Below are positions 1 to 47,331 of a DNA stretch of 47,331 bases, piece after piece (the stretch's first letter is position 1; each line of letters starts with the position of its first letter). The stretch comes from Sandaracinaceae bacterium. GTDB taxonomy: Bacteria > Myxococcota_A > Polyangia > Polyangiales > Sandaracinaceae. Under the pieces are notes generated by a model, which was not told where the DNA came from, ran no database searches, and saw only the letters and a program-made list of their open reading frames with translations. The position numbers and the translations under genes were made by a program. The stretch spans positions 1 through 47,331 of the forward strand of contig JAHBWG010000075.1 in NCBI GenBank assembly GCA_019637095.1. The letters run 5' to 3'.

Positions 1-99
1 CGTGCTCGAGCTGGCCGCGTAGAAGGTGCGCGGCGAGGGTGAGCGGCGCAGACCTGCGGCGAACGAACGCCCGTGCAGCTCGATGCGAGGATCGTCCCC

Positions 100-3000
100 T
101 CACTCTCCCCAGCGGCGGCGCTCGAGCGCGGGGTCGGCGCCGAGGCGCGTGAACACCTCGTCGGCGCGCACGCGCTCTCTCTCGGCGTCTGCGCCGCGTC
201 CGAGGGCGTCGAGCGCCGCGGCGTGCGTGACGCGGCTCTGCGCGCGCTCGTACGGATCGAGCTCGGGGCCGGCGAGCACGGCGGCCATCCTCGCGCACGC
301 GCCGGCTGCGTCGCCGCGCGCGAGCTCGTAGAGCGCCCACGCGCGGTGCGCCGGCTCGAGGTCCGCCGCGTCGCCGGCCTCCGTCGCGCGCGCGAGCGCG
401 GCTTCGGCCGCTTCGAGCGCGCCGCGGCGGATCGCGAGCCGCGCCGAGGTGACGAGGGTCTCGGGGAGCACGCGCGAGAGGCCCGTGCGCGCGGCCAGCG
501 CGAGCACCCGCTCGACCTGCGCCGCCGCGTCGTCGTCGCGCCCGTCGTCGAGCGCGATCATCGCGAGGTTGTTGTGGGCGATCAGCGCGGCGCCGGTCAC
601 CCCGCAGCGCGCCGCGAGGTCCGCCGCCGCTTCGGTGTGGGCGCGCGCACGCGCGAGCGCGCCGCGGTTGTGGTGGCAGACGCCGAGGTTGATGTTCGCG
701 CGCACGATCCCGGCGACGTCGCGCGCGCGGGTCGAGAGCGCGAGATCGTCCTCGTTCGTCTGGAGCTGGCCGTCCCAGTCCCCGGCGCGCAGGTAGTTCG
801 CGCCGAGCCGCCCGCACAGCGACGCGCGGAACGCAGGCACGTCGAGCCGCGCCGCGAGCTCGAGCGCGCGGCGTCCGTGCGCGATGCCCTCGGTGTTGTC
901 GCCGAGCCGGTAGCCGAGCACCCAGCCCAACAGCGCGTGGCTGCGCGCGCGCTCCATCGGATCTCCGTCGGGCCCGAGCACGTCGAGCGCCGCGCGCAGG
1001 TGCGCGAGCGCGTCGTCGAGACGACCCTGCTGCACGGCGGCGTCGGCGCGCGTGTACGCGATGCGCGCGCGCAGGACCGGCCGCTCGGGCTCGACGCACG
1101 CCTCGGCGCGCTGCGCGTCCGCGTCGGCGTCCGCCGGTCGGCCCGCGTCGAGCGCCGCCTCCGCGATCGCCTGCCACAGCCGCGGCGGATCCACCGCCTC
1201 CGTCGCGTGCGCTGCCTCCACGCGGAGCGCCTCCGCGAGGTACGGCGCGGCGCCTGCGAGCCGCCCGGACTCGAGCTCGATCCGCGCCGCCTCGCTCCAC
1301 GCGTACGCCGCGCTCGCGGGCAGGCCCGCGGCCTCCGCGAGCCGCGCGATCCGCGCCTGCGTCGCGGCGGAGTCGTCCGAGGCGCTGCGCGCGAGCCACT
1401 GCGCCGCGAGCCCACACGCGAGCGCGTGCTTCGGCGGGCTCATCGCCTCGAGCAAGCACGCGCGCAGGCCCGGCGAGGGCAGGCGCATCCAGCGCTCGCG
1501 CCGCGCGGACGACCCCTCGACCCGCACGAGCAGCCGCTCTCGCTCGAGCGTCTCCACGACCTCCTCGCCGACCGCGTGCGGCGTCGCGAGCTGCATCGCG
1601 ACGCGCACGAGCCCGCGCGCCGGGATGTCCCCGCCGAACACGCTCGCCGCGTCGAGGAGCGCCCGTTCGCTCGGCGTGATCCGCGCGAGGTGCTCCTCGA
1701 ACGACGTCGCGCCGGTGCGCGCGCGCATCGCCGCGAGCGCGCGCAGATCCGCGGGCCGCTCCACGCCCGGAGGCCGCGGCGCGCTCGCGCCGCACCACGC
1801 GCGCCACGCCGCCTCGAGCGCGTCCTCGGGCGGTGGGCCGAGCTCGATCGTCGCGCCGTCGAGGACCCGCTCGCGCCCCGCGTAGAGCAGCCCGACGCCG
1901 CCGCCCGGTCGCGCCACGAGCGCCCGCGCGACCTCCCAGCTCTCCGGGTCGACGCCGTCGGCGTCGTCGAAGACGAGCACGACGGGCCGGTGCGACGGCG
2001 CGAGGACCGCCTCGCACACGCGGAACGCCTCCATCGTCGCCGCGCCGCGCGCGCCCGCCGGACCGACGCCGACGAGCCCTCCGATCAGGGCGTCACCGCC
2101 CCAGCCCGTCGGATCCTCGCCCACCTCGCGCACCCGCTCCATCAGCCGATCCGCGGCGAGCCGCAGCGGGCTCAGGCTCTGGGCGCCGACCGCGTCGAGC
2201 ATCGCCGTCGCGAGCGCTTCGAAGGGCGCACACGGCCCGCTCGCGCGGCCGCGCGCGAAGCACACGCGCACGCCCGCCTCGCGCAGCGCCGCCCGCGCGG
2301 CCTCGAGCACGTCCGACGCGCCCATCCCCTCGTCGGCGCGCACCCCCACGATCGCGCGCGGCTCCGGCAGCAGCGCGCCGAGGATCTGCGCGAGCACCTC
2401 CGGGCGCCGCAGCGGCGCGTCGTGGATCGCGCGCCGGATCGCGCCGCGATCGAGGCCCGCGCTCGGCGTCGCGCGCACCGTGGAGTGCATGACGAACCGC
2501 TCTCCGGGCGTGCTCGCGAGCGCCTCGACGTGGATCGTCTCCATCGACGAGAGGCCGGGCGTGCGCGCGATCGACGTGCGCAGCGTCCCGCTCGCGGGCG
2601 TGTGCGCGCGCGCCGCCTCGAGCCACGCGCGCCGCGCGCGGGCGGCGCTCGGGTAGCGGTGCTCGGGGTCGCGCGCGATCAGCCGCTCGACCACCTCGGC
2701 GAGCCGCGCCGGCGCGCGCAGTCCCTGGCGCGGCCGCAGCGGCAACGGCGCGGCCGTCAACGTGTGATGCACGATCTCCATCGCGTTCGCGCCGCCGTAG
2801 GGCGGGTAGCCGGTGAGCGCGCGGAAGAGCACCGCGCCACAGCCGAAGAGATCGCTCGCGGGTCCCGGGCTGCACGCGCCGCGCGCCTGCTCGGGCGAGA
2901 GGTAGCCGGGCGTGCCCGAGATCTGGACGCCCGCCGCGAGGCGCAGCGCGCTCGCCTCGTCCCGCGCCTTGGCGAGGCCGAAGTCGATCAGCTTCGCGGC

Positions 3001-3456
3001 ACCCCCCGCGCGCTCGTCGAGCAGCACGTTCGGCGGCGTCACGTCGCAGTGCACGAGCCCCGCGTCGTGCGCGTAGCCGAGCGCGTCGAGCAGCTCCGCG
3101 CCGATCCGCACGATCTCCCCGAGGTCGAGCCAGTCCACCGCGTCCTCGAGCGAGCGACCCTCGATGCGCTCGTAGACGAGGTACGGCTGGCCCTGCTCGC
3201 TCCAGCCGTGCTCGAGGAGCGCGACGACGTGCGGGTGCCGGAGGCGCGCGGCGAGCCGGGCCTCGCGCGCGAACCAGTGGCTCTCGAGCGCGCTGCCCTC
3301 CGCGCGCGCGAGCTTGAGCGCGCCGCCGAGCCCGGACTCCTCGTGCGTGGCCGCGTACACGACGCCGGCGCCGCCGCGTCCGAGCTGCTCTCCGAGACGC
3401 CACGGCCCGATGCGCCGCGCGGCGTGCTCCGGAGGCGGCTCGCTCGCGCCGCTCAT
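100..3456 (-). CDS. Ser/Thr protein kinase-like protein with ATPase and TPR regions
   Basis: 1118 aa. The start is the ATG at 3456, which overlaps the ridA stop as ATGA; the open frame runs further upstream but only over ridA. Residues about 15-290 form a kinase fold: glycine loop LGRGGAG (25-31), ALK lysine (48), catalytic loop HCDVTPPN (136-143) with Asp138, DFG (158-160) and GTPGYLSPE. The Arg before Asp is Cys and the catalytic-loop Lys is Thr, so it is a non-RD kinase with a changed loop. A middle AAA/STAND-like ATPase region has a Walker-B-like VLVFDDADG, but its Walker A reads DEGMGAS, with Ala where Lys is expected. The C-terminal third is TPR-like helical repeats. This order (kinase, ATPase, TPR) is common in myxobacterial signalling proteins. 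It is probably cytoplasmic; no membrane segment is seen. Kinase activity is uncertain. Confidence 0.9.
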   Translation of the reverse strand: MSGASEPPPEHAARRIGPWRLGEQLGRGGAGVVYAATHEESGLGGALKLARAEGSALESHWFAREARLAARLRHPHVVALLEHGWSEQGQPYLVYERIEGRSLEDAVDWLDLGEIVRIGAELLDALGYAHDAGLVHCDVTPPNVLLDERAGGAAKLIDFGLAKARDEASALRLAAGVQISGTPGYLSPEQARGACSPGPASDLFGCGAVLFRALTGYPPYGGANAMEIVHHTLTAAPLPLRPRQGLRAPARLAEVVERLIARDPEHRYPSAARARRAWLEAARAHTPASGTLRTSIARTPGLSSMETIHVEALASTPGERFVMHSTVRATPSAGLDRGAIRRAIHDAPLRRPEVLAQILGALLPEPRAIVGVRADEGMGASDVLEAARAALREAGVRVCFARGRASGPCAPFEALATAMLDAVGAQSLSPLRLAADRLMERVREVGEDPTGWGGDALIGGLVGVGPAGARGAATMEAFRVCEAVLAPSHRPVVLVFDDADGVDPESWEVARALVARPGGGVGLLYAGRERVLDGATIELGPPPEDALEAAWRAWCGASAPRPPGVERPADLRALAAMRARTGATSFEEHLARITPSERALLDAASVFGGDIPARGLVRVAMQLATPHAVGEEVVETLERERLLVRVEGSSARRERWMRLPSPGLRACLLEAMSPPKHALACGLAAQWLARSASDDSAATQARIARLAEAAGLPASAAYAWSEAARIELESGRLAGAAPYLAEALRVEAAHATEAVDPPRLWQAIAEAALDAGRPADADADAQRAEACVEPERPVLRARIAYTRADAAVQQGRLDDALAHLRAALDVLGPDGDPMERARSHALLGWVLGYRLGDNTEGIAHGRRALELAARLDVPAFRASLCGRLGANYLRAGDWDGQLQTNEDDLALSTRARDVAGIVRANINLGVCHHNRGALARARAHTEAAADLAARCGVTGAALIAHNNLAMIALDDGRDDDAAAQVERVLALAARTGLSRVLPETLVTSARLAIRRGALEAAEAALARATEAGDAADLEPAHRAWALYELARGDAAGACARMAAVLAGPELDPYERAQSRVTHAAALDALGRGADAERERVRADEVFTRLGADPALERRRWGE

Positions 3457-3839
3457 GCCTCGTCGCGGACCGCCGCGACCGCCTGGATCTCGACGAGGTA
3501 GCCGTGATGGAGCGTCGGCACCGGCACCACCGCGCGCGCCGGCCGGTGCGCCCCGAGCACCCTCGCGTACGCCGCGTTCACGCGAGGCCAGAGCGCGATG
3601 TCGGTGACGTACACGGTGACCGACAGGAGGCGGTCGAGATCGGAGCCCGCAGCCCGCAAGATCGCTTGCACGTTGCGGAGCGCGCGCTCGGTCTGCGCTT
3701 CGACGTCGCCGTGCGGCGCGCCAGGGTCGGCGGGGTCGATCGGCAGCTGCCCCGCGACGTACACCATCCCCCCGTGCGCGATCGCCTGCGCGTAGTGGCC
3801 GGCAGGCCTCGGGGCGTCGGGCGTCTCGACCGTCCGCAT
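3453..3839 (-). CDS. ridA: RidA family enamine/imine deaminase
   Basis: 128 aa, full length for the YjgF/YER057c/UK114 family. RidA proteins hydrolyse reactive 2-aminoacrylate and related enamines to ketoacids and ammonia, usually as trimers in the cytoplasm. Visible family marks are VYVAGQLPID near residue 27, the helix ERALRNVQAIL, and the C-terminal active-site strand RPARAVVPV with the conserved Arg, then VEIQAVAAV. ATG start at 3839. Its TGA overlaps the ATG of the downstream kinase gene, so the two are translationally coupled. Upstream lies the divergent region shared with the lipoprotein gene at 4034. The family assignment is firm; the physiological substrate is not shown by the sequence. 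Confidence 0.92.
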   Translation of the reverse strand: MRTVETPDAPRPAGHYAQAIAHGGMVYVAGQLPIDPADPGAPHGDVEAQTERALRNVQAILRAAGSDLDRLLSVTVYVTDIALWPRVNAAYARVLGAHRPARAVVPVPTLHHGYLVEIQAVAAVRDEA

Positions 3840-3890
3840 CCTCGTTCGATACCACGGGCCCGGCTCGGCAGGGGAGGCGTCGACTCACCG

Positions 3891-3950
3891 TGTCTCGAAA
3901 GAAGGCACAGTGTCTCGGTATGTCTCACCAATTTGGCCTGATACGAGACA
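3891..3950. promoter_or_regulatory. Array of four TGTCTC boxes (candidate operator)
   Basis: The hexamer TGTCTC occurs at 3891-3896, 3911-3916 and 3921-3926, and inverted (GAGACA) at 3945-3950. Three of the four extend to TGTCTCG. The direct copies start 20 and 10 bases apart, which places them on the same DNA face. The last two form an inverted repeat with an 18-base spacer. The array lies in the divergent region between ridA and the lipoprotein gene, in locally AT-richer sequence. A further palindrome, GTACC-GT-GGTAC, sits at 3987-3998. Binding by a regulator is inference. Confidence 0.5.
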
Positions 3951-4033
3951 CATGAGGTGCGTTTTCTCGCGCACTATCCCCCGGCTGTACCGTGGTACGG
4001 GAACTGAAGAAGGAATCGGTCGGGAGACGACCG

Positions 4034-5128
4034 ATGCGAACCACGACCCAGCTGACCGCGGCCTCGACGCTCTTGATCCTGGCCGGCTGTGCCGCCGACG
4101 TCTCCGAGCGTGGGTCGGGCACTTTGCGCGAGGGCCTCACCATCCTCGGCGCCGCGCCCGGTGCGCTCTCCGCGGCCTATCGGCGCGGGGACGTCGTCAT
4201 CTATCTCGAGGCGCTGCGCGGGCAGGCGACGCCGGAGATCTACCAGAACGATCCCGAGTCGCCGGCGTGGGAGATCGACGCGCGCTTCACCTCGGATCAG
4301 GGCCACGCGTTCTACGTCCGCCGCGGCGGCGACGCGTTCGTGGAGCCGCGCTGGGCGACGGAGCTCGAGCAGCAGGACGCGGACGCGCCGGCGGGGTCGA
4401 ACGCGCACCTGTTCGAGCTCGCGCTCGAGGCGGTGCGCGCGCTGCCGGGCGAGGTGGCCGCGCAGCTCGAGCCGGCGCTCGCCGCCGAGCTCGCCCCCGA
4501 GCTCGACGCGCTCACCGACTTCGGGCGGCAGGCGCCCGACCTCTACGCCGCGCAGGACGAGCGCGCGCGCGACGCGCTCCGCCGCGAGGGGCTGCTCGTC
4601 GAGCAGCCCGGCGGTGACGTGGCCTACGGGAGCCCGAGCGGCGCCGAGGGCAGCAACGTCTCGCAGAGCGGCGGCTACTACTACTACATCGAGCTGCGCG
4701 ACAAGCACATCTCCTACTCGCTCTTCCTCAACGGCCGTCACAGCGCGACGCGCGCGTTCCAGTGGCAGAACTCGTGGGTGCGGGTAGTCGACGCGTGCAA
4801 CCACGGGTCGTGCGCGAGCAACAGCAACATGGGGCAAGTCTGCTTGCTCCAGTACTACGACCGCGTCGTCGCGCTGACGCAGGCATGGACGCATCAGGCC
4901 TGTCGCACCGGCTACGATACGTGGTCGAACGGATCGGGCCACAACTGTCACGACGACAGCCGCGTGCAGCTCCGCAACTTCGTGTACGCCGATTGGAACA
5001 ACGGCTACCAGTACTGGTGCAACGACGGTGACAGCAGCGCGGACATCAGCGTCGGTCCTGGCGACCAGGGCGGCGCCCCGCGCTGCGACGCTGGCCGCAG
5101 CCGCGGCTACGTGCACCCCTGGCACTGA
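4034..5128 (+). CDS. Cys-rich lipoprotein of unknown function
   Basis: 364 aa from the ATG at 4034; a longer frame opens at 3992, but this start gives a clean lipoprotein signal (MRTTTQLTAASTLLILAGC, lipobox LAGC, Cys19) with GGGAGA upstream. Residues about 25-200 are charged and Ala/Glu-rich. The last ~150 residues are different: Tyr/Trp/Asn-rich, starting SQSGGYYYYIEL, with seven Cys and motifs such as WQNSWVRVVDAC and DWNNGYQYWC, suggesting a disulfide-stabilised exported domain. No family is recognised. It stands alone on the plus strand, preceded by the TGTCTC array and followed by the stem-loop cluster. It is probably anchored in the outer membrane or periplasm. Confidence 0.8.
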   Translation: MRTTTQLTAASTLLILAGCAADVSERGSGTLREGLTILGAAPGALSAAYRRGDVVIYLEALRGQATPEIYQNDPESPAWEIDARFTSDQGHAFYVRRGGDAFVEPRWATELEQQDADAPAGSNAHLFELALEAVRALPGEVAAQLEPALAAELAPELDALTDFGRQAPDLYAAQDERARDALRREGLLVEQPGGDVAYGSPSGAEGSNVSQSGGYYYYIELRDKHISYSLFLNGRHSATRAFQWQNSWVRVVDACNHGSCASNSNMGQVCLLQYYDRVVALTQAWTHQACRTGYDTWSNGSGHNCHDDSRVQLRNFVYADWNNGYQYWCNDGDSSADISVGPGDQGGAPRCDAGRSRGYVHPWH

Positions 5129-5135
5129 CTTGGCT

Positions 5136-5277
5136 GAGGGGTGCTTCGCACCTCTCCCCCGCTGCGGCAAAGCCGCAGCGGGGCCCCCTCCCCAGTGCGA
5201 ACGCGGCGGAGCCGCGTTCGACCCCATCGCGGGGCGACGGGGCCCCCTCGACCTACGCCCGTCGCTGCGCGACGGGC
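5136..5277. repeat. Cluster of four short stem-loops with shared architecture
   Basis: Four hairpins lie in 142 bases, each with a stem of 9 bp or more, a 3-base loop and GC/GC closing the stem: 5136-5156 (loop TTC, one G-T pair), 5157-5183 (12-bp perfect stem, loop AAA), 5198-5220 (10-bp stem, loop GGA) and 5257-5277 (9-bp stem, loop TGC). The stem sequences differ from one another, but the architecture is constant. An 11-base direct repeat, GGGGCCCCCTC, occurs at 5180-5190 and 5239-5249. The cluster lies in the 353-base gap (5129-5481) between convergent genes. No T-tracts follow the stems, so they are not classical intrinsic terminators. The rest of the gap to 5481 shows no gene. Confidence 0.6.
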
Positions 5278-5481
5278 TGGTCTCGATCGTGCCGTCGGCC
5301 GCGTCGTTCCAACGTTCCAACCTTCCTCGTCTCCTCCACTCTCTTCGTCTCCCGTGAGAAGCGGGAGGCGCGAGGAGCAGGTCTCGAGGGGCGCTCGACC
5401 GCGGGGGCGCTCGATGCTCGACTGCGGCTCGCCGTGCGAACGGACTCTCGAGCCCCGCGCGCGAGCCGAACGATGTCGTGC

Positions 5482-5724
5482 TCAGGGGTCGCGCTCGAGC
5501 CCGAGCGGGCCGGCGAGCTCGTCGAGCCAGGCGTCGAGCTCGGCGGCGCGGGCGCTCGCGGTGACGATCGCGACGACGACGCGGCCGTCCGCGCACGCGC
5601 CCTCGCCGTGGATGGAGGCGAGGTGGTCCTCGCCGGCGAGGATGCCGCCGAGCACGTAGACGTCCTCGCGCGCGAGCCGCACGCGGCGCAGGGCGAGCCC
5701 CTCGCCGATGGGGGCCGGCTTCAC
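5482..5724 (-). CDS. Small protein, DUF4911-like
   Basis: 80 aa. The GTG start at 5724 overlaps the trmO stop as GTGA, so it is the third gene of a coupled tetR-trmO operon. The sequence (ALRRVRLAREDVYVLGGILA then GEDHLASIHGEG, and a C-terminal helix with LDAWLDELAGPL) resembles the ~70-residue DUF4911 proteins of delta-proteobacterial lineages, which have no known function. This resemblance is from memory and only moderate. There is no signal peptide or membrane segment, so it is probably cytoplasmic. Codon use matches the neighbours. The link to tRNA modification rests only on the overlap with trmO. Confidence 0.7.
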   Translation of the reverse strand: MKPAPIGEGLALRRVRLAREDVYVLGGILAGEDHLASIHGEGACADGRVVVAIVTASARAAELDAWLDELAGPLGLERDP

Positions 5725-6512
5725 CTGGCGGCCTCGGCGAAGCGCAGCGCGAACGACGCGTGGAGCGGGTGCGCCGCGCGCTCGCGCGGGCGGTAGCCGG
5801 AGCGCACCTCCTGGACGAGCACGCGCGCTTCGTCCGAGACCACGAACGCGACGCGCCACTCCGAGAGCGCGAGCACGAAGCCGTCCCCTTCTCGTCTGAT
5901 GCGGCGGTAGGGGCGCGGGTGCGGGCTCGTCTCGAGCACCGTCCGGAGCGTGGGCTCGAGCGCGACGCCGTGGCCCTCGAGCCACGCGAGCTGCGCGGCG
6001 GCGCGCTGCGCGAGCTCGACTGCGTAGGCGCCGCGCGGATCGTCGGGCCTCGCCGCGTCCTCGAGCTCCGGCCCCTCGAGCCAGCCCACGCGCGAGCGCG
6101 GGATCGCGTCGGTCCAAGGGACGTACGGCTTGACGTCGAGCACCGGCGTTCCGTCGAGCAGGTCCACGCCGCGCACGTGGAGCGTCGTCCCCTCGATGCG
6201 CACGAGCGCCATCGCGGAGAGCGCGATCGGGTTGGGTCGATGCGGCGCGCGGGTCGCGAGCACGCCGCGCCGGCGCTCGCTCCGCGGCGGCTGCACCTTG
6301 GGCCGGAAGCCCTCCGCGCGGTCCATCCACGCGAGCACCCAGACGTGCTCGAACCCGTCGAGGTCCTCGACGGCGTGCGCGAGCGTGGGGTCGAGCTCGA
6401 TGCGCCCCTCGATCCCCTCGGCCGCGCGCGGCTGGCGCGGGGCCTCGACCTTGGTCACGAGCGGGCTGCGCACCACGCCGATCGGCCGGACCAGGTACTC
6501 GCGCTCGCTCAC
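5721..6512 (-). CDS. trmO: tRNA (N6-threonylcarbamoyladenosine(37)-N6)-methyltransferase TrmO
   Basis: 263 aa. GTG start at 6512, overlapping the tetR stop as GTGA. TrmO (YaeB/TsaA/VirR family) methylates N6 of t6A37 in threonine tRNAs using S-adenosylmethionine and is cytoplasmic. Diagnostic stretches are IGVVRSPL near residue 10, FEHVWVLAWMDRAEG, RRGVLATRAPHRPNPI, and DLLDGTPVLDVKPYVPWTDA. The last ~70 residues (RTVLETSPHP to HPLHASFALRF) are the C-terminal part found in full-length YaeB proteins. The assignment is strong. Being encoded directly behind a TetR regulator is unusual for a housekeeping tRNA enzyme. Confidence 0.93.
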   Translation of the reverse strand: MSEREYLVRPIGVVRSPLVTKVEAPRQPRAAEGIEGRIELDPTLAHAVEDLDGFEHVWVLAWMDRAEGFRPKVQPPRSERRRGVLATRAPHRPNPIALSAMALVRIEGTTLHVRGVDLLDGTPVLDVKPYVPWTDAIPRSRVGWLEGPELEDAARPDDPRGAYAVELAQRAAAQLAWLEGHGVALEPTLRTVLETSPHPRPYRRIRREGDGFVLALSEWRVAFVVSDEARVLVQEVRSGYRPRERAAHPLHASFALRFAEAAR

Positions 6513-7093
6513 GCGCGTGTTCTGCCACGCGCGAGCCCCTCGAGCAGGGCCCGCAGGACGGCGCGGCCGTCGGCGCGCGCGCGCGCGACGTCGCTCGCCT
6601 CGGCCATCGCGAGGGCGACCTCGTCGAGCGCGGCGCGCAGCACGCGCGCGAGCACGTCGAGCGGCAAGGGGCGCAAGACGTCGTGCGATGCGAGCTCTTC
6701 GAGCAGGTCGCGCACCAGGCGGTGTCCGACCGCGCGATCGATCGGGCTCGGCGCGGGCGCATGCGCCGCCTCGACGAGGACCACGCGCGCGTACGCCGGC
6801 TCGGCGCTCGCGTCGAGGTACGCGTCGAGCGCGGCCTCGACGCGAGGCCATCCCGGTGAGGCGGCCCGGAGCGCGGCCTCGACGCGGTGGAGCAGCGCGT
6901 GCTCGAGTGAGGCCCTGACGGCGCCGAACAGCTCCGCCTTGCTGCCGAAGTGGTGGTAGATGGCGCCCTTGGTCAGCCCCATCGCGGCGGCGACGTCCTC
7001 GAGGTGCGTCCCCGCGTAGCCGCGCTCCGCGAACGCGTCCCGCGCGACGCGGATCAGCGCCGCGCGGGTGTCGTCGGGAGCCGCCCCCGTCAC
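6509..7093 (-). CDS. TetR/AcrR family transcriptional regulator
   Basis: 194 aa from a GTG at 7093, five bases after the stop of the upstream lipoprotein gene. The N-terminal ~60 residues are a TetR helix-turn-helix: ARDAFAERGYAGTHLEDVAA followed by MGLTKGAIYHHFGSKAELF. The rest is the variable all-helical ligand and dimer domain. Its stop overlaps trmO, so it is likely co-transcribed with trmO and the small downstream gene, and perhaps with the upstream lipoprotein. No operator with clear TetR symmetry was found. The ligand and regulated genes are unknown. Confidence 0.93.
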   Translation of the reverse strand: MTGAAPDDTRAALIRVARDAFAERGYAGTHLEDVAAAMGLTKGAIYHHFGSKAELFGAVRASLEHALLHRVEAALRAASPGWPRVEAALDAYLDASAEPAYARVVLVEAAHAPAPSPIDRAVGHRLVRDLLEELASHDVLRPLPLDVLARVLRAALDEVALAMAEASDVARARADGRAVLRALLEGLARGRTRA

Positions 7094-7097
7094 CGGC

Positions 7098-7922
7098 TCA
7101 GCGCAGGGGGAGCGCCACGCAGGTGCCGGGGCCGGGCGTGTCCTCGCAGACGAGGAGCTGGCGCGGCACCGCCGGGCGCCCGGTGCGGCGGCCGATCGCC
7201 ACGATGGTGAGGTTGTGCGCGACGTTGATGTCGATGGGCGGCAGCGCCGCCGTCCCGACGATCGCGCCGCTGCACGCGTTCTCCGCGGCGACCCGCACCT
7301 GCACCGCGTCCACGCCCGCGAGCGTCATCGGCTGGTACCGGCTCGGGAACGACGGGATGCCGCCGAAGTCGCCGTACTCGACGCCAGCGATCAACGCGCG
7401 CCCCGGCGCCCGCCGGTTCGCGCCCGGGAAGCAGAGGTCCAGGGCCTCGCCGCTCCCGAGCATCGCGTTCACGAAGCGCCCGCGCGTCTGCCCCATCACC
7501 GGGCGCGCTTCGTCGGGCATCACGAGCACGGTCGGCGCGCCACCTTCGCCGCTGAACAGCAGCGCCGTGACCGGCACGCCGGGCGAGAGCTCGAGCGCCT
7601 GCTCCACCGTCGCGCCGCCGGCGTTGAGCGCCAACGTCGAGCCGACGTCGACCGGCACGTACGCGGACGCGGCCGCGAACGCGACCTCTTCGATCTGCGC
7701 GTCGCCGGCCATCCCCGAGACGGCGGCGCCGAAGCTCGCGGCCGCGGCGTGCAGCACGCGGAGCGGCGAGGGCGCGGGCGGAGGCGGCTCGGGCTCGGGC
7801 TCGGGCTCCGCCACCACCTCGTCGCCGGTCGAGGTCTCTTCGGGCGGCGGCTCGTCCGAGCCTCCGCAGGCCTGAACGATGGCCAACGTCATCGATGCGA
7901 GAATGCGTACGCGCAGGGTCAT
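7098..7922 (-). CDS. Lipoprotein with DUF4397-like domain
   Basis: 274 aa, ATG at 7922 with a weak purine stretch upstream. The N-terminus (MTLRVRILASMTLAIVQACG) is a lipoprotein-type signal with Cys at residue 19. An acidic linker with (EP)n and PPPP follows. From about residue 52, LRVLHAAAASFGAAV, a short Gly-Asp linker, AAASAYVPVDVGSTLALN, PVTALLFSGEG and TVLVMPDEARPV match the pattern of the DUF4397 beta-domain found in exported proteins. The second half has three more Cys and no known match. It diverges from the penicillin-acylase-like gene across 117 bases. The role is unknown; probably an envelope protein. Confidence 0.75.
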   Translation of the reverse strand: MTLRVRILASMTLAIVQACGGSDEPPPEETSTGDEVVAEPEPEPEPPPPAPSPLRVLHAAAASFGAAVSGMAGDAQIEEVAFAAASAYVPVDVGSTLALNAGGATVEQALELSPGVPVTALLFSGEGGAPTVLVMPDEARPVMGQTRGRFVNAMLGSGEALDLCFPGANRRAPGRALIAGVEYGDFGGIPSFPSRYQPMTLAGVDAVQVRVAAENACSGAIVGTAALPPIDINVAHNLTIVAIGRRTGRPAVPRQLLVCEDTPGPGTCVALPLR

Positions 7923-8014
7923 GGAGTCCCTCTGGGGTGAAGTTCGTCGCTCCGCTACCGCGTCCCGCGCGCACTGTAAACCGGACTCGCATATGGTCAC
8001 CTTGAATTCCACTA

Positions 8015-8029
8015 CATACCCTCGGTATG
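8015..8029. promoter_or_regulatory. Short inverted repeat in divergent promoter region
   Basis: CATACC-CTC-GGTATG, a perfect 6-bp inverted repeat with a 3-base spacer, 10 bases before the ATG at 8040. It lies in the 117-base region between the DUF4397-like lipoprotein and the acylase gene. This region also holds a possible -35 box, TTGAAT, at 8003-8008. The position could allow control of the plus-strand gene. This is a candidate only. Confidence 0.3.
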
Positions 8030-8039
8030 GTCCCGCACA

Positions 8040-10583
8040 ATGCGCATACCTGGGCGCCTCTGTGTCTCGCTCGCCCTCGTCCTCGCCGCGTGCGAGGGGG
8101 TGCCGACCGTGCCCGACGGCGGCGCCGCCGACGCCGGCGCGCCGCTGCCGACCTTCGATCCGCCCGCGCACACGCTGAGCGCCGAGGTCGAGCTCGTACG
8201 CGACGCGCTCGGCATGGTCCACGTGTACGCGGAGGACGACCGCGATCTGTTCTACGCGTCGGGCTACGCGCAGGCGTCGGATCGGCTGTTCTCGATGGAG
8301 CTCGCGCGCCGGCGCGCGCTCGGGCGCCGCGCCGAGGTCTTCGGCGGCCGCTACGTCGCGGACGACACGCTCGTGCGCACCGTCGGCATCGAGCGCTGGG
8401 CGATCCTCGGCGCCGACGCGACGCGCGCGGAGCGCCCCGAGGACTTCGCGCTCGTCGAGGCGTGGACCGCGGGCGTCAACGCGCGCATCGAGGAGGTCCT
8501 CGCCGGGCGACACCCGATCCCGCACGGCTTCACCGAGGCCGGCTTCGCGCCCGAGCCGTGGGCGGTCACCGACGGCTTCGCGGTCGGCCGCCTCGTCCTG
8601 TTCGGCAACGCGAACCAGCTCGAGTTCGACCTGCTCGCGACGATCATCCGCGACTACTACCCCGACACGTTCGAGCGCATCCCGCTCATGCGCCCGCTCG
8701 TCGACGCGTTCGTCCTGCCGCCCGAGGAGCGGCCGCGCGGCGCGAGCGGCATGCGCTACGTGCCGCCGCCGCGGCGCGACGCGCCGCCGCTGCCCGCGGA
8801 CGCGGCGCGGCGGCTGCGCGACGGCCTCTTCGACATCGTCGACGCGCCGACCGCGCGCTTCGCGAGCAACAACTGGGCGCTCGATGGCCGGCACACCGCC
8901 GACGGACGGCCGCTGATCGCCGGCGACCCGCACCAGGGCCTCACGAGCCCGATGCTCTTCTTCATGCAGCACCTCGACAGCGCGCACGCGGGCGGCGCGT
9001 TCGACGTCGCGGGCTTCTCCTTCGTGGGCACGCCCGCGGTGCAGCTCGGCCACAACGCGCACGTCGCGTGGACGGCCACCACGTCCTACCCGGACATCTC
9101 CGACCTCTGGGAGGTGCGCGCGAGCGCCGACGCGGTGACCCTCGGCGGCGAGACGATCCCGCTCGTCACGCGCGAGGAGATCGTGCGCGTCGCGGGCGGG
9201 GCTCCCGTCACGATCACGATCGAGGAGGTGCCGGGCCACGGCGTGCTCCTGCCGGCGGACATCACGCCGGTGCCGATCACGCGGCCTGGCCGCCGCTTGC
9301 TCTACGGCTGGGTCGGGACGCGCGTCACGCAGGAGGCGTCGTCGTTCCTCGCGATCGATCGCGCGCGATCGCTCGCGGACTTCGAGGCGGCGGTCGACAC
9401 GCTGGAGCTCGGCTGCTTCAACTTCGTGGCCGCGAGCCGCGACGGCATCACGTACCGCAGCGCCATGCTCGTGCCCGACCGCGGGCCGGGCGCGCTCTCG
9501 CGTGCGCACTGGGCGATGCTCGACGGCGACGACGCGAGCTCGCTCTGGACGGGCGCGCTGCTCGACCCGTCGCTGCTCCCGCGCAGCCGGGGCGGCGCGC
9601 GCGGCTGGCTCGCGAGCGCGAACAACGACCCTTACGGCTTCACCGCGACGGGCACGACCGTGGGCGACCCGTTCTACTTCGGCGTCTTCTACGACCCCGG
9701 CCCGCGCGGCGCGCGCATCGAGGCCGAGCTCACGCGCCTCGCCGCGCGCGGCGCCGTGACCGAGGACGACATGATCGCGCTGAGCCTCGACGCGCACAGC
9801 GTGATCGCCGACCTGTTGATCCCGGTGCTCGAGGAGGTCTGGGCGCGCGTGCCCGAGGACGCCGCGCTCGCCGAGTTCCGCGATCGGCCCGAGCTCGAGA
9901 CGCTCGCGTCGCTGATCACCGGCTGGGACCGCCGGCTCGTGCGCGACTCGTCCGCCGCGGTCGCGTTCGACGTCTTCACGTTCTTCTCGACGTCGCTCGC
10001 GATCGCCGACGACCTCGGGCTGCTGTTCGACGCGATCCTCGCGGAGGAGCCGATCTACGTCGTGAAGTGGGCCCTGCTCGCGCTGCGCCGCGAGTTCGAG
10101 CGCGCCGACGAGGTCCTGCAGGAGGGCCGCGACGTGACCGTGATGCGCGCGCTCGCCGCGACGGCGAGCTGGCTCGCGCGGCGCTTCGGCTCGGTCGAGC
10201 CGAGCGGCTACCGCTGGGCGGACCACCACGGGACGCGCTTCCGCGCGGAGGGGCCGGGCGGGATGGACGGCGGCTGGCACCCGACCGACGGCGGCCTCGG
10301 CACGGTGAACAAGAGCGAGGCGAGCTTCTTCGCGGGCGGCGGCGCGCCCGTCGAGCGGCTCGAGAGCACGAGCGGGCCCGTCTACCGGATGGTCGCGGGC
10401 TTCGACGCGGACGGCACACCGCGCGCGCAGGTCACCGTGTCGCGCGGCAACTCCGGCGATCCGTCGAGCCCGTTCTTCGACAACTCGACCGAGGACTGGA
10501 TCGAGGGCCGCTTCGTGCCGCTCCGCTTCCGGCGCGAGGCGGTCGAAGAAGCCGCCGTCGAGCGCTGGACACTCGCACCCTGA
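8040..10583 (+). CDS. Penicillin acylase family lipoprotein (peptidase S45)
   Basis: 847 aa, ATG at 8040, no clear Shine-Dalgarno. The N-terminus MRIPGRLCVSLALVLAAC gives a lipobox LAAC (Cys18), then an Asp/Gly/Ala linker. Family marks: ELVRDALGMVHVYAEDDRDL and YASGYAQASDRLFSMEL in the alpha region; FASNNWALDG, where Ser276 would be the N-terminal nucleophile after self-cleavage; AGDPHQGL; and NNDPYGF later in the beta region. The C-terminal part has TVNKSEASFFAGGG and SRGNSGDP, as in the family. S45 enzymes are Ntn hydrolases that cleave amides such as beta-lactam side chains or acyl-homoserine lactones. The natural substrate cannot be read from the sequence. Being a lipoprotein, it probably works on the envelope side rather than free in the periplasm. 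Confidence 0.92.
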   Translation: MRIPGRLCVSLALVLAACEGVPTVPDGGAADAGAPLPTFDPPAHTLSAEVELVRDALGMVHVYAEDDRDLFYASGYAQASDRLFSMELARRRALGRRAEVFGGRYVADDTLVRTVGIERWAILGADATRAERPEDFALVEAWTAGVNARIEEVLAGRHPIPHGFTEAGFAPEPWAVTDGFAVGRLVLFGNANQLEFDLLATIIRDYYPDTFERIPLMRPLVDAFVLPPEERPRGASGMRYVPPPRRDAPPLPADAARRLRDGLFDIVDAPTARFASNNWALDGRHTADGRPLIAGDPHQGLTSPMLFFMQHLDSAHAGGAFDVAGFSFVGTPAVQLGHNAHVAWTATTSYPDISDLWEVRASADAVTLGGETIPLVTREEIVRVAGGAPVTITIEEVPGHGVLLPADITPVPITRPGRRLLYGWVGTRVTQEASSFLAIDRARSLADFEAAVDTLELGCFNFVAASRDGITYRSAMLVPDRGPGALSRAHWAMLDGDDASSLWTGALLDPSLLPRSRGGARGWLASANNDPYGFTATGTTVGDPFYFGVFYDPGPRGARIEAELTRLAARGAVTEDDMIALSLDAHSVIADLLIPVLEEVWARVPEDAALAEFRDRPELETLASLITGWDRRLVRDSSAAVAFDVFTFFSTSLAIADDLGLLFDAILAEEPIYVVKWALLALRREFERADEVLQEGRDVTVMRALAATASWLARRFGSVEPSGYRWADHHGTRFRAEGPGGMDGGWHPTDGGLGTVNKSEASFFAGGGAPVERLESTSGPVYRMVAGFDADGTPRAQVTVSRGNSGDPSSPFFDNSTEDWIEGRFVPLRFRREAVEEAAVERWTLAP

Positions 10584-10614
10584 GCGGCGCCGCGGCGCGC
10601 CGGAGCGTTCGCGC

Positions 10615-10643
10615 TTGATGGCCGGGCGGCGCGCGAGTAAGTC
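10615..10643 (+). promoter_or_regulatory. Weak sigma-70-like promoter candidate
   Basis: TTGATG at 10615-10620, a 17-base spacer and TAAGTC at 10638-10643. The -35 match is good and the -10 match poor. It sits about 28 bases before the TTG start at 10671 and just before the Shine-Dalgarno AGGGGAG (10656-10662), in the 87-base gap after the acylase gene. Confidence 0.25.
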
Positions 10644-10670
10644 TCCGGCCCAGCGAGGGGAGCCTTTCCT

Positions 10671-12131
10671 TTGGACCAGCGCCTGAAGCCGACGAACCCG
10701 GTCGTCGAGATGTTCTGGCTGTCGGCGGCGGCGGCGACGGCGGCCCGCATCTCCGACCGCGACCGCACCCGCCTCGGGCGCGAGCTCGCCGTCGGCCGGC
10801 AGCGCGCCGAGGCCGCCGAGGCGCTCTGGTCGAACGGCCACGCCGCCGAGGGGCTGCGCCTCGCCGGTCAGGCCTACGAGGCGACGCTCGCGGTCGTCGC
10901 GCCGTTCGGCGCCGCGCTCGAGGGGCGCACCCCCGAGGCGCCGCCGAGCGCCGCCGCGGGCGACGAGCGGCCCGCCGTCGAGGGTGAGCGCGGCGAGGCC
11001 GAGGCCGCCGCCGCGAGCGCGGACCGAGCGGCCGGCGAAGCGGGCGCCGACGAGGTGAGCGCCGGCGGAGGCCACGCGAGCGACTCCGACGCGAGCGACT
11101 CCGGCGCCGCCGACGCGGGCGAAGCGAAGGCCGACGTCGGCTCGGACGGCCCCGATGCGGGCGCGAGCGACGCCGACGCGGCCGAAGCGAGCGCGAGCGA
11201 CGCGGACGCGGACGCGTCCGACGCGGGCGAGGCGAGCGCGAGCGACGCGGACGGATCCGACGCGGACGAGGCGAGCGCCGCCGCCGCGAGCGAGGCCGCC
11301 GCGGACGAGGCGAGCGACGCGGCCGCCAGCGAGGCAAAGCCCGCCACCGCCGCGGCCACGCCCGCTGTCGCCGAGGCGACGCCCGCCGCCGAGACCCCCG
11401 AGGCTCCTGCCGCGAGCGCGCCGAGCGCGGACCTCTCGCGCGTCCGCGAGGTCCTCGGCTGGCGGGGCGTCTCCACGTCCCGCCTCGATGAGCTCGCCGA
11501 GCTCGACCGCCTCCTGCGCGCCACCGCGCTTCCCGACTGGGACGAGGATATCACCCCCAAGCACGGCGAGCTGTTCCAGCGCCTCGTCGCCGCGCAGCGC
11601 CGCCTCGACGGCGCCATCGCCCCCGGCCTGCTCACCTCGGCCGAGATCCTCTGGTCGCGCATCACTCGGGTCGGCGGCACCGCCCTCGTCCTCGTCGCCG
11701 CGCTCGTCGGCGCGTGGCTCGCCGTGCGCGTCCCGCCCGGCGTCAACGCGACCGCCTCGGGCCAGTGGTCCCCCGACTACGGCTTCGCCGAGTGGGCGAT
11801 CGACGGCAACCCCAACACCGAGTGGCAGCTCCCGAACAACCAGCCCGGCTGGCTCCAGATCACCATCAACCCCGCGACTCGCGTCGAGCGGCTGCGCGTC
11901 CTCAACGGCCACAACCGCCAGTACAACGACCGCGCGATCCGCCACGCCACGATCGAGCTCTACGTCGATGGCGAGATCGCACGCACCATCGACGAGACGT
12001 GGCCCTCGATCTCACCGAGCCCGGACTGGAACGAGTACGAGGTCGGCCTCGACCGCGTCGACAAGATCCGTGTGGTCGTCCACTCCTTCCACCAGTTCGG
12101 CGCCGCCCTCGCCGAGATCGCTTGGGAGTGA
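10671..12131 (+). CDS. Membrane protein with Ala/Asp/Ser-rich linker and discoidin-like domain
   Basis: 486 aa from a TTG at 10671, chosen because AGGGGAG ends 8 bases before it. Residues about 1-85 are helical. Residues about 85-255 are a low-complexity Ala/Asp/Ser/Glu stretch. Residues about 260-325 form a second helical region, then one membrane segment (GTALVLVAALVGAWLAV). The last ~125 residues (ATASGQWSPDYGFAEWAIDG, TEWQLPNNQPGWLQI, VERLRVLNGHNRQYNDRA, FHQFGAALAEIAWE) fit the F5/8-type-C/discoidin or NADase-type glycan-binding beta-sandwich. With no signal peptide and one late membrane segment, the binding domain is probably outside and the linker inside. The ligand is unknown. Confidence 0.8.
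   Translation: MDQRLKPTNPVVEMFWLSAAAATAARISDRDRTRLGRELAVGRQRAEAAEALWSNGHAAEGLRLAGQAYEATLAVVAPFGAALEGRTPEAPPSAAAGDERPAVEGERGEAEAAAASADRAAGEAGADEVSAGGGHASDSDASDSGAADAGEAKADVGSDGPDAGASDADAAEASASDADADASDAGEASASDADGSDADEASAAAASEAAADEASDAAASEAKPATAAATPAVAEATPAAETPEAPAASAPSADLSRVREVLGWRGVSTSRLDELAELDRLLRATALPDWDEDITPKHGELFQRLVAAQRRLDGAIAPGLLTSAEILWSRITRVGGTALVLVAALVGAWLAVRVPPGVNATASGQWSPDYGFAEWAIDGNPNTEWQLPNNQPGWLQITINPATRVERLRVLNGHNRQYNDRAIRHATIELYVDGEIARTIDETWPSISPSPDWNEYEVGLDRVDKIRVVVHSFHQFGAALAEIAWE
11077..11340 (+). repeat. Degenerate Asp-Ala-Ser codon repeats
   Basis: Within the gene at 10671, many short copies of gcgagcgac and gacgcg encode runs such as ASDSDASDS, ASASDADADASDA and ASASDADGSDADEAS. 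The units are degenerate and in frame, so this is a coding low-complexity linker. It is strongly acidic, in contrast to the ordered domains on each side. Confidence 0.7.
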
Positions 12132-12137
12132 GCCGAA

Positions 12138-12166
12138 CCGGCCCTGGGTGGATCGCTCAGGGTCGG
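12138..12166. terminator. Possible bidirectional terminator hairpin between convergent genes
   Basis: CCGGCCCTG (12138-12146) pairs with CAGGGTCGG (12158-12166) with one G-T pair, around an 11-base loop. It sits between the plus-strand stop at 12131 and the minus-strand stop at 12157, slightly inside the latter gene. No T-tract follows on either side, so its function is inferred from position and symmetry. Confidence 0.4.
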
Positions 12167-13455
12167 AGCGTCACGCGGTAGAGGGCGGGCGGGTCGAACA
12201 CCTCGAACGCGTCGCAGCTCCCGAACGAGGTCACGTAGACGTAGCCGTCCGGCGACTGCTCCCAGCTCGTGATGTGCGGGAGGTGGGCCCAGTGCTCGTC
12301 GTACACGACGGCGCCGGTCGCATCGGCCCAGGCGCCTCGAACCCAGCCGAGGCACGTGTCACCGAAGGGGACTCGGTCGGTGAGGAAGCCATCGTAGCGA
12401 TCGTCCTCGCCCGGTCGATAGGCTTCGCCCACCCAGGCGACGCGCCGCGTGCTCGGCTCGCTCTCCGGGTCCTCTACGAAGTATCGGTGCGCCGTGTCTC
12501 CGCGTCGCCACGCGAGCAATGGATCGGTGAAGCCTGCCATCGCGGGTTCACATGGTCCATCGCAGTCCGCCCAACCGAAGTTGAGGCCCACCCCGTCGAT
12601 GAGATCGATCTCCTCCCACTGCGCCTCGCCGACGTCCCCGACCCAGATGCGACCCATCCGATCCCGAGTCGCGCGCCATCCGTACCGGAGCCCCCACGCG
12701 TAGATCTCCGGGCGGTCGGCCGTGCTCCCGTCGAACGCGTTCCCGGCGGCCGGGACGTACCCGGATCCCGCCGCATCTCGGTTCGGGACGATCCGCAACA
12801 GCGCGCCGATCATCCGATCGGTGCGCTGGCCCGTCTCGGTGGCCTTGTCCCCGATGACGACCCACATCGTCGTGCCGTCGTCCTCGAACCCGATGTGTCC
12901 GACGCTGTGGTTGTTGGACACCCGCGGTCCGGTCACTCGGAGCGTCTCGACGAGCGTCTCGTCGACGCCATCGTAGCGCGTCCCATCGAACGTGACGCGC
13001 CGAACCAGCGACTCGGTGTTCGCGCCGCAGTGTCCGATCCAGACGAAGTGGTTCTCGCTCCAACGAGGATCGACCTCGAGCTGCAGGACCCCGCAGTCCC
13101 CTTCGTTGCGGAAGTCCCCATCGACGACGGAGAAGGAGCCGAGCAGGGTGGCGTCTCGCTCGCCCAGCGAGAGGTGGTGAATGGTGCCGGGGTGCGACGC
13201 GACGAGCAGGGTCCCGTCGGGGAGGAAGCCGGAGGCCGTCGGCAGGATCACCTCGCTGGGCAGCGACAGCGCCTCGAAGCTCAGCCTCACCCGGTGAGGT
13301 GGCGCCGCATCGACCTCTCCCGAGTCGCCCCCATCGATGTCGTCCCCTCCATCGATGCCGCCAGCATCCGTCCCCGGAGGGCCATCGCAGCTGAACAGGA
13401 ACAGGGCGAGGAGCGCGAAGCTCTCAGAGCGAAGGTAGCGAAGAGATCCAGTCAT
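12157..13455 (-). CDS. PQQ-dependent sugar dehydrogenase-like lipoprotein
   Basis: 432 aa from the ATG at 13455, chosen over a start 24 bases upstream because it gives a lipoprotein signal ending LFSC (Cys21). A linker rich in Asp and Gly follows. The body is a six-bladed propeller of the soluble glucose/aldose dehydrogenase (GSDH/HHIP-like) family: NNHSVGHIGFEDDG (candidate catalytic His), LLRIVPNRDAAG, EIYAWGLRYGWRATRDR, IWVGDVGEAQWEEIDLI and LNFGWADCDGPC. Such enzymes oxidise aldoses in the periplasm with pyrroloquinoline quinone. The start lies 32 bases inside the upstream cytochrome gene, so the two are coupled, and the cytochrome is a likely electron acceptor. The sugar is unknown. No PQQ biosynthesis genes are in the window. 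Confidence 0.88.
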   Translation of the reverse strand: MTGSLRYLRSESFALLALFLFSCDGPPGTDAGGIDGGDDIDGGDSGEVDAAPPHRVRLSFEALSLPSEVILPTASGFLPDGTLLVASHPGTIHHLSLGERDATLLGSFSVVDGDFRNEGDCGVLQLEVDPRWSENHFVWIGHCGANTESLVRRVTFDGTRYDGVDETLVETLRVTGPRVSNNHSVGHIGFEDDGTTMWVVIGDKATETGQRTDRMIGALLRIVPNRDAAGSGYVPAAGNAFDGSTADRPEIYAWGLRYGWRATRDRMGRIWVGDVGEAQWEEIDLIDGVGLNFGWADCDGPCEPAMAGFTDPLLAWRRGDTAHRYFVEDPESEPSTRRVAWVGEAYRPGEDDRYDGFLTDRVPFGDTCLGWVRGAWADATGAVVYDEHWAHLPHITSWEQSPDGYVYVTSFGSCDAFEVFDPPALYRVTLRP

Positions 13456-14458
13456 GAACGAGCCCGAGCACAGTGTCATTCGTTCGTTGCACGCCCAGCG
13501 GCGGCATCGTGAAGGGTGTCTGCCGCGACAGGGCGACGTAGAGGACGGATGCGTCAGGATCCCCGGAGGCCACGCGGAGCCCGCGAGGAGCCCCGGAGCC
13601 GGTGGTCTCGATGTCCACGACGTGCTCGACGAACACCGCCGGCCGCATGTCGAAGGCTCGGCTCGGCCCGCGCTCGCCGTTGTGGCAGTGCACGCAGTTG
13701 CCGTACACGTACGCCATGACCTGCGTCTCGAGCGAGGTTCGTCCGACGATGGGCGGGGCGTCCACGGGCCGCGCGGCGAAGACGCCGCGCTCGGTCAGCG
13801 CGTCGAGCTGCTCACCGAGGCGCAGCGCGTCGAACCCGATCACCTCGGTGTCCGCGTTGGACTCGTGGCAGGTGCGGCAGTCGCGGCGCGAGGGGACGAC
13901 GTGGACGAGCGTTCCTTCCTCCGTCTCGACCTCGACCTCGACGGGCACCGAGGCGTCGAGGAGGCGAGTCTCTTCGCCCTCCCAGAGGTAGACGTTGTAC
14001 TCCCAGCCCTCCTCGAGCAGGCGCATCACGCGCGTCTCGACGCGCACGCCACCGTACGAGAGCTCCTTGAAGAACGTGGTCCCGATCGGGAACTGGAACA
14101 CGGTCTGCCCCACGATCTGCGTGTCGGGCGGGAGGTAGAGCAGGCGCCGTTTCTCGGAGCCGTTGGTCCAGAGCGCGGGCGACGGCTCGTACTCGACGAT
14201 CGCCGGGTGCGACTCCTCCTCGTCGGTCACGGCGACGCCGAGCGTCGACAGCTCCTCCGGCATCGGCTCGCCGGGCGGTGGGATCGCCAAGAGGGGCGCC
14301 TCCGCGTCTTCAGTGGCGCCGTCCCGGCTCACCGAGGCGTCGAGGTCGGGTGTGGGGCTCGCCGCGTCGGAGGCGGGCCCCGCGTCGCGCTCGACGTGAC
14401 CCCCGCCGCACGCGGCGAGCAGCGCGGACGCGGCGAGCGCGAGCCAGGAGCGACACAT
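13424..14458 (-). CDS. Diheme c-type cytochrome lipoprotein (SO2930-like)
   Basis: 344 aa, ATG at 14458. The signal MCRSWLALAASALLAAC has lipobox LAAC (Cys17), then an Asp/Ser/Ala linker. Two heme-attachment motifs are present: CRTCH near residue 197 and CVHCH near residue 256, with a possible distal Met in FTMPPLGV near the end. Between linker and hemes, residues about 70-180 (LWTNGSEKRRLLYLPPDTQI, FPIGTTFFKEL) match the N-terminal part of the SO2930/HNE_0200 type of diheme cytochromes as I remember it. Probably outer-membrane or periplasm-facing, accepting electrons from the overlapping PQQ dehydrogenase. Assignment as a diheme cytochrome is firm; the subfamily is moderate. Confidence 0.88.
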   Translation of the reverse strand: MCRSWLALAASALLAACGGGHVERDAGPASDAASPTPDLDASVSRDGATEDAEAPLLAIPPPGEPMPEELSTLGVAVTDEEESHPAIVEYEPSPALWTNGSEKRRLLYLPPDTQIVGQTVFQFPIGTTFFKELSYGGVRVETRVMRLLEEGWEYNVYLWEGEETRLLDASVPVEVEVETEEGTLVHVVPSRRDCRTCHESNADTEVIGFDALRLGEQLDALTERGVFAARPVDAPPIVGRTSLETQVMAYVYGNCVHCHNGERGPSRAFDMRPAVFVEHVVDIETTGSGAPRGLRVASGDPDASVLYVALSRQTPFTMPPLGVQRTNDTVLGLVHDWISSLPSL

Positions 14459-14502
14459 CCGTCGACCCTATCGCAATCGACCGGCGATCGCAGCCTTCGG
14501 GC

Positions 14503-16326
14503 TCAATTTGCGTGGGCACGCGCCGCGGGGCCGGCGGCGCGGGCCTCGCCGACGCGGCGGGTGACGCCGATCCGGTCGAGCCACGTCCAGATCGGCATCG
14601 CGTGCTTGCGGCTCAGGCCGGCGTGGTCCTTGAGGAACCCGAAGGGGAGCGGGCCGCGGGCGAGCGCCTCGCGCGCGACGGCGCGGGCGAGCGGCCCGAG
14701 GTGCTGCGTCGCGAAGACGAAGCCCAGCGCGCGCGCGACCGCGCCCGCCGCCTCGAGGCGCGCGAGCGCGTCGCCGAGCGCGCGCTCGCTCGCGCCGAGC
14801 GCCCTGCCGAGATCGTGCTCGCGCGGGCCCTCGAGCCCCGCCGCGCGGATCGCCGCGAGCGCGCTCGCCGCGAGCGCGTCGAGCGGCGCGCGGTCGGGCG
14901 CGTGGTCGGCGGGGCGCACGAGGGCGCCGTCGCGGACCAGCTCGCCGCGGGCCACTGCGCGCGCGAGCGCGACCTCCGCGATCGGGCCGACGCGGCGGAC
15001 CTCGGGCGCGTCGAGCGCGACGCCCCGCGCGCTCGCGTCGGAAGCGACGCACGCGCGGGCGGCCTCGACGATCGCGCGCGCCGCGGCGTCGAGCGCGGCC
15101 TCGCCGAAGCGGCGCGGTCCGTCGGGGAGCGCGGCGACGCCGAGCCGGGGCCCGACCGTGCTGGGCTCGACGCCGCGCGCGCCCGCCTCGTCGAGGAGCG
15201 CGTCGAGGCTCGGCACCGCGGCAACGCGGCCCGCACGGACGCCTCGCGGCGCGGCGGCGGCGCGGCGTCGAGCACGCGCCGCCACGGCGATGCCGCCGAA
15301 GCGGCGGTCCGGCGGGCCGCGCAGCACGAAGCGCGCGCCACCGGCGAGCGCGAGCTCGCGGTCGAGGTGCAGGCGCGCCGTGCCGCGGCCGCCGGGCGCG
15401 ATCGGGCGATCGCAGGTCACGCGCGCCTCCGCGCGCGCCGGGCCGTGCCCGAAGGAGAGGGCGCGCGCGCGCGCGAGCGGCCGCGCGTGATGGGCGAGCC
15501 ACTCGAGCTCGACGTCGAGCACGCGGCCGACGCACGCGCCGCCCGGCGCGCCGATCACGCCGCCGCGCGCGATCTCGTCGGCGCCGATGCCGGCGAGGTT
15601 GAGGGCGAGCCGCGTGCGCGCCTCGGCGCGCTCGACCTCGACGCCGTGGACGTGGAGGGTGCGCACGCGCAGCACGCGCCGCGCCGGGAAGAGCTCGACG
15701 TGATCGCCGACCCGCAGCGCGCCGGCGAGCAGCGAGCCGGTCACGACGGTGCCGAAGCCGGGGCGCGTGAAGATCCGATCGACGGGCAGCCACGGGGGCC
15801 GCGCGCGATCCGCGCTCGGATCGATCGGCAGCGCGGCGACGGCGCGGGCGAGGGCGTCGAGGCCTTCGCCGCGCGGCGCGCAGACGGGGACGATCGGCGC
15901 GCCCGCGAGGCGGGTGCGATCGAGGCGCTCGCGCACGAAGCGCCGGCTCGTCTCGACGTCGATCGCGCGATCGGCGCGGGTGAGCGCGACGACCGCGCGC
16001 GTCACGCCGAGCACCTCGCACGTCGCGACGTGCTCGCTCGTCTGCGGCATCCAGCCCTCGTCGGCGGCGACCACGAGGAGCACCGCGTCCATGCCCAGCG
16101 CGCCCGCGGCCATCGTGCGGGCGAAGCGCGCGTGGCCCGGCACGTCGACGACGGAGACGCGCCGGCCGTCGGGCAGCGTCCACGGCGCGAAGCCGAGCTC
16201 GATGGTGAGGCCGCGCGCCCGCTCCTCGGGCAGCCGGTCGCAGTTCACGCCGGTGAGCGCCTCGATCAGCGTCGTCTTGCCGTGGTCGACGTGGCCGGCG
16301 GTGCCGACGATCATGAGCGCCCGCAT
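14503..16326 (-). CDS. selB: Selenocysteine-specific elongation factor SelB
   Basis: 607 aa from the ATG at 16326; an ATG at 16314 and a GTG at 16335 are alternatives, and none has a strong Shine-Dalgarno. The 16314 start would give the usual MIVGTAGHVDHGK beginning. The GTPase domain shows GHVDHGKT (G1), DVPGHARF (G3) and TRADR (G4-like), followed by EF-Tu-like barrels. The C-terminal ~250 residues are the winged-helix repeats that bind the SECIS hairpin; length matches E. coli SelB. It delivers Sec-tRNA to UGA codons next to a SECIS element. It is divergent from tRNA-Sec, which begins 57 bases away, a clear functional pairing. selA and selD are not in the window. Confidence 0.95.
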   Translation of the reverse strand: MRALMIVGTAGHVDHGKTTLIEALTGVNCDRLPEERARGLTIELGFAPWTLPDGRRVSVVDVPGHARFARTMAAGALGMDAVLLVVAADEGWMPQTSEHVATCEVLGVTRAVVALTRADRAIDVETSRRFVRERLDRTRLAGAPIVPVCAPRGEGLDALARAVAALPIDPSADRARPPWLPVDRIFTRPGFGTVVTGSLLAGALRVGDHVELFPARRVLRVRTLHVHGVEVERAEARTRLALNLAGIGADEIARGGVIGAPGGACVGRVLDVELEWLAHHARPLARARALSFGHGPARAEARVTCDRPIAPGGRGTARLHLDRELALAGGARFVLRGPPDRRFGGIAVAARARRRAAAAPRGVRAGRVAAVPSLDALLDEAGARGVEPSTVGPRLGVAALPDGPRRFGEAALDAAARAIVEAARACVASDASARGVALDAPEVRRVGPIAEVALARAVARGELVRDGALVRPADHAPDRAPLDALAASALAAIRAAGLEGPREHDLGRALGASERALGDALARLEAAGAVARALGFVFATQHLGPLARAVAREALARGPLPFGFLKDHAGLSRKHAMPIWTWLDRIGVTRRVGEARAAGPAARAHAN

Positions 16327-16346
16327 CGATAGCACGCCCGGACCGC

Positions 16347-16376
16347 TTGACGGGAGCGTCGTGACGTCGCGTACTT
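16347..16376 (+). promoter_or_regulatory. Candidate promoter for tRNA-Sec
   Basis: TTGACG at 16347-16352 is a near-consensus -35 box. With an 18-base spacer the -10 would be GTACTT (16371-16376), a weak match; TACTTG one base later is an alternative. Either puts the transcription start at or a few bases before the tRNA 5' end at 16383. The divergent selB gene begins at 16326. Confidence 0.4.
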
Positions 16377-16382
16377 GCCGGC

Positions 16383-16476
16383 GGAGGCGCTCGACAGGCT
16401 GGTGCCGTCCCCGGTCTTCAAAACCGGTGTGGGGCAGGATGCTGTCCCGTGCGGGTTCGATTCCCGTGCGCCTCCG
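16383..16476 (+). tRNA. selC: tRNA-Sec (anticodon TCA)
   Basis: 94 bases, longer than ordinary tRNAs as expected for selenocysteine. The acceptor stem is 8 bp: GGAGGCGC (16383-16390) with GCGCCTCC (16468-16475), followed by discriminator G16476. The anticodon arm is CCGGT (16411-16415), loop CTTCAAA, ACCGG (16423-16427), with anticodon TCA at 16418-16420 reading UGA. A long variable arm covers about 16428-16450. The T arm is GCGGG-TTCGATT-CCCGT (16451-16467). The 3' CCA is not encoded. It sits between selB (divergent) and asnS (same strand, 41 bases downstream). Confidence 0.96.
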
Positions 16477-16517
16477 TCGTTCGTCCTCTCGGGGCCGCCG
16501 TGCTATCTCGGCCCGCC

Positions 16518-17933
<1,416 letters not shown>

Positions 17934-17958
17934 TCCGCAAGCGAGGGGACGATCCTCG

Positions 17959-18882
17959 TCATTTCGTCATTCTGCCGCCGGCGAACGGCGGGGGCACGGG
18001 CTCGTCGCGGAGCTGTGTGGCGAGCAGGTCCGCGAACGCGCGGACCTTCACGGGCACCGCGTGCATCGCCGGGTAGACCGCGTAGACGGCGCCCGCGGTG
18101 AACGACCAGTCGGGGAGCACCCACGCGACCTGCTCGAGGTCCGCGCCGCGGAACACCACGCACGGCAAGAGGCCGATGCCCGCGCCGGCCACCACGAGCG
18201 AGCGCAGGAAGAGCAGGTCGTCGGACGACGCGGGCCCCGTCACGTCGACCGCCTCCGTCACGCCGCTCGGGCCCTCGAGCCGCCACGTCACGCGCTGCCC
18301 ACGAAACGGGAGGCAGCGGTGCGAGGCGAGGTCCGCGACGCGCGCGGGCTCGCCGTGCTCGGCGAGGTACGCGCGCGAGGCGAAGAGCCGGAACGTCGAG
18401 CCGGCGAGCTTGCGCGCGACGAGCGAGCTGTCGGCGAGCGTGCCCGCGCGGATCGCGAGGTCGTAGCCGCCTGCGACGAGGTCGACCTTGTCGTTGGTGA
18501 CGTTGACCTCGACCTGGACCGCGGGGTAGCGGGCCACGTACTGGGCGACGACCGCGCCGATCGCGTCGATGTCTGGCGGGACGGTCACGCGCAGCAGGCC
18601 GCGCGGCTCGTCCTGCCCCTCGTGGAGGGCGCGCGCCGCGTCCTCGACCTCGAAGAGCGCGGGGGCCACGCGCGCGTGGTAAGCGCGCCCCTCCTCGGTC
18701 AGGCGGAGCTGTCGCGTCGTGCGCACGAGGAGCGGGAGGCCGAGCGCCTCCTCGAGCCGCGACACGTGGCGGCTGACGGTGGACTTCGGCATGCCGAGCC
18801 GGTCCGCCGCCTTGGTGAAGCTGCCCTGGCGCACCACCTCGACGAAGGTCGCCACGAGCGCGAGATCGGCGGTTGTCGTCAT
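17959..18882 (-). CDS. LysR family transcriptional regulator
   Basis: 307 aa from the ATG at 18882. A GTG at 18900 would place a candidate operator inside the gene, so the ATG is preferred. The N-terminal winged helix-turn-helix is ALVATFVEVVRQGSFTKAAD then LGMPKSTVSRHVSRLEEALG. The rest is the periplasmic-binding-like effector domain (RVTVPPDIDAIGAVVAQYVA, GYDLAIRAGTLADSSLVARK, GAGIGLLPCVVFRGADL), typical of the one-gene-apart CrgA/DhcR-like branch. It is divergent from a DoxX-like gene, the standard arrangement for a LysR regulator and its target. It ends 25 bases from asnS, convergent. Confidence 0.94.
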   Translation of the reverse strand: MTTTADLALVATFVEVVRQGSFTKAADRLGMPKSTVSRHVSRLEEALGLPLLVRTTRQLRLTEEGRAYHARVAPALFEVEDAARALHEGQDEPRGLLRVTVPPDIDAIGAVVAQYVARYPAVQVEVNVTNDKVDLVAGGYDLAIRAGTLADSSLVARKLAGSTFRLFASRAYLAEHGEPARVADLASHRCLPFRGQRVTWRLEGPSGVTEAVDVTGPASSDDLLFLRSLVVAGAGIGLLPCVVFRGADLEQVAWVLPDWSFTAGAVYAVYPAMHAVPVKVRAFADLLATQLRDEPVPPPFAGGRMTK

Positions 18883-18883
18883 C

Positions 18884-18928
18884 GCAACGGTGAGTTGCAC
18901 TCTGGGGCGCTACTCGCGAAGTGGCAAC
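18884..18928. promoter_or_regulatory. Candidate LysR operator (GCAAC/GTTGC half-sites)
   Basis: GCAAC at 18884-18888 and GTTGC at 18894-18898 form a 15-base inverted repeat with a 5-base centre, the size typical of LysR recognition sites. A third half-site, GCAAC, lies at 18924-18928, as expected for an activation site nearer the promoter. The site sits right before the lysR ATG and 38 bases before the doxX-like start. Assignment rests on symmetry and position. Confidence 0.45.
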
Positions 18929-18965
18929 GAGCCGAGGTTCTCCGACGAAAAGGAGGGCCTCGATC

Positions 18966-19406
18966 ATGCACAACGTCCTGTCACACCTGCCCACCGCGTC
19001 GCGCGTCCTGCTCGGCCTCGCGTTCCTCGTCTTCGGTCTGAACGGTTTCCTCGGCTTCCTGCCCATGCCGCCGCACGAGGGCGCCGCCGGCGCGTTCCTC
19101 GGCGCGCTCGCCGCGTCGGGCTACATGTTCCCGCTCATCAAGGGCACCGAGGTCGTCGTGGGCCTCCTGCTCCTCTCGAACCGCTTCGTGCCGCTCGCGC
19201 TGACGATCCTCGCGCCGGTCACGGTGAACATCGTGCTGTTCCACGCGGTGCTCGAGCCGGCCGGGATCGTGCTCCCGCTCGTGCTCGCGGCGCTCCAGCT
19301 GCACCTCGCGTGGGCACACCGGGCGAGCTTCGCGGGCGTGCTGTCGGCCCGCTCGGCGCCCGCTCCCGCGCGCGCGCTCGAGGCGAGACGCCCCGCCACC
19401 GCGTGA
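18966..19406 (+). CDS. DoxX-like membrane protein
   Basis: 146 aa from the ATG at 18966, with AGGAGG ending 9 bases before it. Four hydrophobic segments are visible: LLGLAFLVFGLNGFLGFL, PLIKGTEVVVGLLLL, PLALTILAPVTVNIVLFHAV and GIVLPLVLAALQLHLAW. The pattern VLLGLAFLVFGLNGF followed by a second segment with KGTEVVVGLLLL is that of the DoxX/DoxD-like family of small inner-membrane proteins, whose role is mostly unknown, though some are linked to redox or sulfur chemistry. The C-terminal ~25 residues are Ala/Arg-rich. It is divergent from, and probably controlled by, the LysR regulator at 17959. Confidence 0.85.
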   Translation: MHNVLSHLPTASRVLLGLAFLVFGLNGFLGFLPMPPHEGAAGAFLGALAASGYMFPLIKGTEVVVGLLLLSNRFVPLALTILAPVTVNIVLFHAVLEPAGIVLPLVLAALQLHLAWAHRASFAGVLSARSAPAPARALEARRPATA

Positions 19407-19510
19407 TCCCTCCGTCGGGCGCCCGCCGGCCGAGCGCCAAGACCCTCGGCCGGCGCGGCGACCCGGAACACGGGTTCCCGCGCTACGATGCGCGTCGAAC
19501 GGAGGTGACG

Positions 19511-19660
19511 TTGAGCGGAGCGGGGGATCACGAGCCGACGGCGGTCGCACGGAGCGTCGCCGCGGTGGTCATGGTGCTCGGTGGCCTCGCGCTCCTCGCG
19601 CTCGCGGCCCTCGACTGGGTCGGGTACTCGCGGTTCGTCGCGTCGCTGCTCTGGCGTTGA
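19511..19660 (+). CDS. Small single-pass membrane protein
   Basis: 49 aa from a TTG at 19511. The start is set by GGAGGTGA at 19501-19508, a nearly perfect ribosome-binding site. After a short polar N-terminus there is one membrane segment (AAVVMVLGGLALLALAALDW), and the protein ends YSRFVASLLWR. Its stop is 3 bases before the start of the next membrane protein gene, so they are probably one operon. No family is recognised. The strong ribosome-binding site and tight spacing are the main reasons to call it a gene. Confidence 0.6.
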   Translation: MSGAGDHEPTAVARSVAAVVMVLGGLALLALAALDWVGYSRFVASLLWR

Positions 19661-19663
19661 GCG

Positions 19664-20932
19664 ATGCTGATGGCGATCGAGTCGGTCCTCGAGGTGGCGC
19701 CGTGGCTCGGCGCCGTCGCGCTCGCAGGCGCGGCGCTGGCCGTCGTCCTCGGCGTCGTCGCGGCCCTGGTCGCGCTCGTGCGGCCCACGCTGCGCGACAC
19801 CACGCGACGGGTGCTCTCGTATCTGCCGGCAGCGGCCTTCTCCCTCTTCGCGGTGAGCCTCGTCGCCGCCGTCGAGCGGGCGCGCGACGGTGTCATCGAG
19901 GTCGCGCGCGGCCCGCGCGCGCTGCCGACCGCAGATGTGGCGTTGCGCTTCGCGCTGAACCTCTCCGCGCAGCTCGAGGCGCTCTCGATCGGATCGATCC
20001 TCGCCTCGATCGCGGGTACGGCGGTGGTGCTCGGTGCGGTCGTGCCGTGGATGCGCGCCCCGGATGTGCGCGCCGGACGCGCGCCCTTGCTCGCGGCGGG
20101 CTGCGGCGCGGTCTCCCTGTTCGCCGGCGTCTCCCTCGCGATGGCGCGCTACTGCTCCGTCGTCACGCTCGGGTTCGGCGCCGTGGCGAACGCCGACGCG
20201 TCGAGCCGCGACGAGCTCATCGACCTCGCGCTCGCAGAGGCGGCGACCGGGCTCGCGAGCGCGCGCGCGTTCGTCCTCGTGGTCGCGATCCTCGCCGCCG
20301 TCGCGGCGATCGTCCTCGCGGTCCGCGCGGCCCGCCGAGGCGTCACCGTGCGCGCGCCCGGGCTCGTCGGCGCGGCGCTCGTGCTCGCGGTCGGGGCGGC
20401 GGCGTTCGCCTCCACCCGCGCGATGTCGTACGACGCCGAGCACCCCCTCGAGCCGGCCGAGTCGTCGTGGTTTCCCGGCGAGCTCGTCGCGCCCGAGCTC
20501 GCGCGATGCGACGGGGCGTCGTTCGCGCCGACGCTTCGTTGGGTGCAAGACGACGTGCGGCTCGACAACCGCAGGGTCACCCCCGAACAGGCGACGGACG
20601 ATCTCGTGACGCTGCGCCGCCACTGGGGCGTGCTCCATCCGCGCGAGCCGTTCGAGGGCGTGGTCGCGGTGGAGGCGGACGCGCGCGCGCCCCTGCAGGA
20701 GATCGCGCCGTGGATCCGCGCGGCGCACGCGGCCGGCTACTCGGAGCTGAGCATCGAGAGCGAACGCGTGAGCGAGCGCGAGACCCGCACGCTCGGGACC
20801 CTCGAGCGGCGCGCGCGCTGCGCGGTGAGCGTCGCGCTCGACGACGCGGGGGCTCCGATCGCCGCGTTCGCGACCTGGCAAGACCTCGCGCGCGCCGCAG
20901 GCGCGGCGGAGGGTCTGCGGCTCGCGCCCTGA
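19664..20932 (+). CDS. Multi-pass membrane protein with periplasmic C-terminal domain, unknown function
   Basis: 422 aa, ATG at 19664 (a second ATG two codons later is possible). About five hydrophobic segments lie in the first 250 residues (APWLGAVALAGAALAVVLG; LSYLPAAAFSLFAVSLVAAV; ILASIAGTAVVLGAVVPWM; AFVLVVAILAAVAAIVLAV; GLVGAALVLAVGAAAFA). The last ~165 residues are soluble: WFPGELVAPELARCDG, VEADARAPLQEIAPWIRAAH, AGYSELSIESE. The last motifs recall the ExbD/TolR-type fold, in which a residue pair is read out as position-dependent action at a helix, but this is weak. It follows a 49-aa membrane protein in the same operon and is convergent with the DUF6483-like gene. Confidence 0.75.
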   Translation: MLMAIESVLEVAPWLGAVALAGAALAVVLGVVAALVALVRPTLRDTTRRVLSYLPAAAFSLFAVSLVAAVERARDGVIEVARGPRALPTADVALRFALNLSAQLEALSIGSILASIAGTAVVLGAVVPWMRAPDVRAGRAPLLAAGCGAVSLFAGVSLAMARYCSVVTLGFGAVANADASSRDELIDLALAEAATGLASARAFVLVVAILAAVAAIVLAVRAARRGVTVRAPGLVGAALVLAVGAAAFASTRAMSYDAEHPLEPAESSWFPGELVAPELARCDGASFAPTLRWVQDDVRLDNRRVTPEQATDDLVTLRRHWGVLHPREPFEGVVAVEADARAPLQEIAPWIRAAHAAGYSELSIESERVSERETRTLGTLERRARCAVSVALDDAGAPIAAFATWQDLARAAGAAEGLRLAP

Positions 20933-20949
20933 CGCCGCGGCGTGCCGGC

Positions 20950-21327
20950 TCACCGCGACGCGGCGATGTCGTCGAGCCGCGCGAGCGCGCCCGCGACGCG
21001 CGGGTCGTCTTCGCGCATCAGCGCGAGCGCTCGGGTGAGCCGCGCCCGCGCGCCGGCCGCGTCGTCGCGCCGCGCGCAGACCTCCGCGTGCGCCAGCGTC
21101 AGGTCGACGAGCGCGTCGCGCTCGCGCTCCGAGCGCAGGCCGGCGACGAGCGCGTCGGCTCCGAGCAGATCGGCGAGATCGACGTCCATCCCGAGCAGGT
21201 CGCGGTAGGCCTGCCGGATCTGATCGAGCACCCCCTCGGGCGGCCGCGCGTGGGGCGAGCCCGCGATCGCCGCGAGCATCTCGGCGATCTTCTGGACCTG
21301 ACGCATGACGAAGTCGTCGACGAGCAT
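20950..21327 (-). CDS. Small helical protein, DUF6483-like
   Basis: 125 aa, ATG at 21327. All helical: LVDDFVMRQVQKIAEMLAAI, GVLDQIRQAYRDLLGMDVDL, then a TPR-like second half (LVDLTLAHAEVCARRDDAAG). The start, MLVDDFVMRQVQKIAEML, and the AYRDLLGMDVDL stretch resemble DUF6483 proteins (start pattern DYI.R.IEQ.A), which have no known function; the match is from memory. There is no signal or membrane segment. It is convergent with the membrane protein gene at 19664 and lies 177 bases from the copper-chaperone-like gene. Confidence 0.65.
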   Translation of the reverse strand: MLVDDFVMRQVQKIAEMLAAIAGSPHARPPEGVLDQIRQAYRDLLGMDVDLADLLGADALVAGLRSERERDALVDLTLAHAEVCARRDDAAGARARLTRALALMREDDPRVAGALARLDDIAASR

Positions 21328-21504
21328 CGCGCCCCAACGTGCGCAGGCCGGCGCGGGTTGTCGAGCCGTGCGGCGCCGTCCGAGCGGCGGGGCTCGCGAG
21401 CCTCGAGACGACCCTGACCTTCGACGCGATCCACGCGGACCTCGACCGGGTCGAGGCCTGACGCCTCGCGCGGCGTACGCGCAGGACCTCCACGCCGGCC
21501 CCGT

Positions 21505-21720
21505 TCACGCGGCCTCGGCGCCCTCGTAGCCCTCGTCGCGCAGCGCCGCGAGCATCGCCTCGACCGAGCCGGCGTGCCGCACGCGCGCCTCGCCCGCCTC
21601 GAGGCGCACCTCGACGTCCTCGACGCCCGCGACGGAGCGCAGCGCCTCCTCGACGTGCCGCACGCAGTGCCCGCAGGTCATCCCATCGACGCGCAGCACG
21701 GTCTCTCGGGTCTCGCTCAT
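21505..21720 (-). CDS. Heavy-metal-associated domain protein (copper-chaperone-like)
   Basis: 71 aa, ATG at 21720 with AGGAGG 7-8 bases upstream. A complete single HMA fold: VDGMTCGHCVRHVEEALRSV with the CxxC metal site, then GVEDVEVRLEAGEARV and a C-terminal LRDEGYEG. Such cytoplasmic proteins carry Cu(I) (CopZ-like) or other soft metals to P-type ATPases. A copper-type P-ATPase with two HMA domains lies about 3.4 kb away at 25146 on the same strand, a plausible partner. The metal is inferred. Confidence 0.9.
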   Translation of the reverse strand: MSETRETVLRVDGMTCGHCVRHVEEALRSVAGVEDVEVRLEAGEARVRHAGSVEAMLAALRDEGYEGAEAA

Positions 21721-21774
21721 CGTCGTCCTCCTGGTGCCCGAAACGTAGACCCGCCGCGCGTCCGGTCGAGCGCC

Positions 21775-22959
21775 TCAGAACTCTGCGACGAAGCGGACCC
21801 GATCACAGGCGCCGCACACGAAGACGTGCAGCGCGCCGTCGAGGAACTGCCCGCCTTCGTAGTCGAGGAGCGCGCGCATCTCGCCGTGGTGCGCGCACGA
21901 CGGCGTCTCGTCGGCCTGGTCCCAGGACGGAACGCCGCCGAGCACCGCGCTGTGTTGGCCCGGCGGCACGGGGCCGGGGAGCTCGCTCGTCCACTCCTCG
22001 AAGAGCGCCTCGACGTCCTCGGAGAGCAGCTGCGGTGGAGACCCGGCGAGCGCGCGCTCCAGCTCGGGCGGGAAGGGACCGTCGAGCGCGAGCTCGTCCC
22101 CGCCGAAGAGCGCGCTCGACGCGAGCTCGGGGCGGCGCTCGGCGCGGCACCGGTGCCAGTACACCGACGGGAGCTCGCGAAGAGGGGCGTACGCGCTCAC
22201 CGCTTGGGTGCCGCAGGCGGGGCGGGAGGAGCGCGTCGGTGCGCCGGCCGGGCGGACGACCCGGTGCTCCCCGCGGACCCAGCCGACGTGCCCCACCTGC
22301 GGGTCGTCGCGATGCTGCGTCCCGCACCCGAAGCAGAAGAGCGCGGCGAAGCCGCGGCCGCCGCCGAAGAACGGCGCGACGAGCGCGGGCGCGAGCTGGA
22401 CGCAGAGCTCGAGGGGCGCCGCGCACCGCCCGCACCGCGGCCACTCGGCGACGTCCAGGAAGGCGACGTCGCCGAGCGCGAAGCTCTGATCGCGCGCCGC
22501 CTCGACCGGGCGCGGGTCGTCGTGGCGCGGGATCCCGAGCGGCCGGACGATCGGCGCCGTCTCCCTGATCTCGTGGAACCAAGGGGCGAACAGCGCGTGC
22601 GGCGCGAGCGCGAGCGGGGGCGCCTCGAGCGCGGGCGTGAGGCAGAGATCGGCGACGTCGCTCCAGCGCGGGTGCGCGCTCACGAACGCGCCCCAGGAGG
22701 TCCGCGCGCGCGTGGCCGGCTGCGGCGCGGGCGTCGCCGGTGGCGGCGCGAGCGACTCCACGCGCACCGCCTTGATCACCCCGCCGAGCCCGAGGGTCGT
22801 CTCGAGGACGCGCAGGCGCGCGCCGACGTCGGGGAGGGGACGCACGCGCGAGAGCGCGGTGCCGCCGACCCGTACGCGCGTTCCGTCGTCCATCTCGATC
22901 CAACCGAGCGCGTCGATCGGATCGAGCTCGACCAAGGTCCCTTCACCGATCCCGTCCAT
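21775..22959 (-). CDS. Cold-shock-like domain fused to DUF1963/PDCD2-like zinc-ribbon protein
   Basis: 394 aa from the ATG at 22959 (GTG at 22965 possible; neither has a Shine-Dalgarno). Residues 1-70 look like a small beta-barrel: GEGTLVELDPIDALGWIEMD, DGTRVRVGGTAL, DVGARLRVLE, close to the cold-shock fold pattern. The rest has pairs of Cys suited to zinc: WPRCGRCAAPLELCVQL, FCFGCGTQH, SCAHHGEM and VCGACDRVRF. The phrases CGRC...PL.L..QL and GGVPSWDQ recall the DUF1963 (YwqG) or PDCD2 C-terminal type. The function is unknown; probably cytoplasmic. It follows the amidase gene after 58 bases on the same strand. Confidence 0.75.
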   Translation of the reverse strand: MDGIGEGTLVELDPIDALGWIEMDDGTRVRVGGTALSRVRPLPDVGARLRVLETTLGLGGVIKAVRVESLAPPPATPAPQPATRARTSWGAFVSAHPRWSDVADLCLTPALEAPPLALAPHALFAPWFHEIRETAPIVRPLGIPRHDDPRPVEAARDQSFALGDVAFLDVAEWPRCGRCAAPLELCVQLAPALVAPFFGGGRGFAALFCFGCGTQHRDDPQVGHVGWVRGEHRVVRPAGAPTRSSRPACGTQAVSAYAPLRELPSVYWHRCRAERRPELASSALFGGDELALDGPFPPELERALAGSPPQLLSEDVEALFEEWTSELPGPVPPGQHSAVLGGVPSWDQADETPSCAHHGEMRALLDYEGGQFLDGALHVFVCGACDRVRFVAEF

Positions 22960-23017
22960 CGCCACGCGTAGAAGATAGGGGATCGGAAGCAGCCGAGGGA
23001 GCGCGACGCTGCGCGCG

Positions 23018-24367
23018 TCACGCCGCGCCGACACCTCTCGTCGCGAAGGGGGCGGCGTCCTCGAGGTCGCGCGCGAGGCCGAGGAGCGTCGCCTCTTCGT
23101 GCGCACGCGCGGCGAACTGCACGCCGATCGGGAGACCTTCGGCGCTCTGGCCGAGCGGCAGCGAGATCGCGGGCGTGCCGAGCGCGTTGACGATCCCGGT
23201 GAACGGGCAGTGCTCGCGGATGCGCTCCATCGCGACGTCGAACGGGAGATCGGGCGCGAGGTGGCCCAGGCGCGGCGGCGGGTGCGCGACGACGGGCGAG
23301 ACGAGGACGTCGTGGGTCATGCGGAAGCGCTGTCCGAAGCGCCGCAGCCGGACGACGGCGCGCGCGAGCGCGAATGGCTCGCGCTCGCACCATCGCGACA
23401 GCTCGAGCGTCCACGGCTCGAGCCGCGTGCGGTCGAAGCTGGGGTGGACCAGCGCCCGGCCGCCGCGATCCTGCAGCCACGCGAGCAGCGCCCAGTAGCG
23501 GACGAAGTCGTCGATCAGCTCGACCGAGAAGGGCGCGCGCACGTGCTCCACGTCGTGGCCGAGCGCTTCGCAGAGCCGCGCCGCGCGCTCGACCGCCGCG
23601 CGCACGTCGGGGCTCACCGCGGCGCCGAGCGGCGAGTCCGCGAACGCGGCGACGCGCAGGCGCTTCGGGGTGCGCGGCGGGCCGATCGGGCGGCGCGGCC
23701 GGCGGAGCGTGTCGACCGCCTGCCAGAACGCGATGGTGTCGCGCACGCTCCGCGTGACGACGCCATGGACGGCCACGTTGATCGGCAGCAGCGAGCTCGC
23801 CTCCATGTCGAGCCGCCCGCGCGTGACCTTCAGCCCGACGAGCCCGCACGACGACGCGGGGATCCGGATCGAGCCGCCTCCGTCGCTCGCGTGCGCGATC
23901 GGCACGACGCCCGCCGCCACGAGCGCCGCCGCGCCACCCGAAGAGCCCCCCGTCGAGCGCTCACGGTCCCACGGGTTGCGGCAGGGCCCGTGCGCGAGCG
24001 GCTCCGTCGTCGCGGTCATCCCCAGCTCGGGCGTCGCGCTCTTGCCGAGGCTCACGAGGCCCATCGCGCCGAGGAGCCGCACCGTCGGCGAGCTCTTCCG
24101 GGAGACGACCTCCCCGACCGCGCGCGTGCCCCAGCCGATGCGGACGCCCTCGACGTCGGCGAGATCCTTCACGAAGGTCGGCACGCCGGCGAGCGGACCT
24201 CGAGCGCGCATGCACTCGTCGCGCGCGCGCTCGAACGTCTCGGTCACGATCGCGCCGAGCTCGCCCGCCGCCTCCGCGCGCGCGATCGCCGCGTCGATCA
24301 CCTCGCGCGGCGACACCTCGCGCCGCGCCAGCCGTGCCCGCGTCTCGACCGCGTCCCAGCGCTCCAC
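23018..24367 (-). CDS. Amidase signature family amidohydrolase
   Basis: 449 aa, ATG at 24367. The Ser-cisSer-Lys triad of the amidase signature family is visible: Lys in TFVKDLADV (near residue 68), the Gly/Ser-rich GGSSGGAAALVAAG, and the nucleophile region DGGGSIRIPASSCGLVG. The C-terminal NALGTPAISLPLG and LPIGVQFAARAHEEATLL also fit. The family hydrolyses amides (acetamide, indoleacetamide, fatty acid amides) or acts as GatA. GatA is less likely: AsnRS is present, no gatB or gatC is nearby, and the sequence is closer to general amidases. Substrate unknown. Divergent from the Uma2 gene. Confidence 0.92.
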   Translation of the reverse strand: MERWDAVETRARLARREVSPREVIDAAIARAEAAGELGAIVTETFERARDECMRARGPLAGVPTFVKDLADVEGVRIGWGTRAVGEVVSRKSSPTVRLLGAMGLVSLGKSATPELGMTATTEPLAHGPCRNPWDRERSTGGSSGGAAALVAAGVVPIAHASDGGGSIRIPASSCGLVGLKVTRGRLDMEASSLLPINVAVHGVVTRSVRDTIAFWQAVDTLRRPRRPIGPPRTPKRLRVAAFADSPLGAAVSPDVRAAVERAARLCEALGHDVEHVRAPFSVELIDDFVRYWALLAWLQDRGGRALVHPSFDRTRLEPWTLELSRWCEREPFALARAVVRLRRFGQRFRMTHDVLVSPVVAHPPPRLGHLAPDLPFDVAMERIREHCPFTGIVNALGTPAISLPLGQSAEGLPIGVQFAARAHEEATLLGLARDLEDAAPFATRGVGAA

Positions 24368-24504
24368 GCCGGCACGCTACCACCAAGGCAGCAGGCAGAG
24401 GGCGAGGGCGCGAGACGGCGAGCGTGCGGCCGCAACTCGGGCGCGCGAGGGTTGGATTCGAGCCGCGCCGGGTTACGGGCGACAGACCGCGCTATCATGG
24501 AGCC

Positions 24505-25095
24505 ATGAGCAAGTCGGCGGCGGCGGAGCGACTGCCCACCTTCGCCGAACTCTACCTCGCGATCGAGGCCCTCCCGCCGGGGCTCACCGGCGAGATCCTC
24601 GAGCCAGGGCTGATCCGCACCATGGCGCGTCCGGGTGCGGCGCATCGTTTCGCGACGCGGGGCATCCCCCGCTCGCTCGGCGGCGACGACGCGGTGGAGG
24701 GTGGCGCCTGGTGGCTCGAGCAGGAGGCGGAGGTCCGCCTGCTCGGCGATCGACTCGTGGTTCCGGACCTCGCGGGGTGGCGCCTCACCGCCGAGGAGAC
24801 CCGGCCTCCCGCGTGCATCGCCGACAACCCGATCGAGCGGCGCCCCGATTGGTGCTGCGAGGTGCTCTCACCATCCACCGAAGCGATCGATCGCGAGACG
24901 AAGGTCCCGCTCTATGCCCGCGCGGGGGTCGAGTGGATCTGGCTGGTCGATCCCCGCACGCGGCGCATCGAGGTGCTGCGCACCGCGGGAGCCGAGGCGC
25001 GCCCGATCGAGATCGTCGTCGGCGACGCGCGTCGCGCCATCCCCCCGTTCGAGTCGGAGCTCGACACCTCGCGCTGGTGGCTCCCGACGCCGTGA
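24505..25095 (+). CDS. Uma2 family (DUF820) nuclease-fold protein
   Basis: 196 aa from the ATG at 24505. Uma2 proteins have a restriction-endonuclease-like PD-(D/E)XK fold. Marks: LVVPDLAGWR, WCCEVLSPST, then DRETKVPLYARAGVEWIWLV and DPRTRRIEVLR. The Asp, Glu and the Lys in RETK give a possible catalytic set. Such genes multiply in cyanobacteria and myxobacteria; their substrate is not known. It is alone on the plus strand, divergent from the amidase and convergent with the copper ATPase gene. No transposase or repeat flanks it. Confidence 0.9.
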   Translation: MSKSAAAERLPTFAELYLAIEALPPGLTGEILEPGLIRTMARPGAAHRFATRGIPRSLGGDDAVEGGAWWLEQEAEVRLLGDRLVVPDLAGWRLTAEETRPPACIADNPIERRPDWCCEVLSPSTEAIDRETKVPLYARAGVEWIWLVDPRTRRIEVLRTAGAEARPIEIVVGDARRAIPPFESELDTSRWWLPTP

Positions 25096-25145
25096 ACCTC
25101 GATCGGTCGATGCCCGACGATGACGCGCGCGACCGGTAGCCGCGC

Positions 25146-27746
<2,601 letters not shown>

Positions 27747-27893
27747 CCCTCGAAGGACGCACCCGAGCGCGCGGGATTACACCCTCGATCATGCGCCGCG
27801 CGCGGCTCGCGCGCCTCCTCCGGGAGAGAGCTCTCCGTCACTCGCGGTATCCCACCCGCGCCGCGCAGACGAAGACGGCGAGGAGCGCCCCGG

Positions 27894-28597
27894 TCAGTGG
27901 AGCGGCAGAGGCGCGTCCACCTGGGCTCGGGGCGCGTGGCAGTCGGTGGGCGGGGCGTCGCTCGCGAGGCCGTCGAGGGGGCGCACGGCGAACAGGACCG
28001 CGCCGGCGACCAGCGCGGCGGCGAGCGCGCGCGGGAGCCAGCGCGGGCCGCGGGCGACGCGCGTCGCCAACACCGAGACGGCGCCGAGACCGAGCGCGCT
28101 CGAGAGGCCGAACGCGAGCATCGCGAGCGCGCCGCCGTGCGGCGTGCCGCTGCCCGCCGCGACGAGGAGCCCGGCGTAGAGCGCCCCGCACGGCAAGAGC
28201 GCGGTCAGCGCGCCGAGCGCCGCCGGGTGGCGCGGCGCTGCGAAGCGCCGCGCCGCGCGCGATGGGCGCGGCCCGCGCCCAGCGCGACGAGCCGCTCGCC
28301 GGGCCGGGCCTCGCCACGCCAGAGCCGCCACGCGGCGAGCGCGAGCGCGACCGCGAGCGTCCACGACAGGAGCGCGCCCGCCCATCGGCCGCCGAGCGCG
28401 TCCGACAGCAGCGTGCCCGTCGCGCCGGCGATCCCGCCAGCGAGCGCGTACGAGGCGAGGCGCGCGCCGTGGTACGCGGCGGCGGCGCGCGGGGTGCGGC
28501 CGGCGACGGCGGCGAGCGGCCCGCACATCGCGGCGCAGTGCACGCTCGACGCGAGCCCCGCCGCGGCGGCCGCGGTCGCGGCGACGAGCGCGCTCAT
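27894..28597 (-). pseudogene. TauE/SafE (DsbD_2-like) membrane protein with a -1 frameshift
   Basis: The start ATG at 28597 overlaps the ccoG stop as ATGA. The first frame reads MSALVAAT, SVHCAAMCGPL (the HC..MCGP family mark) and two further membrane segments up to ERLVALGAG, then runs into unrelated Arg-rich sequence and a stop at 28205. From about 28275 down to 27894, the -1 frame continues the family: RRFAAPRHPAALGALTALLP, CGALYAGLLVAAGSG, FGLSSALGLGAVSVL. One inserted base in the GC-repeat run around 28240-28290 would restore one protein of about 234 aa. Such proteins are common in cbb3 clusters and are linked to copper or cytochrome maturation. True pseudogene, sequencing error and programmed frameshifting cannot be told apart here. 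Confidence 0.8.
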
Positions 28598-29997
28598 CGC
28601 GGCCCCAGGAGCGCGCCCTCGGCGGTCACCGTCTCGCCGCCCTCGCGCGCGATCTCGATCACGACGCGGTCGCCCGGCGCGTAGCCCTCGACCACCACGT
28701 CGACGTAGACCGGCACCTGCCGGCTCTCGAGCGAGCCGAGGACCACGCGCTCCTCGCCGATGCGGAAGGACACGCCGTCCGCCTCGCGGCCGCGGATGGC
28801 GAACGCGGCCTCCTCCGAGGCCTTGTTGACGACGTGGAGGGTGAAGAGGTTGCGCGCGATCGTGCCCTCCTCGACGAGGTGGTAGGGCGCGCCGCGCAGC
28901 CGCACGAGGTTGGCCTCGAACGATGTGTGCGTGCGGAACGCGAGGAAGGCGCCGACGCCCCACGCGAGCGCGAGCGCGCCGTAGAGCGCAAGCCGGGGCC
29001 GCAGGATCTTCTTCTTCGGCTGGTGCTCGAGCCCGTTCTGCGAGTCGTAGCGCACGAGCCCGCGCGGGCGCTTCAGCTTGTCCATGACCTCGTCGCACGC
29101 GTCGATGCACGCCGTGCAGCCGATGCAGTCGAGCTGGAGGCCGTTGCGGATGTCGATCCCCGTCGGGCACACGACGACGCAGCGCTTGCAGTCGACGCAG
29201 TCGCCGGCGTTCGCGTCGCTCGCCTTGCCGCGCGGCTCGCCGCGCTCGGCGTCGTAGCCGACGACGAGCGAGTCCCGGTCCGTCAAGACGGATTGCAAGC
29301 GCCCGTACGGGCAGATGATCACGCAGAGCTGCTCGCGGAACCACGCGAAGTTCCCGTAGAGGATGACGCTCACCCCGACCATCCACGCGAACGCGGTGGG
29401 GTGCTCGGCCGGTGAGCGGCGCATCATCTCGAGCAGCGAGGGCATCGAGACGAAGAACGAGAGGAACACGTGCGAGACGAAGAGCGCCGCGAGCGCGAAC
29501 AGCACGTGCTTGACGACCTTGCGCCAGATCTTGTCGGCGCTCCACGGCCCCTCGTTGCGCTTCAAGCGGACGTTGCGCGGGCCCTCCACCCACCGCTCGA
29601 TGCGGCGGAACATGCCCTCCATGAACACCGTCTGGGGGCAGGCCCAGCCGCACCAGACGCGCCCGACCAGCGCCGTCACGACGATCACCGAGAGGCCGAC
29701 GCCGCTGAACAGGAAGAAGAGGAGCCAGGCGTCCTGCGCGTTGAAGGTCCCTCCGAAGAGGAAGAAGCGGCGCCGCTCGACGTCGAGGAAGAGCGCGGGG
29801 TTGCCGTTGATCGGGACCCACGGCAGCCCCGCCCAGAACCCGATGAGGAGCGCGAACACGACGTAGCGCGCCTTGACGAAGCGGCCCGCGACGTCCGCCG
29901 GGTGGACGAAGTTGCGCCTGCCGTCCTCGCGGAGCGAGCCCGCGCCGACCACCGGGAGCTGGACCTTGGGCTTGGTCATGGCGTGCTCGCGGCTCAC
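28594..29997 (-). CDS. ccoG: CcoG/RdxA-type cbb3 oxidase assembly iron-sulfur protein
   Basis: 467 aa, GTG at 29997 overlapping the ccoP stop (GTGA); an ATG at 29979 is the alternative. The N-terminal membrane part has VWCGWACPQTVFMEGMFR, then ICPYGRLQSVLTDRDS, and two 4Fe-4S motifs: CVDCKRCVVVCPTGIDI and CIGCTACIDACDEVM. The last ~110 residues after a membrane segment are the periplasmic Ig-like FixG C-terminal domain. CcoG is an inner-membrane cupric reductase thought to reduce copper for the CuB site of cbb3 oxidases. The position between ccoP and tauE/safE is usual for this cluster. Confidence 0.94.
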   Translation of the reverse strand: MSREHAMTKPKVQLPVVGAGSLREDGRRNFVHPADVAGRFVKARYVVFALLIGFWAGLPWVPINGNPALFLDVERRRFFLFGGTFNAQDAWLLFFLFSGVGLSVIVVTALVGRVWCGWACPQTVFMEGMFRRIERWVEGPRNVRLKRNEGPWSADKIWRKVVKHVLFALAALFVSHVFLSFFVSMPSLLEMMRRSPAEHPTAFAWMVGVSVILYGNFAWFREQLCVIICPYGRLQSVLTDRDSLVVGYDAERGEPRGKASDANAGDCVDCKRCVVVCPTGIDIRNGLQLDCIGCTACIDACDEVMDKLKRPRGLVRYDSQNGLEHQPKKKILRPRLALYGALALAWGVGAFLAFRTHTSFEANLVRLRGAPYHLVEEGTIARNLFTLHVVNKASEEAAFAIRGREADGVSFRIGEERVVLGSLESRQVPVYVDVVVEGYAPGDRVVIEIAREGGETVTAEGALLGPR

Positions 29998-30770
29998 CCC
30001 TCGTCGGGGGCTGCCTCGTCCTGCTCGCCGGTGGCCTCCGTGTCACCTTCCGCCGCTTCGGCCTCGTCGGCTCCGCCCGCCTCCGGCTCGGCCTCCTCGC
30101 CCTCACCGGCCGGTTCGGTCTCCTCGGCCGGTTCGGTCTCCTCGGTCGCGTCGGTCTGCTCGGCCGCCTCGGTCGCCTCGGCGGCGCCGGCCGGCGCGTA
30201 GGCGTCACCCTCGGCGTCGCGGCCGCCCTGCTCGTTCGTGTCGCGGATCGACAAGAGGAACGCGGTGACCGCGCGGGTGCGCGTCTCGCCGAGCTGGCCG
30301 CCCCAGCCGGGCATCCCGGCGGAGCCCGCGATGCGCGCGCGGTCGGACGTGATCCCGTTGCGGATGGCCGAGTAGATCGAGACCGGGTCGCCGCCGTGGA
30401 GCCACGCGCCGTCGGTGAGGTTGGGACCGATCACCCCTTGCCCGCGATCACCGTGGCAGGCCGCGCAGGTCGTCGCGAACGTCTCGCGGCCGGAGGTGAT
30501 GGCGCTCGCGTCGCCGACGAGCGCGAGCAGCTCGCTCTCCTCGGCGACGTCCGCCTCGGTGCTCGCGGCGGCCGCGGCGGCGTACGCCTCGCTCGTCGTC
30601 GGCTCGACCTGGAACTCGTGGTAGTAGAACCAGTAGCCGACGCCGAAGAGGATCGCGCCGTAGAACGTCGCGAGCCACCAGTTCGGCAGGCGGTTGTCGG
30701 CCTCCTCGATCCCGTCGTACTCGTGGAGGATCTCCCCCTGGATCTCGTCGGTCCGCCGAACGTCACTCAT
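29994..30770 (-). CDS. ccoP: CcoP-like cbb3 oxidase subunit with one heme-binding site
   Basis: 258 aa, ATG at 30770, overlapping ccoQ by 8 bases. The FixP N-terminal motif DEIQGEILHEYDGIEEADN and LPNWWLATF lead into one membrane segment. Only one CxxCH is present: CAACH at residues 102-106, with the ligand region GMPGWGG. Usual CcoP proteins have two cytochrome c domains; here the second is missing. From about residue 185 to the end there is instead an acidic low-complexity tail (runs of Glu/Ala/Thr such as TEETEPAEETEPAGEGEE). The subunit normally passes electrons from soluble cytochrome c to CcoO. The tail may dock the cytochrome; that is inference. Confidence 0.9.
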   Translation of the reverse strand: MSDVRRTDEIQGEILHEYDGIEEADNRLPNWWLATFYGAILFGVGYWFYYHEFQVEPTTSEAYAAAAAASTEADVAEESELLALVGDASAITSGRETFATTCAACHGDRGQGVIGPNLTDGAWLHGGDPVSIYSAIRNGITSDRARIAGSAGMPGWGGQLGETRTRAVTAFLLSIRDTNEQGGRDAEGDAYAPAGAAEATEAAEQTDATEETEPAEETEPAGEGEEAEPEAGGADEAEAAEGDTEATGEQDEAAPDEG

Positions 30771-30951
30771 CGTCGTTCTCCTCGCTCTCGCCTTCGAGGG
30801 CGAGCTGGGCCATGCGGTTCACGTGCTCGTGGCTCGCGCGCCACGCGCGGATCGCGGCGGTCACGAACACGAAGGCGAACATCGCCATCGCGAGCAGGGG
30901 CCCCGCGATCGCCGGGTTGTGGGCGAAGAAGTCGCGTGCGAGCTCACTCAT
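30763..30951 (-). CDS. ccoQ: CcoQ-like small cbb3 oxidase subunit
   Basis: 62 aa, ATG at 30951, overlapping the ccoNO stop by 8 bases and ccoP by 8 bases. One membrane segment (IAGPLLAMAMFAFVFVTAAI) is followed by a polar C-terminus ending in acidic residues. CcoQ proteins are poorly conserved small subunits that help stabilise the complex; this assignment rests on size, topology and position between ccoNO and ccoP. Confidence 0.8.
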   Translation of the reverse strand: MSELARDFFAHNPAIAGPLLAMAMFAFVFVTAAIRAWRASHEHVNRMAQLALEGESEENDDE

Positions 30952-33295
30952 TGGAAGCCACCTCCGTTCGACCCTCTTCCGCGTCGCGCCCGCGCCACGC
31001 CGACTCGTTGCGCCCGAGGCGCTCGAGGTAGGCGATCAGCGCGACGAGATCGCTCTCGGCGAGCGGCACGTCCGTGCCGTCCGGCGGCCCCCGTCGCTCG
31101 ACCTCGCTCGCGAGCGCGCCGGCGATGCTCGCCGCCTGCGCGCGCGCGTCGTCCTCACCGCCGGTCACCTGCGCCTCCGCGTACGGCACGCCGAGCATGC
31201 GCATGACGCTCAGCTTCTGGCGCGTGAGGTCGAACGCGACGCGCTGCGTCCGCAGGTGCGGGTACGCGGGCATGATCGAGCCCTCGGACGTCGAGCGAGG
31301 ATCGAGCATGTGGTTGTAGTGCCAGACCGGACCGCGGTTCATCGCGCTCTCGCGCGCGAGGTCGGGGCCGGTGCGCTTGCTCCCCCACTGGAAGGGGTGG
31401 TCCCACACGCTGTCGTCCGCCGAGGAGACGCCGCCCGGGTAGCGCGCGTTCTCCCAGGTGAAGGGTCGGATCATCTGCGAGTGACAGACGTAACAGCCCT
31501 CGGCGATGTAGACGTCGCGGCCGTGGAGCTCGAGCGCCGTGTACGGCCGCATCGCGCTCGTCGTGCGCTGGTGCGCCCCGATCAGGATGGTCGGGATGAG
31601 CTCCGCGGCGCCGCCGATGAGCACGGCCACGGTGACGAAGACGGTGAAGATCAGCGTCTTGCCCTCGAGCAGGCGGTGCCAGTTCGGGCCCTCGCGCTTG
31701 CCCTTCGCGGCTTGCATCGCGAGCGTCGCGCCCACCGCGACCGCGGTCGCCGCGACGACGAGCACCACCGAGACGATCGCGTTGGCGATCGCCACGCCCC
31801 CGAGCAGCACGCAGCCGACGAAGGTCGCGATGACCGGCTTGGACAGCACGATCTCCTTGACGGTCGCCTCCTCGGGCTTCTCCTCGACGACGACGTCGAC
31901 CGAGCTCTCGACCGGCTGCTTGCCCTTGATCGTCATCGCGAGGTTCCACGCCTGGATGCAGAACCCGACGAGGAACATCGTGCCGCCGACGAGGCGCGCC
32001 CAGTACATCGGGCGGATCGCGTCGATCGTCTCGGTGAAGCTGTAGAGGATGCCGCCGCCCTCGGCCTCGGCCTGCCACATCAGGCCTTGCGTGATCCCGC
32101 TCGACCACATCGCGACCATGTAGACGAGGATGCCGACCGTCCCGAGGTAGAAGTGGAGGTTCGCGGCGCCGCGGCTGTGGAGCTTGGTGCCGTAGAGCTT
32201 GGGGACGAGCCAGTAGAACATGCCGGCGGCCATGAACCCGTTCCAGCCGAGCGCGCCACCGTGGGTGTGACCGATGATCCAGTCGGTGTAGTGCGCGAGC
32301 GCGTTGACCGAGCGGATCGAGAGGAGCGGCCCCTCGAACGTGGCCATGCCGTAGAAGGTCACGCCCGCCGCGAAGAACTTGAGCACCGGATCCTGGCGCA
32401 GGCGATCCCATGCGCCACGCAGGGTCAGGAGGCCGTTCAGCATGCCACCCCAGCTCGGCGCCCACAGCATGAGGCTGAAGGTCATCCCGAGCGTCTGCGC
32501 CCACTCCGGGAGCGCCGAGTTCAAGAGGTGGTGCGGGCCCGCCCAGATGTACAGGAACACGAGGCCCCAGAAGTGCACGATCGAGAGCCGGTAGCTGAAC
32601 ACCGGCCGCTTCGCCGCCTTCGGGAGGTAGTAGTACATGATCCCGAGGATGGGTGTGGTCAGGAAGAACGCGACCGCGTTGTGGCCGTACCACCACTGCA
32701 CGAGCGCGTCCTGCACGCCCGCGAACACCGGGTAGCTCTGCGTGAGCGAGACCGGGATCGCGAGGTTGTTGACCACGTAGAGCACGGTGATCGTCACGAT
32801 CGTCGCGATGTAGAACCAGATCGCGACGTAGAGATGACGCTCGTTGCGCTTGGCGAGGGTCCAGAAGAAGTTGATCGCGAAGACCACCCAGATGACCGCG
32901 ACGGCGAGGTCGATCGGCCAGATGAGCTCTGCGTACTCCTTGCCCTGCGACAGGCCGAGCGGCAGCGTGATCGCGGCGGCGGCGATGATCGCCTGCCAGC
33001 CCCAGAAGTGCAGCGCGCTGAGCGCGTCGCTCGCGAGCCGCACCTTCAAGAGGCGTTGCGTCGAGTGGTAGACACCTGCGAACAGCATGTTGCCGACGAA
33101 CGCGAAGATGGCTGCGTTCGTGTGGAGCGGCCGCAACCGACCGAAGGTCAGCCACGGGGGGAGGTTCGTCTGCCAAAGCGCCATCTGAAGGGCGATCGTC
33201 GCCCCGACCAGCATCGCGACGACACCGAACACGACCGACGCGGCGATGAACTGCCGCACCACCTTGTCGTTGTAGACGATCTTCTGCGTTTCCAC
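30944..33295 (-). CDS. ccoNO: Fused cbb3 oxidase catalytic subunit CcoN-CcoO
   Basis: 783 aa, ATG at 33295, 7 bases after the ccoS stop. Residues about 1-480 are CcoN: RPLHTNAAIFAF (heme ligand His), WWYGHNAVAFFLT (CuB region), AGPHHLLNS and IGHTHGGALGWNG. A linker with two or three extra hydrophobic segments (ATFVGCVLLGGVAIANAIVS) leads into CcoO: LIGGAAELIPTI, TALELHGRDVYIAEGC, the heme c site CYVCH (601-605) and MPAYPHL with the Met ligand. Separate ccoN and ccoO genes are usual, but fusions are known. The enzyme reduces O2 with electrons from cytochrome c and pumps protons at low oxygen. Confidence 0.95.
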   Translation of the reverse strand: METQKIVYNDKVVRQFIAASVVFGVVAMLVGATIALQMALWQTNLPPWLTFGRLRPLHTNAAIFAFVGNMLFAGVYHSTQRLLKVRLASDALSALHFWGWQAIIAAAAITLPLGLSQGKEYAELIWPIDLAVAVIWVVFAINFFWTLAKRNERHLYVAIWFYIATIVTITVLYVVNNLAIPVSLTQSYPVFAGVQDALVQWWYGHNAVAFFLTTPILGIMYYYLPKAAKRPVFSYRLSIVHFWGLVFLYIWAGPHHLLNSALPEWAQTLGMTFSLMLWAPSWGGMLNGLLTLRGAWDRLRQDPVLKFFAAGVTFYGMATFEGPLLSIRSVNALAHYTDWIIGHTHGGALGWNGFMAAGMFYWLVPKLYGTKLHSRGAANLHFYLGTVGILVYMVAMWSSGITQGLMWQAEAEGGGILYSFTETIDAIRPMYWARLVGGTMFLVGFCIQAWNLAMTIKGKQPVESSVDVVVEEKPEEATVKEIVLSKPVIATFVGCVLLGGVAIANAIVSVVLVVAATAVAVGATLAMQAAKGKREGPNWHRLLEGKTLIFTVFVTVAVLIGGAAELIPTILIGAHQRTTSAMRPYTALELHGRDVYIAEGCYVCHSQMIRPFTWENARYPGGVSSADDSVWDHPFQWGSKRTGPDLARESAMNRGPVWHYNHMLDPRSTSEGSIMPAYPHLRTQRVAFDLTRQKLSVMRMLGVPYAEAQVTGGEDDARAQAASIAGALASEVERRGPPDGTDVPLAESDLVALIAYLERLGRNESAWRGRDAEEGRTEVASNE

Positions 33296-33302
33296 GGTGC
33301 TC

Positions 33303-33461
33303 CTACGTTTCTTGCTCGGGGGAGTCGTCGTCTTCGATGGGCAACAGCGCGAGCCGCTCGGCGTGCTCGTGGGTGCCCTCCTTCACGGACCAGATGAACA
33401 GGCCGATGCCCGCTCCCGCGAGCACCAGGCTGACGAACAGGGTCAGGATCAGGGCGTCCAT
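33303..33461 (-). CDS. ccoS: CcoS, cbb3 oxidase maturation protein
   Basis: 52 aa, ATG at 33461, TAG stop at 33303-33305. One N-terminal membrane segment (ALILTLFVSLVLAGAGIGLF) followed by WSVKEGTHEHAERLALLPIE, the usual CcoS layout. It starts 13 bases inside the end of ccoI, and ccoNO follows after 7 bases. CcoS is needed for insertion of heme and copper into the catalytic subunit. It is short, and its frame is easily missed. Confidence 0.9.
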   Translation of the reverse strand: MDALILTLFVSLVLAGAGIGLFIWSVKEGTHEHAERLALLPIEDDDSPEQET

Positions 33462-35812
33462 GCACCCTCCTCTCGGAGCGCGACCGCGGTCAGCCCGATC
33501 GTGGCGAGCGAGCTGACCGGCATCAGGATGGCGGCGAGCCACGGCTCGACGACGCCCGCGTACGCGAGGCCGACCGCGCCGAGGTTGTAGGCCACCGCGA
33601 GCGCGAGGTCCGCGCGCACGACGCGGCGCAGGCGCCGCGCGTCGAGCAGCATCCGGCGGATCGGCGCGAGCCCCGCGGTCACGAAGTAGAAGTCGCAGCG
33701 CGCCGGCATGAACGGCCGGTCGATCGAGGGCGTCCCCGACACCAGGGCGACCTCCGCCGCGAGCGTGTCGTTGATGCCGTCGCCGATGAAGAGCGCGTCG
33801 CGATCCGCGCCCACGCGGCGCAGCCACGCCGCCTTGTCGGTCGGCGACTGCCCGCCGATGGCGCGCTCGCGCGGGACGCCGAGGCGATCGGCGAGCGCGT
33901 GCACCTTCTCGGGCGCGTCGCCGCTGAGGATCCACGCCTCGAGCCCGAGCGCGCCGAGCGCGGCGATCTCGCGCGCCGCGTCGGGCCGCAGGGCCTCCTC
34001 GGTCGTCAGCGCGGCGAGCGGCTGGCCGGCGCGCGAGAGCACGAGGTCGGCGCCGCGCGGCGCGTGCTCGGGCGCCGCCCAGTCCGGCCGGCCGAGCCGC
34101 CAGATCACGCCGTCGACGAGCGCCTGCATCCCTCGGCCGAGCTCCTCGTGGGCGACGATCTCGTCCCGGAGCACGCCGGCCGGCAGCGCGGCGGCGACCG
34201 CGCGCGCCTTGGGGTGCGTGGAGCGCGCCGCGAGGTCGAAGAGCATCGCGCGCGCGGGCGCGTCGAGCGCGTCGAGCGGCGCGCGGTCGACGAGGGCGGG
34301 TACGCCCTCGGTGAGCGTCCCGGTCTTGTCGAACACGACGCGGCGCACCTCGCGCGCGCGGTCCATCGCCGTCGCCGAGCGCACGAAGAGCCCGCGGCGC
34401 GCGCTCGCGCCGTGCAGGAGCTCGTAGGCGAGCGGCACGGCGATCCCGAACGCGCACGGGCACGTGACGACGAGGACGGCGGTGGTGACGCGCAGCGCGT
34501 CGGCCGGCTCCGAGGCCCAGAGGGCGAAGCCGAGGGTCGCGAGCGCGAGCACGCCGAGCACGTAGTAGCGCCCGAGCCGATCCCAGAAGGCGCCGGCGCC
34601 CGCCTCGCCCGTCGGCGCCGCGAGCAGCGCGTCGAGCGGCGAGTCCGCGAACGCGGTCTCTGCGCGCGCGCGCACCGCCGCGGCCGACACGAGGAACGCG
34701 CCCGCCGGCGCGCGCTCGCCCTCGCGGAACCCGTGCGGCTCGCTCTCGCCCGAGATCCAGTCGAGCCGCAGCGACGCGTCGCCCTCGAGGACGGCGTCGA
34801 CGGGCAGGAGGTCCCCGCGCGCGAGCAGGAGCGTGTCGCCCGCGCGCACCGCGTCGCAGCGCACGAGCGCGGGGCGGCCCGCGTCGAGGCGGCGCGTGTA
34901 GAGCGCCTCGGCGCCGGTCGACGAGAGCAGGCGCCGCCGGTGCCGCGCGACGGCGCGCTCCTGCAGCCAGCGCCCGACGAGCATCAGCGCGACGAAGATC
35001 GCGAGCGTGTCGAAGAACTCCCCGCGCGGGTCGCCGCGCAGGAAGCTCCACGTCGAGCCGGCGAACGCGAGCACGACGCCGAGCGCGATCGGCAGATCGA
35101 GGTGCAGGGCGCCGCGGCGCAGGCTCTGCCACGCGCTGCGCACGAACCAGCTGCCGCCCACGAGCACGGTGGTCGCGCTGAGCGCGAAGACGAGCTGGCG
35201 CGCGACCGCGTAGAGCGCGCCCTCGGCGAGCCCGAAGTAGATCGCGAGCGCCAGCATCATCGTGTTGGCCGCGAGCGCGAGGGAGATGCCCATGCGCAGC
35301 GTGAGGCCGTCGTCGCCAGCGCCGCGCGCGCTCGGCGGGCCGAGCGCGTAGCCGATCGCCTCGACGTCGCGCGCCCAGCCCTCGAGGTCGAAGCCCGGCG
35401 CGACGATGAGCGAGACCTGTCCGCGCGCGGGGTTCACGACACACTCGCGCGCGCCCTCGCGGCGGTCGAAGAGCGCGCCGATCACCCACACGCACGCGGC
35501 GCAGTGCACGCCCTGCACGTCGAGCCCGATGCGAGTCAGCCCCTGGCTGGTGGCGACGCGCTCCACGAGCGGCTCGAGCCACTTGTGGTCGCGCTCGCCG
35601 TCCGGGCGCGCGGGCACGCCGTCCGACGGGCGCAGCTCGTAGTAGCGCTCGAGGCCCTGCGCGCGCAGGAACCCGTGCACCGCCTCGCAGCCGGCGCAAC
35701 AGAACGGGCCGCGCGCGCCAGGAGCGATCGCCGCTCCACAGTGCTCGCATCCGCCCCCCCCCGGCCGACTGCTCTCTCGCCATCGAGGTGCTCCGGCCAG
35801 CCGCCTTCGCAT
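33449..35812 (-). CDS. ccoI: CcoI/FixI-type copper P-type ATPase for cbb3 oxidase assembly
   Basis: 787 aa from the ATG at 35812. The frame stays open to a GTG at 35944, but the added stretch has no family features and its first bases lie around a hairpin, so the shorter start is preferred without a strong Shine-Dalgarno. The N-terminus has the metal-site cysteines CEHCG and FCCAGCEAVHGFL, then an HMA-like domain with GVHCAACVW. Core motifs: [35 protein letters not shown]. CcoI sends copper across the inner membrane for the CuB centre. It leads the operon ahead of ccoS and ccoNO. The region 35813-35945 shows no gene. Confidence 0.93.
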   Translation of the reverse strand: MRRRLAGAPRWRESSRPGGGGCEHCGAAIAPGARGPFCCAGCEAVHGFLRAQGLERYYELRPSDGVPARPDGERDHKWLEPLVERVATSQGLTRIGLDVQGVHCAACVWVIGALFDRREGARECVVNPARGQVSLIVAPGFDLEGWARDVEAIGYALGPPSARGAGDDGLTLRMGISLALAANTMMLALAIYFGLAEGALYAVARQLVFALSATTVLVGGSWFVRSAWQSLRRGALHLDLPIALGVVLAFAGSTWSFLRGDPRGEFFDTLAIFVALMLVGRWLQERAVARHRRRLLSSTGAEALYTRRLDAGRPALVRCDAVRAGDTLLLARGDLLPVDAVLEGDASLRLDWISGESEPHGFREGERAPAGAFLVSAAAVRARAETAFADSPLDALLAAPTGEAGAGAFWDRLGRYYVLGVLALATLGFALWASEPADALRVTTAVLVVTCPCAFGIAVPLAYELLHGASARRGLFVRSATAMDRAREVRRVVFDKTGTLTEGVPALVDRAPLDALDAPARAMLFDLAARSTHPKARAVAAALPAGVLRDEIVAHEELGRGMQALVDGVIWRLGRPDWAAPEHAPRGADLVLSRAGQPLAALTTEEALRPDAAREIAALGALGLEAWILSGDAPEKVHALADRLGVPRERAIGGQSPTDKAAWLRRVGADRDALFIGDGINDTLAAEVALVSGTPSIDRPFMPARCDFYFVTAGLAPIRRMLLDARRLRRVVRADLALAVAYNLGAVGLAYAGVVEPWLAAILMPVSSLATIGLTAVALREEGAWTP

Positions 35813-35945
35813 CGGCTGCGCCAACCAGAGCAGCGCGTCATCCTCTCGCGCGCGAGGAGCCGTCGGTGCAGCGGCTTCGCCGGCGCGCAAGGTCTGCGCG
35901 AGTGTCCGAGCGGCGGGGTTGGAACGACCCCTCAGCCCGCTCACC

Positions 35946-36863
35946 TCACCGGTACTCGTAGCGCGCGGACTGCAGGGGCATCGTCGCCTCGCCCCGCATC
36001 ACCTTGAACCGCGAGCCGGTCGCCCACGTGAGGTACATCAGGTCGGAGGCCCCGGCGGTCTCGAGCTCGCCGACCGCGTCCTCGTCGCGCTCGTGGCGGC
36101 GGCGGCTCTCGTCGACGCGGCGCAGGCGCTCGGCGGCCGCCTCCCACGACAGGCTGCCCGAGGCCGCGTCGCGCACGATGCCCTCGACCAGCGCCGCCGC
36201 CGGCCCGAGCCGGATGGTCGGGTAGGTGTCGCACATCATGCGGCTGGCGAGCGGGACGCCGCAGTGGAAGAGGTAGGTGACGCGCGTGGTGACCTGCTGG
36301 CCGTGCCGGAACGACTCGCCGTAGCTGGTGCCGCCTGGCGAGGTGGGGAAGGTCACCCCCATCGCGGAGTCGTTGTAGACGAAGACCCCGGTCGCCGCGC
36401 GCGTCTCCGGCGAGCCGATCGCCGTCATCACGGAGTCGGCGCGCACGAGCTGCTGCATGCTCGGGCTGATCGACGCGAGCGGCAGCGACGCCGCGCGCCG
36501 GATCGTCGCGAGGCGCGGTCCGCCCATCGCGCCTGGCCCCCCTCCTCCGCCGCCGCTGCCTGCGCCGAACAGGCTGAGGATCGCGCTCAGGCCGTCCTCG
36601 CTGCTCGAGAAGCCCGAGCGCGAGAGCTGCCTCCGCGGCGAGCCGTCGTAGTAGCGCGGGTCGTCGTCGAGCACGACCACCGCGGCGCGCGCGGCGCGGC
36701 TCGCCGCGTGCTGCACGACGAGATCGCCTGCGTACATGAGGGCCATCTGCACCATGCCGAGGAACATGATGAAGAGCGGGATGAACGCGATGAGGAACTC
36801 GACGTACGCCGCGCCCGCCTCGGGCGCGAGCGGCGCCTCCTCGCTCCGCGGCTTCCTCGTCAT
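35946..36863 (-). CDS. TadE-like minor pilin protein
   Basis: 305 aa from the ATG at 36863, overlapping the prepilin peptidase stop as ATGA. The N-terminal segment (EAGAAYVEFLIAFIPLFIMF then LGMVQMALMYAGDLVVQHAA) is the TadE type, with Glu at +5 of the prepilin-like hydrophobic helix. The rest is a large mostly polar domain with a Gly run (SGGGGGG), and the C-terminus has RFKVMRGEATMPLQSA. TadE/F-like proteins are processed pseudopilins of the Tad secretion/pilus system. It is the last gene of the tad run before ccoI; a TadG role is possible but it lacks a von Willebrand A domain. Confidence 0.82.
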   Translation of the reverse strand: MTRKPRSEEAPLAPEAGAAYVEFLIAFIPLFIMFLGMVQMALMYAGDLVVQHAASRAARAAVVVLDDDPRYYDGSPRRQLSRSGFSSSEDGLSAILSLFGAGSGGGGGGPGAMGGPRLATIRRAASLPLASISPSMQQLVRADSVMTAIGSPETRAATGVFVYNDSAMGVTFPTSPGGTSYGESFRHGQQVTTRVTYLFHCGVPLASRMMCDTYPTIRLGPAAALVEGIVRDAASGSLSWEAAAERLRRVDESRRRHERDEDAVGELETAGASDLMYLTWATGSRFKVMRGEATMPLQSARYEYR

Positions 36864-37405
36864 ATCCACAGCTCCCGGTGTTTCTCGAAGATCGCGATGG
36901 ACGAGCCCAGCAGCACGGCGGCGCCGAGCCGGATGCGGTGCATCAGCTCCGGCGCGATGGTCTTGCGCAGGCGCCGCGGTAACACGGGGTTGAGCCCGAT
37001 GAAGAGCGAGTTGCCCAGGCTCGTCAGCAGCCGCCCGTTCCAGGCGAGCTGACCGAGCGCGTAGATCGACGCGGCGACGAGCGACAGGAACTGCGCCTCG
37101 AGCCCGAGGTAAATGCCGCCGATCGCGCCGAGGGCGGCGAAGAGCTTGACGTCGCCGCCCGCCATGCCGCCGCGATAGAAGACGAGCAGCGGCACGAGCG
37201 AGCACACCAGCAGCCCGAGGACGGACGTGAGGACGCCCCGAACGCCGCCCACGAGGCCGTGGGCGATCGGGGCGATCAGCAGCGGCGGCAGGGTGAGCCA
37301 GTTCGGGATGATCCCCCCGCGGACGTCCGTGACCGCCGCGACGCCGACCATGGCGAGCACCGCGACGTGCAGGAACAGGGGATCGATCTCGGCCGTCCCG
37401 CCCAT
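36860..37405 (-). CDS. Prepilin peptidase of the Tad system (TadV/CpaA)
   Basis: 181 aa, ATG at 37405 with GAGGAG 5 bases upstream. It is an A24 aspartic protease: the first Asp site is TDVRGGIIPNWLT and the second is GGDVKLFAALGAIGG, both in membrane-edge loops, with about six hydrophobic segments. At 181 residues it is the short type without a methylase domain, as usual for CpaA/TadV. It cleaves the leader of Flp pilins and TadE-like proteins; substrates are encoded on both sides. It sits in the run pilin-pilin-peptidase-tadE. Confidence 0.9.
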   Translation of the reverse strand: MGGTAEIDPLFLHVAVLAMVGVAAVTDVRGGIIPNWLTLPPLLIAPIAHGLVGGVRGVLTSVLGLLVCSLVPLLVFYRGGMAGGDVKLFAALGAIGGIYLGLEAQFLSLVAASIYALGQLAWNGRLLTSLGNSLFIGLNPVLPRRLRKTIAPELMHRIRLGAAVLLGSSIAIFEKHRELWI

Positions 37406-37462
37406 GCCACTCCTCGGGGCCGAGGCCGCGCCGGGGCTCGCGCCCCGGCGCCGCTCATCGGC

Positions 37463-37663
37463 TCAGGGTGCCGACTCGGTCGGGAGCGTGCCGACGACGC
37501 CCTCGGCGCCGCCCACCTTCTGCTTCACGGTCTCGCCGAACTTCTTCCAGATGGCGAAGCCGACGACGGCGATCAGGCAGAGGATGATGATGTACTCGAC
37601 GGTGGTCAGCCCGCGCTCGTCGCTCAGCAGACCCTCGATCCGGTTCGCCTTCTTGATCTTCAT
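37463..37663 (-). CDS. flp: Flp family type IVb pilin
   Basis: 66 aa, ATG at 37663. The leader MKIKKANRIEGLLSDERG ends at the Gly before LTTVEYIIILCLIAVVGFAI, the hydrophobic pilin helix with the conserved Glu-Tyr pair. The remaining ~25 residues are short and polar. Cleavage at the Gly by the prepilin peptidase at 36860 is expected. A very similar small pilin lies just upstream at 37687. Confidence 0.9.
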   Translation of the reverse strand: MKIKKANRIEGLLSDERGLTTVEYIIILCLIAVVGFAIWKKFGETVKQKVGGAEGVVGTLPTESAP

Positions 37664-37686
37664 TCCCGACTCACTTCCTCCCGGCC

Positions 37687-37884
37687 CTACGGGATGGGTA
37701 GTGAAAGGATCATCTGCGCGAACCGGTAGAGCCTGAGCAGGGGCACCCCCAGGCTGACCACCGCGACCGCACCGATGACCGTCACCAGCAACAGCAGCGC
37801 CACGTACTCGGTGAAGACGATGCCCGAGGCCGACGCGAGGAGCGTGCGGGCGTTCGGGACCGGCTTCGCAGAGACGAGGCGCAT
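37687..37884 (-). CDS. Second Flp-like pilin
   Basis: 65 aa from the ATG at 37884 (ATG at 37929 also possible). The segment ASASGIVFTEYVALLLLVTV then IGAVAVVSLGVPLLRLY is a Flp-like helix with a Thr-Glu-Tyr core and a Gly just before the mature start, but the leader differs and no Shine-Dalgarno is obvious. It is 23 bases upstream of the flp gene on the same strand. Assignment as a pilin rests on the TEY-type helix, size and position. It sits behind a candidate sigma-54 promoter. Confidence 0.72.
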   Translation of the reverse strand: MRLVSAKPVPNARTLLASASGIVFTEYVALLLLVTVIGAVAVVSLGVPLLRLYRFAQMILSLPIP

Positions 37885-37937
37885 GGCGGAGAGAACTTTA
37901 CCACGAAACCGGAGGACGACTCCGGTCATGTGCTCGA

Positions 37938-37953
37938 TGCCTGCACAGTGCCA
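37938..37953 (-). promoter_or_regulatory. Candidate sigma-54 promoter for the pilin operon
   Basis: Read on the minus strand: TGGCACTGTGCAGGCA. Compared with the consensus TGGCACG-N4-TTGCW it has the -24 block TGGCAC, the invariant GG and GC 12 apart, and a final A, while TT before GC is AG. It lies in the 192-base gap upstream of the first pilin gene, with a predicted start 40-45 bases before the ATG at 37884. M. xanthus pilA is known to be sigma-54 dependent, which makes it plausible. A hairpin, CCGGAG-TCGTC-CTCCGG, lies between it and the gene. Confidence 0.4.
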
Positions 37954-38076
37954 TCGGCGTGCCAGCGCCAACGCCGGACCGCCGCGGCCACCCGCTGGCT
38001 GGGCTCACGGGGACGCGCGACCCCATCGAGTCGAAGATCGCGCCACCCTGGCGCGACTTGCCTCATCGATAGACCG

Positions 38077-39888
38077 TCAGCGGCCGAGGCCGACCGCGAG
38101 CTCGCCGAGCTCGAGCGCGAAGCGGCGGCGCTCGGCGTGGGAGGCGGAAGGGATGAGCTCGGCGCTCGCGTGGGCCAGCCGGCGGGTGATGCGCGCGCGC
38201 GCCTGGAGCCGGGGGTGCGCGCCGTGCTCGACCCGCCCCTCGAGCAGGGCGGCGTGCGTCTCGAGCGCGCGCCGCGCCGCGCCGCCGTCACCATCGCTCG
38301 CCGCGGCCGCGACCGCGTCCAGCGTCGCCGCCAGGTCCGCGTCGAGCAGCGGCGAGGCCGCGCCCGCGCGCGCCACCGCGCTCGGCCCGACCGACGCGCG
38401 CAGCGACGTCTCGGCCCGGACCGGCCCGCGCAGGCCCAGGTAGCCGAGCTCCACCTGCGCGACGTCGAAGGCGCGCGCCTGCGCCGGGACGCGGACGCGC
38501 AGCACGAGCCGGCGCTCCTGGCCCGGCGCGAGGGAGGGGAGCGCGAGCTCCACGCCGCCCGGCACCGCGTGGGCGCCCGCGTCGCCGTCTGCGAAGCCGA
38601 CGAGCTCGACGCCCGCGCCGAGGGCGACCCGTACGCGCACCTCGCGCGCCAGGACGCGACCGTGCGTCTCGAGCTGCGCGACCAGGTAGGCCCCGAGCGT
38701 GTCGAGGTCGGCCGAGACGTGGTAGGCGCCGCCGCCGTCGCCGGAGATGCGGCGCAGCGTGCGCGGGTCGAAGTCGGTGCCGAGGCCGACCGCGCACGTC
38801 GTCACTCGCCCGCGGGCCGCCGTCCGGGCGAGCGCGCCGAGCTCGCCGGGCTCGAGCATGCCGTGGTTGGGCACGCCGTCCGAGAACAGGATGACGAGAT
38901 CGCCGGGCTGCGCGGCGCGGTAGGCCGCGCGCAGGCCCGCCTCGATGTGGGTGCCGCCGCCGACGCGGATCGCGTCGAGGGCCGCCCGCGCGCGGCGCCC
39001 GTCACCGACCGCGCCTGCAGGCAACGCGACGCTCACGTCGGAGCCGTACGCGACGAGGTGCAGCTCGTCGGTCGGCCGCAGCTCCGCCACCACGCGGCGC
39101 GCGGCGGCGAGCATGTCCGGCCAGCTCCGCTGCATCGAGCTCGACGCGTCGAGCACGAGGTGGACGCGCAGGCGACCGCGATCGCCCGGCGTGCCCGCGG
39201 GCGCTCGGGCGCGCACGATCACGTGCGTCTCTCCGCCGGCGGGCACGACCTCGTGCTCCAGCTCCGCGGACCCCTCGATCGCGCCGTCGGTCGCGAGGCG
39301 CCCGGCGCCGGGTGCGCCGAGATCGAGCGCGGCGAGCCCCGCGAGGTCGCCGAACCGGACGAGCACGCCGTCGACCTGGACGCCGCCGCCCACGAGCGCG
39401 CCCAGCGACGCGGGCCGACCCGACGGTGACCAGACACCCGCGCGCGGCACCGACGCTCGTGATTCCAATGTGATACGGACGCCGCTCTCGTCGGTCGTCG
39501 GCGGAGTGGATGTGCTCGAGACGGCCTGGGCGGCCTGCGCGGTCGACGTCTCGACCGAGGCGGCCTGCGCGGGGCTCGACTCCGCGGTCGAGGTCTCGAT
39601 CGAGACGGCCTGCGCGGGGTTGGTGCGCGGCGCGCTCGCGAAACCGTCCAAGACCCCGAGCGACGTCCCCTCGCTGGCGCGAGCCGCGACCCCTTCGAGC
39701 TCGAAGCCCGGGAGCGCGGGCGCCGCGACGACGACGGACGCCTCGGGCGGCGTCGCCTCGGCGCTCACCTCGACGCGGGCGGTCGCCGCGACGCGGGGGA
39801 AGCCGACGACCTCGGTGCGCGTGGAGAACAGGTACCCCGAGCAGCCGGTCGCGAGCGCGAGGAGGATGGAAGCGAAGCCGTTGCGCAC
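38077..39888 (-). CDS. von Willebrand factor A domain lipoprotein
   Basis: 603 aa from a GTG at 39888. The signal MRNGFASILLALATGC is of lipoprotein type (Cys16). Residues about 90-135 are a low-complexity Ala/Ser/Thr stretch with short repeats such as SIETSTAESSPAQAA. The vWA domain has the full MIDAS: DASSSM near residue 250, Thr in GGTHIEAG, and Asp in FSDGVPNHG. After it is a beta-rich region and a helical C-terminus. This layout matches the YfbK-like vWA proteins found in bacterial envelopes, and metal-dependent adhesion or protein binding is the usual role. Function here is unknown. It is separated from the permease gene by 104 bases. Confidence 0.88.
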   Translation of the reverse strand: MRNGFASILLALATGCSGYLFSTRTEVVGFPRVAATARVEVSAEATPPEASVVVAAPALPGFELEGVAARASEGTSLGVLDGFASAPRTNPAQAVSIETSTAESSPAQAASVETSTAQAAQAVSSTSTPPTTDESGVRITLESRASVPRAGVWSPSGRPASLGALVGGGVQVDGVLVRFGDLAGLAALDLGAPGAGRLATDGAIEGSAELEHEVVPAGGETHVIVRARAPAGTPGDRGRLRVHLVLDASSSMQRSWPDMLAAARRVVAELRPTDELHLVAYGSDVSVALPAGAVGDGRRARAALDAIRVGGGTHIEAGLRAAYRAAQPGDLVILFSDGVPNHGMLEPGELGALARTAARGRVTTCAVGLGTDFDPRTLRRISGDGGGAYHVSADLDTLGAYLVAQLETHGRVLAREVRVRVALGAGVELVGFADGDAGAHAVPGGVELALPSLAPGQERRLVLRVRVPAQARAFDVAQVELGYLGLRGPVRAETSLRASVGPSAVARAGAASPLLDADLAATLDAVAAAASDGDGGAARRALETHAALLEGRVEHGAHPRLQARARITRRLAHASAELIPSASHAERRRFALELGELAVGLGR

Positions 39889-39992
39889 GTCGGAGCGCAG
39901 GGCGAGGCGCGTACCAGCGCCGAAACCGACCTGACATCGCGGCGCTCGACCCTGGGACCGAACCTCCGTTCACGCGGCTCGGGCGTGGGACG

Positions 39993-41288
39993 TCAGCGAC
40001 CGTTCACGGTGCGCAGGGCCGACCAGAGCGCCAGCCCCAGCCCCAGCGTGGCCGCGCCCGCGAGCGCGACCGTCCAGTCGGCCGCGACCGACCAGGCGAC
40101 CATCCACGTCATCAATCCCACGAACACGAGCGGCGTCACCGGGTAGCCCCACGTTCGATACGGCCGCTCGAGCTCCGGCTCTCGGTGGCGCAGGACCACC
40201 ACCCCGAGCACGGTCAGCGCGGAGAAGATGGAGAGCGTGAAGCCGATGTAGCCGAGCAGCGCGCCGAAGCTCGACGTCAGCGCCATGACCGCGGCGAGCC
40301 CCCCTTGGAGCGAGGCCGCGACGAACGGCCCGCCGCCGGTCGCGCGCCGCGCGAGCGCGGAGAGGGGGCCGTGGTCGCGCCCCATCGCGTCGAGCACGCG
40401 CGTGCCCGTCATCATCAGCGCGCCCACTGTCGAGACCAGCCCGAGCGCCACGATCGCGGAGAGCGCGCGCGCCGCGCTCGGCCCGAGCATGTGCTCGGCG
40501 GCGACCGCGCCGACCTCGACGACCCCGGAGAGCGCCTCGGGCGGCGCGCCCGCGAGGAAGACCACGTTCACCGCGAGGTAGAGCGCGGTGACCGCGGCCG
40601 TGCCCGCGATCAGGGCGAGCGGCAGCGTGCGCTCGGGCCGCTCGAGCTCCCCCGCCACGTACGTCGCCGCGTTCCAGCCGCTGTAGCTGAACGTCACGAA
40701 GATGAGCGCCACCGCGAACGAGGGAGAGACGCTCGCCTCGAGGAGCGGCCGGGTCCCGTGGCTCAACCGCTCGAGGTCGAGGGCGCCCGCGCCCGCGACG
40801 ACGAAGCCGACCATCAAGAGGATCTTGAACGCCGTCAGCGCGTCCTGCAGGCCGCTCCCGACGCCGACCCGGAACCCGTGCATCGCCGTCGCCGCCGCGA
40901 TCAGGGCGAGGGCCGCCGGCGTCTCGGGGATCGCGGGCCACGCCGCGTGGAGGTAGTGGCCGAACGCGATCGCGCTCGCCGCGACCGGCGCCGAGAACCC
41001 CACGACGAACGAGACGACCCCCGACGCGAAGCCGAGGGCCGGATGATACACCCGCGAGAGCAGCTGATACTCCCCGCCGTTGTGCGGCAGGGCCGCGACG
41101 AGCTCGGCGTACGCGAGCGCGCCGGTCAGCGCGAGCAGCCCGCCGAGCCCCCACGCGAGCAGCACCGCGGCGGTCGAGCCGAGCTGCTCGAGGAGCAGGC
41201 CGCTGGTCGTGAACACCCCCGTCCCTACCATCGACGCGACGACGAGGAAGGTCGCCGTGCGCCCCGTGATCCGCCGGCCGTCGCTCAC
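39993..41288 (-). CDS. APC family amino acid permease
   Basis: 431 aa from the GTG at 41288, overlapping the radical SAM stop as GTGA; the frame runs further upstream only over that gene. The first segment (ATFLVVASMVGTGVFTTSGL) has the GTGVF helix break typical of the APC superfamily, followed by about eleven more segments. FKILLMVGFVVAGA, FVTFSYSGWNAATYVAGE and a middle amphipathic stretch (TRVLDAMGRDHGPLSALA) fit the amino-acid-polyamine-organocation transporters. The substrate is not known. The overlap with a radical SAM enzyme suggests that substrate or product of that enzyme is moved. Confidence 0.93.
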   Translation of the reverse strand: MSDGRRITGRTATFLVVASMVGTGVFTTSGLLLEQLGSTAAVLLAWGLGGLLALTGALAYAELVAALPHNGGEYQLLSRVYHPALGFASGVVSFVVGFSAPVAASAIAFGHYLHAAWPAIPETPAALALIAAATAMHGFRVGVGSGLQDALTAFKILLMVGFVVAGAGALDLERLSHGTRPLLEASVSPSFAVALIFVTFSYSGWNAATYVAGELERPERTLPLALIAGTAAVTALYLAVNVVFLAGAPPEALSGVVEVGAVAAEHMLGPSAARALSAIVALGLVSTVGALMMTGTRVLDAMGRDHGPLSALARRATGGGPFVAASLQGGLAAVMALTSSFGALLGYIGFTLSIFSALTVLGVVVLRHREPELERPYRTWGYPVTPLVFVGLMTWMVAWSVAADWTVALAGAATLGLGLALWSALRTVNGR

Positions 41289-42748
41289 CGCGCGGGCTCG
41301 GCGCGGGCCGGCCCGAGGGCGCGCATCGCCTGGCGCAGCCCGTCCACCATCGCCTCGTCCGCGGTGCCTTCCTCCACGCGATACCCACCGCTCGGGCGGC
41401 CGCGGTGCGCGATCCACAGCGCCGCGCGCGCGCTCGCGGACTCGAGGGCGAGCTCGACCCGATCGGGGCCGACCTCGAGCCCGGTCCAGCGCAGCCCGCC
41501 GAACGGGGCCGCGCGCCGCAAGCGCTCGAGCGGTGCGCGCAGCGCGGGCGGCGCCGCCGGGCCGAGCGGGTGCACGGGGGCGTCGAGCCGGGCGAGCAGG
41601 CGGGCGAGCGCGGTCACGTCCCCCGCGCCCTCGAGCCCGCGCACCCCGAACCTCTGGTATCGCGCGAGGTCCCCTCCGTGAGCGTCCAGCGACGCGGTGA
41701 CCCCGTCAAGGGTGACGTCGAGGGCGTGGTCCGAGCGCACGCGGCAGCGCGCGGGCGCGAGCAGCGGCGGCGCCCAGACGCCCAGCAGCTCTCCGTTGGG
41801 ATCGGCGTCTCGCAGCGCGGTCGCGTCGATCGGCCGGAGCTCCGCGAGCCCGTGGAAGCGCGCGTACGTCTCGAAGACGCCCGAGCAGCGCGGCGCGAGC
41901 ACGCAGTCCGCGCACGACGGCGGCTTGATCTTGTCGCGGCGCTTGACGAGGTACTTGTCCCACGGGCGGCTCAGGCGATCGTCGCCGTCGACCGCGATCG
42001 TCTCGGTCGCCGCGCCGTCGTGGTGGATCCAGGGCGCGAGGTCGGGCGCGACGCAGAACGGCAGGTTCCCGAGGTTCACGTCGAAGCCGACGGGGAAGCC
42101 CGCGACCATCCGCCGCAGCGGGGGCACGAGGGTGGACAGCGGGGGCATCGCGGCGCGCAGCTCGGCCTCGGTGCGATCCCCCGCGTCGAGCGGCCGCATG
42201 AGGTCGAGGTGGAGCTGGCTCACGCCGTAGGGCGCGAGCAGCGTCGGGAAGCGGTCGACGTCCTCGTAGTTCGAGCCCACGAGGCACATGTTCACGGTGA
42301 TCCGCTCGCCGCGCGCCGCGAGGTTCGCCAGGGTGCGCTCGATCCGCCCGAACGAGCCCGGCTTGCGCGTCGTGCGCTCGTGGCTCTCGCGGGTGGCGCC
42401 CTGGATCGAGATCCGCCAGGTGAAGCGGCCGCCGGTCGCGCGGACGGCGTCCACCAGCGCCGGCCGCGCGGTCTTCGCGCCGTTGGTGAAGATGACGATC
42501 TCTTCGAAGCCGAGGCGAACCGTCTCTTCGACGATACGCATGAAGCCCGGCTGGAGGGTGGGCTCGCCGCCGAGCAGGGTGATCTTGCGGTGGCCCGCCT
42601 CGCGCGCGAGACGGATCGCGCGCAGCACGGGCTCGACGGGCGTGGGCCCGGCCTGCCCGAGGGCCGTGCGCTGGCCGCTGACGCAGAAGACGCAGCGGTT
42701 GTTGCACATGTGGCCCAGCTGGATCTCGATCTGCCGGTCCGGCTCCAC
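41285..42748 (-). CDS. Radical SAM protein with extra C-terminal Cys cluster and domain
   Basis: 487 aa, GTG at 42748. The radical SAM site CNNRCVFC has Cys15, Cys19 and Cys22, followed by KITLLGGEPTLQPGF, FTNGAKTARPALVDA and ISIQGATRESHERTTRKPGS, a complete (beta-alpha)6 barrel of the AstB/MoaA-like kind. Near residues 280-290 CADCVLAPRCSGVF suggests an auxiliary iron-sulfur cluster as in twitch/SPASM domains. About 150 further residues (TLDGVTASLDAHGGDLARYQ to ALWIAHRGRPSGGYRV) form an unrecognised C-terminal domain. It is coupled by GTGA to the APC permease. Substrate unknown; no small peptide gene was found next to it. Confidence 0.88.
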   Translation of the reverse strand: MEPDRQIEIQLGHMCNNRCVFCVSGQRTALGQAGPTPVEPVLRAIRLAREAGHRKITLLGGEPTLQPGFMRIVEETVRLGFEEIVIFTNGAKTARPALVDAVRATGGRFTWRISIQGATRESHERTTRKPGSFGRIERTLANLAARGERITVNMCLVGSNYEDVDRFPTLLAPYGVSQLHLDLMRPLDAGDRTEAELRAAMPPLSTLVPPLRRMVAGFPVGFDVNLGNLPFCVAPDLAPWIHHDGAATETIAVDGDDRLSRPWDKYLVKRRDKIKPPSCADCVLAPRCSGVFETYARFHGLAELRPIDATALRDADPNGELLGVWAPPLLAPARCRVRSDHALDVTLDGVTASLDAHGGDLARYQRFGVRGLEGAGDVTALARLLARLDAPVHPLGPAAPPALRAPLERLRRAAPFGGLRWTGLEVGPDRVELALESASARAALWIAHRGRPSGGYRVEEGTADEAMVDGLRQAMRALGPARAEPAR

Positions 42749-42785
42749 GTCGTTCGCTTTGGTCTGTTCGAGGTGCCCAAGATCG

Positions 42786-42810
42786 TTGCATTATGCGCGC
42801 AAGCATGCAA
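42786..42810. promoter_or_regulatory. Nested inverted repeat in divergent promoter region
   Basis: TTGCAT (42786-42791) and ATGCAA (42805-42810) form an inverted repeat around the 8-base palindrome TGCGCGCA (42794-42801). It lies in the 130-base gap between the radical SAM gene (minus) and the DksA-like gene (plus), in its AT-richest part. It could be an operator for either gene; there is no further support. Confidence 0.35.
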
Positions 42811-42878
42811 TAGGGTGCCGGCCGCGGGGGATGGGCCTTTTCGCCCGGTGAGCCCAAGGCCGATAGCGGGAGAGCGTC

Positions 42879-43808
42879 ATGGCCAAGAGGGGCGGCGAGA
42901 CGAGGTCTCGCACGGCGAGCAAGAAGTCCGGCAAGACGAAGGTCTCGGCGACCAAGGCTGCCGCAAAGAGACCCGCCGCGAAGTCGAGCGCCGCGCCGAA
43001 GAAGAAGGCTGCAGCCAGGGCCGCGCCGAAGAAGGCCGCGCCGAAGAAGGCCGCGCCGAAGAAGGCCGCGCCGAAGAAGGCCGCGCCGAAGAAGGCCGCG
43101 CCGAAGAAGGCTGCGCCGAAGAAGGCCGCGCCGAAGAAGGCTGCGCCGAAGAAGGCTGCGCCGAAGAAGGCTGCGCCGAAGAGCGCCGCGGCCACGCCGG
43201 CCCCGAAGAAGTCGGCGCCGAAGAAGGCCACCCCGTCCGCTCCGTCCAAGACGGCCGCGCCTCCGAAGGCGGAGGCGAAGAAGAGGCCCGACGCGCCCAA
43301 GGTCGCGAAGGCGGAGGCGCCGCGCCGGCCCTCGAAGCCGTCCAACGGCGGCGAGGCGCGTGAGCATCGCTCCTCCGAGGTGCCGCCCGCGCTCGCCGCG
43401 GAGCAGCCGGTGCCGGAGGGCTGGGGCGCGCACCCCGACGCGGGCCTCACGAGCCGACAGCTCACGTACCTCTACAACCGCCTCGTCGAGGAGCGCCGCC
43501 GCAAGGTGGACGAGATGCAGCGGCACATGGAGGAGGCGCTCGGCGACGCCGGCGTCATGCCCGACGAGACGGACATGGCGCAGCGCCACACCGAGCAGGC
43601 GTACCTGATCCGCTTCGCGGACAAGGAGCGCAAGCTCCTGAACGAGATCGAGGCCGCGCTCGAGAAGCTGCGCCTCAACGACTACGGCGTGTGCGAAGGC
43701 ACCGAGGAGCCGATCGGCTTCAAGCGGCTCGAGCTTCGTCCGTGGACCCGCTACAGCGTGGCGTACAAAGAGCAGATCGAGCGCGAGCGCAGCCAGCACC
43801 GACGCTGA
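42879..43808 (+). CDS. DksA/TraR-like protein with histone H1-like N-terminal tail and lost zinc ligands
   Basis: 309 aa, ATG at 42879 with GGGAGAG just upstream. Residues 1-~150 are Lys/Ala/Pro-rich, with ten AAPKK copies plus one AAPKS, like histone H1 or AlgP tails that bind DNA. Residues ~185-309 are DksA-like: a coiled coil (LYNRLVEERRRKVDEMQRHM), the tip motif DETDMA (229-234) matching the DxxDxA needed to act in the RNA polymerase secondary channel, then a second helix. The zinc finger is degenerate: Cys272 remains in VCEGTEEPIG, but the three other Cys are replaced (T, S and K in RPWTRYSVAYKEQ). A DNA-tethered RNA polymerase regulator is a reasonable inference. rpmG follows after 52 bases. 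Confidence 0.88.
   Translation: MAKRGGETRSRTASKKSGKTKVSATKAAAKRPAAKSSAAPKKKAAARAAPKKAAPKKAAPKKAAPKKAAPKKAAPKKAAPKKAAPKKAAPKKAAPKKAAPKSAAATPAPKKSAPKKATPSAPSKTAAPPKAEAKKRPDAPKVAKAEAPRRPSKPSNGGEAREHRSSEVPPALAAEQPVPEGWGAHPDAGLTSRQLTYLYNRLVEERRRKVDEMQRHMEEALGDAGVMPDETDMAQRHTEQAYLIRFADKERKLLNEIEAALEKLRLNDYGVCEGTEEPIGFKRLELRPWTRYSVAYKEQIERERSQHRR
43020..43184 (+). repeat. Tandem 15-bp repeats encoding AAPKK
   Basis: Ten exact-length copies of gccgcgccgaagaag (the third base of the first codon varies between c and t) plus an eleventh ending in agc, in frame with the DksA-like gene. Near-identity at the DNA level suggests recent expansion, so copy number may vary among strains. Confidence 0.9.
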
Positions 43809-43860
43809 GCTTGCGTCGCGCGCGGGGTCCGCTATGGATCTCGGCCCCAGGAGGTGAGTG

Positions 43861-44031
43861 ATGCGGGAAATGATCCGCTTGGTGTCCAGCGCGGGCACCG
43901 GCTACCACTACTACACGACGAAGAACAAGCGCACGAAGCCGGAGAAGATGAAGATCAAGAAGTTCGATCCGGTGGCTCGTCAGCACGTGGAGTTCGTCGA
44001 GAAGAAGATGCCCAGCCCGAAGAAGGGCTGA
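43861..44031 (+). CDS. rpmG: Ribosomal protein L33 (cysteine-free type)
   Basis: 56 aa, ATG at 43861 with a strong Shine-Dalgarno, AGGAGGTGA, at 43849-43857. [20 protein letters not shown] then [20 protein letters not shown] is the standard L33 sequence. The four zinc Cys of the C+ form are absent, so this is the C- form. It is a 50S subunit protein. This frame is easily missed because a different frame is open over the same bases. A hairpin terminator candidate follows. Confidence 0.95.
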
Positions 44032-44060
44032 GGTCACGCGCTCGCTCACTCCTCTTTCGC

Positions 44061-44096
44061 GCCCGGCCGGGATGACCGCGCCGGGCTCGTTCGTTT
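44061..44096 (+). terminator. Candidate terminator after rpmG
   Basis: GCCCGGC (44061-44067) pairs with GCCGGGC (44080-44086) around a 12-base loop that can partly pair itself; T-richer sequence TCGTTCGTTT follows. It lies 30 bases after the rpmG stop and before the LysM gene. The T-tract is interrupted, so this is moderate evidence. Confidence 0.45.
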
Positions 44097-44142
44097 GCGG
44101 GGGGTTGATCGGCGTCCCTGCTCCGACGAGACTCTCCCGCTC

Positions 44143-45255
44143 GTGCGCTCGCTCCCCCGACTCCTCGCCGCCGTCTTCGCGGCGAGCCTGCTCTTCGCGA
44201 GCGCTCCCGCCGCGGCGCAGCGCAGCCACGTCGTACGGCCCGGGCAGTCGCTCTCGCGCATCGCGCGCCAGCACCGCGTCGGCGTCTGGGACCTCGCCCA
44301 CGCGAACCGGCTCGAGCCCACCGCCACCTTGCGGCCGGGGCAGACTCTGACGATCCCCCCGCAGGGCGTCACGTTCGTGCGGCCCGGGCAGACGCTGTCG
44401 CAGATCGCGCGCGAGCACGACACGACGGTCGCCGAGCTCGAGCGGCTCAACCGGCTGCGCGGCGGGCTGCGCGCGGGCACGCGCCTGATCCTGCCGGGCT
44501 ACGTCGCGGAGGCGGCGTACGCAGGCCCGCGCGCGTGGGGCGCCCCGCCGGAGCCCGGCGTCGCGCGCATCCGGCGCCATCGCGAGGTCGTCACCGTGCG
44601 CCTGCGCGACGCCGAGGGCCGCGTGACCGACGAGGCGCTGCGCCGGCTCGGCGAGCTGATGCGCCTGCGGGAGGACGACGCGGCGCGGATCCCACACCCA
44701 CGGCTCGCGGCCCTGCTCGCGGCGATCTCGGATCACTTCGGAGGTCGCGAGATCACGCTCGTGAGCGGGCGGCGCCCCGCCGGGGGCAGCACGCGCGAGG
44801 CGAGCCGGCACGTGACGGGGCGCGCGACGGACATCCGCCTCGAGGGCGTGCCGCGACGCGAGCTCTGGGACTACTGCCGCACGCTCGCGCTCACCGGCTG
44901 CGGCTACTACCCGCGCAGCACGTTCGTGCACGTCGACGTCCGCGCGCAGGCGGCGCAGTGGGTGGACTGGGCAGGGCCCGGCGGGCGGGCGCGCTACGGG
45001 AACCTGGCGCGGCCGTGGCCCTCCTTCTGCCGCAACCCGCGGCGCCGCGGGCAGCGCGCGTGCGCGCGCGAGGGCCGGCGGGTGACCGCGGCCGCCGAGG
45101 TCCCCGTCGAGCCCGAGCTCACCGACGCGGCGCGTGCGCTGCTCCCGCTCCTCGACACGGACGAGGGGGTCGAGGAGAGCGAGGACGCCGAGTACGAGAC
45201 CGCTGTCGACGACGAGCCCGAGCCCGAGAACACCGCGGTGCGGCTCGGCGCCTGA
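44143..45255 (+). CDS. Exported LysM / DUF882 (peptidase M15-like) protein
   Basis: 370 aa from a GTG at 44143, chosen because it starts a clean signal peptide (VRSLPRLLAAVFAASLLFAS, cleavage after APAAAQ). Two LysM domains follow: HVVRPGQSLSRIARQHRVGV and TFVRPGQTLSQIAREHDTTV. The middle domain is DUF882/M15-like: LVSGRRPAGGSTREASRHVTG, GRATDIRL and FVHVDVRA, with His-x6-Asp and His-x-Asp for zinc, as in YcbK- and VanY-type enzymes. It probably binds peptidoglycan and cleaves or trims it in the periplasm. The last ~60 residues are an acidic tail. It is convergent with the minus-strand gene at 45263, only 7 bases away. Confidence 0.9.
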   Translation: MRSLPRLLAAVFAASLLFASAPAAAQRSHVVRPGQSLSRIARQHRVGVWDLAHANRLEPTATLRPGQTLTIPPQGVTFVRPGQTLSQIAREHDTTVAELERLNRLRGGLRAGTRLILPGYVAEAAYAGPRAWGAPPEPGVARIRRHREVVTVRLRDAEGRVTDEALRRLGELMRLREDDAARIPHPRLAALLAAISDHFGGREITLVSGRRPAGGSTREASRHVTGRATDIRLEGVPRRELWDYCRTLALTGCGYYPRSTFVHVDVRAQAAQWVDWAGPGGRARYGNLARPWPSFCRNPRRRGQRACAREGRRVTAAAEVPVEPELTDAARALLPLLDTDEGVEESEDAEYETAVDDEPEPENTAVRLGA

Positions 45256-45262
45256 CGCGCGC

Positions 45263-46084
45263 TCACGGGCAGGCGGCGTGCACGCGGGCGCGGTGCGGGC
45301 TGCGCGGGCGCTCGGCCAGGAACCGGCGCGCGAGCGCGCGCGCCTCGTCGACGCGCTCGGCGCGGCAGAGCGCGAGGACCCGCGCCGCCTCCCGCTCCTC
45401 CTCGAGGATGCCCGAGGGGAAGCGCCGCGCGTGCGCGTCGAGGTGCGAGAGCGCGACGGCCGGCTGATCGGCCTGCATCGCGCGCTGGGCCTCGCGCAAG
45501 AGCACGAGCTCTTCGGACAACGTCGAGTCGACGGCCGCGACCTCCTCGGGCGTCGCCGGGACACGCCGCACGCGGGGCGTCGGCTCGAGCGCCGGGCTCG
45601 GCGCGTCCGGCGCCGCCGGTGCTTCGACGACGCTCGCCTCGACGGGTGCGCCTGCGATCGGCGTGTCCTCGAGCGCCTCTGCGGGCGCGGGCGCGGGCTC
45701 GAGGGCGGGCGCCTCGGGCGCGGGAACCGGCGCCGGCTCTGCGAAGCGGGCGCGCGCGGGGCGGTGCTCCGCGCGGGGCGCGGGCTCCTCGGCCGGCTGG
45801 GTGACGACCAGGGCGGTCCCGCCCACGGCGGCGGCGAGCAGCGCCGCGACGCCGAGCTTCACCCCGAGCGAGACGCCGCCCGTGGCGAGGGCGCCGGTGC
45901 CGGCGGCGGCGGCCGCGCTCGACGCGGCGCTCGACGCGGCCACCGTCGCGCCCGAGGCGACCGCGGCCACGAGCGCGCGCTTGACCCGCGCGCGGTCGGC
46001 GGGGCCCGGGCCGTCGAGGTCGCGCACGTCGTCGATCAGCGCGCGCGCCGCCGGCGACAGCTCATCCATGTCCTCGTGGCTCAT
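45263..46084 (-). CDS. Single-pass membrane protein coupled to an ECF sigma factor
   Basis: 273 aa from the ATG at 46084, overlapping the sigma factor stop as ATGA. Residues 1-50 are cytoplasmic (MSHEDMDELSPAARALIDDV), then an Ala/Ser stretch and one membrane segment (GVSLGVKLGVAALLAAAVGG). A Pro/Glu/Ala-rich linker follows, and the C-terminal ~90 residues are TPR-like (ALSHLDAHARRFPSGILEEE). There is no recognised zinc anti-sigma motif (HxxxCxxC). Position and overlap suggest it acts on or with the sigma factor, perhaps sensing the envelope; similar pairs are frequent in myxobacteria. Confidence 0.8.
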   Translation of the reverse strand: MSHEDMDELSPAARALIDDVRDLDGPGPADRARVKRALVAAVASGATVAASSAASSAAAAAGTGALATGGVSLGVKLGVAALLAAAVGGTALVVTQPAEEPAPRAEHRPARARFAEPAPVPAPEAPALEPAPAPAEALEDTPIAGAPVEASVVEAPAAPDAPSPALEPTPRVRRVPATPEEVAAVDSTLSEELVLLREAQRAMQADQPAVALSHLDAHARRFPSGILEEEREAARVLALCRAERVDEARALARRFLAERPRSPHRARVHAACP

Positions 46085-46698
46085 CGTCTCGCCTCCCGTG
46101 CGCGGTGGCGCGCGAGCGCCTCCTCGAACTCCTTGCGCGCCGCCCGCAGGCGCGAGTAGACCGTGTTGAGCTTGATCCCGAGCGCGTCGGCGATCTCGGG
46201 GGCGGTGAGCTGCTCGAGCTCGGCGAGCACGAACACCGCGCGCTTGTCGTCGTCGAGCCCCATGAGCAGCGCGTGCAGGAGCTCGAGCTGGGTGCGACGC
46301 TCGAGCTGCTCGGCGGGGCAGCTCCGGTCGGGCTCCGCGGCGAGCGCCTCGGGCAGCGGCGCGAGCCCGCCCTTGCGGCGGTGGCGCCGCCGGTGATCGG
46401 ACACGACGCGGAGCAGGATGCCGAAGAGCCACGTCTTGACCGACGAGCGCCCCTCGAAGTCGTCGAGCCGGCGGTGCACGACCAGGAACACCTCCTGGAC
46501 GACGTCGTCGACGGCCTCTTGGGGCACGCCCATGCGGCGCGCGCTGCGCCAGACGAAGTCGACGTGAGCGTCGTAGACCTCCTCGAGCCGGAGCCGCGGC
46601 GCCGCGGCCGCGCCCACGCGATGCGCGCCGCTCCCGGGCCCGTCGGGCAATCCCACGGCGGCGGTCGCGGCTCCCATGACGTCTTCGTGGCCGGGCAC
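46081..46698 (-). CDS. RNA polymerase sigma factor, ECF subfamily
   Basis: 205 aa, GTG at 46698 (an ATG at 46677 is an alternative; neither has a strong Shine-Dalgarno). The region 2 core is VYDAHVDFVWRSARRMGVPQ then DVVQEVFLVVHRRLDDFEGR and VKTWLFGILLRVVSDHRRRH. The region 4 helix-turn-helix is AVFVLAELEQLTAPEIADAL then GIKLNTVYSRLRAARKEFEE. It is of minimal ECF type with no C-terminal extension. Its stop overlaps the start of a membrane partner gene. Target promoters are unknown. Confidence 0.95.
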   Translation of the reverse strand: MPGHEDVMGAATAAVGLPDGPGSGAHRVGAAAAPRLRLEEVYDAHVDFVWRSARRMGVPQEAVDDVVQEVFLVVHRRLDDFEGRSSVKTWLFGILLRVVSDHRRRHRRKGGLAPLPEALAAEPDRSCPAEQLERRTQLELLHALLMGLDDDKRAVFVLAELEQLTAPEIADALGIKLNTVYSRLRAARKEFEEALARHRAREARR

Positions 46699-46711
46699 CT
46701 GGAGTTCCGTC

Positions 46712-47331
46712 TCAGAACCTCACGTGCAGAGAGAGCCCGAATCGCCCCGCCACGGGCTCCTGCACGTGGAACACGTCGTCGGGCGAGCCCCGGACCGCCA
46801 GCTCGAGCGGGTTGAAGGGGACGAAGAGGCTCGCGTCGACGTCGAGATCGAACCACGGCTCGGGCGCCCACGCCAGCCCGAGCCCCGCGACGCCCGCGCC
46901 GAACGCGCCGACGCCGACCTCGCTCCCCGACAGCCCGAACCCCTCCGCCACGCTGACCCCGAGCGCGAGGCCGAGGCAGCCGTAGACGAAGCGCGCCTCC
47001 TCGAAGGGATGCACGCACGCGCGCGCGTCGAGGGTGCCCGTGGTGACGTGCGCCCCCGTGCGCTCGTCGCGGGCGGCGTCCTGCCCGAACACGAAGCTCG
47101 CCCGCACGCGCGCTTCGATCACCGGCACACCGACGCCGCCCTCGATCGAGAGCGCGCCGCTCGCCGAGGGGACGCTGCCGAGGTCGAACGCGCCGCCGAC
47201 GCCGACGAAGCCGTGCAGCGGCTCGGGGGGCGCGGTCGGGCCAGACGCGCGCGGGCTCGGCGCGCGTGGGCCCGACGCGCGTGGGCCCGACGCGCGTGGA
47301 CCCGACGCGCGCGGACCGGGCGCGCGCTCCT
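46712..47331 (-). CDS. Beta-barrel-like envelope protein with PRASG repeats (5' end outside window)
   Basis: Partial; the frame is open to the window edge, so the start is not seen. The stop at 46712 is 14 bases from the sigma factor start. At the visible N-terminal end is a Pro/Arg/Ala/Ser/Gly repeat region, then LHGFVGVGGAFDLGSVP, ALSIEGGVGVPVIEARVRAS, FVYGCLGLALGVSVAEGFGL and a final strand ending GLSLHVRF. The alternating pattern with a terminal Phe is typical of outer-membrane beta-barrel proteins, and the Pro-rich stretch would lie in the periplasm. Two Cys (ARACVHPF, VYGCLG) may form a disulfide. No specific family is recognised. Confidence 0.75.
   Translation of the reverse strand, partial: ERAPGPRASGPRASGPRASGPRAPSPRASGPTAPPEPLHGFVGVGGAFDLGSVPSASGALSIEGGVGVPVIEARVRASFVFGQDAARDERTGAHVTTGTLDARACVHPFEEARFVYGCLGLALGVSVAEGFGLSGSEVGVGAFGAGVAGLGLAWAPEPWFDLDVDASLFVPFNPLELAVRGSPDDVFHVQEPVAGRFGLSLHVRF
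47239..47328 (-). repeat. 15-bp tandem repeats encoding PRASG-type pentapeptides
   Basis: Six units of 15 bases (core ggcccgacgcgcgtg) run to the window edge. On the minus strand they are in frame with the partial barrel-like gene and read PRASG, PRASG, PRASG, PRAPS, PRASG. The repeat is probably longer than the window shows. Confidence 0.8.

Follow-up and report, generated by a model that had tools for sequence, protein, structure and literature searches.

A sigma-54 promoter requires an enhancer-binding protein (EBP) bound upstream, and the TGC of its -12 element is near-invariant. The CRP/Fnr-type regulator MrpC has the site GTGTC-N8-GACAC. In Pseudomonas, the TyrR-like EBP GcsR of gcvH2 binds three 18-bp tandem dyads, TGTAACG-N4-CGTTCCG (PMC4894688). 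Several EBP motifs of Desulfovibrio vulgaris consist of TGT and ACA separated by 9, 11 or 12 bp; the sites lie mostly at most 100 nt from the promoter, and the regulons are small (PMC4641369). In Myxococcus xanthus, the EBP Nla28 uses tandem 8-bp half-sites CT(C/G)CG(C/G)AG upstream of sigma-54 promoters (PMC9765219, PMC7910581), and 80-150 bp is given as the distance of EBP upstream activating sequences (UAS) (PMC7910581).

The window analyzed here is a stretch of 47,331 nucleotides from a Sandaracinaceae bacterium (Myxococcota; high G+C genome of 9.25 Mb in 197 contigs). Between a divergent RidA-family gene and a predicted lipoprotein gene it carries an array of TGTCTC boxes, which most likely adds a new example to a known type of bacterial switch. 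Judging from its sequence features, the array is probably where an NtrC-type activator binds to switch on the lipoprotein gene at 4034, serving as the upstream enhancer (UAS) of a sigma-54 promoter. As in the GcsR system, three tandem dyads of near-equal length, starting with TGT, lie upstream of a putative RpoN promoter; the window dyads, however, are 17 instead of 18 bp long, less symmetrical, spelled with other letters and placed before another target gene, and none of them conforms to the 18-bp TGTAACG-N4-CGTTCCG-like sites of the GcsR/TyrR type. With the Desulfovibrio sites they share a TGT-N11-ACA-like form and a position mostly within 100 nt of the promoter, but lineage and targets differ, and the likeness is one of motif geometry, orthology aside. 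Nla28 is a myxobacterial EBP whose repeated 8-bp half-sites invite comparison, though their letters differ: inspection of 3880-3960 by eye for its half-site with at most two mismatches gave CTCGAAAG as the closest, with three. The distance of the putative UAS in the window, 42-102 bases, is shorter than the 80-150 bp of the Myxococcus paper, which counts against the enhancer reading. A GTGTC half-site also recalls MrpC, and direct reading of 3880-3960 found no TGTC-N8-GACA. The coordinates of the features are collected in Table 1. Elsewhere, the window contains a selenocysteine tRNA gene (16383-16475, +) and a 15-bp tandem repeat with the core AAGAAGGC in about ten copies (43027-43170).

Table 1. 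Features at the array locus, in window coordinates
Feature	Position	Strand	Remarks
Divergent RidA-family gene (Ribonuc_L-PSP)	3453-3839	-	Pfam PF01042, E 2.3e-33; unlikely target
Enhancer dyad 1 (putative), TGTCTCGAAAGAAGGCA	3891-3907	+	Second-best window match of the 17-bp model; in composite match
Enhancer dyad 2 (putative), TGTCTCGGTATGTCTCA	3911-3927	+	Weakest dyad; holds the third direct TGTCTC (3921-3926)
Enhancer dyad 3 (putative), TGGCCTGATACGAGACA	3934-3950	.	Best-scoring dyad; inverted TGTCTC at 3945-3950
Candidate sigma-54 -24/-12 element, TGGTACGGGAACTGAA	3993-4008	+	GG at -24 present; -12 reads TGA where TGC is usual
Probable target gene (predicted lipoprotein, 364 aa)	4034-5128	+	ATG at 4034; lipobox ...LILAGC

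A recount of the boxes returned exactly the four TGTCTC copies and the start spacings of 20, 10 and 24 bases of the original prediction, with starts at 3891, 3911 and 3921 on the plus strand and 3945 on the minus strand (spans 3891-3896, 3911-3916, 3921-3926 and 3945-3950). Three of the four boxes lie within the 8-mer GTGTCTCG (3890-3897 and 3910-3917) or its reverse complement CGAGACAC (3944-3951). The hexamer occurs six times in the whole window against 19.7 copies expected from shuffles, and 228 times in 2,369,072 bases of the same genome, where the array is its sole cluster of at least four copies in 60 bases; about 2e-5 such clusters would be expected by chance per 9.25 Mb. Clusters of this density were found for 5 of 910 hexamers as rare or rarer in the 2.37 Mb sample, two of the five being perfect tandem repeats. 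The TGTCTC cluster is real and unusual, yet it is not the sole such place and was picked among many words. Clustered boxes in other promoters of the genome, which the original prediction had proposed to look for, did not emerge: GTGTCTCG matched 163 times genome-wide versus 94 for the reversed control, giving no genome-wide clustered promoter motif, and direct TGTCTC pairs separated by 2-32 bases were present at only three other places. TGTCTC was also considered as a genome-wide intergenic motif, since 52 of 159 copies, sampled around GTGTCTCG, are intergenic; other words of matching composition and rarity are just as biased, and the idea was dropped. A literature search on the motif letters returned unrelated papers only.

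The predicted lipoprotein has no match in Pfam, NCBIfam or PHROG, and its family, from Myxococcota, has conserved residues that include HS.T, CNHG.C and GH.CHDD. Its AlphaFold2 model (mean pLDDT 72) is weak in the conserved C-terminal part; compared with PDB folds it gave no match at E<=0.001, and the sequence profile found nothing better than E 0.49 among PDB sequences. In the literature searched, which covers few subscription journals, there was no paper on this family or its promoters. Homologues occur in 9 of the 56 genomes searched, the own genome counted, and at 18 loci of the GTDB collection. Two further paralogues of the own genome lie about 10 kb apart on one contig (C187 of G000; L084:7964-9067 and 18040-19179), the first preceded by a gene whose end resembles a receiver domain. 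Homologues from low-G+C Myxococcota MAGs (L103, L104, L105, L107, L109, L110) are longer at the C terminus, and in L103 the protein carries a pre-peptidase C-terminal domain. L107:3820-7764 has a tandem pair of homologues, and an FHA-GAF EBP is encoded about 3 kb beyond it on the opposite strand.

Upstream of these homologues no TGTCTC array was found, only single copies within 600 bases upstream of two of them (L005 and L011). Their arrays use other words: TGGTCTG in one own-genome paralogue, GGTTCAG-N3-CTGAACC in family f7, and TGTCCA...TTAGACA or TGTACA...TGTACA in low-G+C genomes. The common frame of all of them is an imperfect 17-bp dyad, mostly repeated at 18-24 bases where there are several. 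The four hexamers of the window likewise appear to be halves of three imperfect 17-bp dyads, spaced by 20 and 23 bases, with the dyads as the functional units. A symmetric 17-bp model (consensus TGTTCAGAATCTGAACA) was built from other promoters, the window excluded, starting with 15 sites hand-picked from two lineages (f7 and low-G+C). Its three best window matches start exactly at 3934, 3891 and 3911, and their scores sum to 24.0 against 6.7 (sd 4.7) for shuffles, p 0.003 being the floor of 300 shuffles. The leave-one-out test is blind only for the window and for L010, L013, L101, L102, L106 and L108 (p 0.01-0.02 each, floor 0.01); L112 was omitted from the dyad-model analysis. Of 223 own-genome promoters, 4 reach the score of the window: those of the two paralogues, which were among the training promoters, one paralogue promoter read in the opposite direction, and the promoter of a lipoprotein amidase gene. 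Once own-genome sites were removed from the model, 12 of 223 control promoters reached that score, the paralogue promoters among them, so the cross-lineage evidence alone is modest. The window dyads, dyad 2 above all, are also poor palindromes, which counts against an enhancer. The mutual identity of three similar 17-mers was discarded as evidence, since the window value, reached by 43 of 1500 shuffles, is also reached by 86 of 225 real GC-rich promoters of the own genome.

Between the array and the start codon lies the candidate -24/-12 element of Table 1, a type of element whose general form is GG...GC with 10 intervening bases. It scores 7.9, above every other site on the two strands of 3840-4033, with 1.6 as the top value of the minus strand; it is nevertheless weak, with a shuffle p of 0.033 and 16% of 229 own-genome control promoters scoring as high. 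Sigma-54-like elements with shuffle p<=0.05 are present in 19 of 22 homologue promoters across Myxococcota, the exceptions being L108 (0.06), L012 (0.07) and L112 (0.46), and 18 of the 22 exceed the 90th percentile of the 229 own-genome promoters. These elements, for instance TTGGCATAGCAATTGCT in L105, TTGGCATTGCATTTGCA in L110 and ATGGCCTGGGCGTTGCG in the paralogue L010, are sited between array and start codon, and those of both paralogues are better than that of the window. Not among the 22 promoters are L113 and L114, where the match covered just the C-terminal part of the gene close to the contig start; L117, whose lipoprotein start is not clear; and L003, which is almost identical to L101. 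Loci that repeat a gene were left aside as well: L002, L004-L008 and L014 are the same genes as L101, L102, L106, L111, L112, L115 and L118, and L016-L018 are second pieces of such genes.

The spacing of these parts is shared with the paralogues. Each of the two own-genome paralogues has three dyads, spaced by 18/23 and 19/23 bases as compared with 20/23 in the window, and in all three promoters 42 bases separate dyad 3 from the -24 element, with the start codon next in the window. The corresponding gap measures 41 bases in L101 and the distant L009 and ranges from about 27 to 97 in other homologues; the fixed gap is therefore a trait of the close family, not of all members. The dyads and the sigma-54-like elements were searched for independently, yet the values 23 and 42 recur in the window and both paralogues. 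A composite model (three dyads at spacings of 17-21 and 22-24, a gap of 40-42 and a -24/-12 element) was trained on the two paralogues and one Sandaracinaceae homologue, with the window left out. Its spacing ranges were fixed after the window had been seen, though almost identical ranges would follow from the paralogues by themselves (18/23/42 and 19/23/42). The window scored 52.8, whereas the best unrelated place scored 19.7 in 1.17 Mb and 22.6 in 2.37 Mb on both strands; matches of 25-30 in the 2.37 Mb are opposite-strand readings of the paralogue arrays. The shared geometry and the composite score are the strongest evidence for the putative enhancer. Conservation upstream of orthologues, on which the original prediction had staked the boxes, thus holds for the architecture of dyads, spacing and gap, and fails for the letters TGTCTC: by these comparisons, the layout is kept in related genes while the box letters have drifted.

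Other explanations of the array fit these observations less well. A protein that recognizes direct repeats would be well served by the three direct TGTCTC copies, which start 20 and 10 bases apart. The array could be an operator to which an ordinary activator or repressor other than an EBP binds cooperatively, for example an OmpR/PhoB-type response regulator on 10-bp direct repeats, at a sigma-70-type promoter of the lipoprotein gene. We consider this unlikely, as no sigma-70-like promoter was found in 3800-4100 and the paralogues have kept the 17-bp dyads together with the sigma-54-like element but not the hexamers in direct orientation. That the boxes are a chance cluster or a relic devoid of present function is very improbable. 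Clusters this tight do occur in the 2.37 Mb for four other rare hexamers, TGTCTC itself is not kept in orthologues, and the degenerate -12 element could mean a decayed promoter; a geometry that agrees exactly with the paralogues, 23 and 42 bases in each case, nevertheless speaks against it.

Control of the divergent RidA-family gene, or of both genes, is very improbable too. The array lies 52-111 bases from the RidA start codon and enhancers function in either orientation, but the best sigma-54-like score in that direction is 1.6 versus 7.9 towards the lipoprotein gene, which is also the constant neighbor of the arrays in the paralogues and homologues examined. What is retained of the cooperative operator originally proposed is a regulatory element before the lipoprotein gene, with several sites at helical spacing; the operator itself gives way to a probable sigma-54 enhancer that appears to have three dyads as its units.

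The genome encodes one RpoN (a single match to the RpoN DNA-binding domain) and has 72 Sigma54_activat matches, about 60 of them strong, corresponding to some 60-70 candidate activators. Since the array is combined with a sigma-54-like element, published EBP precedents and the presence of RpoN and EBPs in the genome, the best reading of 3891-3950 is a site for three EBP dimers. Three dimers of an NtrC-type EBP, with an AAA+ and a Fis-type DNA-binding domain, would occupy the 17-bp dyads, one on each, two turns apart and facing much the same side of the helix. Once activated, they would form an ATPase ring, reach over the 42-base gap by a short loop and remodel sigma-54 RNA polymerase on the -24/-12 element. 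What the sequences show is the sites, their geometry and its recurrence in two paralogues, the sigma-54-like elements of the family, and RpoN with many EBPs in the genome; that a particular EBP would bind in response to a signal, and that the -12 element would work in spite of its imperfect letters, we infer. A tblastn search with one EBP detected none in the window and none around its paralogues. EBPs within about 5 kb of homologues were seen in one low-G+C clade (FHA-GAF-AAA-Fis; L103, L107 and L113) and at L106, too few to be counted as evidence. On another contig of the own genome (C165 of G000), two GTGTCTC copies, spaced by 21 bases, come after an FHA-EBP gene (L081:8059-9981); next is a strong sigma-54-like element, TGGCCCGCGCCTTGCC, ahead of genes for an FHA protein and a Ser/Thr kinase. 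This pair was absent from the composite scan, and the FHA-EBP therefore remains a lead as regulator.

Related dyads are found beyond the lipoprotein family. The exact palindrome GTTCAGNNNCTGAAC occurs nine times in one f7 genome (G038) against none for the reversed control, and 0-2 times in most other genomes. Arrays of GTTCAG-N3-CTGAAC mark 11 loci outside the family (L119-L123, L126, L127, L129-L132) in five f7 genomes (G038, G015, G033, G028 and G022). The gene that follows codes in most cases for a protein whose start resembles a signal peptide; by eye, 5 of the 11 carry a phospholipase-like CxxHD motif and 5 are lipase-like, while Pfam recognizes almost none of them. Sigma-54-like elements with p<=0.03 follow the palindrome at 8 of the 11 loci. 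These data suggest a regulon of secreted, possibly lytic proteins, which may serve predation. In a separate observation, a predicted lipoprotein with an N-acetylmuramoyl-L-alanine amidase domain (L058:2872-4287, -) has a promoter that scores highly with the dyad model and contains a sigma-54-like element.

Tentatively, it is possible that one old class of EBPs across Myxococcota controls secreted lytic proteins for feeding on other cells, comprising the orphan lipoproteins, CxxHD phospholipase-like and lipase-like hydrolases and perhaps a lipoprotein amidase, with a fixed layout of about 20/23/42 in the lipoprotein family and drifting half-sites (TGTCTCG, TGGTCTG, GGTTCAG, TGTCCAA). A fixed layout with drifting half-sites is the pattern that co-evolution of sites and activator specificity, separately in each lineage, should produce. 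Within the set of homologous promoters, layout can be compared with half-site letters, making it a natural data set on the evolution of EBP specificity. If the enhancer reading is right, it would offer a testable entry into the control of a family of secreted proteins of unknown function in poorly studied, uncultured Myxococcota.

Follow-up and report, generated by a model that had tools for sequence, protein, structure and literature searches.

Transposition of the IS200/IS605 type proceeds through single-stranded DNA, with a short target, insertion 3' of that target, and structured ends. REPs are sequences of 20-40 nt that carry a GTAG/CGTC tag, and two of them in inverted arrangement form a REPIN. 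The REPs of S. maltophilia have 8-bp stems and 3-nt loops, and TnpA-REP cuts at CT beside the REP (PMC8266576). GTAG REPs often give their flanking ORFs a TAG stop (PMC3733652) and, according to PMC12306157, REPs lying no more than 15 nt from a stop codon regulate translation and, in E. coli, stall ribosomes (Liang 2015, cited there). Bacterial MITEs and other small mobile repeats (RUP, Correia/NEMIS, YPAL/RU-2, CIR) are shorter than 200 bp, non-autonomous, scattered and polymorphic in their presence (PMC2229807).

Here we describe a repeat found in a window of 47,331 nucleotides (the whole stretch of DNA that was analysed) from a Sandaracinaceae bacterium whose 9.25-Mb genome is referred to as G000. 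It belongs to a dispersed family with compensatory preservation of its stems, docking about 8 nt behind stop codons with a preference for CTGA, and presence/absence polymorphism between genomes. Like REPs and REPINs it is palindromic, non-coding, dispersed, of high copy and mostly extragenic, often near gene 3' ends. The first-pass annotation of this locus, made from the sequence alone, had called it REP-like, which is fair as far as these properties go and does not extend to the tag, the REPIN arrangement or a RAYT. The element differs from REPs in its size (about 160 nt and five hairpins), in its spacers (GTTTGC, GTCTTC, GCTTGC, GTTGGC and others, with no conserved GTAG or CGTC tag) and in its nearly invariant distance from the stop, and from REPINs in that its copies stand head-to-tail. 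It resembles MITEs in being shorter than 200 bp, non-autonomous, scattered and polymorphic between close genomes, and YPAL/RU-2 in lacking TA termini and having internal inverted repeats. Unlike MITEs, it is built of several hairpins, docks at stop codons and lacks terminal inverted repeats, the ends of the aligned copies not being complementary and the AGGGG/CCCCT pairing being internal. The element thus behaves as a REP-like or small mobile repeat while lacking the REP tag, the REPIN arrangement, a RAYT and the inverted repeats of MITEs. Our literature searches, mostly outside subscription papers, returned no description of such repeats in myxobacteria, which is weak evidence of novelty.

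One copy, consisting of five hairpins (H1 to H5), occupies positions 5129-5286 of the window. Gene boundaries here and below come from a coding-score gene model, and are predictions rather than curated annotation. The parts are as follows.

4034..5128, + strand: host gene, about 364 aa, N-terminus lipoprotein-like, no Pfam match (ORF list and coding model); its CTGA stop abuts the element
5125..5128, + strand: CTGA docking site (C and stop codon TGA); CTGA is enriched at element-bearing stops
5129..5136, + strand: 8-nt spacer from the stop codon to AGGGG of the first stem, 8 nt long in 28 of 34 stop-linked copies; 5136 is also paired in the fold
5136..5156, + strand: hairpin H1, 9 pairs including one G-T, loop TTC (sequence and fold)
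5157..5183, + strand: hairpin H2, 12 bp, perfect, loop AAA (hairpin scan)
5179..5190, + strand: direct repeat CGGGGCCCCCTC, copy 1, 12 nt; conserved linker GGGGCCCCCyCCC across the order
5198..5220, + strand: hairpin H3, 10 bp, perfect, loop GGA, the loop being variable between copies
5222..5242, + strand: hairpin H4, loop GGG, 9 pairs, of which one is an A-C mismatch in the window copy (sequence and consensus fold)
5238..5249, + strand: direct repeat CGGGGCCCCCTC, copy 2, 12 nt
5250..5282, + strand: hairpin H5 (5257-5277, 9 bp, perfect, loop TGC) and, around it, an outer helix formed by 5250-5253 and 5279-5282, GACC/GGTC here and, by covariation, GGCC/GGCC in other copies
5283..5302, + strand: last bases of the core (TCGA, up to 5286), then the first part of a tail with weak conservation (alignment and coverage)

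The cluster reported by the first-pass annotation is therefore real, with perfect 3-nt-loop stems at 5157-5183, 5198-5220 and 5257-5277. Of its four hairpins with stems of at least 9 bp these three are perfect, the fourth (5136-5156) reaches 9 pairs by counting a G-T, and a fifth, at 5222-5242, had been missed. The GC-NNN-GC pattern at the loop end, also noted then, is found in all five hairpins, and the direct repeat begins at 5179 and 5238 as described, being 12 nt and not 11 nt long. Four perfect hairpins of at least 9 bp with 3-nt loops occur in the whole 47-kb window, against 1.7 expected under a first-order Markov model of the window, and three of them fall within 121 nt at this cluster. 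Compared with shuffled sequence the hairpin segment folds much better, with z = -6.5 as RNA and -6.6 as DNA, and none of 200 shuffles folded equally well. No intrinsic terminator (GC-rich hairpin and T tract) or promoter was found in 4900-5600. An Rfam search over the window returned only a tRNA-Sec elsewhere in it, the best local match being Acido-Lenti-1 at 18.6 of 37 bits, below the gathering threshold. A second, weak match to the covariance model described below (22805-22903, E 0.006) was dropped as a further copy, as it lies in ordinary-looking GC-rich sequence.

The 181-base stretch 5120-5300 gave 53 BLAST matches in its own genome, about 40 of them near full length and 80-91% identical, and a 34-nt core pattern was found at 63 places, compared with none for the reversed control. 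The family consequently has at least 63 dispersed copies in the 9.25-Mb genome. Since the whole block recurs across the genome, the hairpins are parts of one element and not separate features, and the view that they had arisen otherwise than by simple duplication has to be given up, the block being a copied repeat with about 80-91% identity between copies. We cut out 41 copies with their flanks and aligned them (alignment A1). The core extends from just behind the stop codon to ...CTGGYCTCGA, comprising about 160 bp and H1-H5, with a weaker tail beyond. H2 is missing from some copies, 8-nt stem pieces are duplicated in some, and others are tandem, head-to-tail, with a fixed junction CTCGATGTCTTCGGAGGGG in four loci. 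At one locus (L030, G000:C165:43981-44273) a single element copy is followed by several tandem repeats of the 3' module (H5 and its flanking sequence), and similar partial repeats are present on contigs C1, C110, C115 and C126. Scanning named genome contigs for the exact pattern yielded nothing; either this version of the sequence is lineage-restricted or records of the genome itself were excluded from the scan. Identity with integron attC sites is unlikely, because the element occurs as dispersed single copies on many contigs.

Within G000, two or three sequence versions occur of hairpins H1, H2 and H5, and in every version the arms match. The A1 fold contains eight predicted pairs with two-sided changes (counted over related copies, not as independent events), and in H3 the minor-letter frequency is 0.161 in the loop and 0.010 in the stem. 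The earlier proposal of a conserved shape with changing sequence is borne out by these figures. An RNA-level constraint in particular is not: there are 9 G-U pairs against 18 A-C mismatches, so the transcribed strand as RNA is not singled out by a wobble signature, and DNA hairpins, or repair acting on palindromes, account for the stem conservation equally well.

Between genera, too, the shape is kept while the sequence changes. Pieces of the element match genomes of the same family and more distant ones, with the same order of parts and other stems. When 24 H1-H2 segments from five genera were aligned, 9 of 15 pairs showed two-sided changes (again related copies, not independent events), while AGGG, CCCT-CCCC and GGGGCCCCC-type linkers were invariant across the five genera. 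Eight common H1 inner stems were found across genomes, every one of them fully paired. With a covariance model built from this alignment, matches were obtained in 22 of the 115 genomes from the order, including 8 of the 10 that belong to the window's family, and in a single genome from a different order of that class, the genomes that contributed to the alignment matching by construction. In other genera (L071 and L072 in G035, L067 in G005) we also observed long tandem arrays with different 3' ends, mostly off stop codons; an example of such a 3' end, from G035, is AACCAGGTCACGTG...CCTGGCGGGGGAGCT.

The AGGGG of H1 lies 7-14 nt behind a same-strand stop in 34 of the 41 G000 copies, exactly 8 nt in 28 of them, and none was scored inside a gene. 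The remaining copies are tandem second copies, lie farther downstream, or follow a gene missed by the model, as at L021, where an open frame of 338 codons has its TGA at the position expected. In G001 and G006, 16 of 20 and 28 of 40 copies, respectively, lie within 15 nt of a same-strand stop, compared with about 5-7% of random positions in other loci of the three genomes (ORF criterion). The stop reads CTGA in 31 of 34 element-bearing cases in G000, compared with 83 of the 207 stops that lack the element (p = 1e-8), and the preference is also seen in G001 (p = 0.003) and G006 (p = 0.04). Host genes, judged by sequence, are core genes of unrelated function, and no gene family recurs beside the element. 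Enrichment at convergent gene ends, for which the first-pass annotation had suggested a test, is not observed (16 of 33 copies against 80 of 208 other stops, p = 0.34); the association is with stop codons. CTGA sites in sampled intergenic DNA alone would place about 39% of copies elsewhere, so that the excess at stops calls for selection or for some additional rule of targeting. Docking is strong in G000, G001 and G006, all of the window's family, partial in G005 and G008, and weak or absent in distant carriers (4 of 12 copies in G185 and none of 14 in G035, a genome dominated by tandem arrays), and it is thus a feature of some lineages and not a property of the whole class. The broader idea that a previously undescribed element class spread through Polyangiales-type bacteria is aimed at stop codons as such, as a portable module that sets termination or mRNA decay of its host genes while stems are replaced by lineage and the fold is kept, seems unlikely to us.

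Comparison of G001 (10,327,335 bp in one contig) with G006, a genome of the same genus, showed copies present at the stop of one species and absent from the orthologous stop of its congener. For only 4 of 18 loci in G001 does the orthologous site in G006 also carry the element. At nine other G001 stops the G006 orthologue was found, with 91-99% gene identity; eight lack the element and one, pstB, keeps a deletion remnant of it. At ribB, atpD, atpC, a SulP-like gene and serA (names read from the protein sequences) the two genomes can be aligned on either side of the gap, and the aligned empty sites show no consistent target duplication, possibly a further difference from MITEs. We favour gain over loss as the polarity of these empty sites, though this is unproven, since none of these G001 host genes is among the examined G000 hosts.

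Together, this evidence suggests that the repeat is probably a non-autonomous, REP/MITE-like mobile element of five hairpins, arranged head-to-tail, that enters at CTGA, is mobilised in trans and may affect termination or the mRNA end. By analogy with TnpA-REP and IS200-type enzymes, a trans-acting endonuclease would recognise the hairpins as single-stranded DNA and join the element to the 3' side of a CT/CTGA target. Where genes are dense and the DNA is GC-rich, surviving insertions would be those at a CTGA stop, because these leave the protein intact. While a ribosome terminates there, H1 would stand at its mRNA entry, a position likely to slow termination and cause a modest down-regulation, and the element may also, or instead, protect the mRNA 3' end, in analogy with the E. 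coli REPs that lie close to stops. Strong transcription termination is disfavoured by the copy that lies between atpD and atpC, within one operon, and by hairpins without a T-tract.

The CT/CTGA preference is compatible with single-strand transposition of the IS200/IS605 type, but no such enzyme is common to the carriers. None of the candidates sought (Y1, Y2, RVT_1) is shared by the carrier genomes examined: Y1 transposases are present in G000 and missing from G001 and G006, which also sets the element apart from the REP/RAYT system; reverse transcriptase (RVT_1) was not found in G000 or G035; and Y2 transposase was not found in G001, G005, G035 or G185. G001 has fourteen reverse-transcriptase matches, compared with none in G000. 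The Y1 loci of G000 and G005 are not flanked by the element, with the exception of an IS200-like Y1 transposase gene (L042 1960-2400, G000:C132) situated some 0.7 kb upstream of an element copy, which has its own end hairpin GCCTTCGCCTAAAGGCGAGGGC; this gene was ruled out as the element's partner, its end hairpins being separate and different.

The same observations could be read as a vertically inherited 3'-UTR module (a transcription terminator, or an array that stabilises RNA) which selection has retained behind stop codons and recombination has homogenised, with the differences between species representing losses. The fixed place behind core-gene stops, the strong structure, the greater conservation of stems than loops and the pstB remnant in G006 would all suit such a module. 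We nevertheless hold it to be rather doubtful, given how few loci are common to the two genomes of one genus, the copy inside the atp operon, awkward for a strong terminator, and the lack of T-tract terminators, convergent-end bias and G-U preference. Recognition of the insertion site through translation termination or mRNA, in an RNA-templated or ribosome-coupled manner that targets stop codons as such and not CTGA, would account for the G006 copies that abut TAG, TAA and TTGA stops, and for stop occupancy above that predicted from CTGA alone. However, the strong preference of G000 and G001 for C before TGA is a DNA-sequence signal, G000 has no reverse transcriptase, and purifying selection against insertions within genes or promoters can account for a large part of the excess, which makes this route distinctly improbable. 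A stop codon, an 8-nt spacer and a strong stem also recall the geometry of a programmed readthrough or selenocysteine-type signal, and a tRNA-Sec gene does lie in the window (16383-16475, + strand, 75.5 bits); such a signal is very improbable for an element placed behind dozens of unrelated genes, with lengths that differ by non-multiples of three and, in window-type copies, another in-frame TGA two codons farther on (TGA CTT GGC TGA), and no conserved in-frame extension after UGA, as expected of a bacterial SECIS or readthrough signal, was found. Chance GC-rich hairpins or local duplication, conceivable in 74% G+C sequence that yields many short stems, are refuted by the 63 dispersed places in a fixed context, the absence of control matches and z below -6.

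As a mobile element the repeat would add a large family, present in 22 of the 115 genomes sampled from the order, to bacteria without reported repeats of this kind in the literature searched. The sister genomes furthermore offer natural pairs, in which a core gene has a structured element 8 nt behind its stop in one genome and none in the other, and with which REP-like effects on termination and mRNA decay are directly testable. The first-pass interpretation is, overall, partly supported. We also observed that homologous small proteins from two genera, 50% identical (L029 in G000 and L118 in G006), both have the element directly behind their stops, a shared location due either to common ancestry or to repeated insertion.
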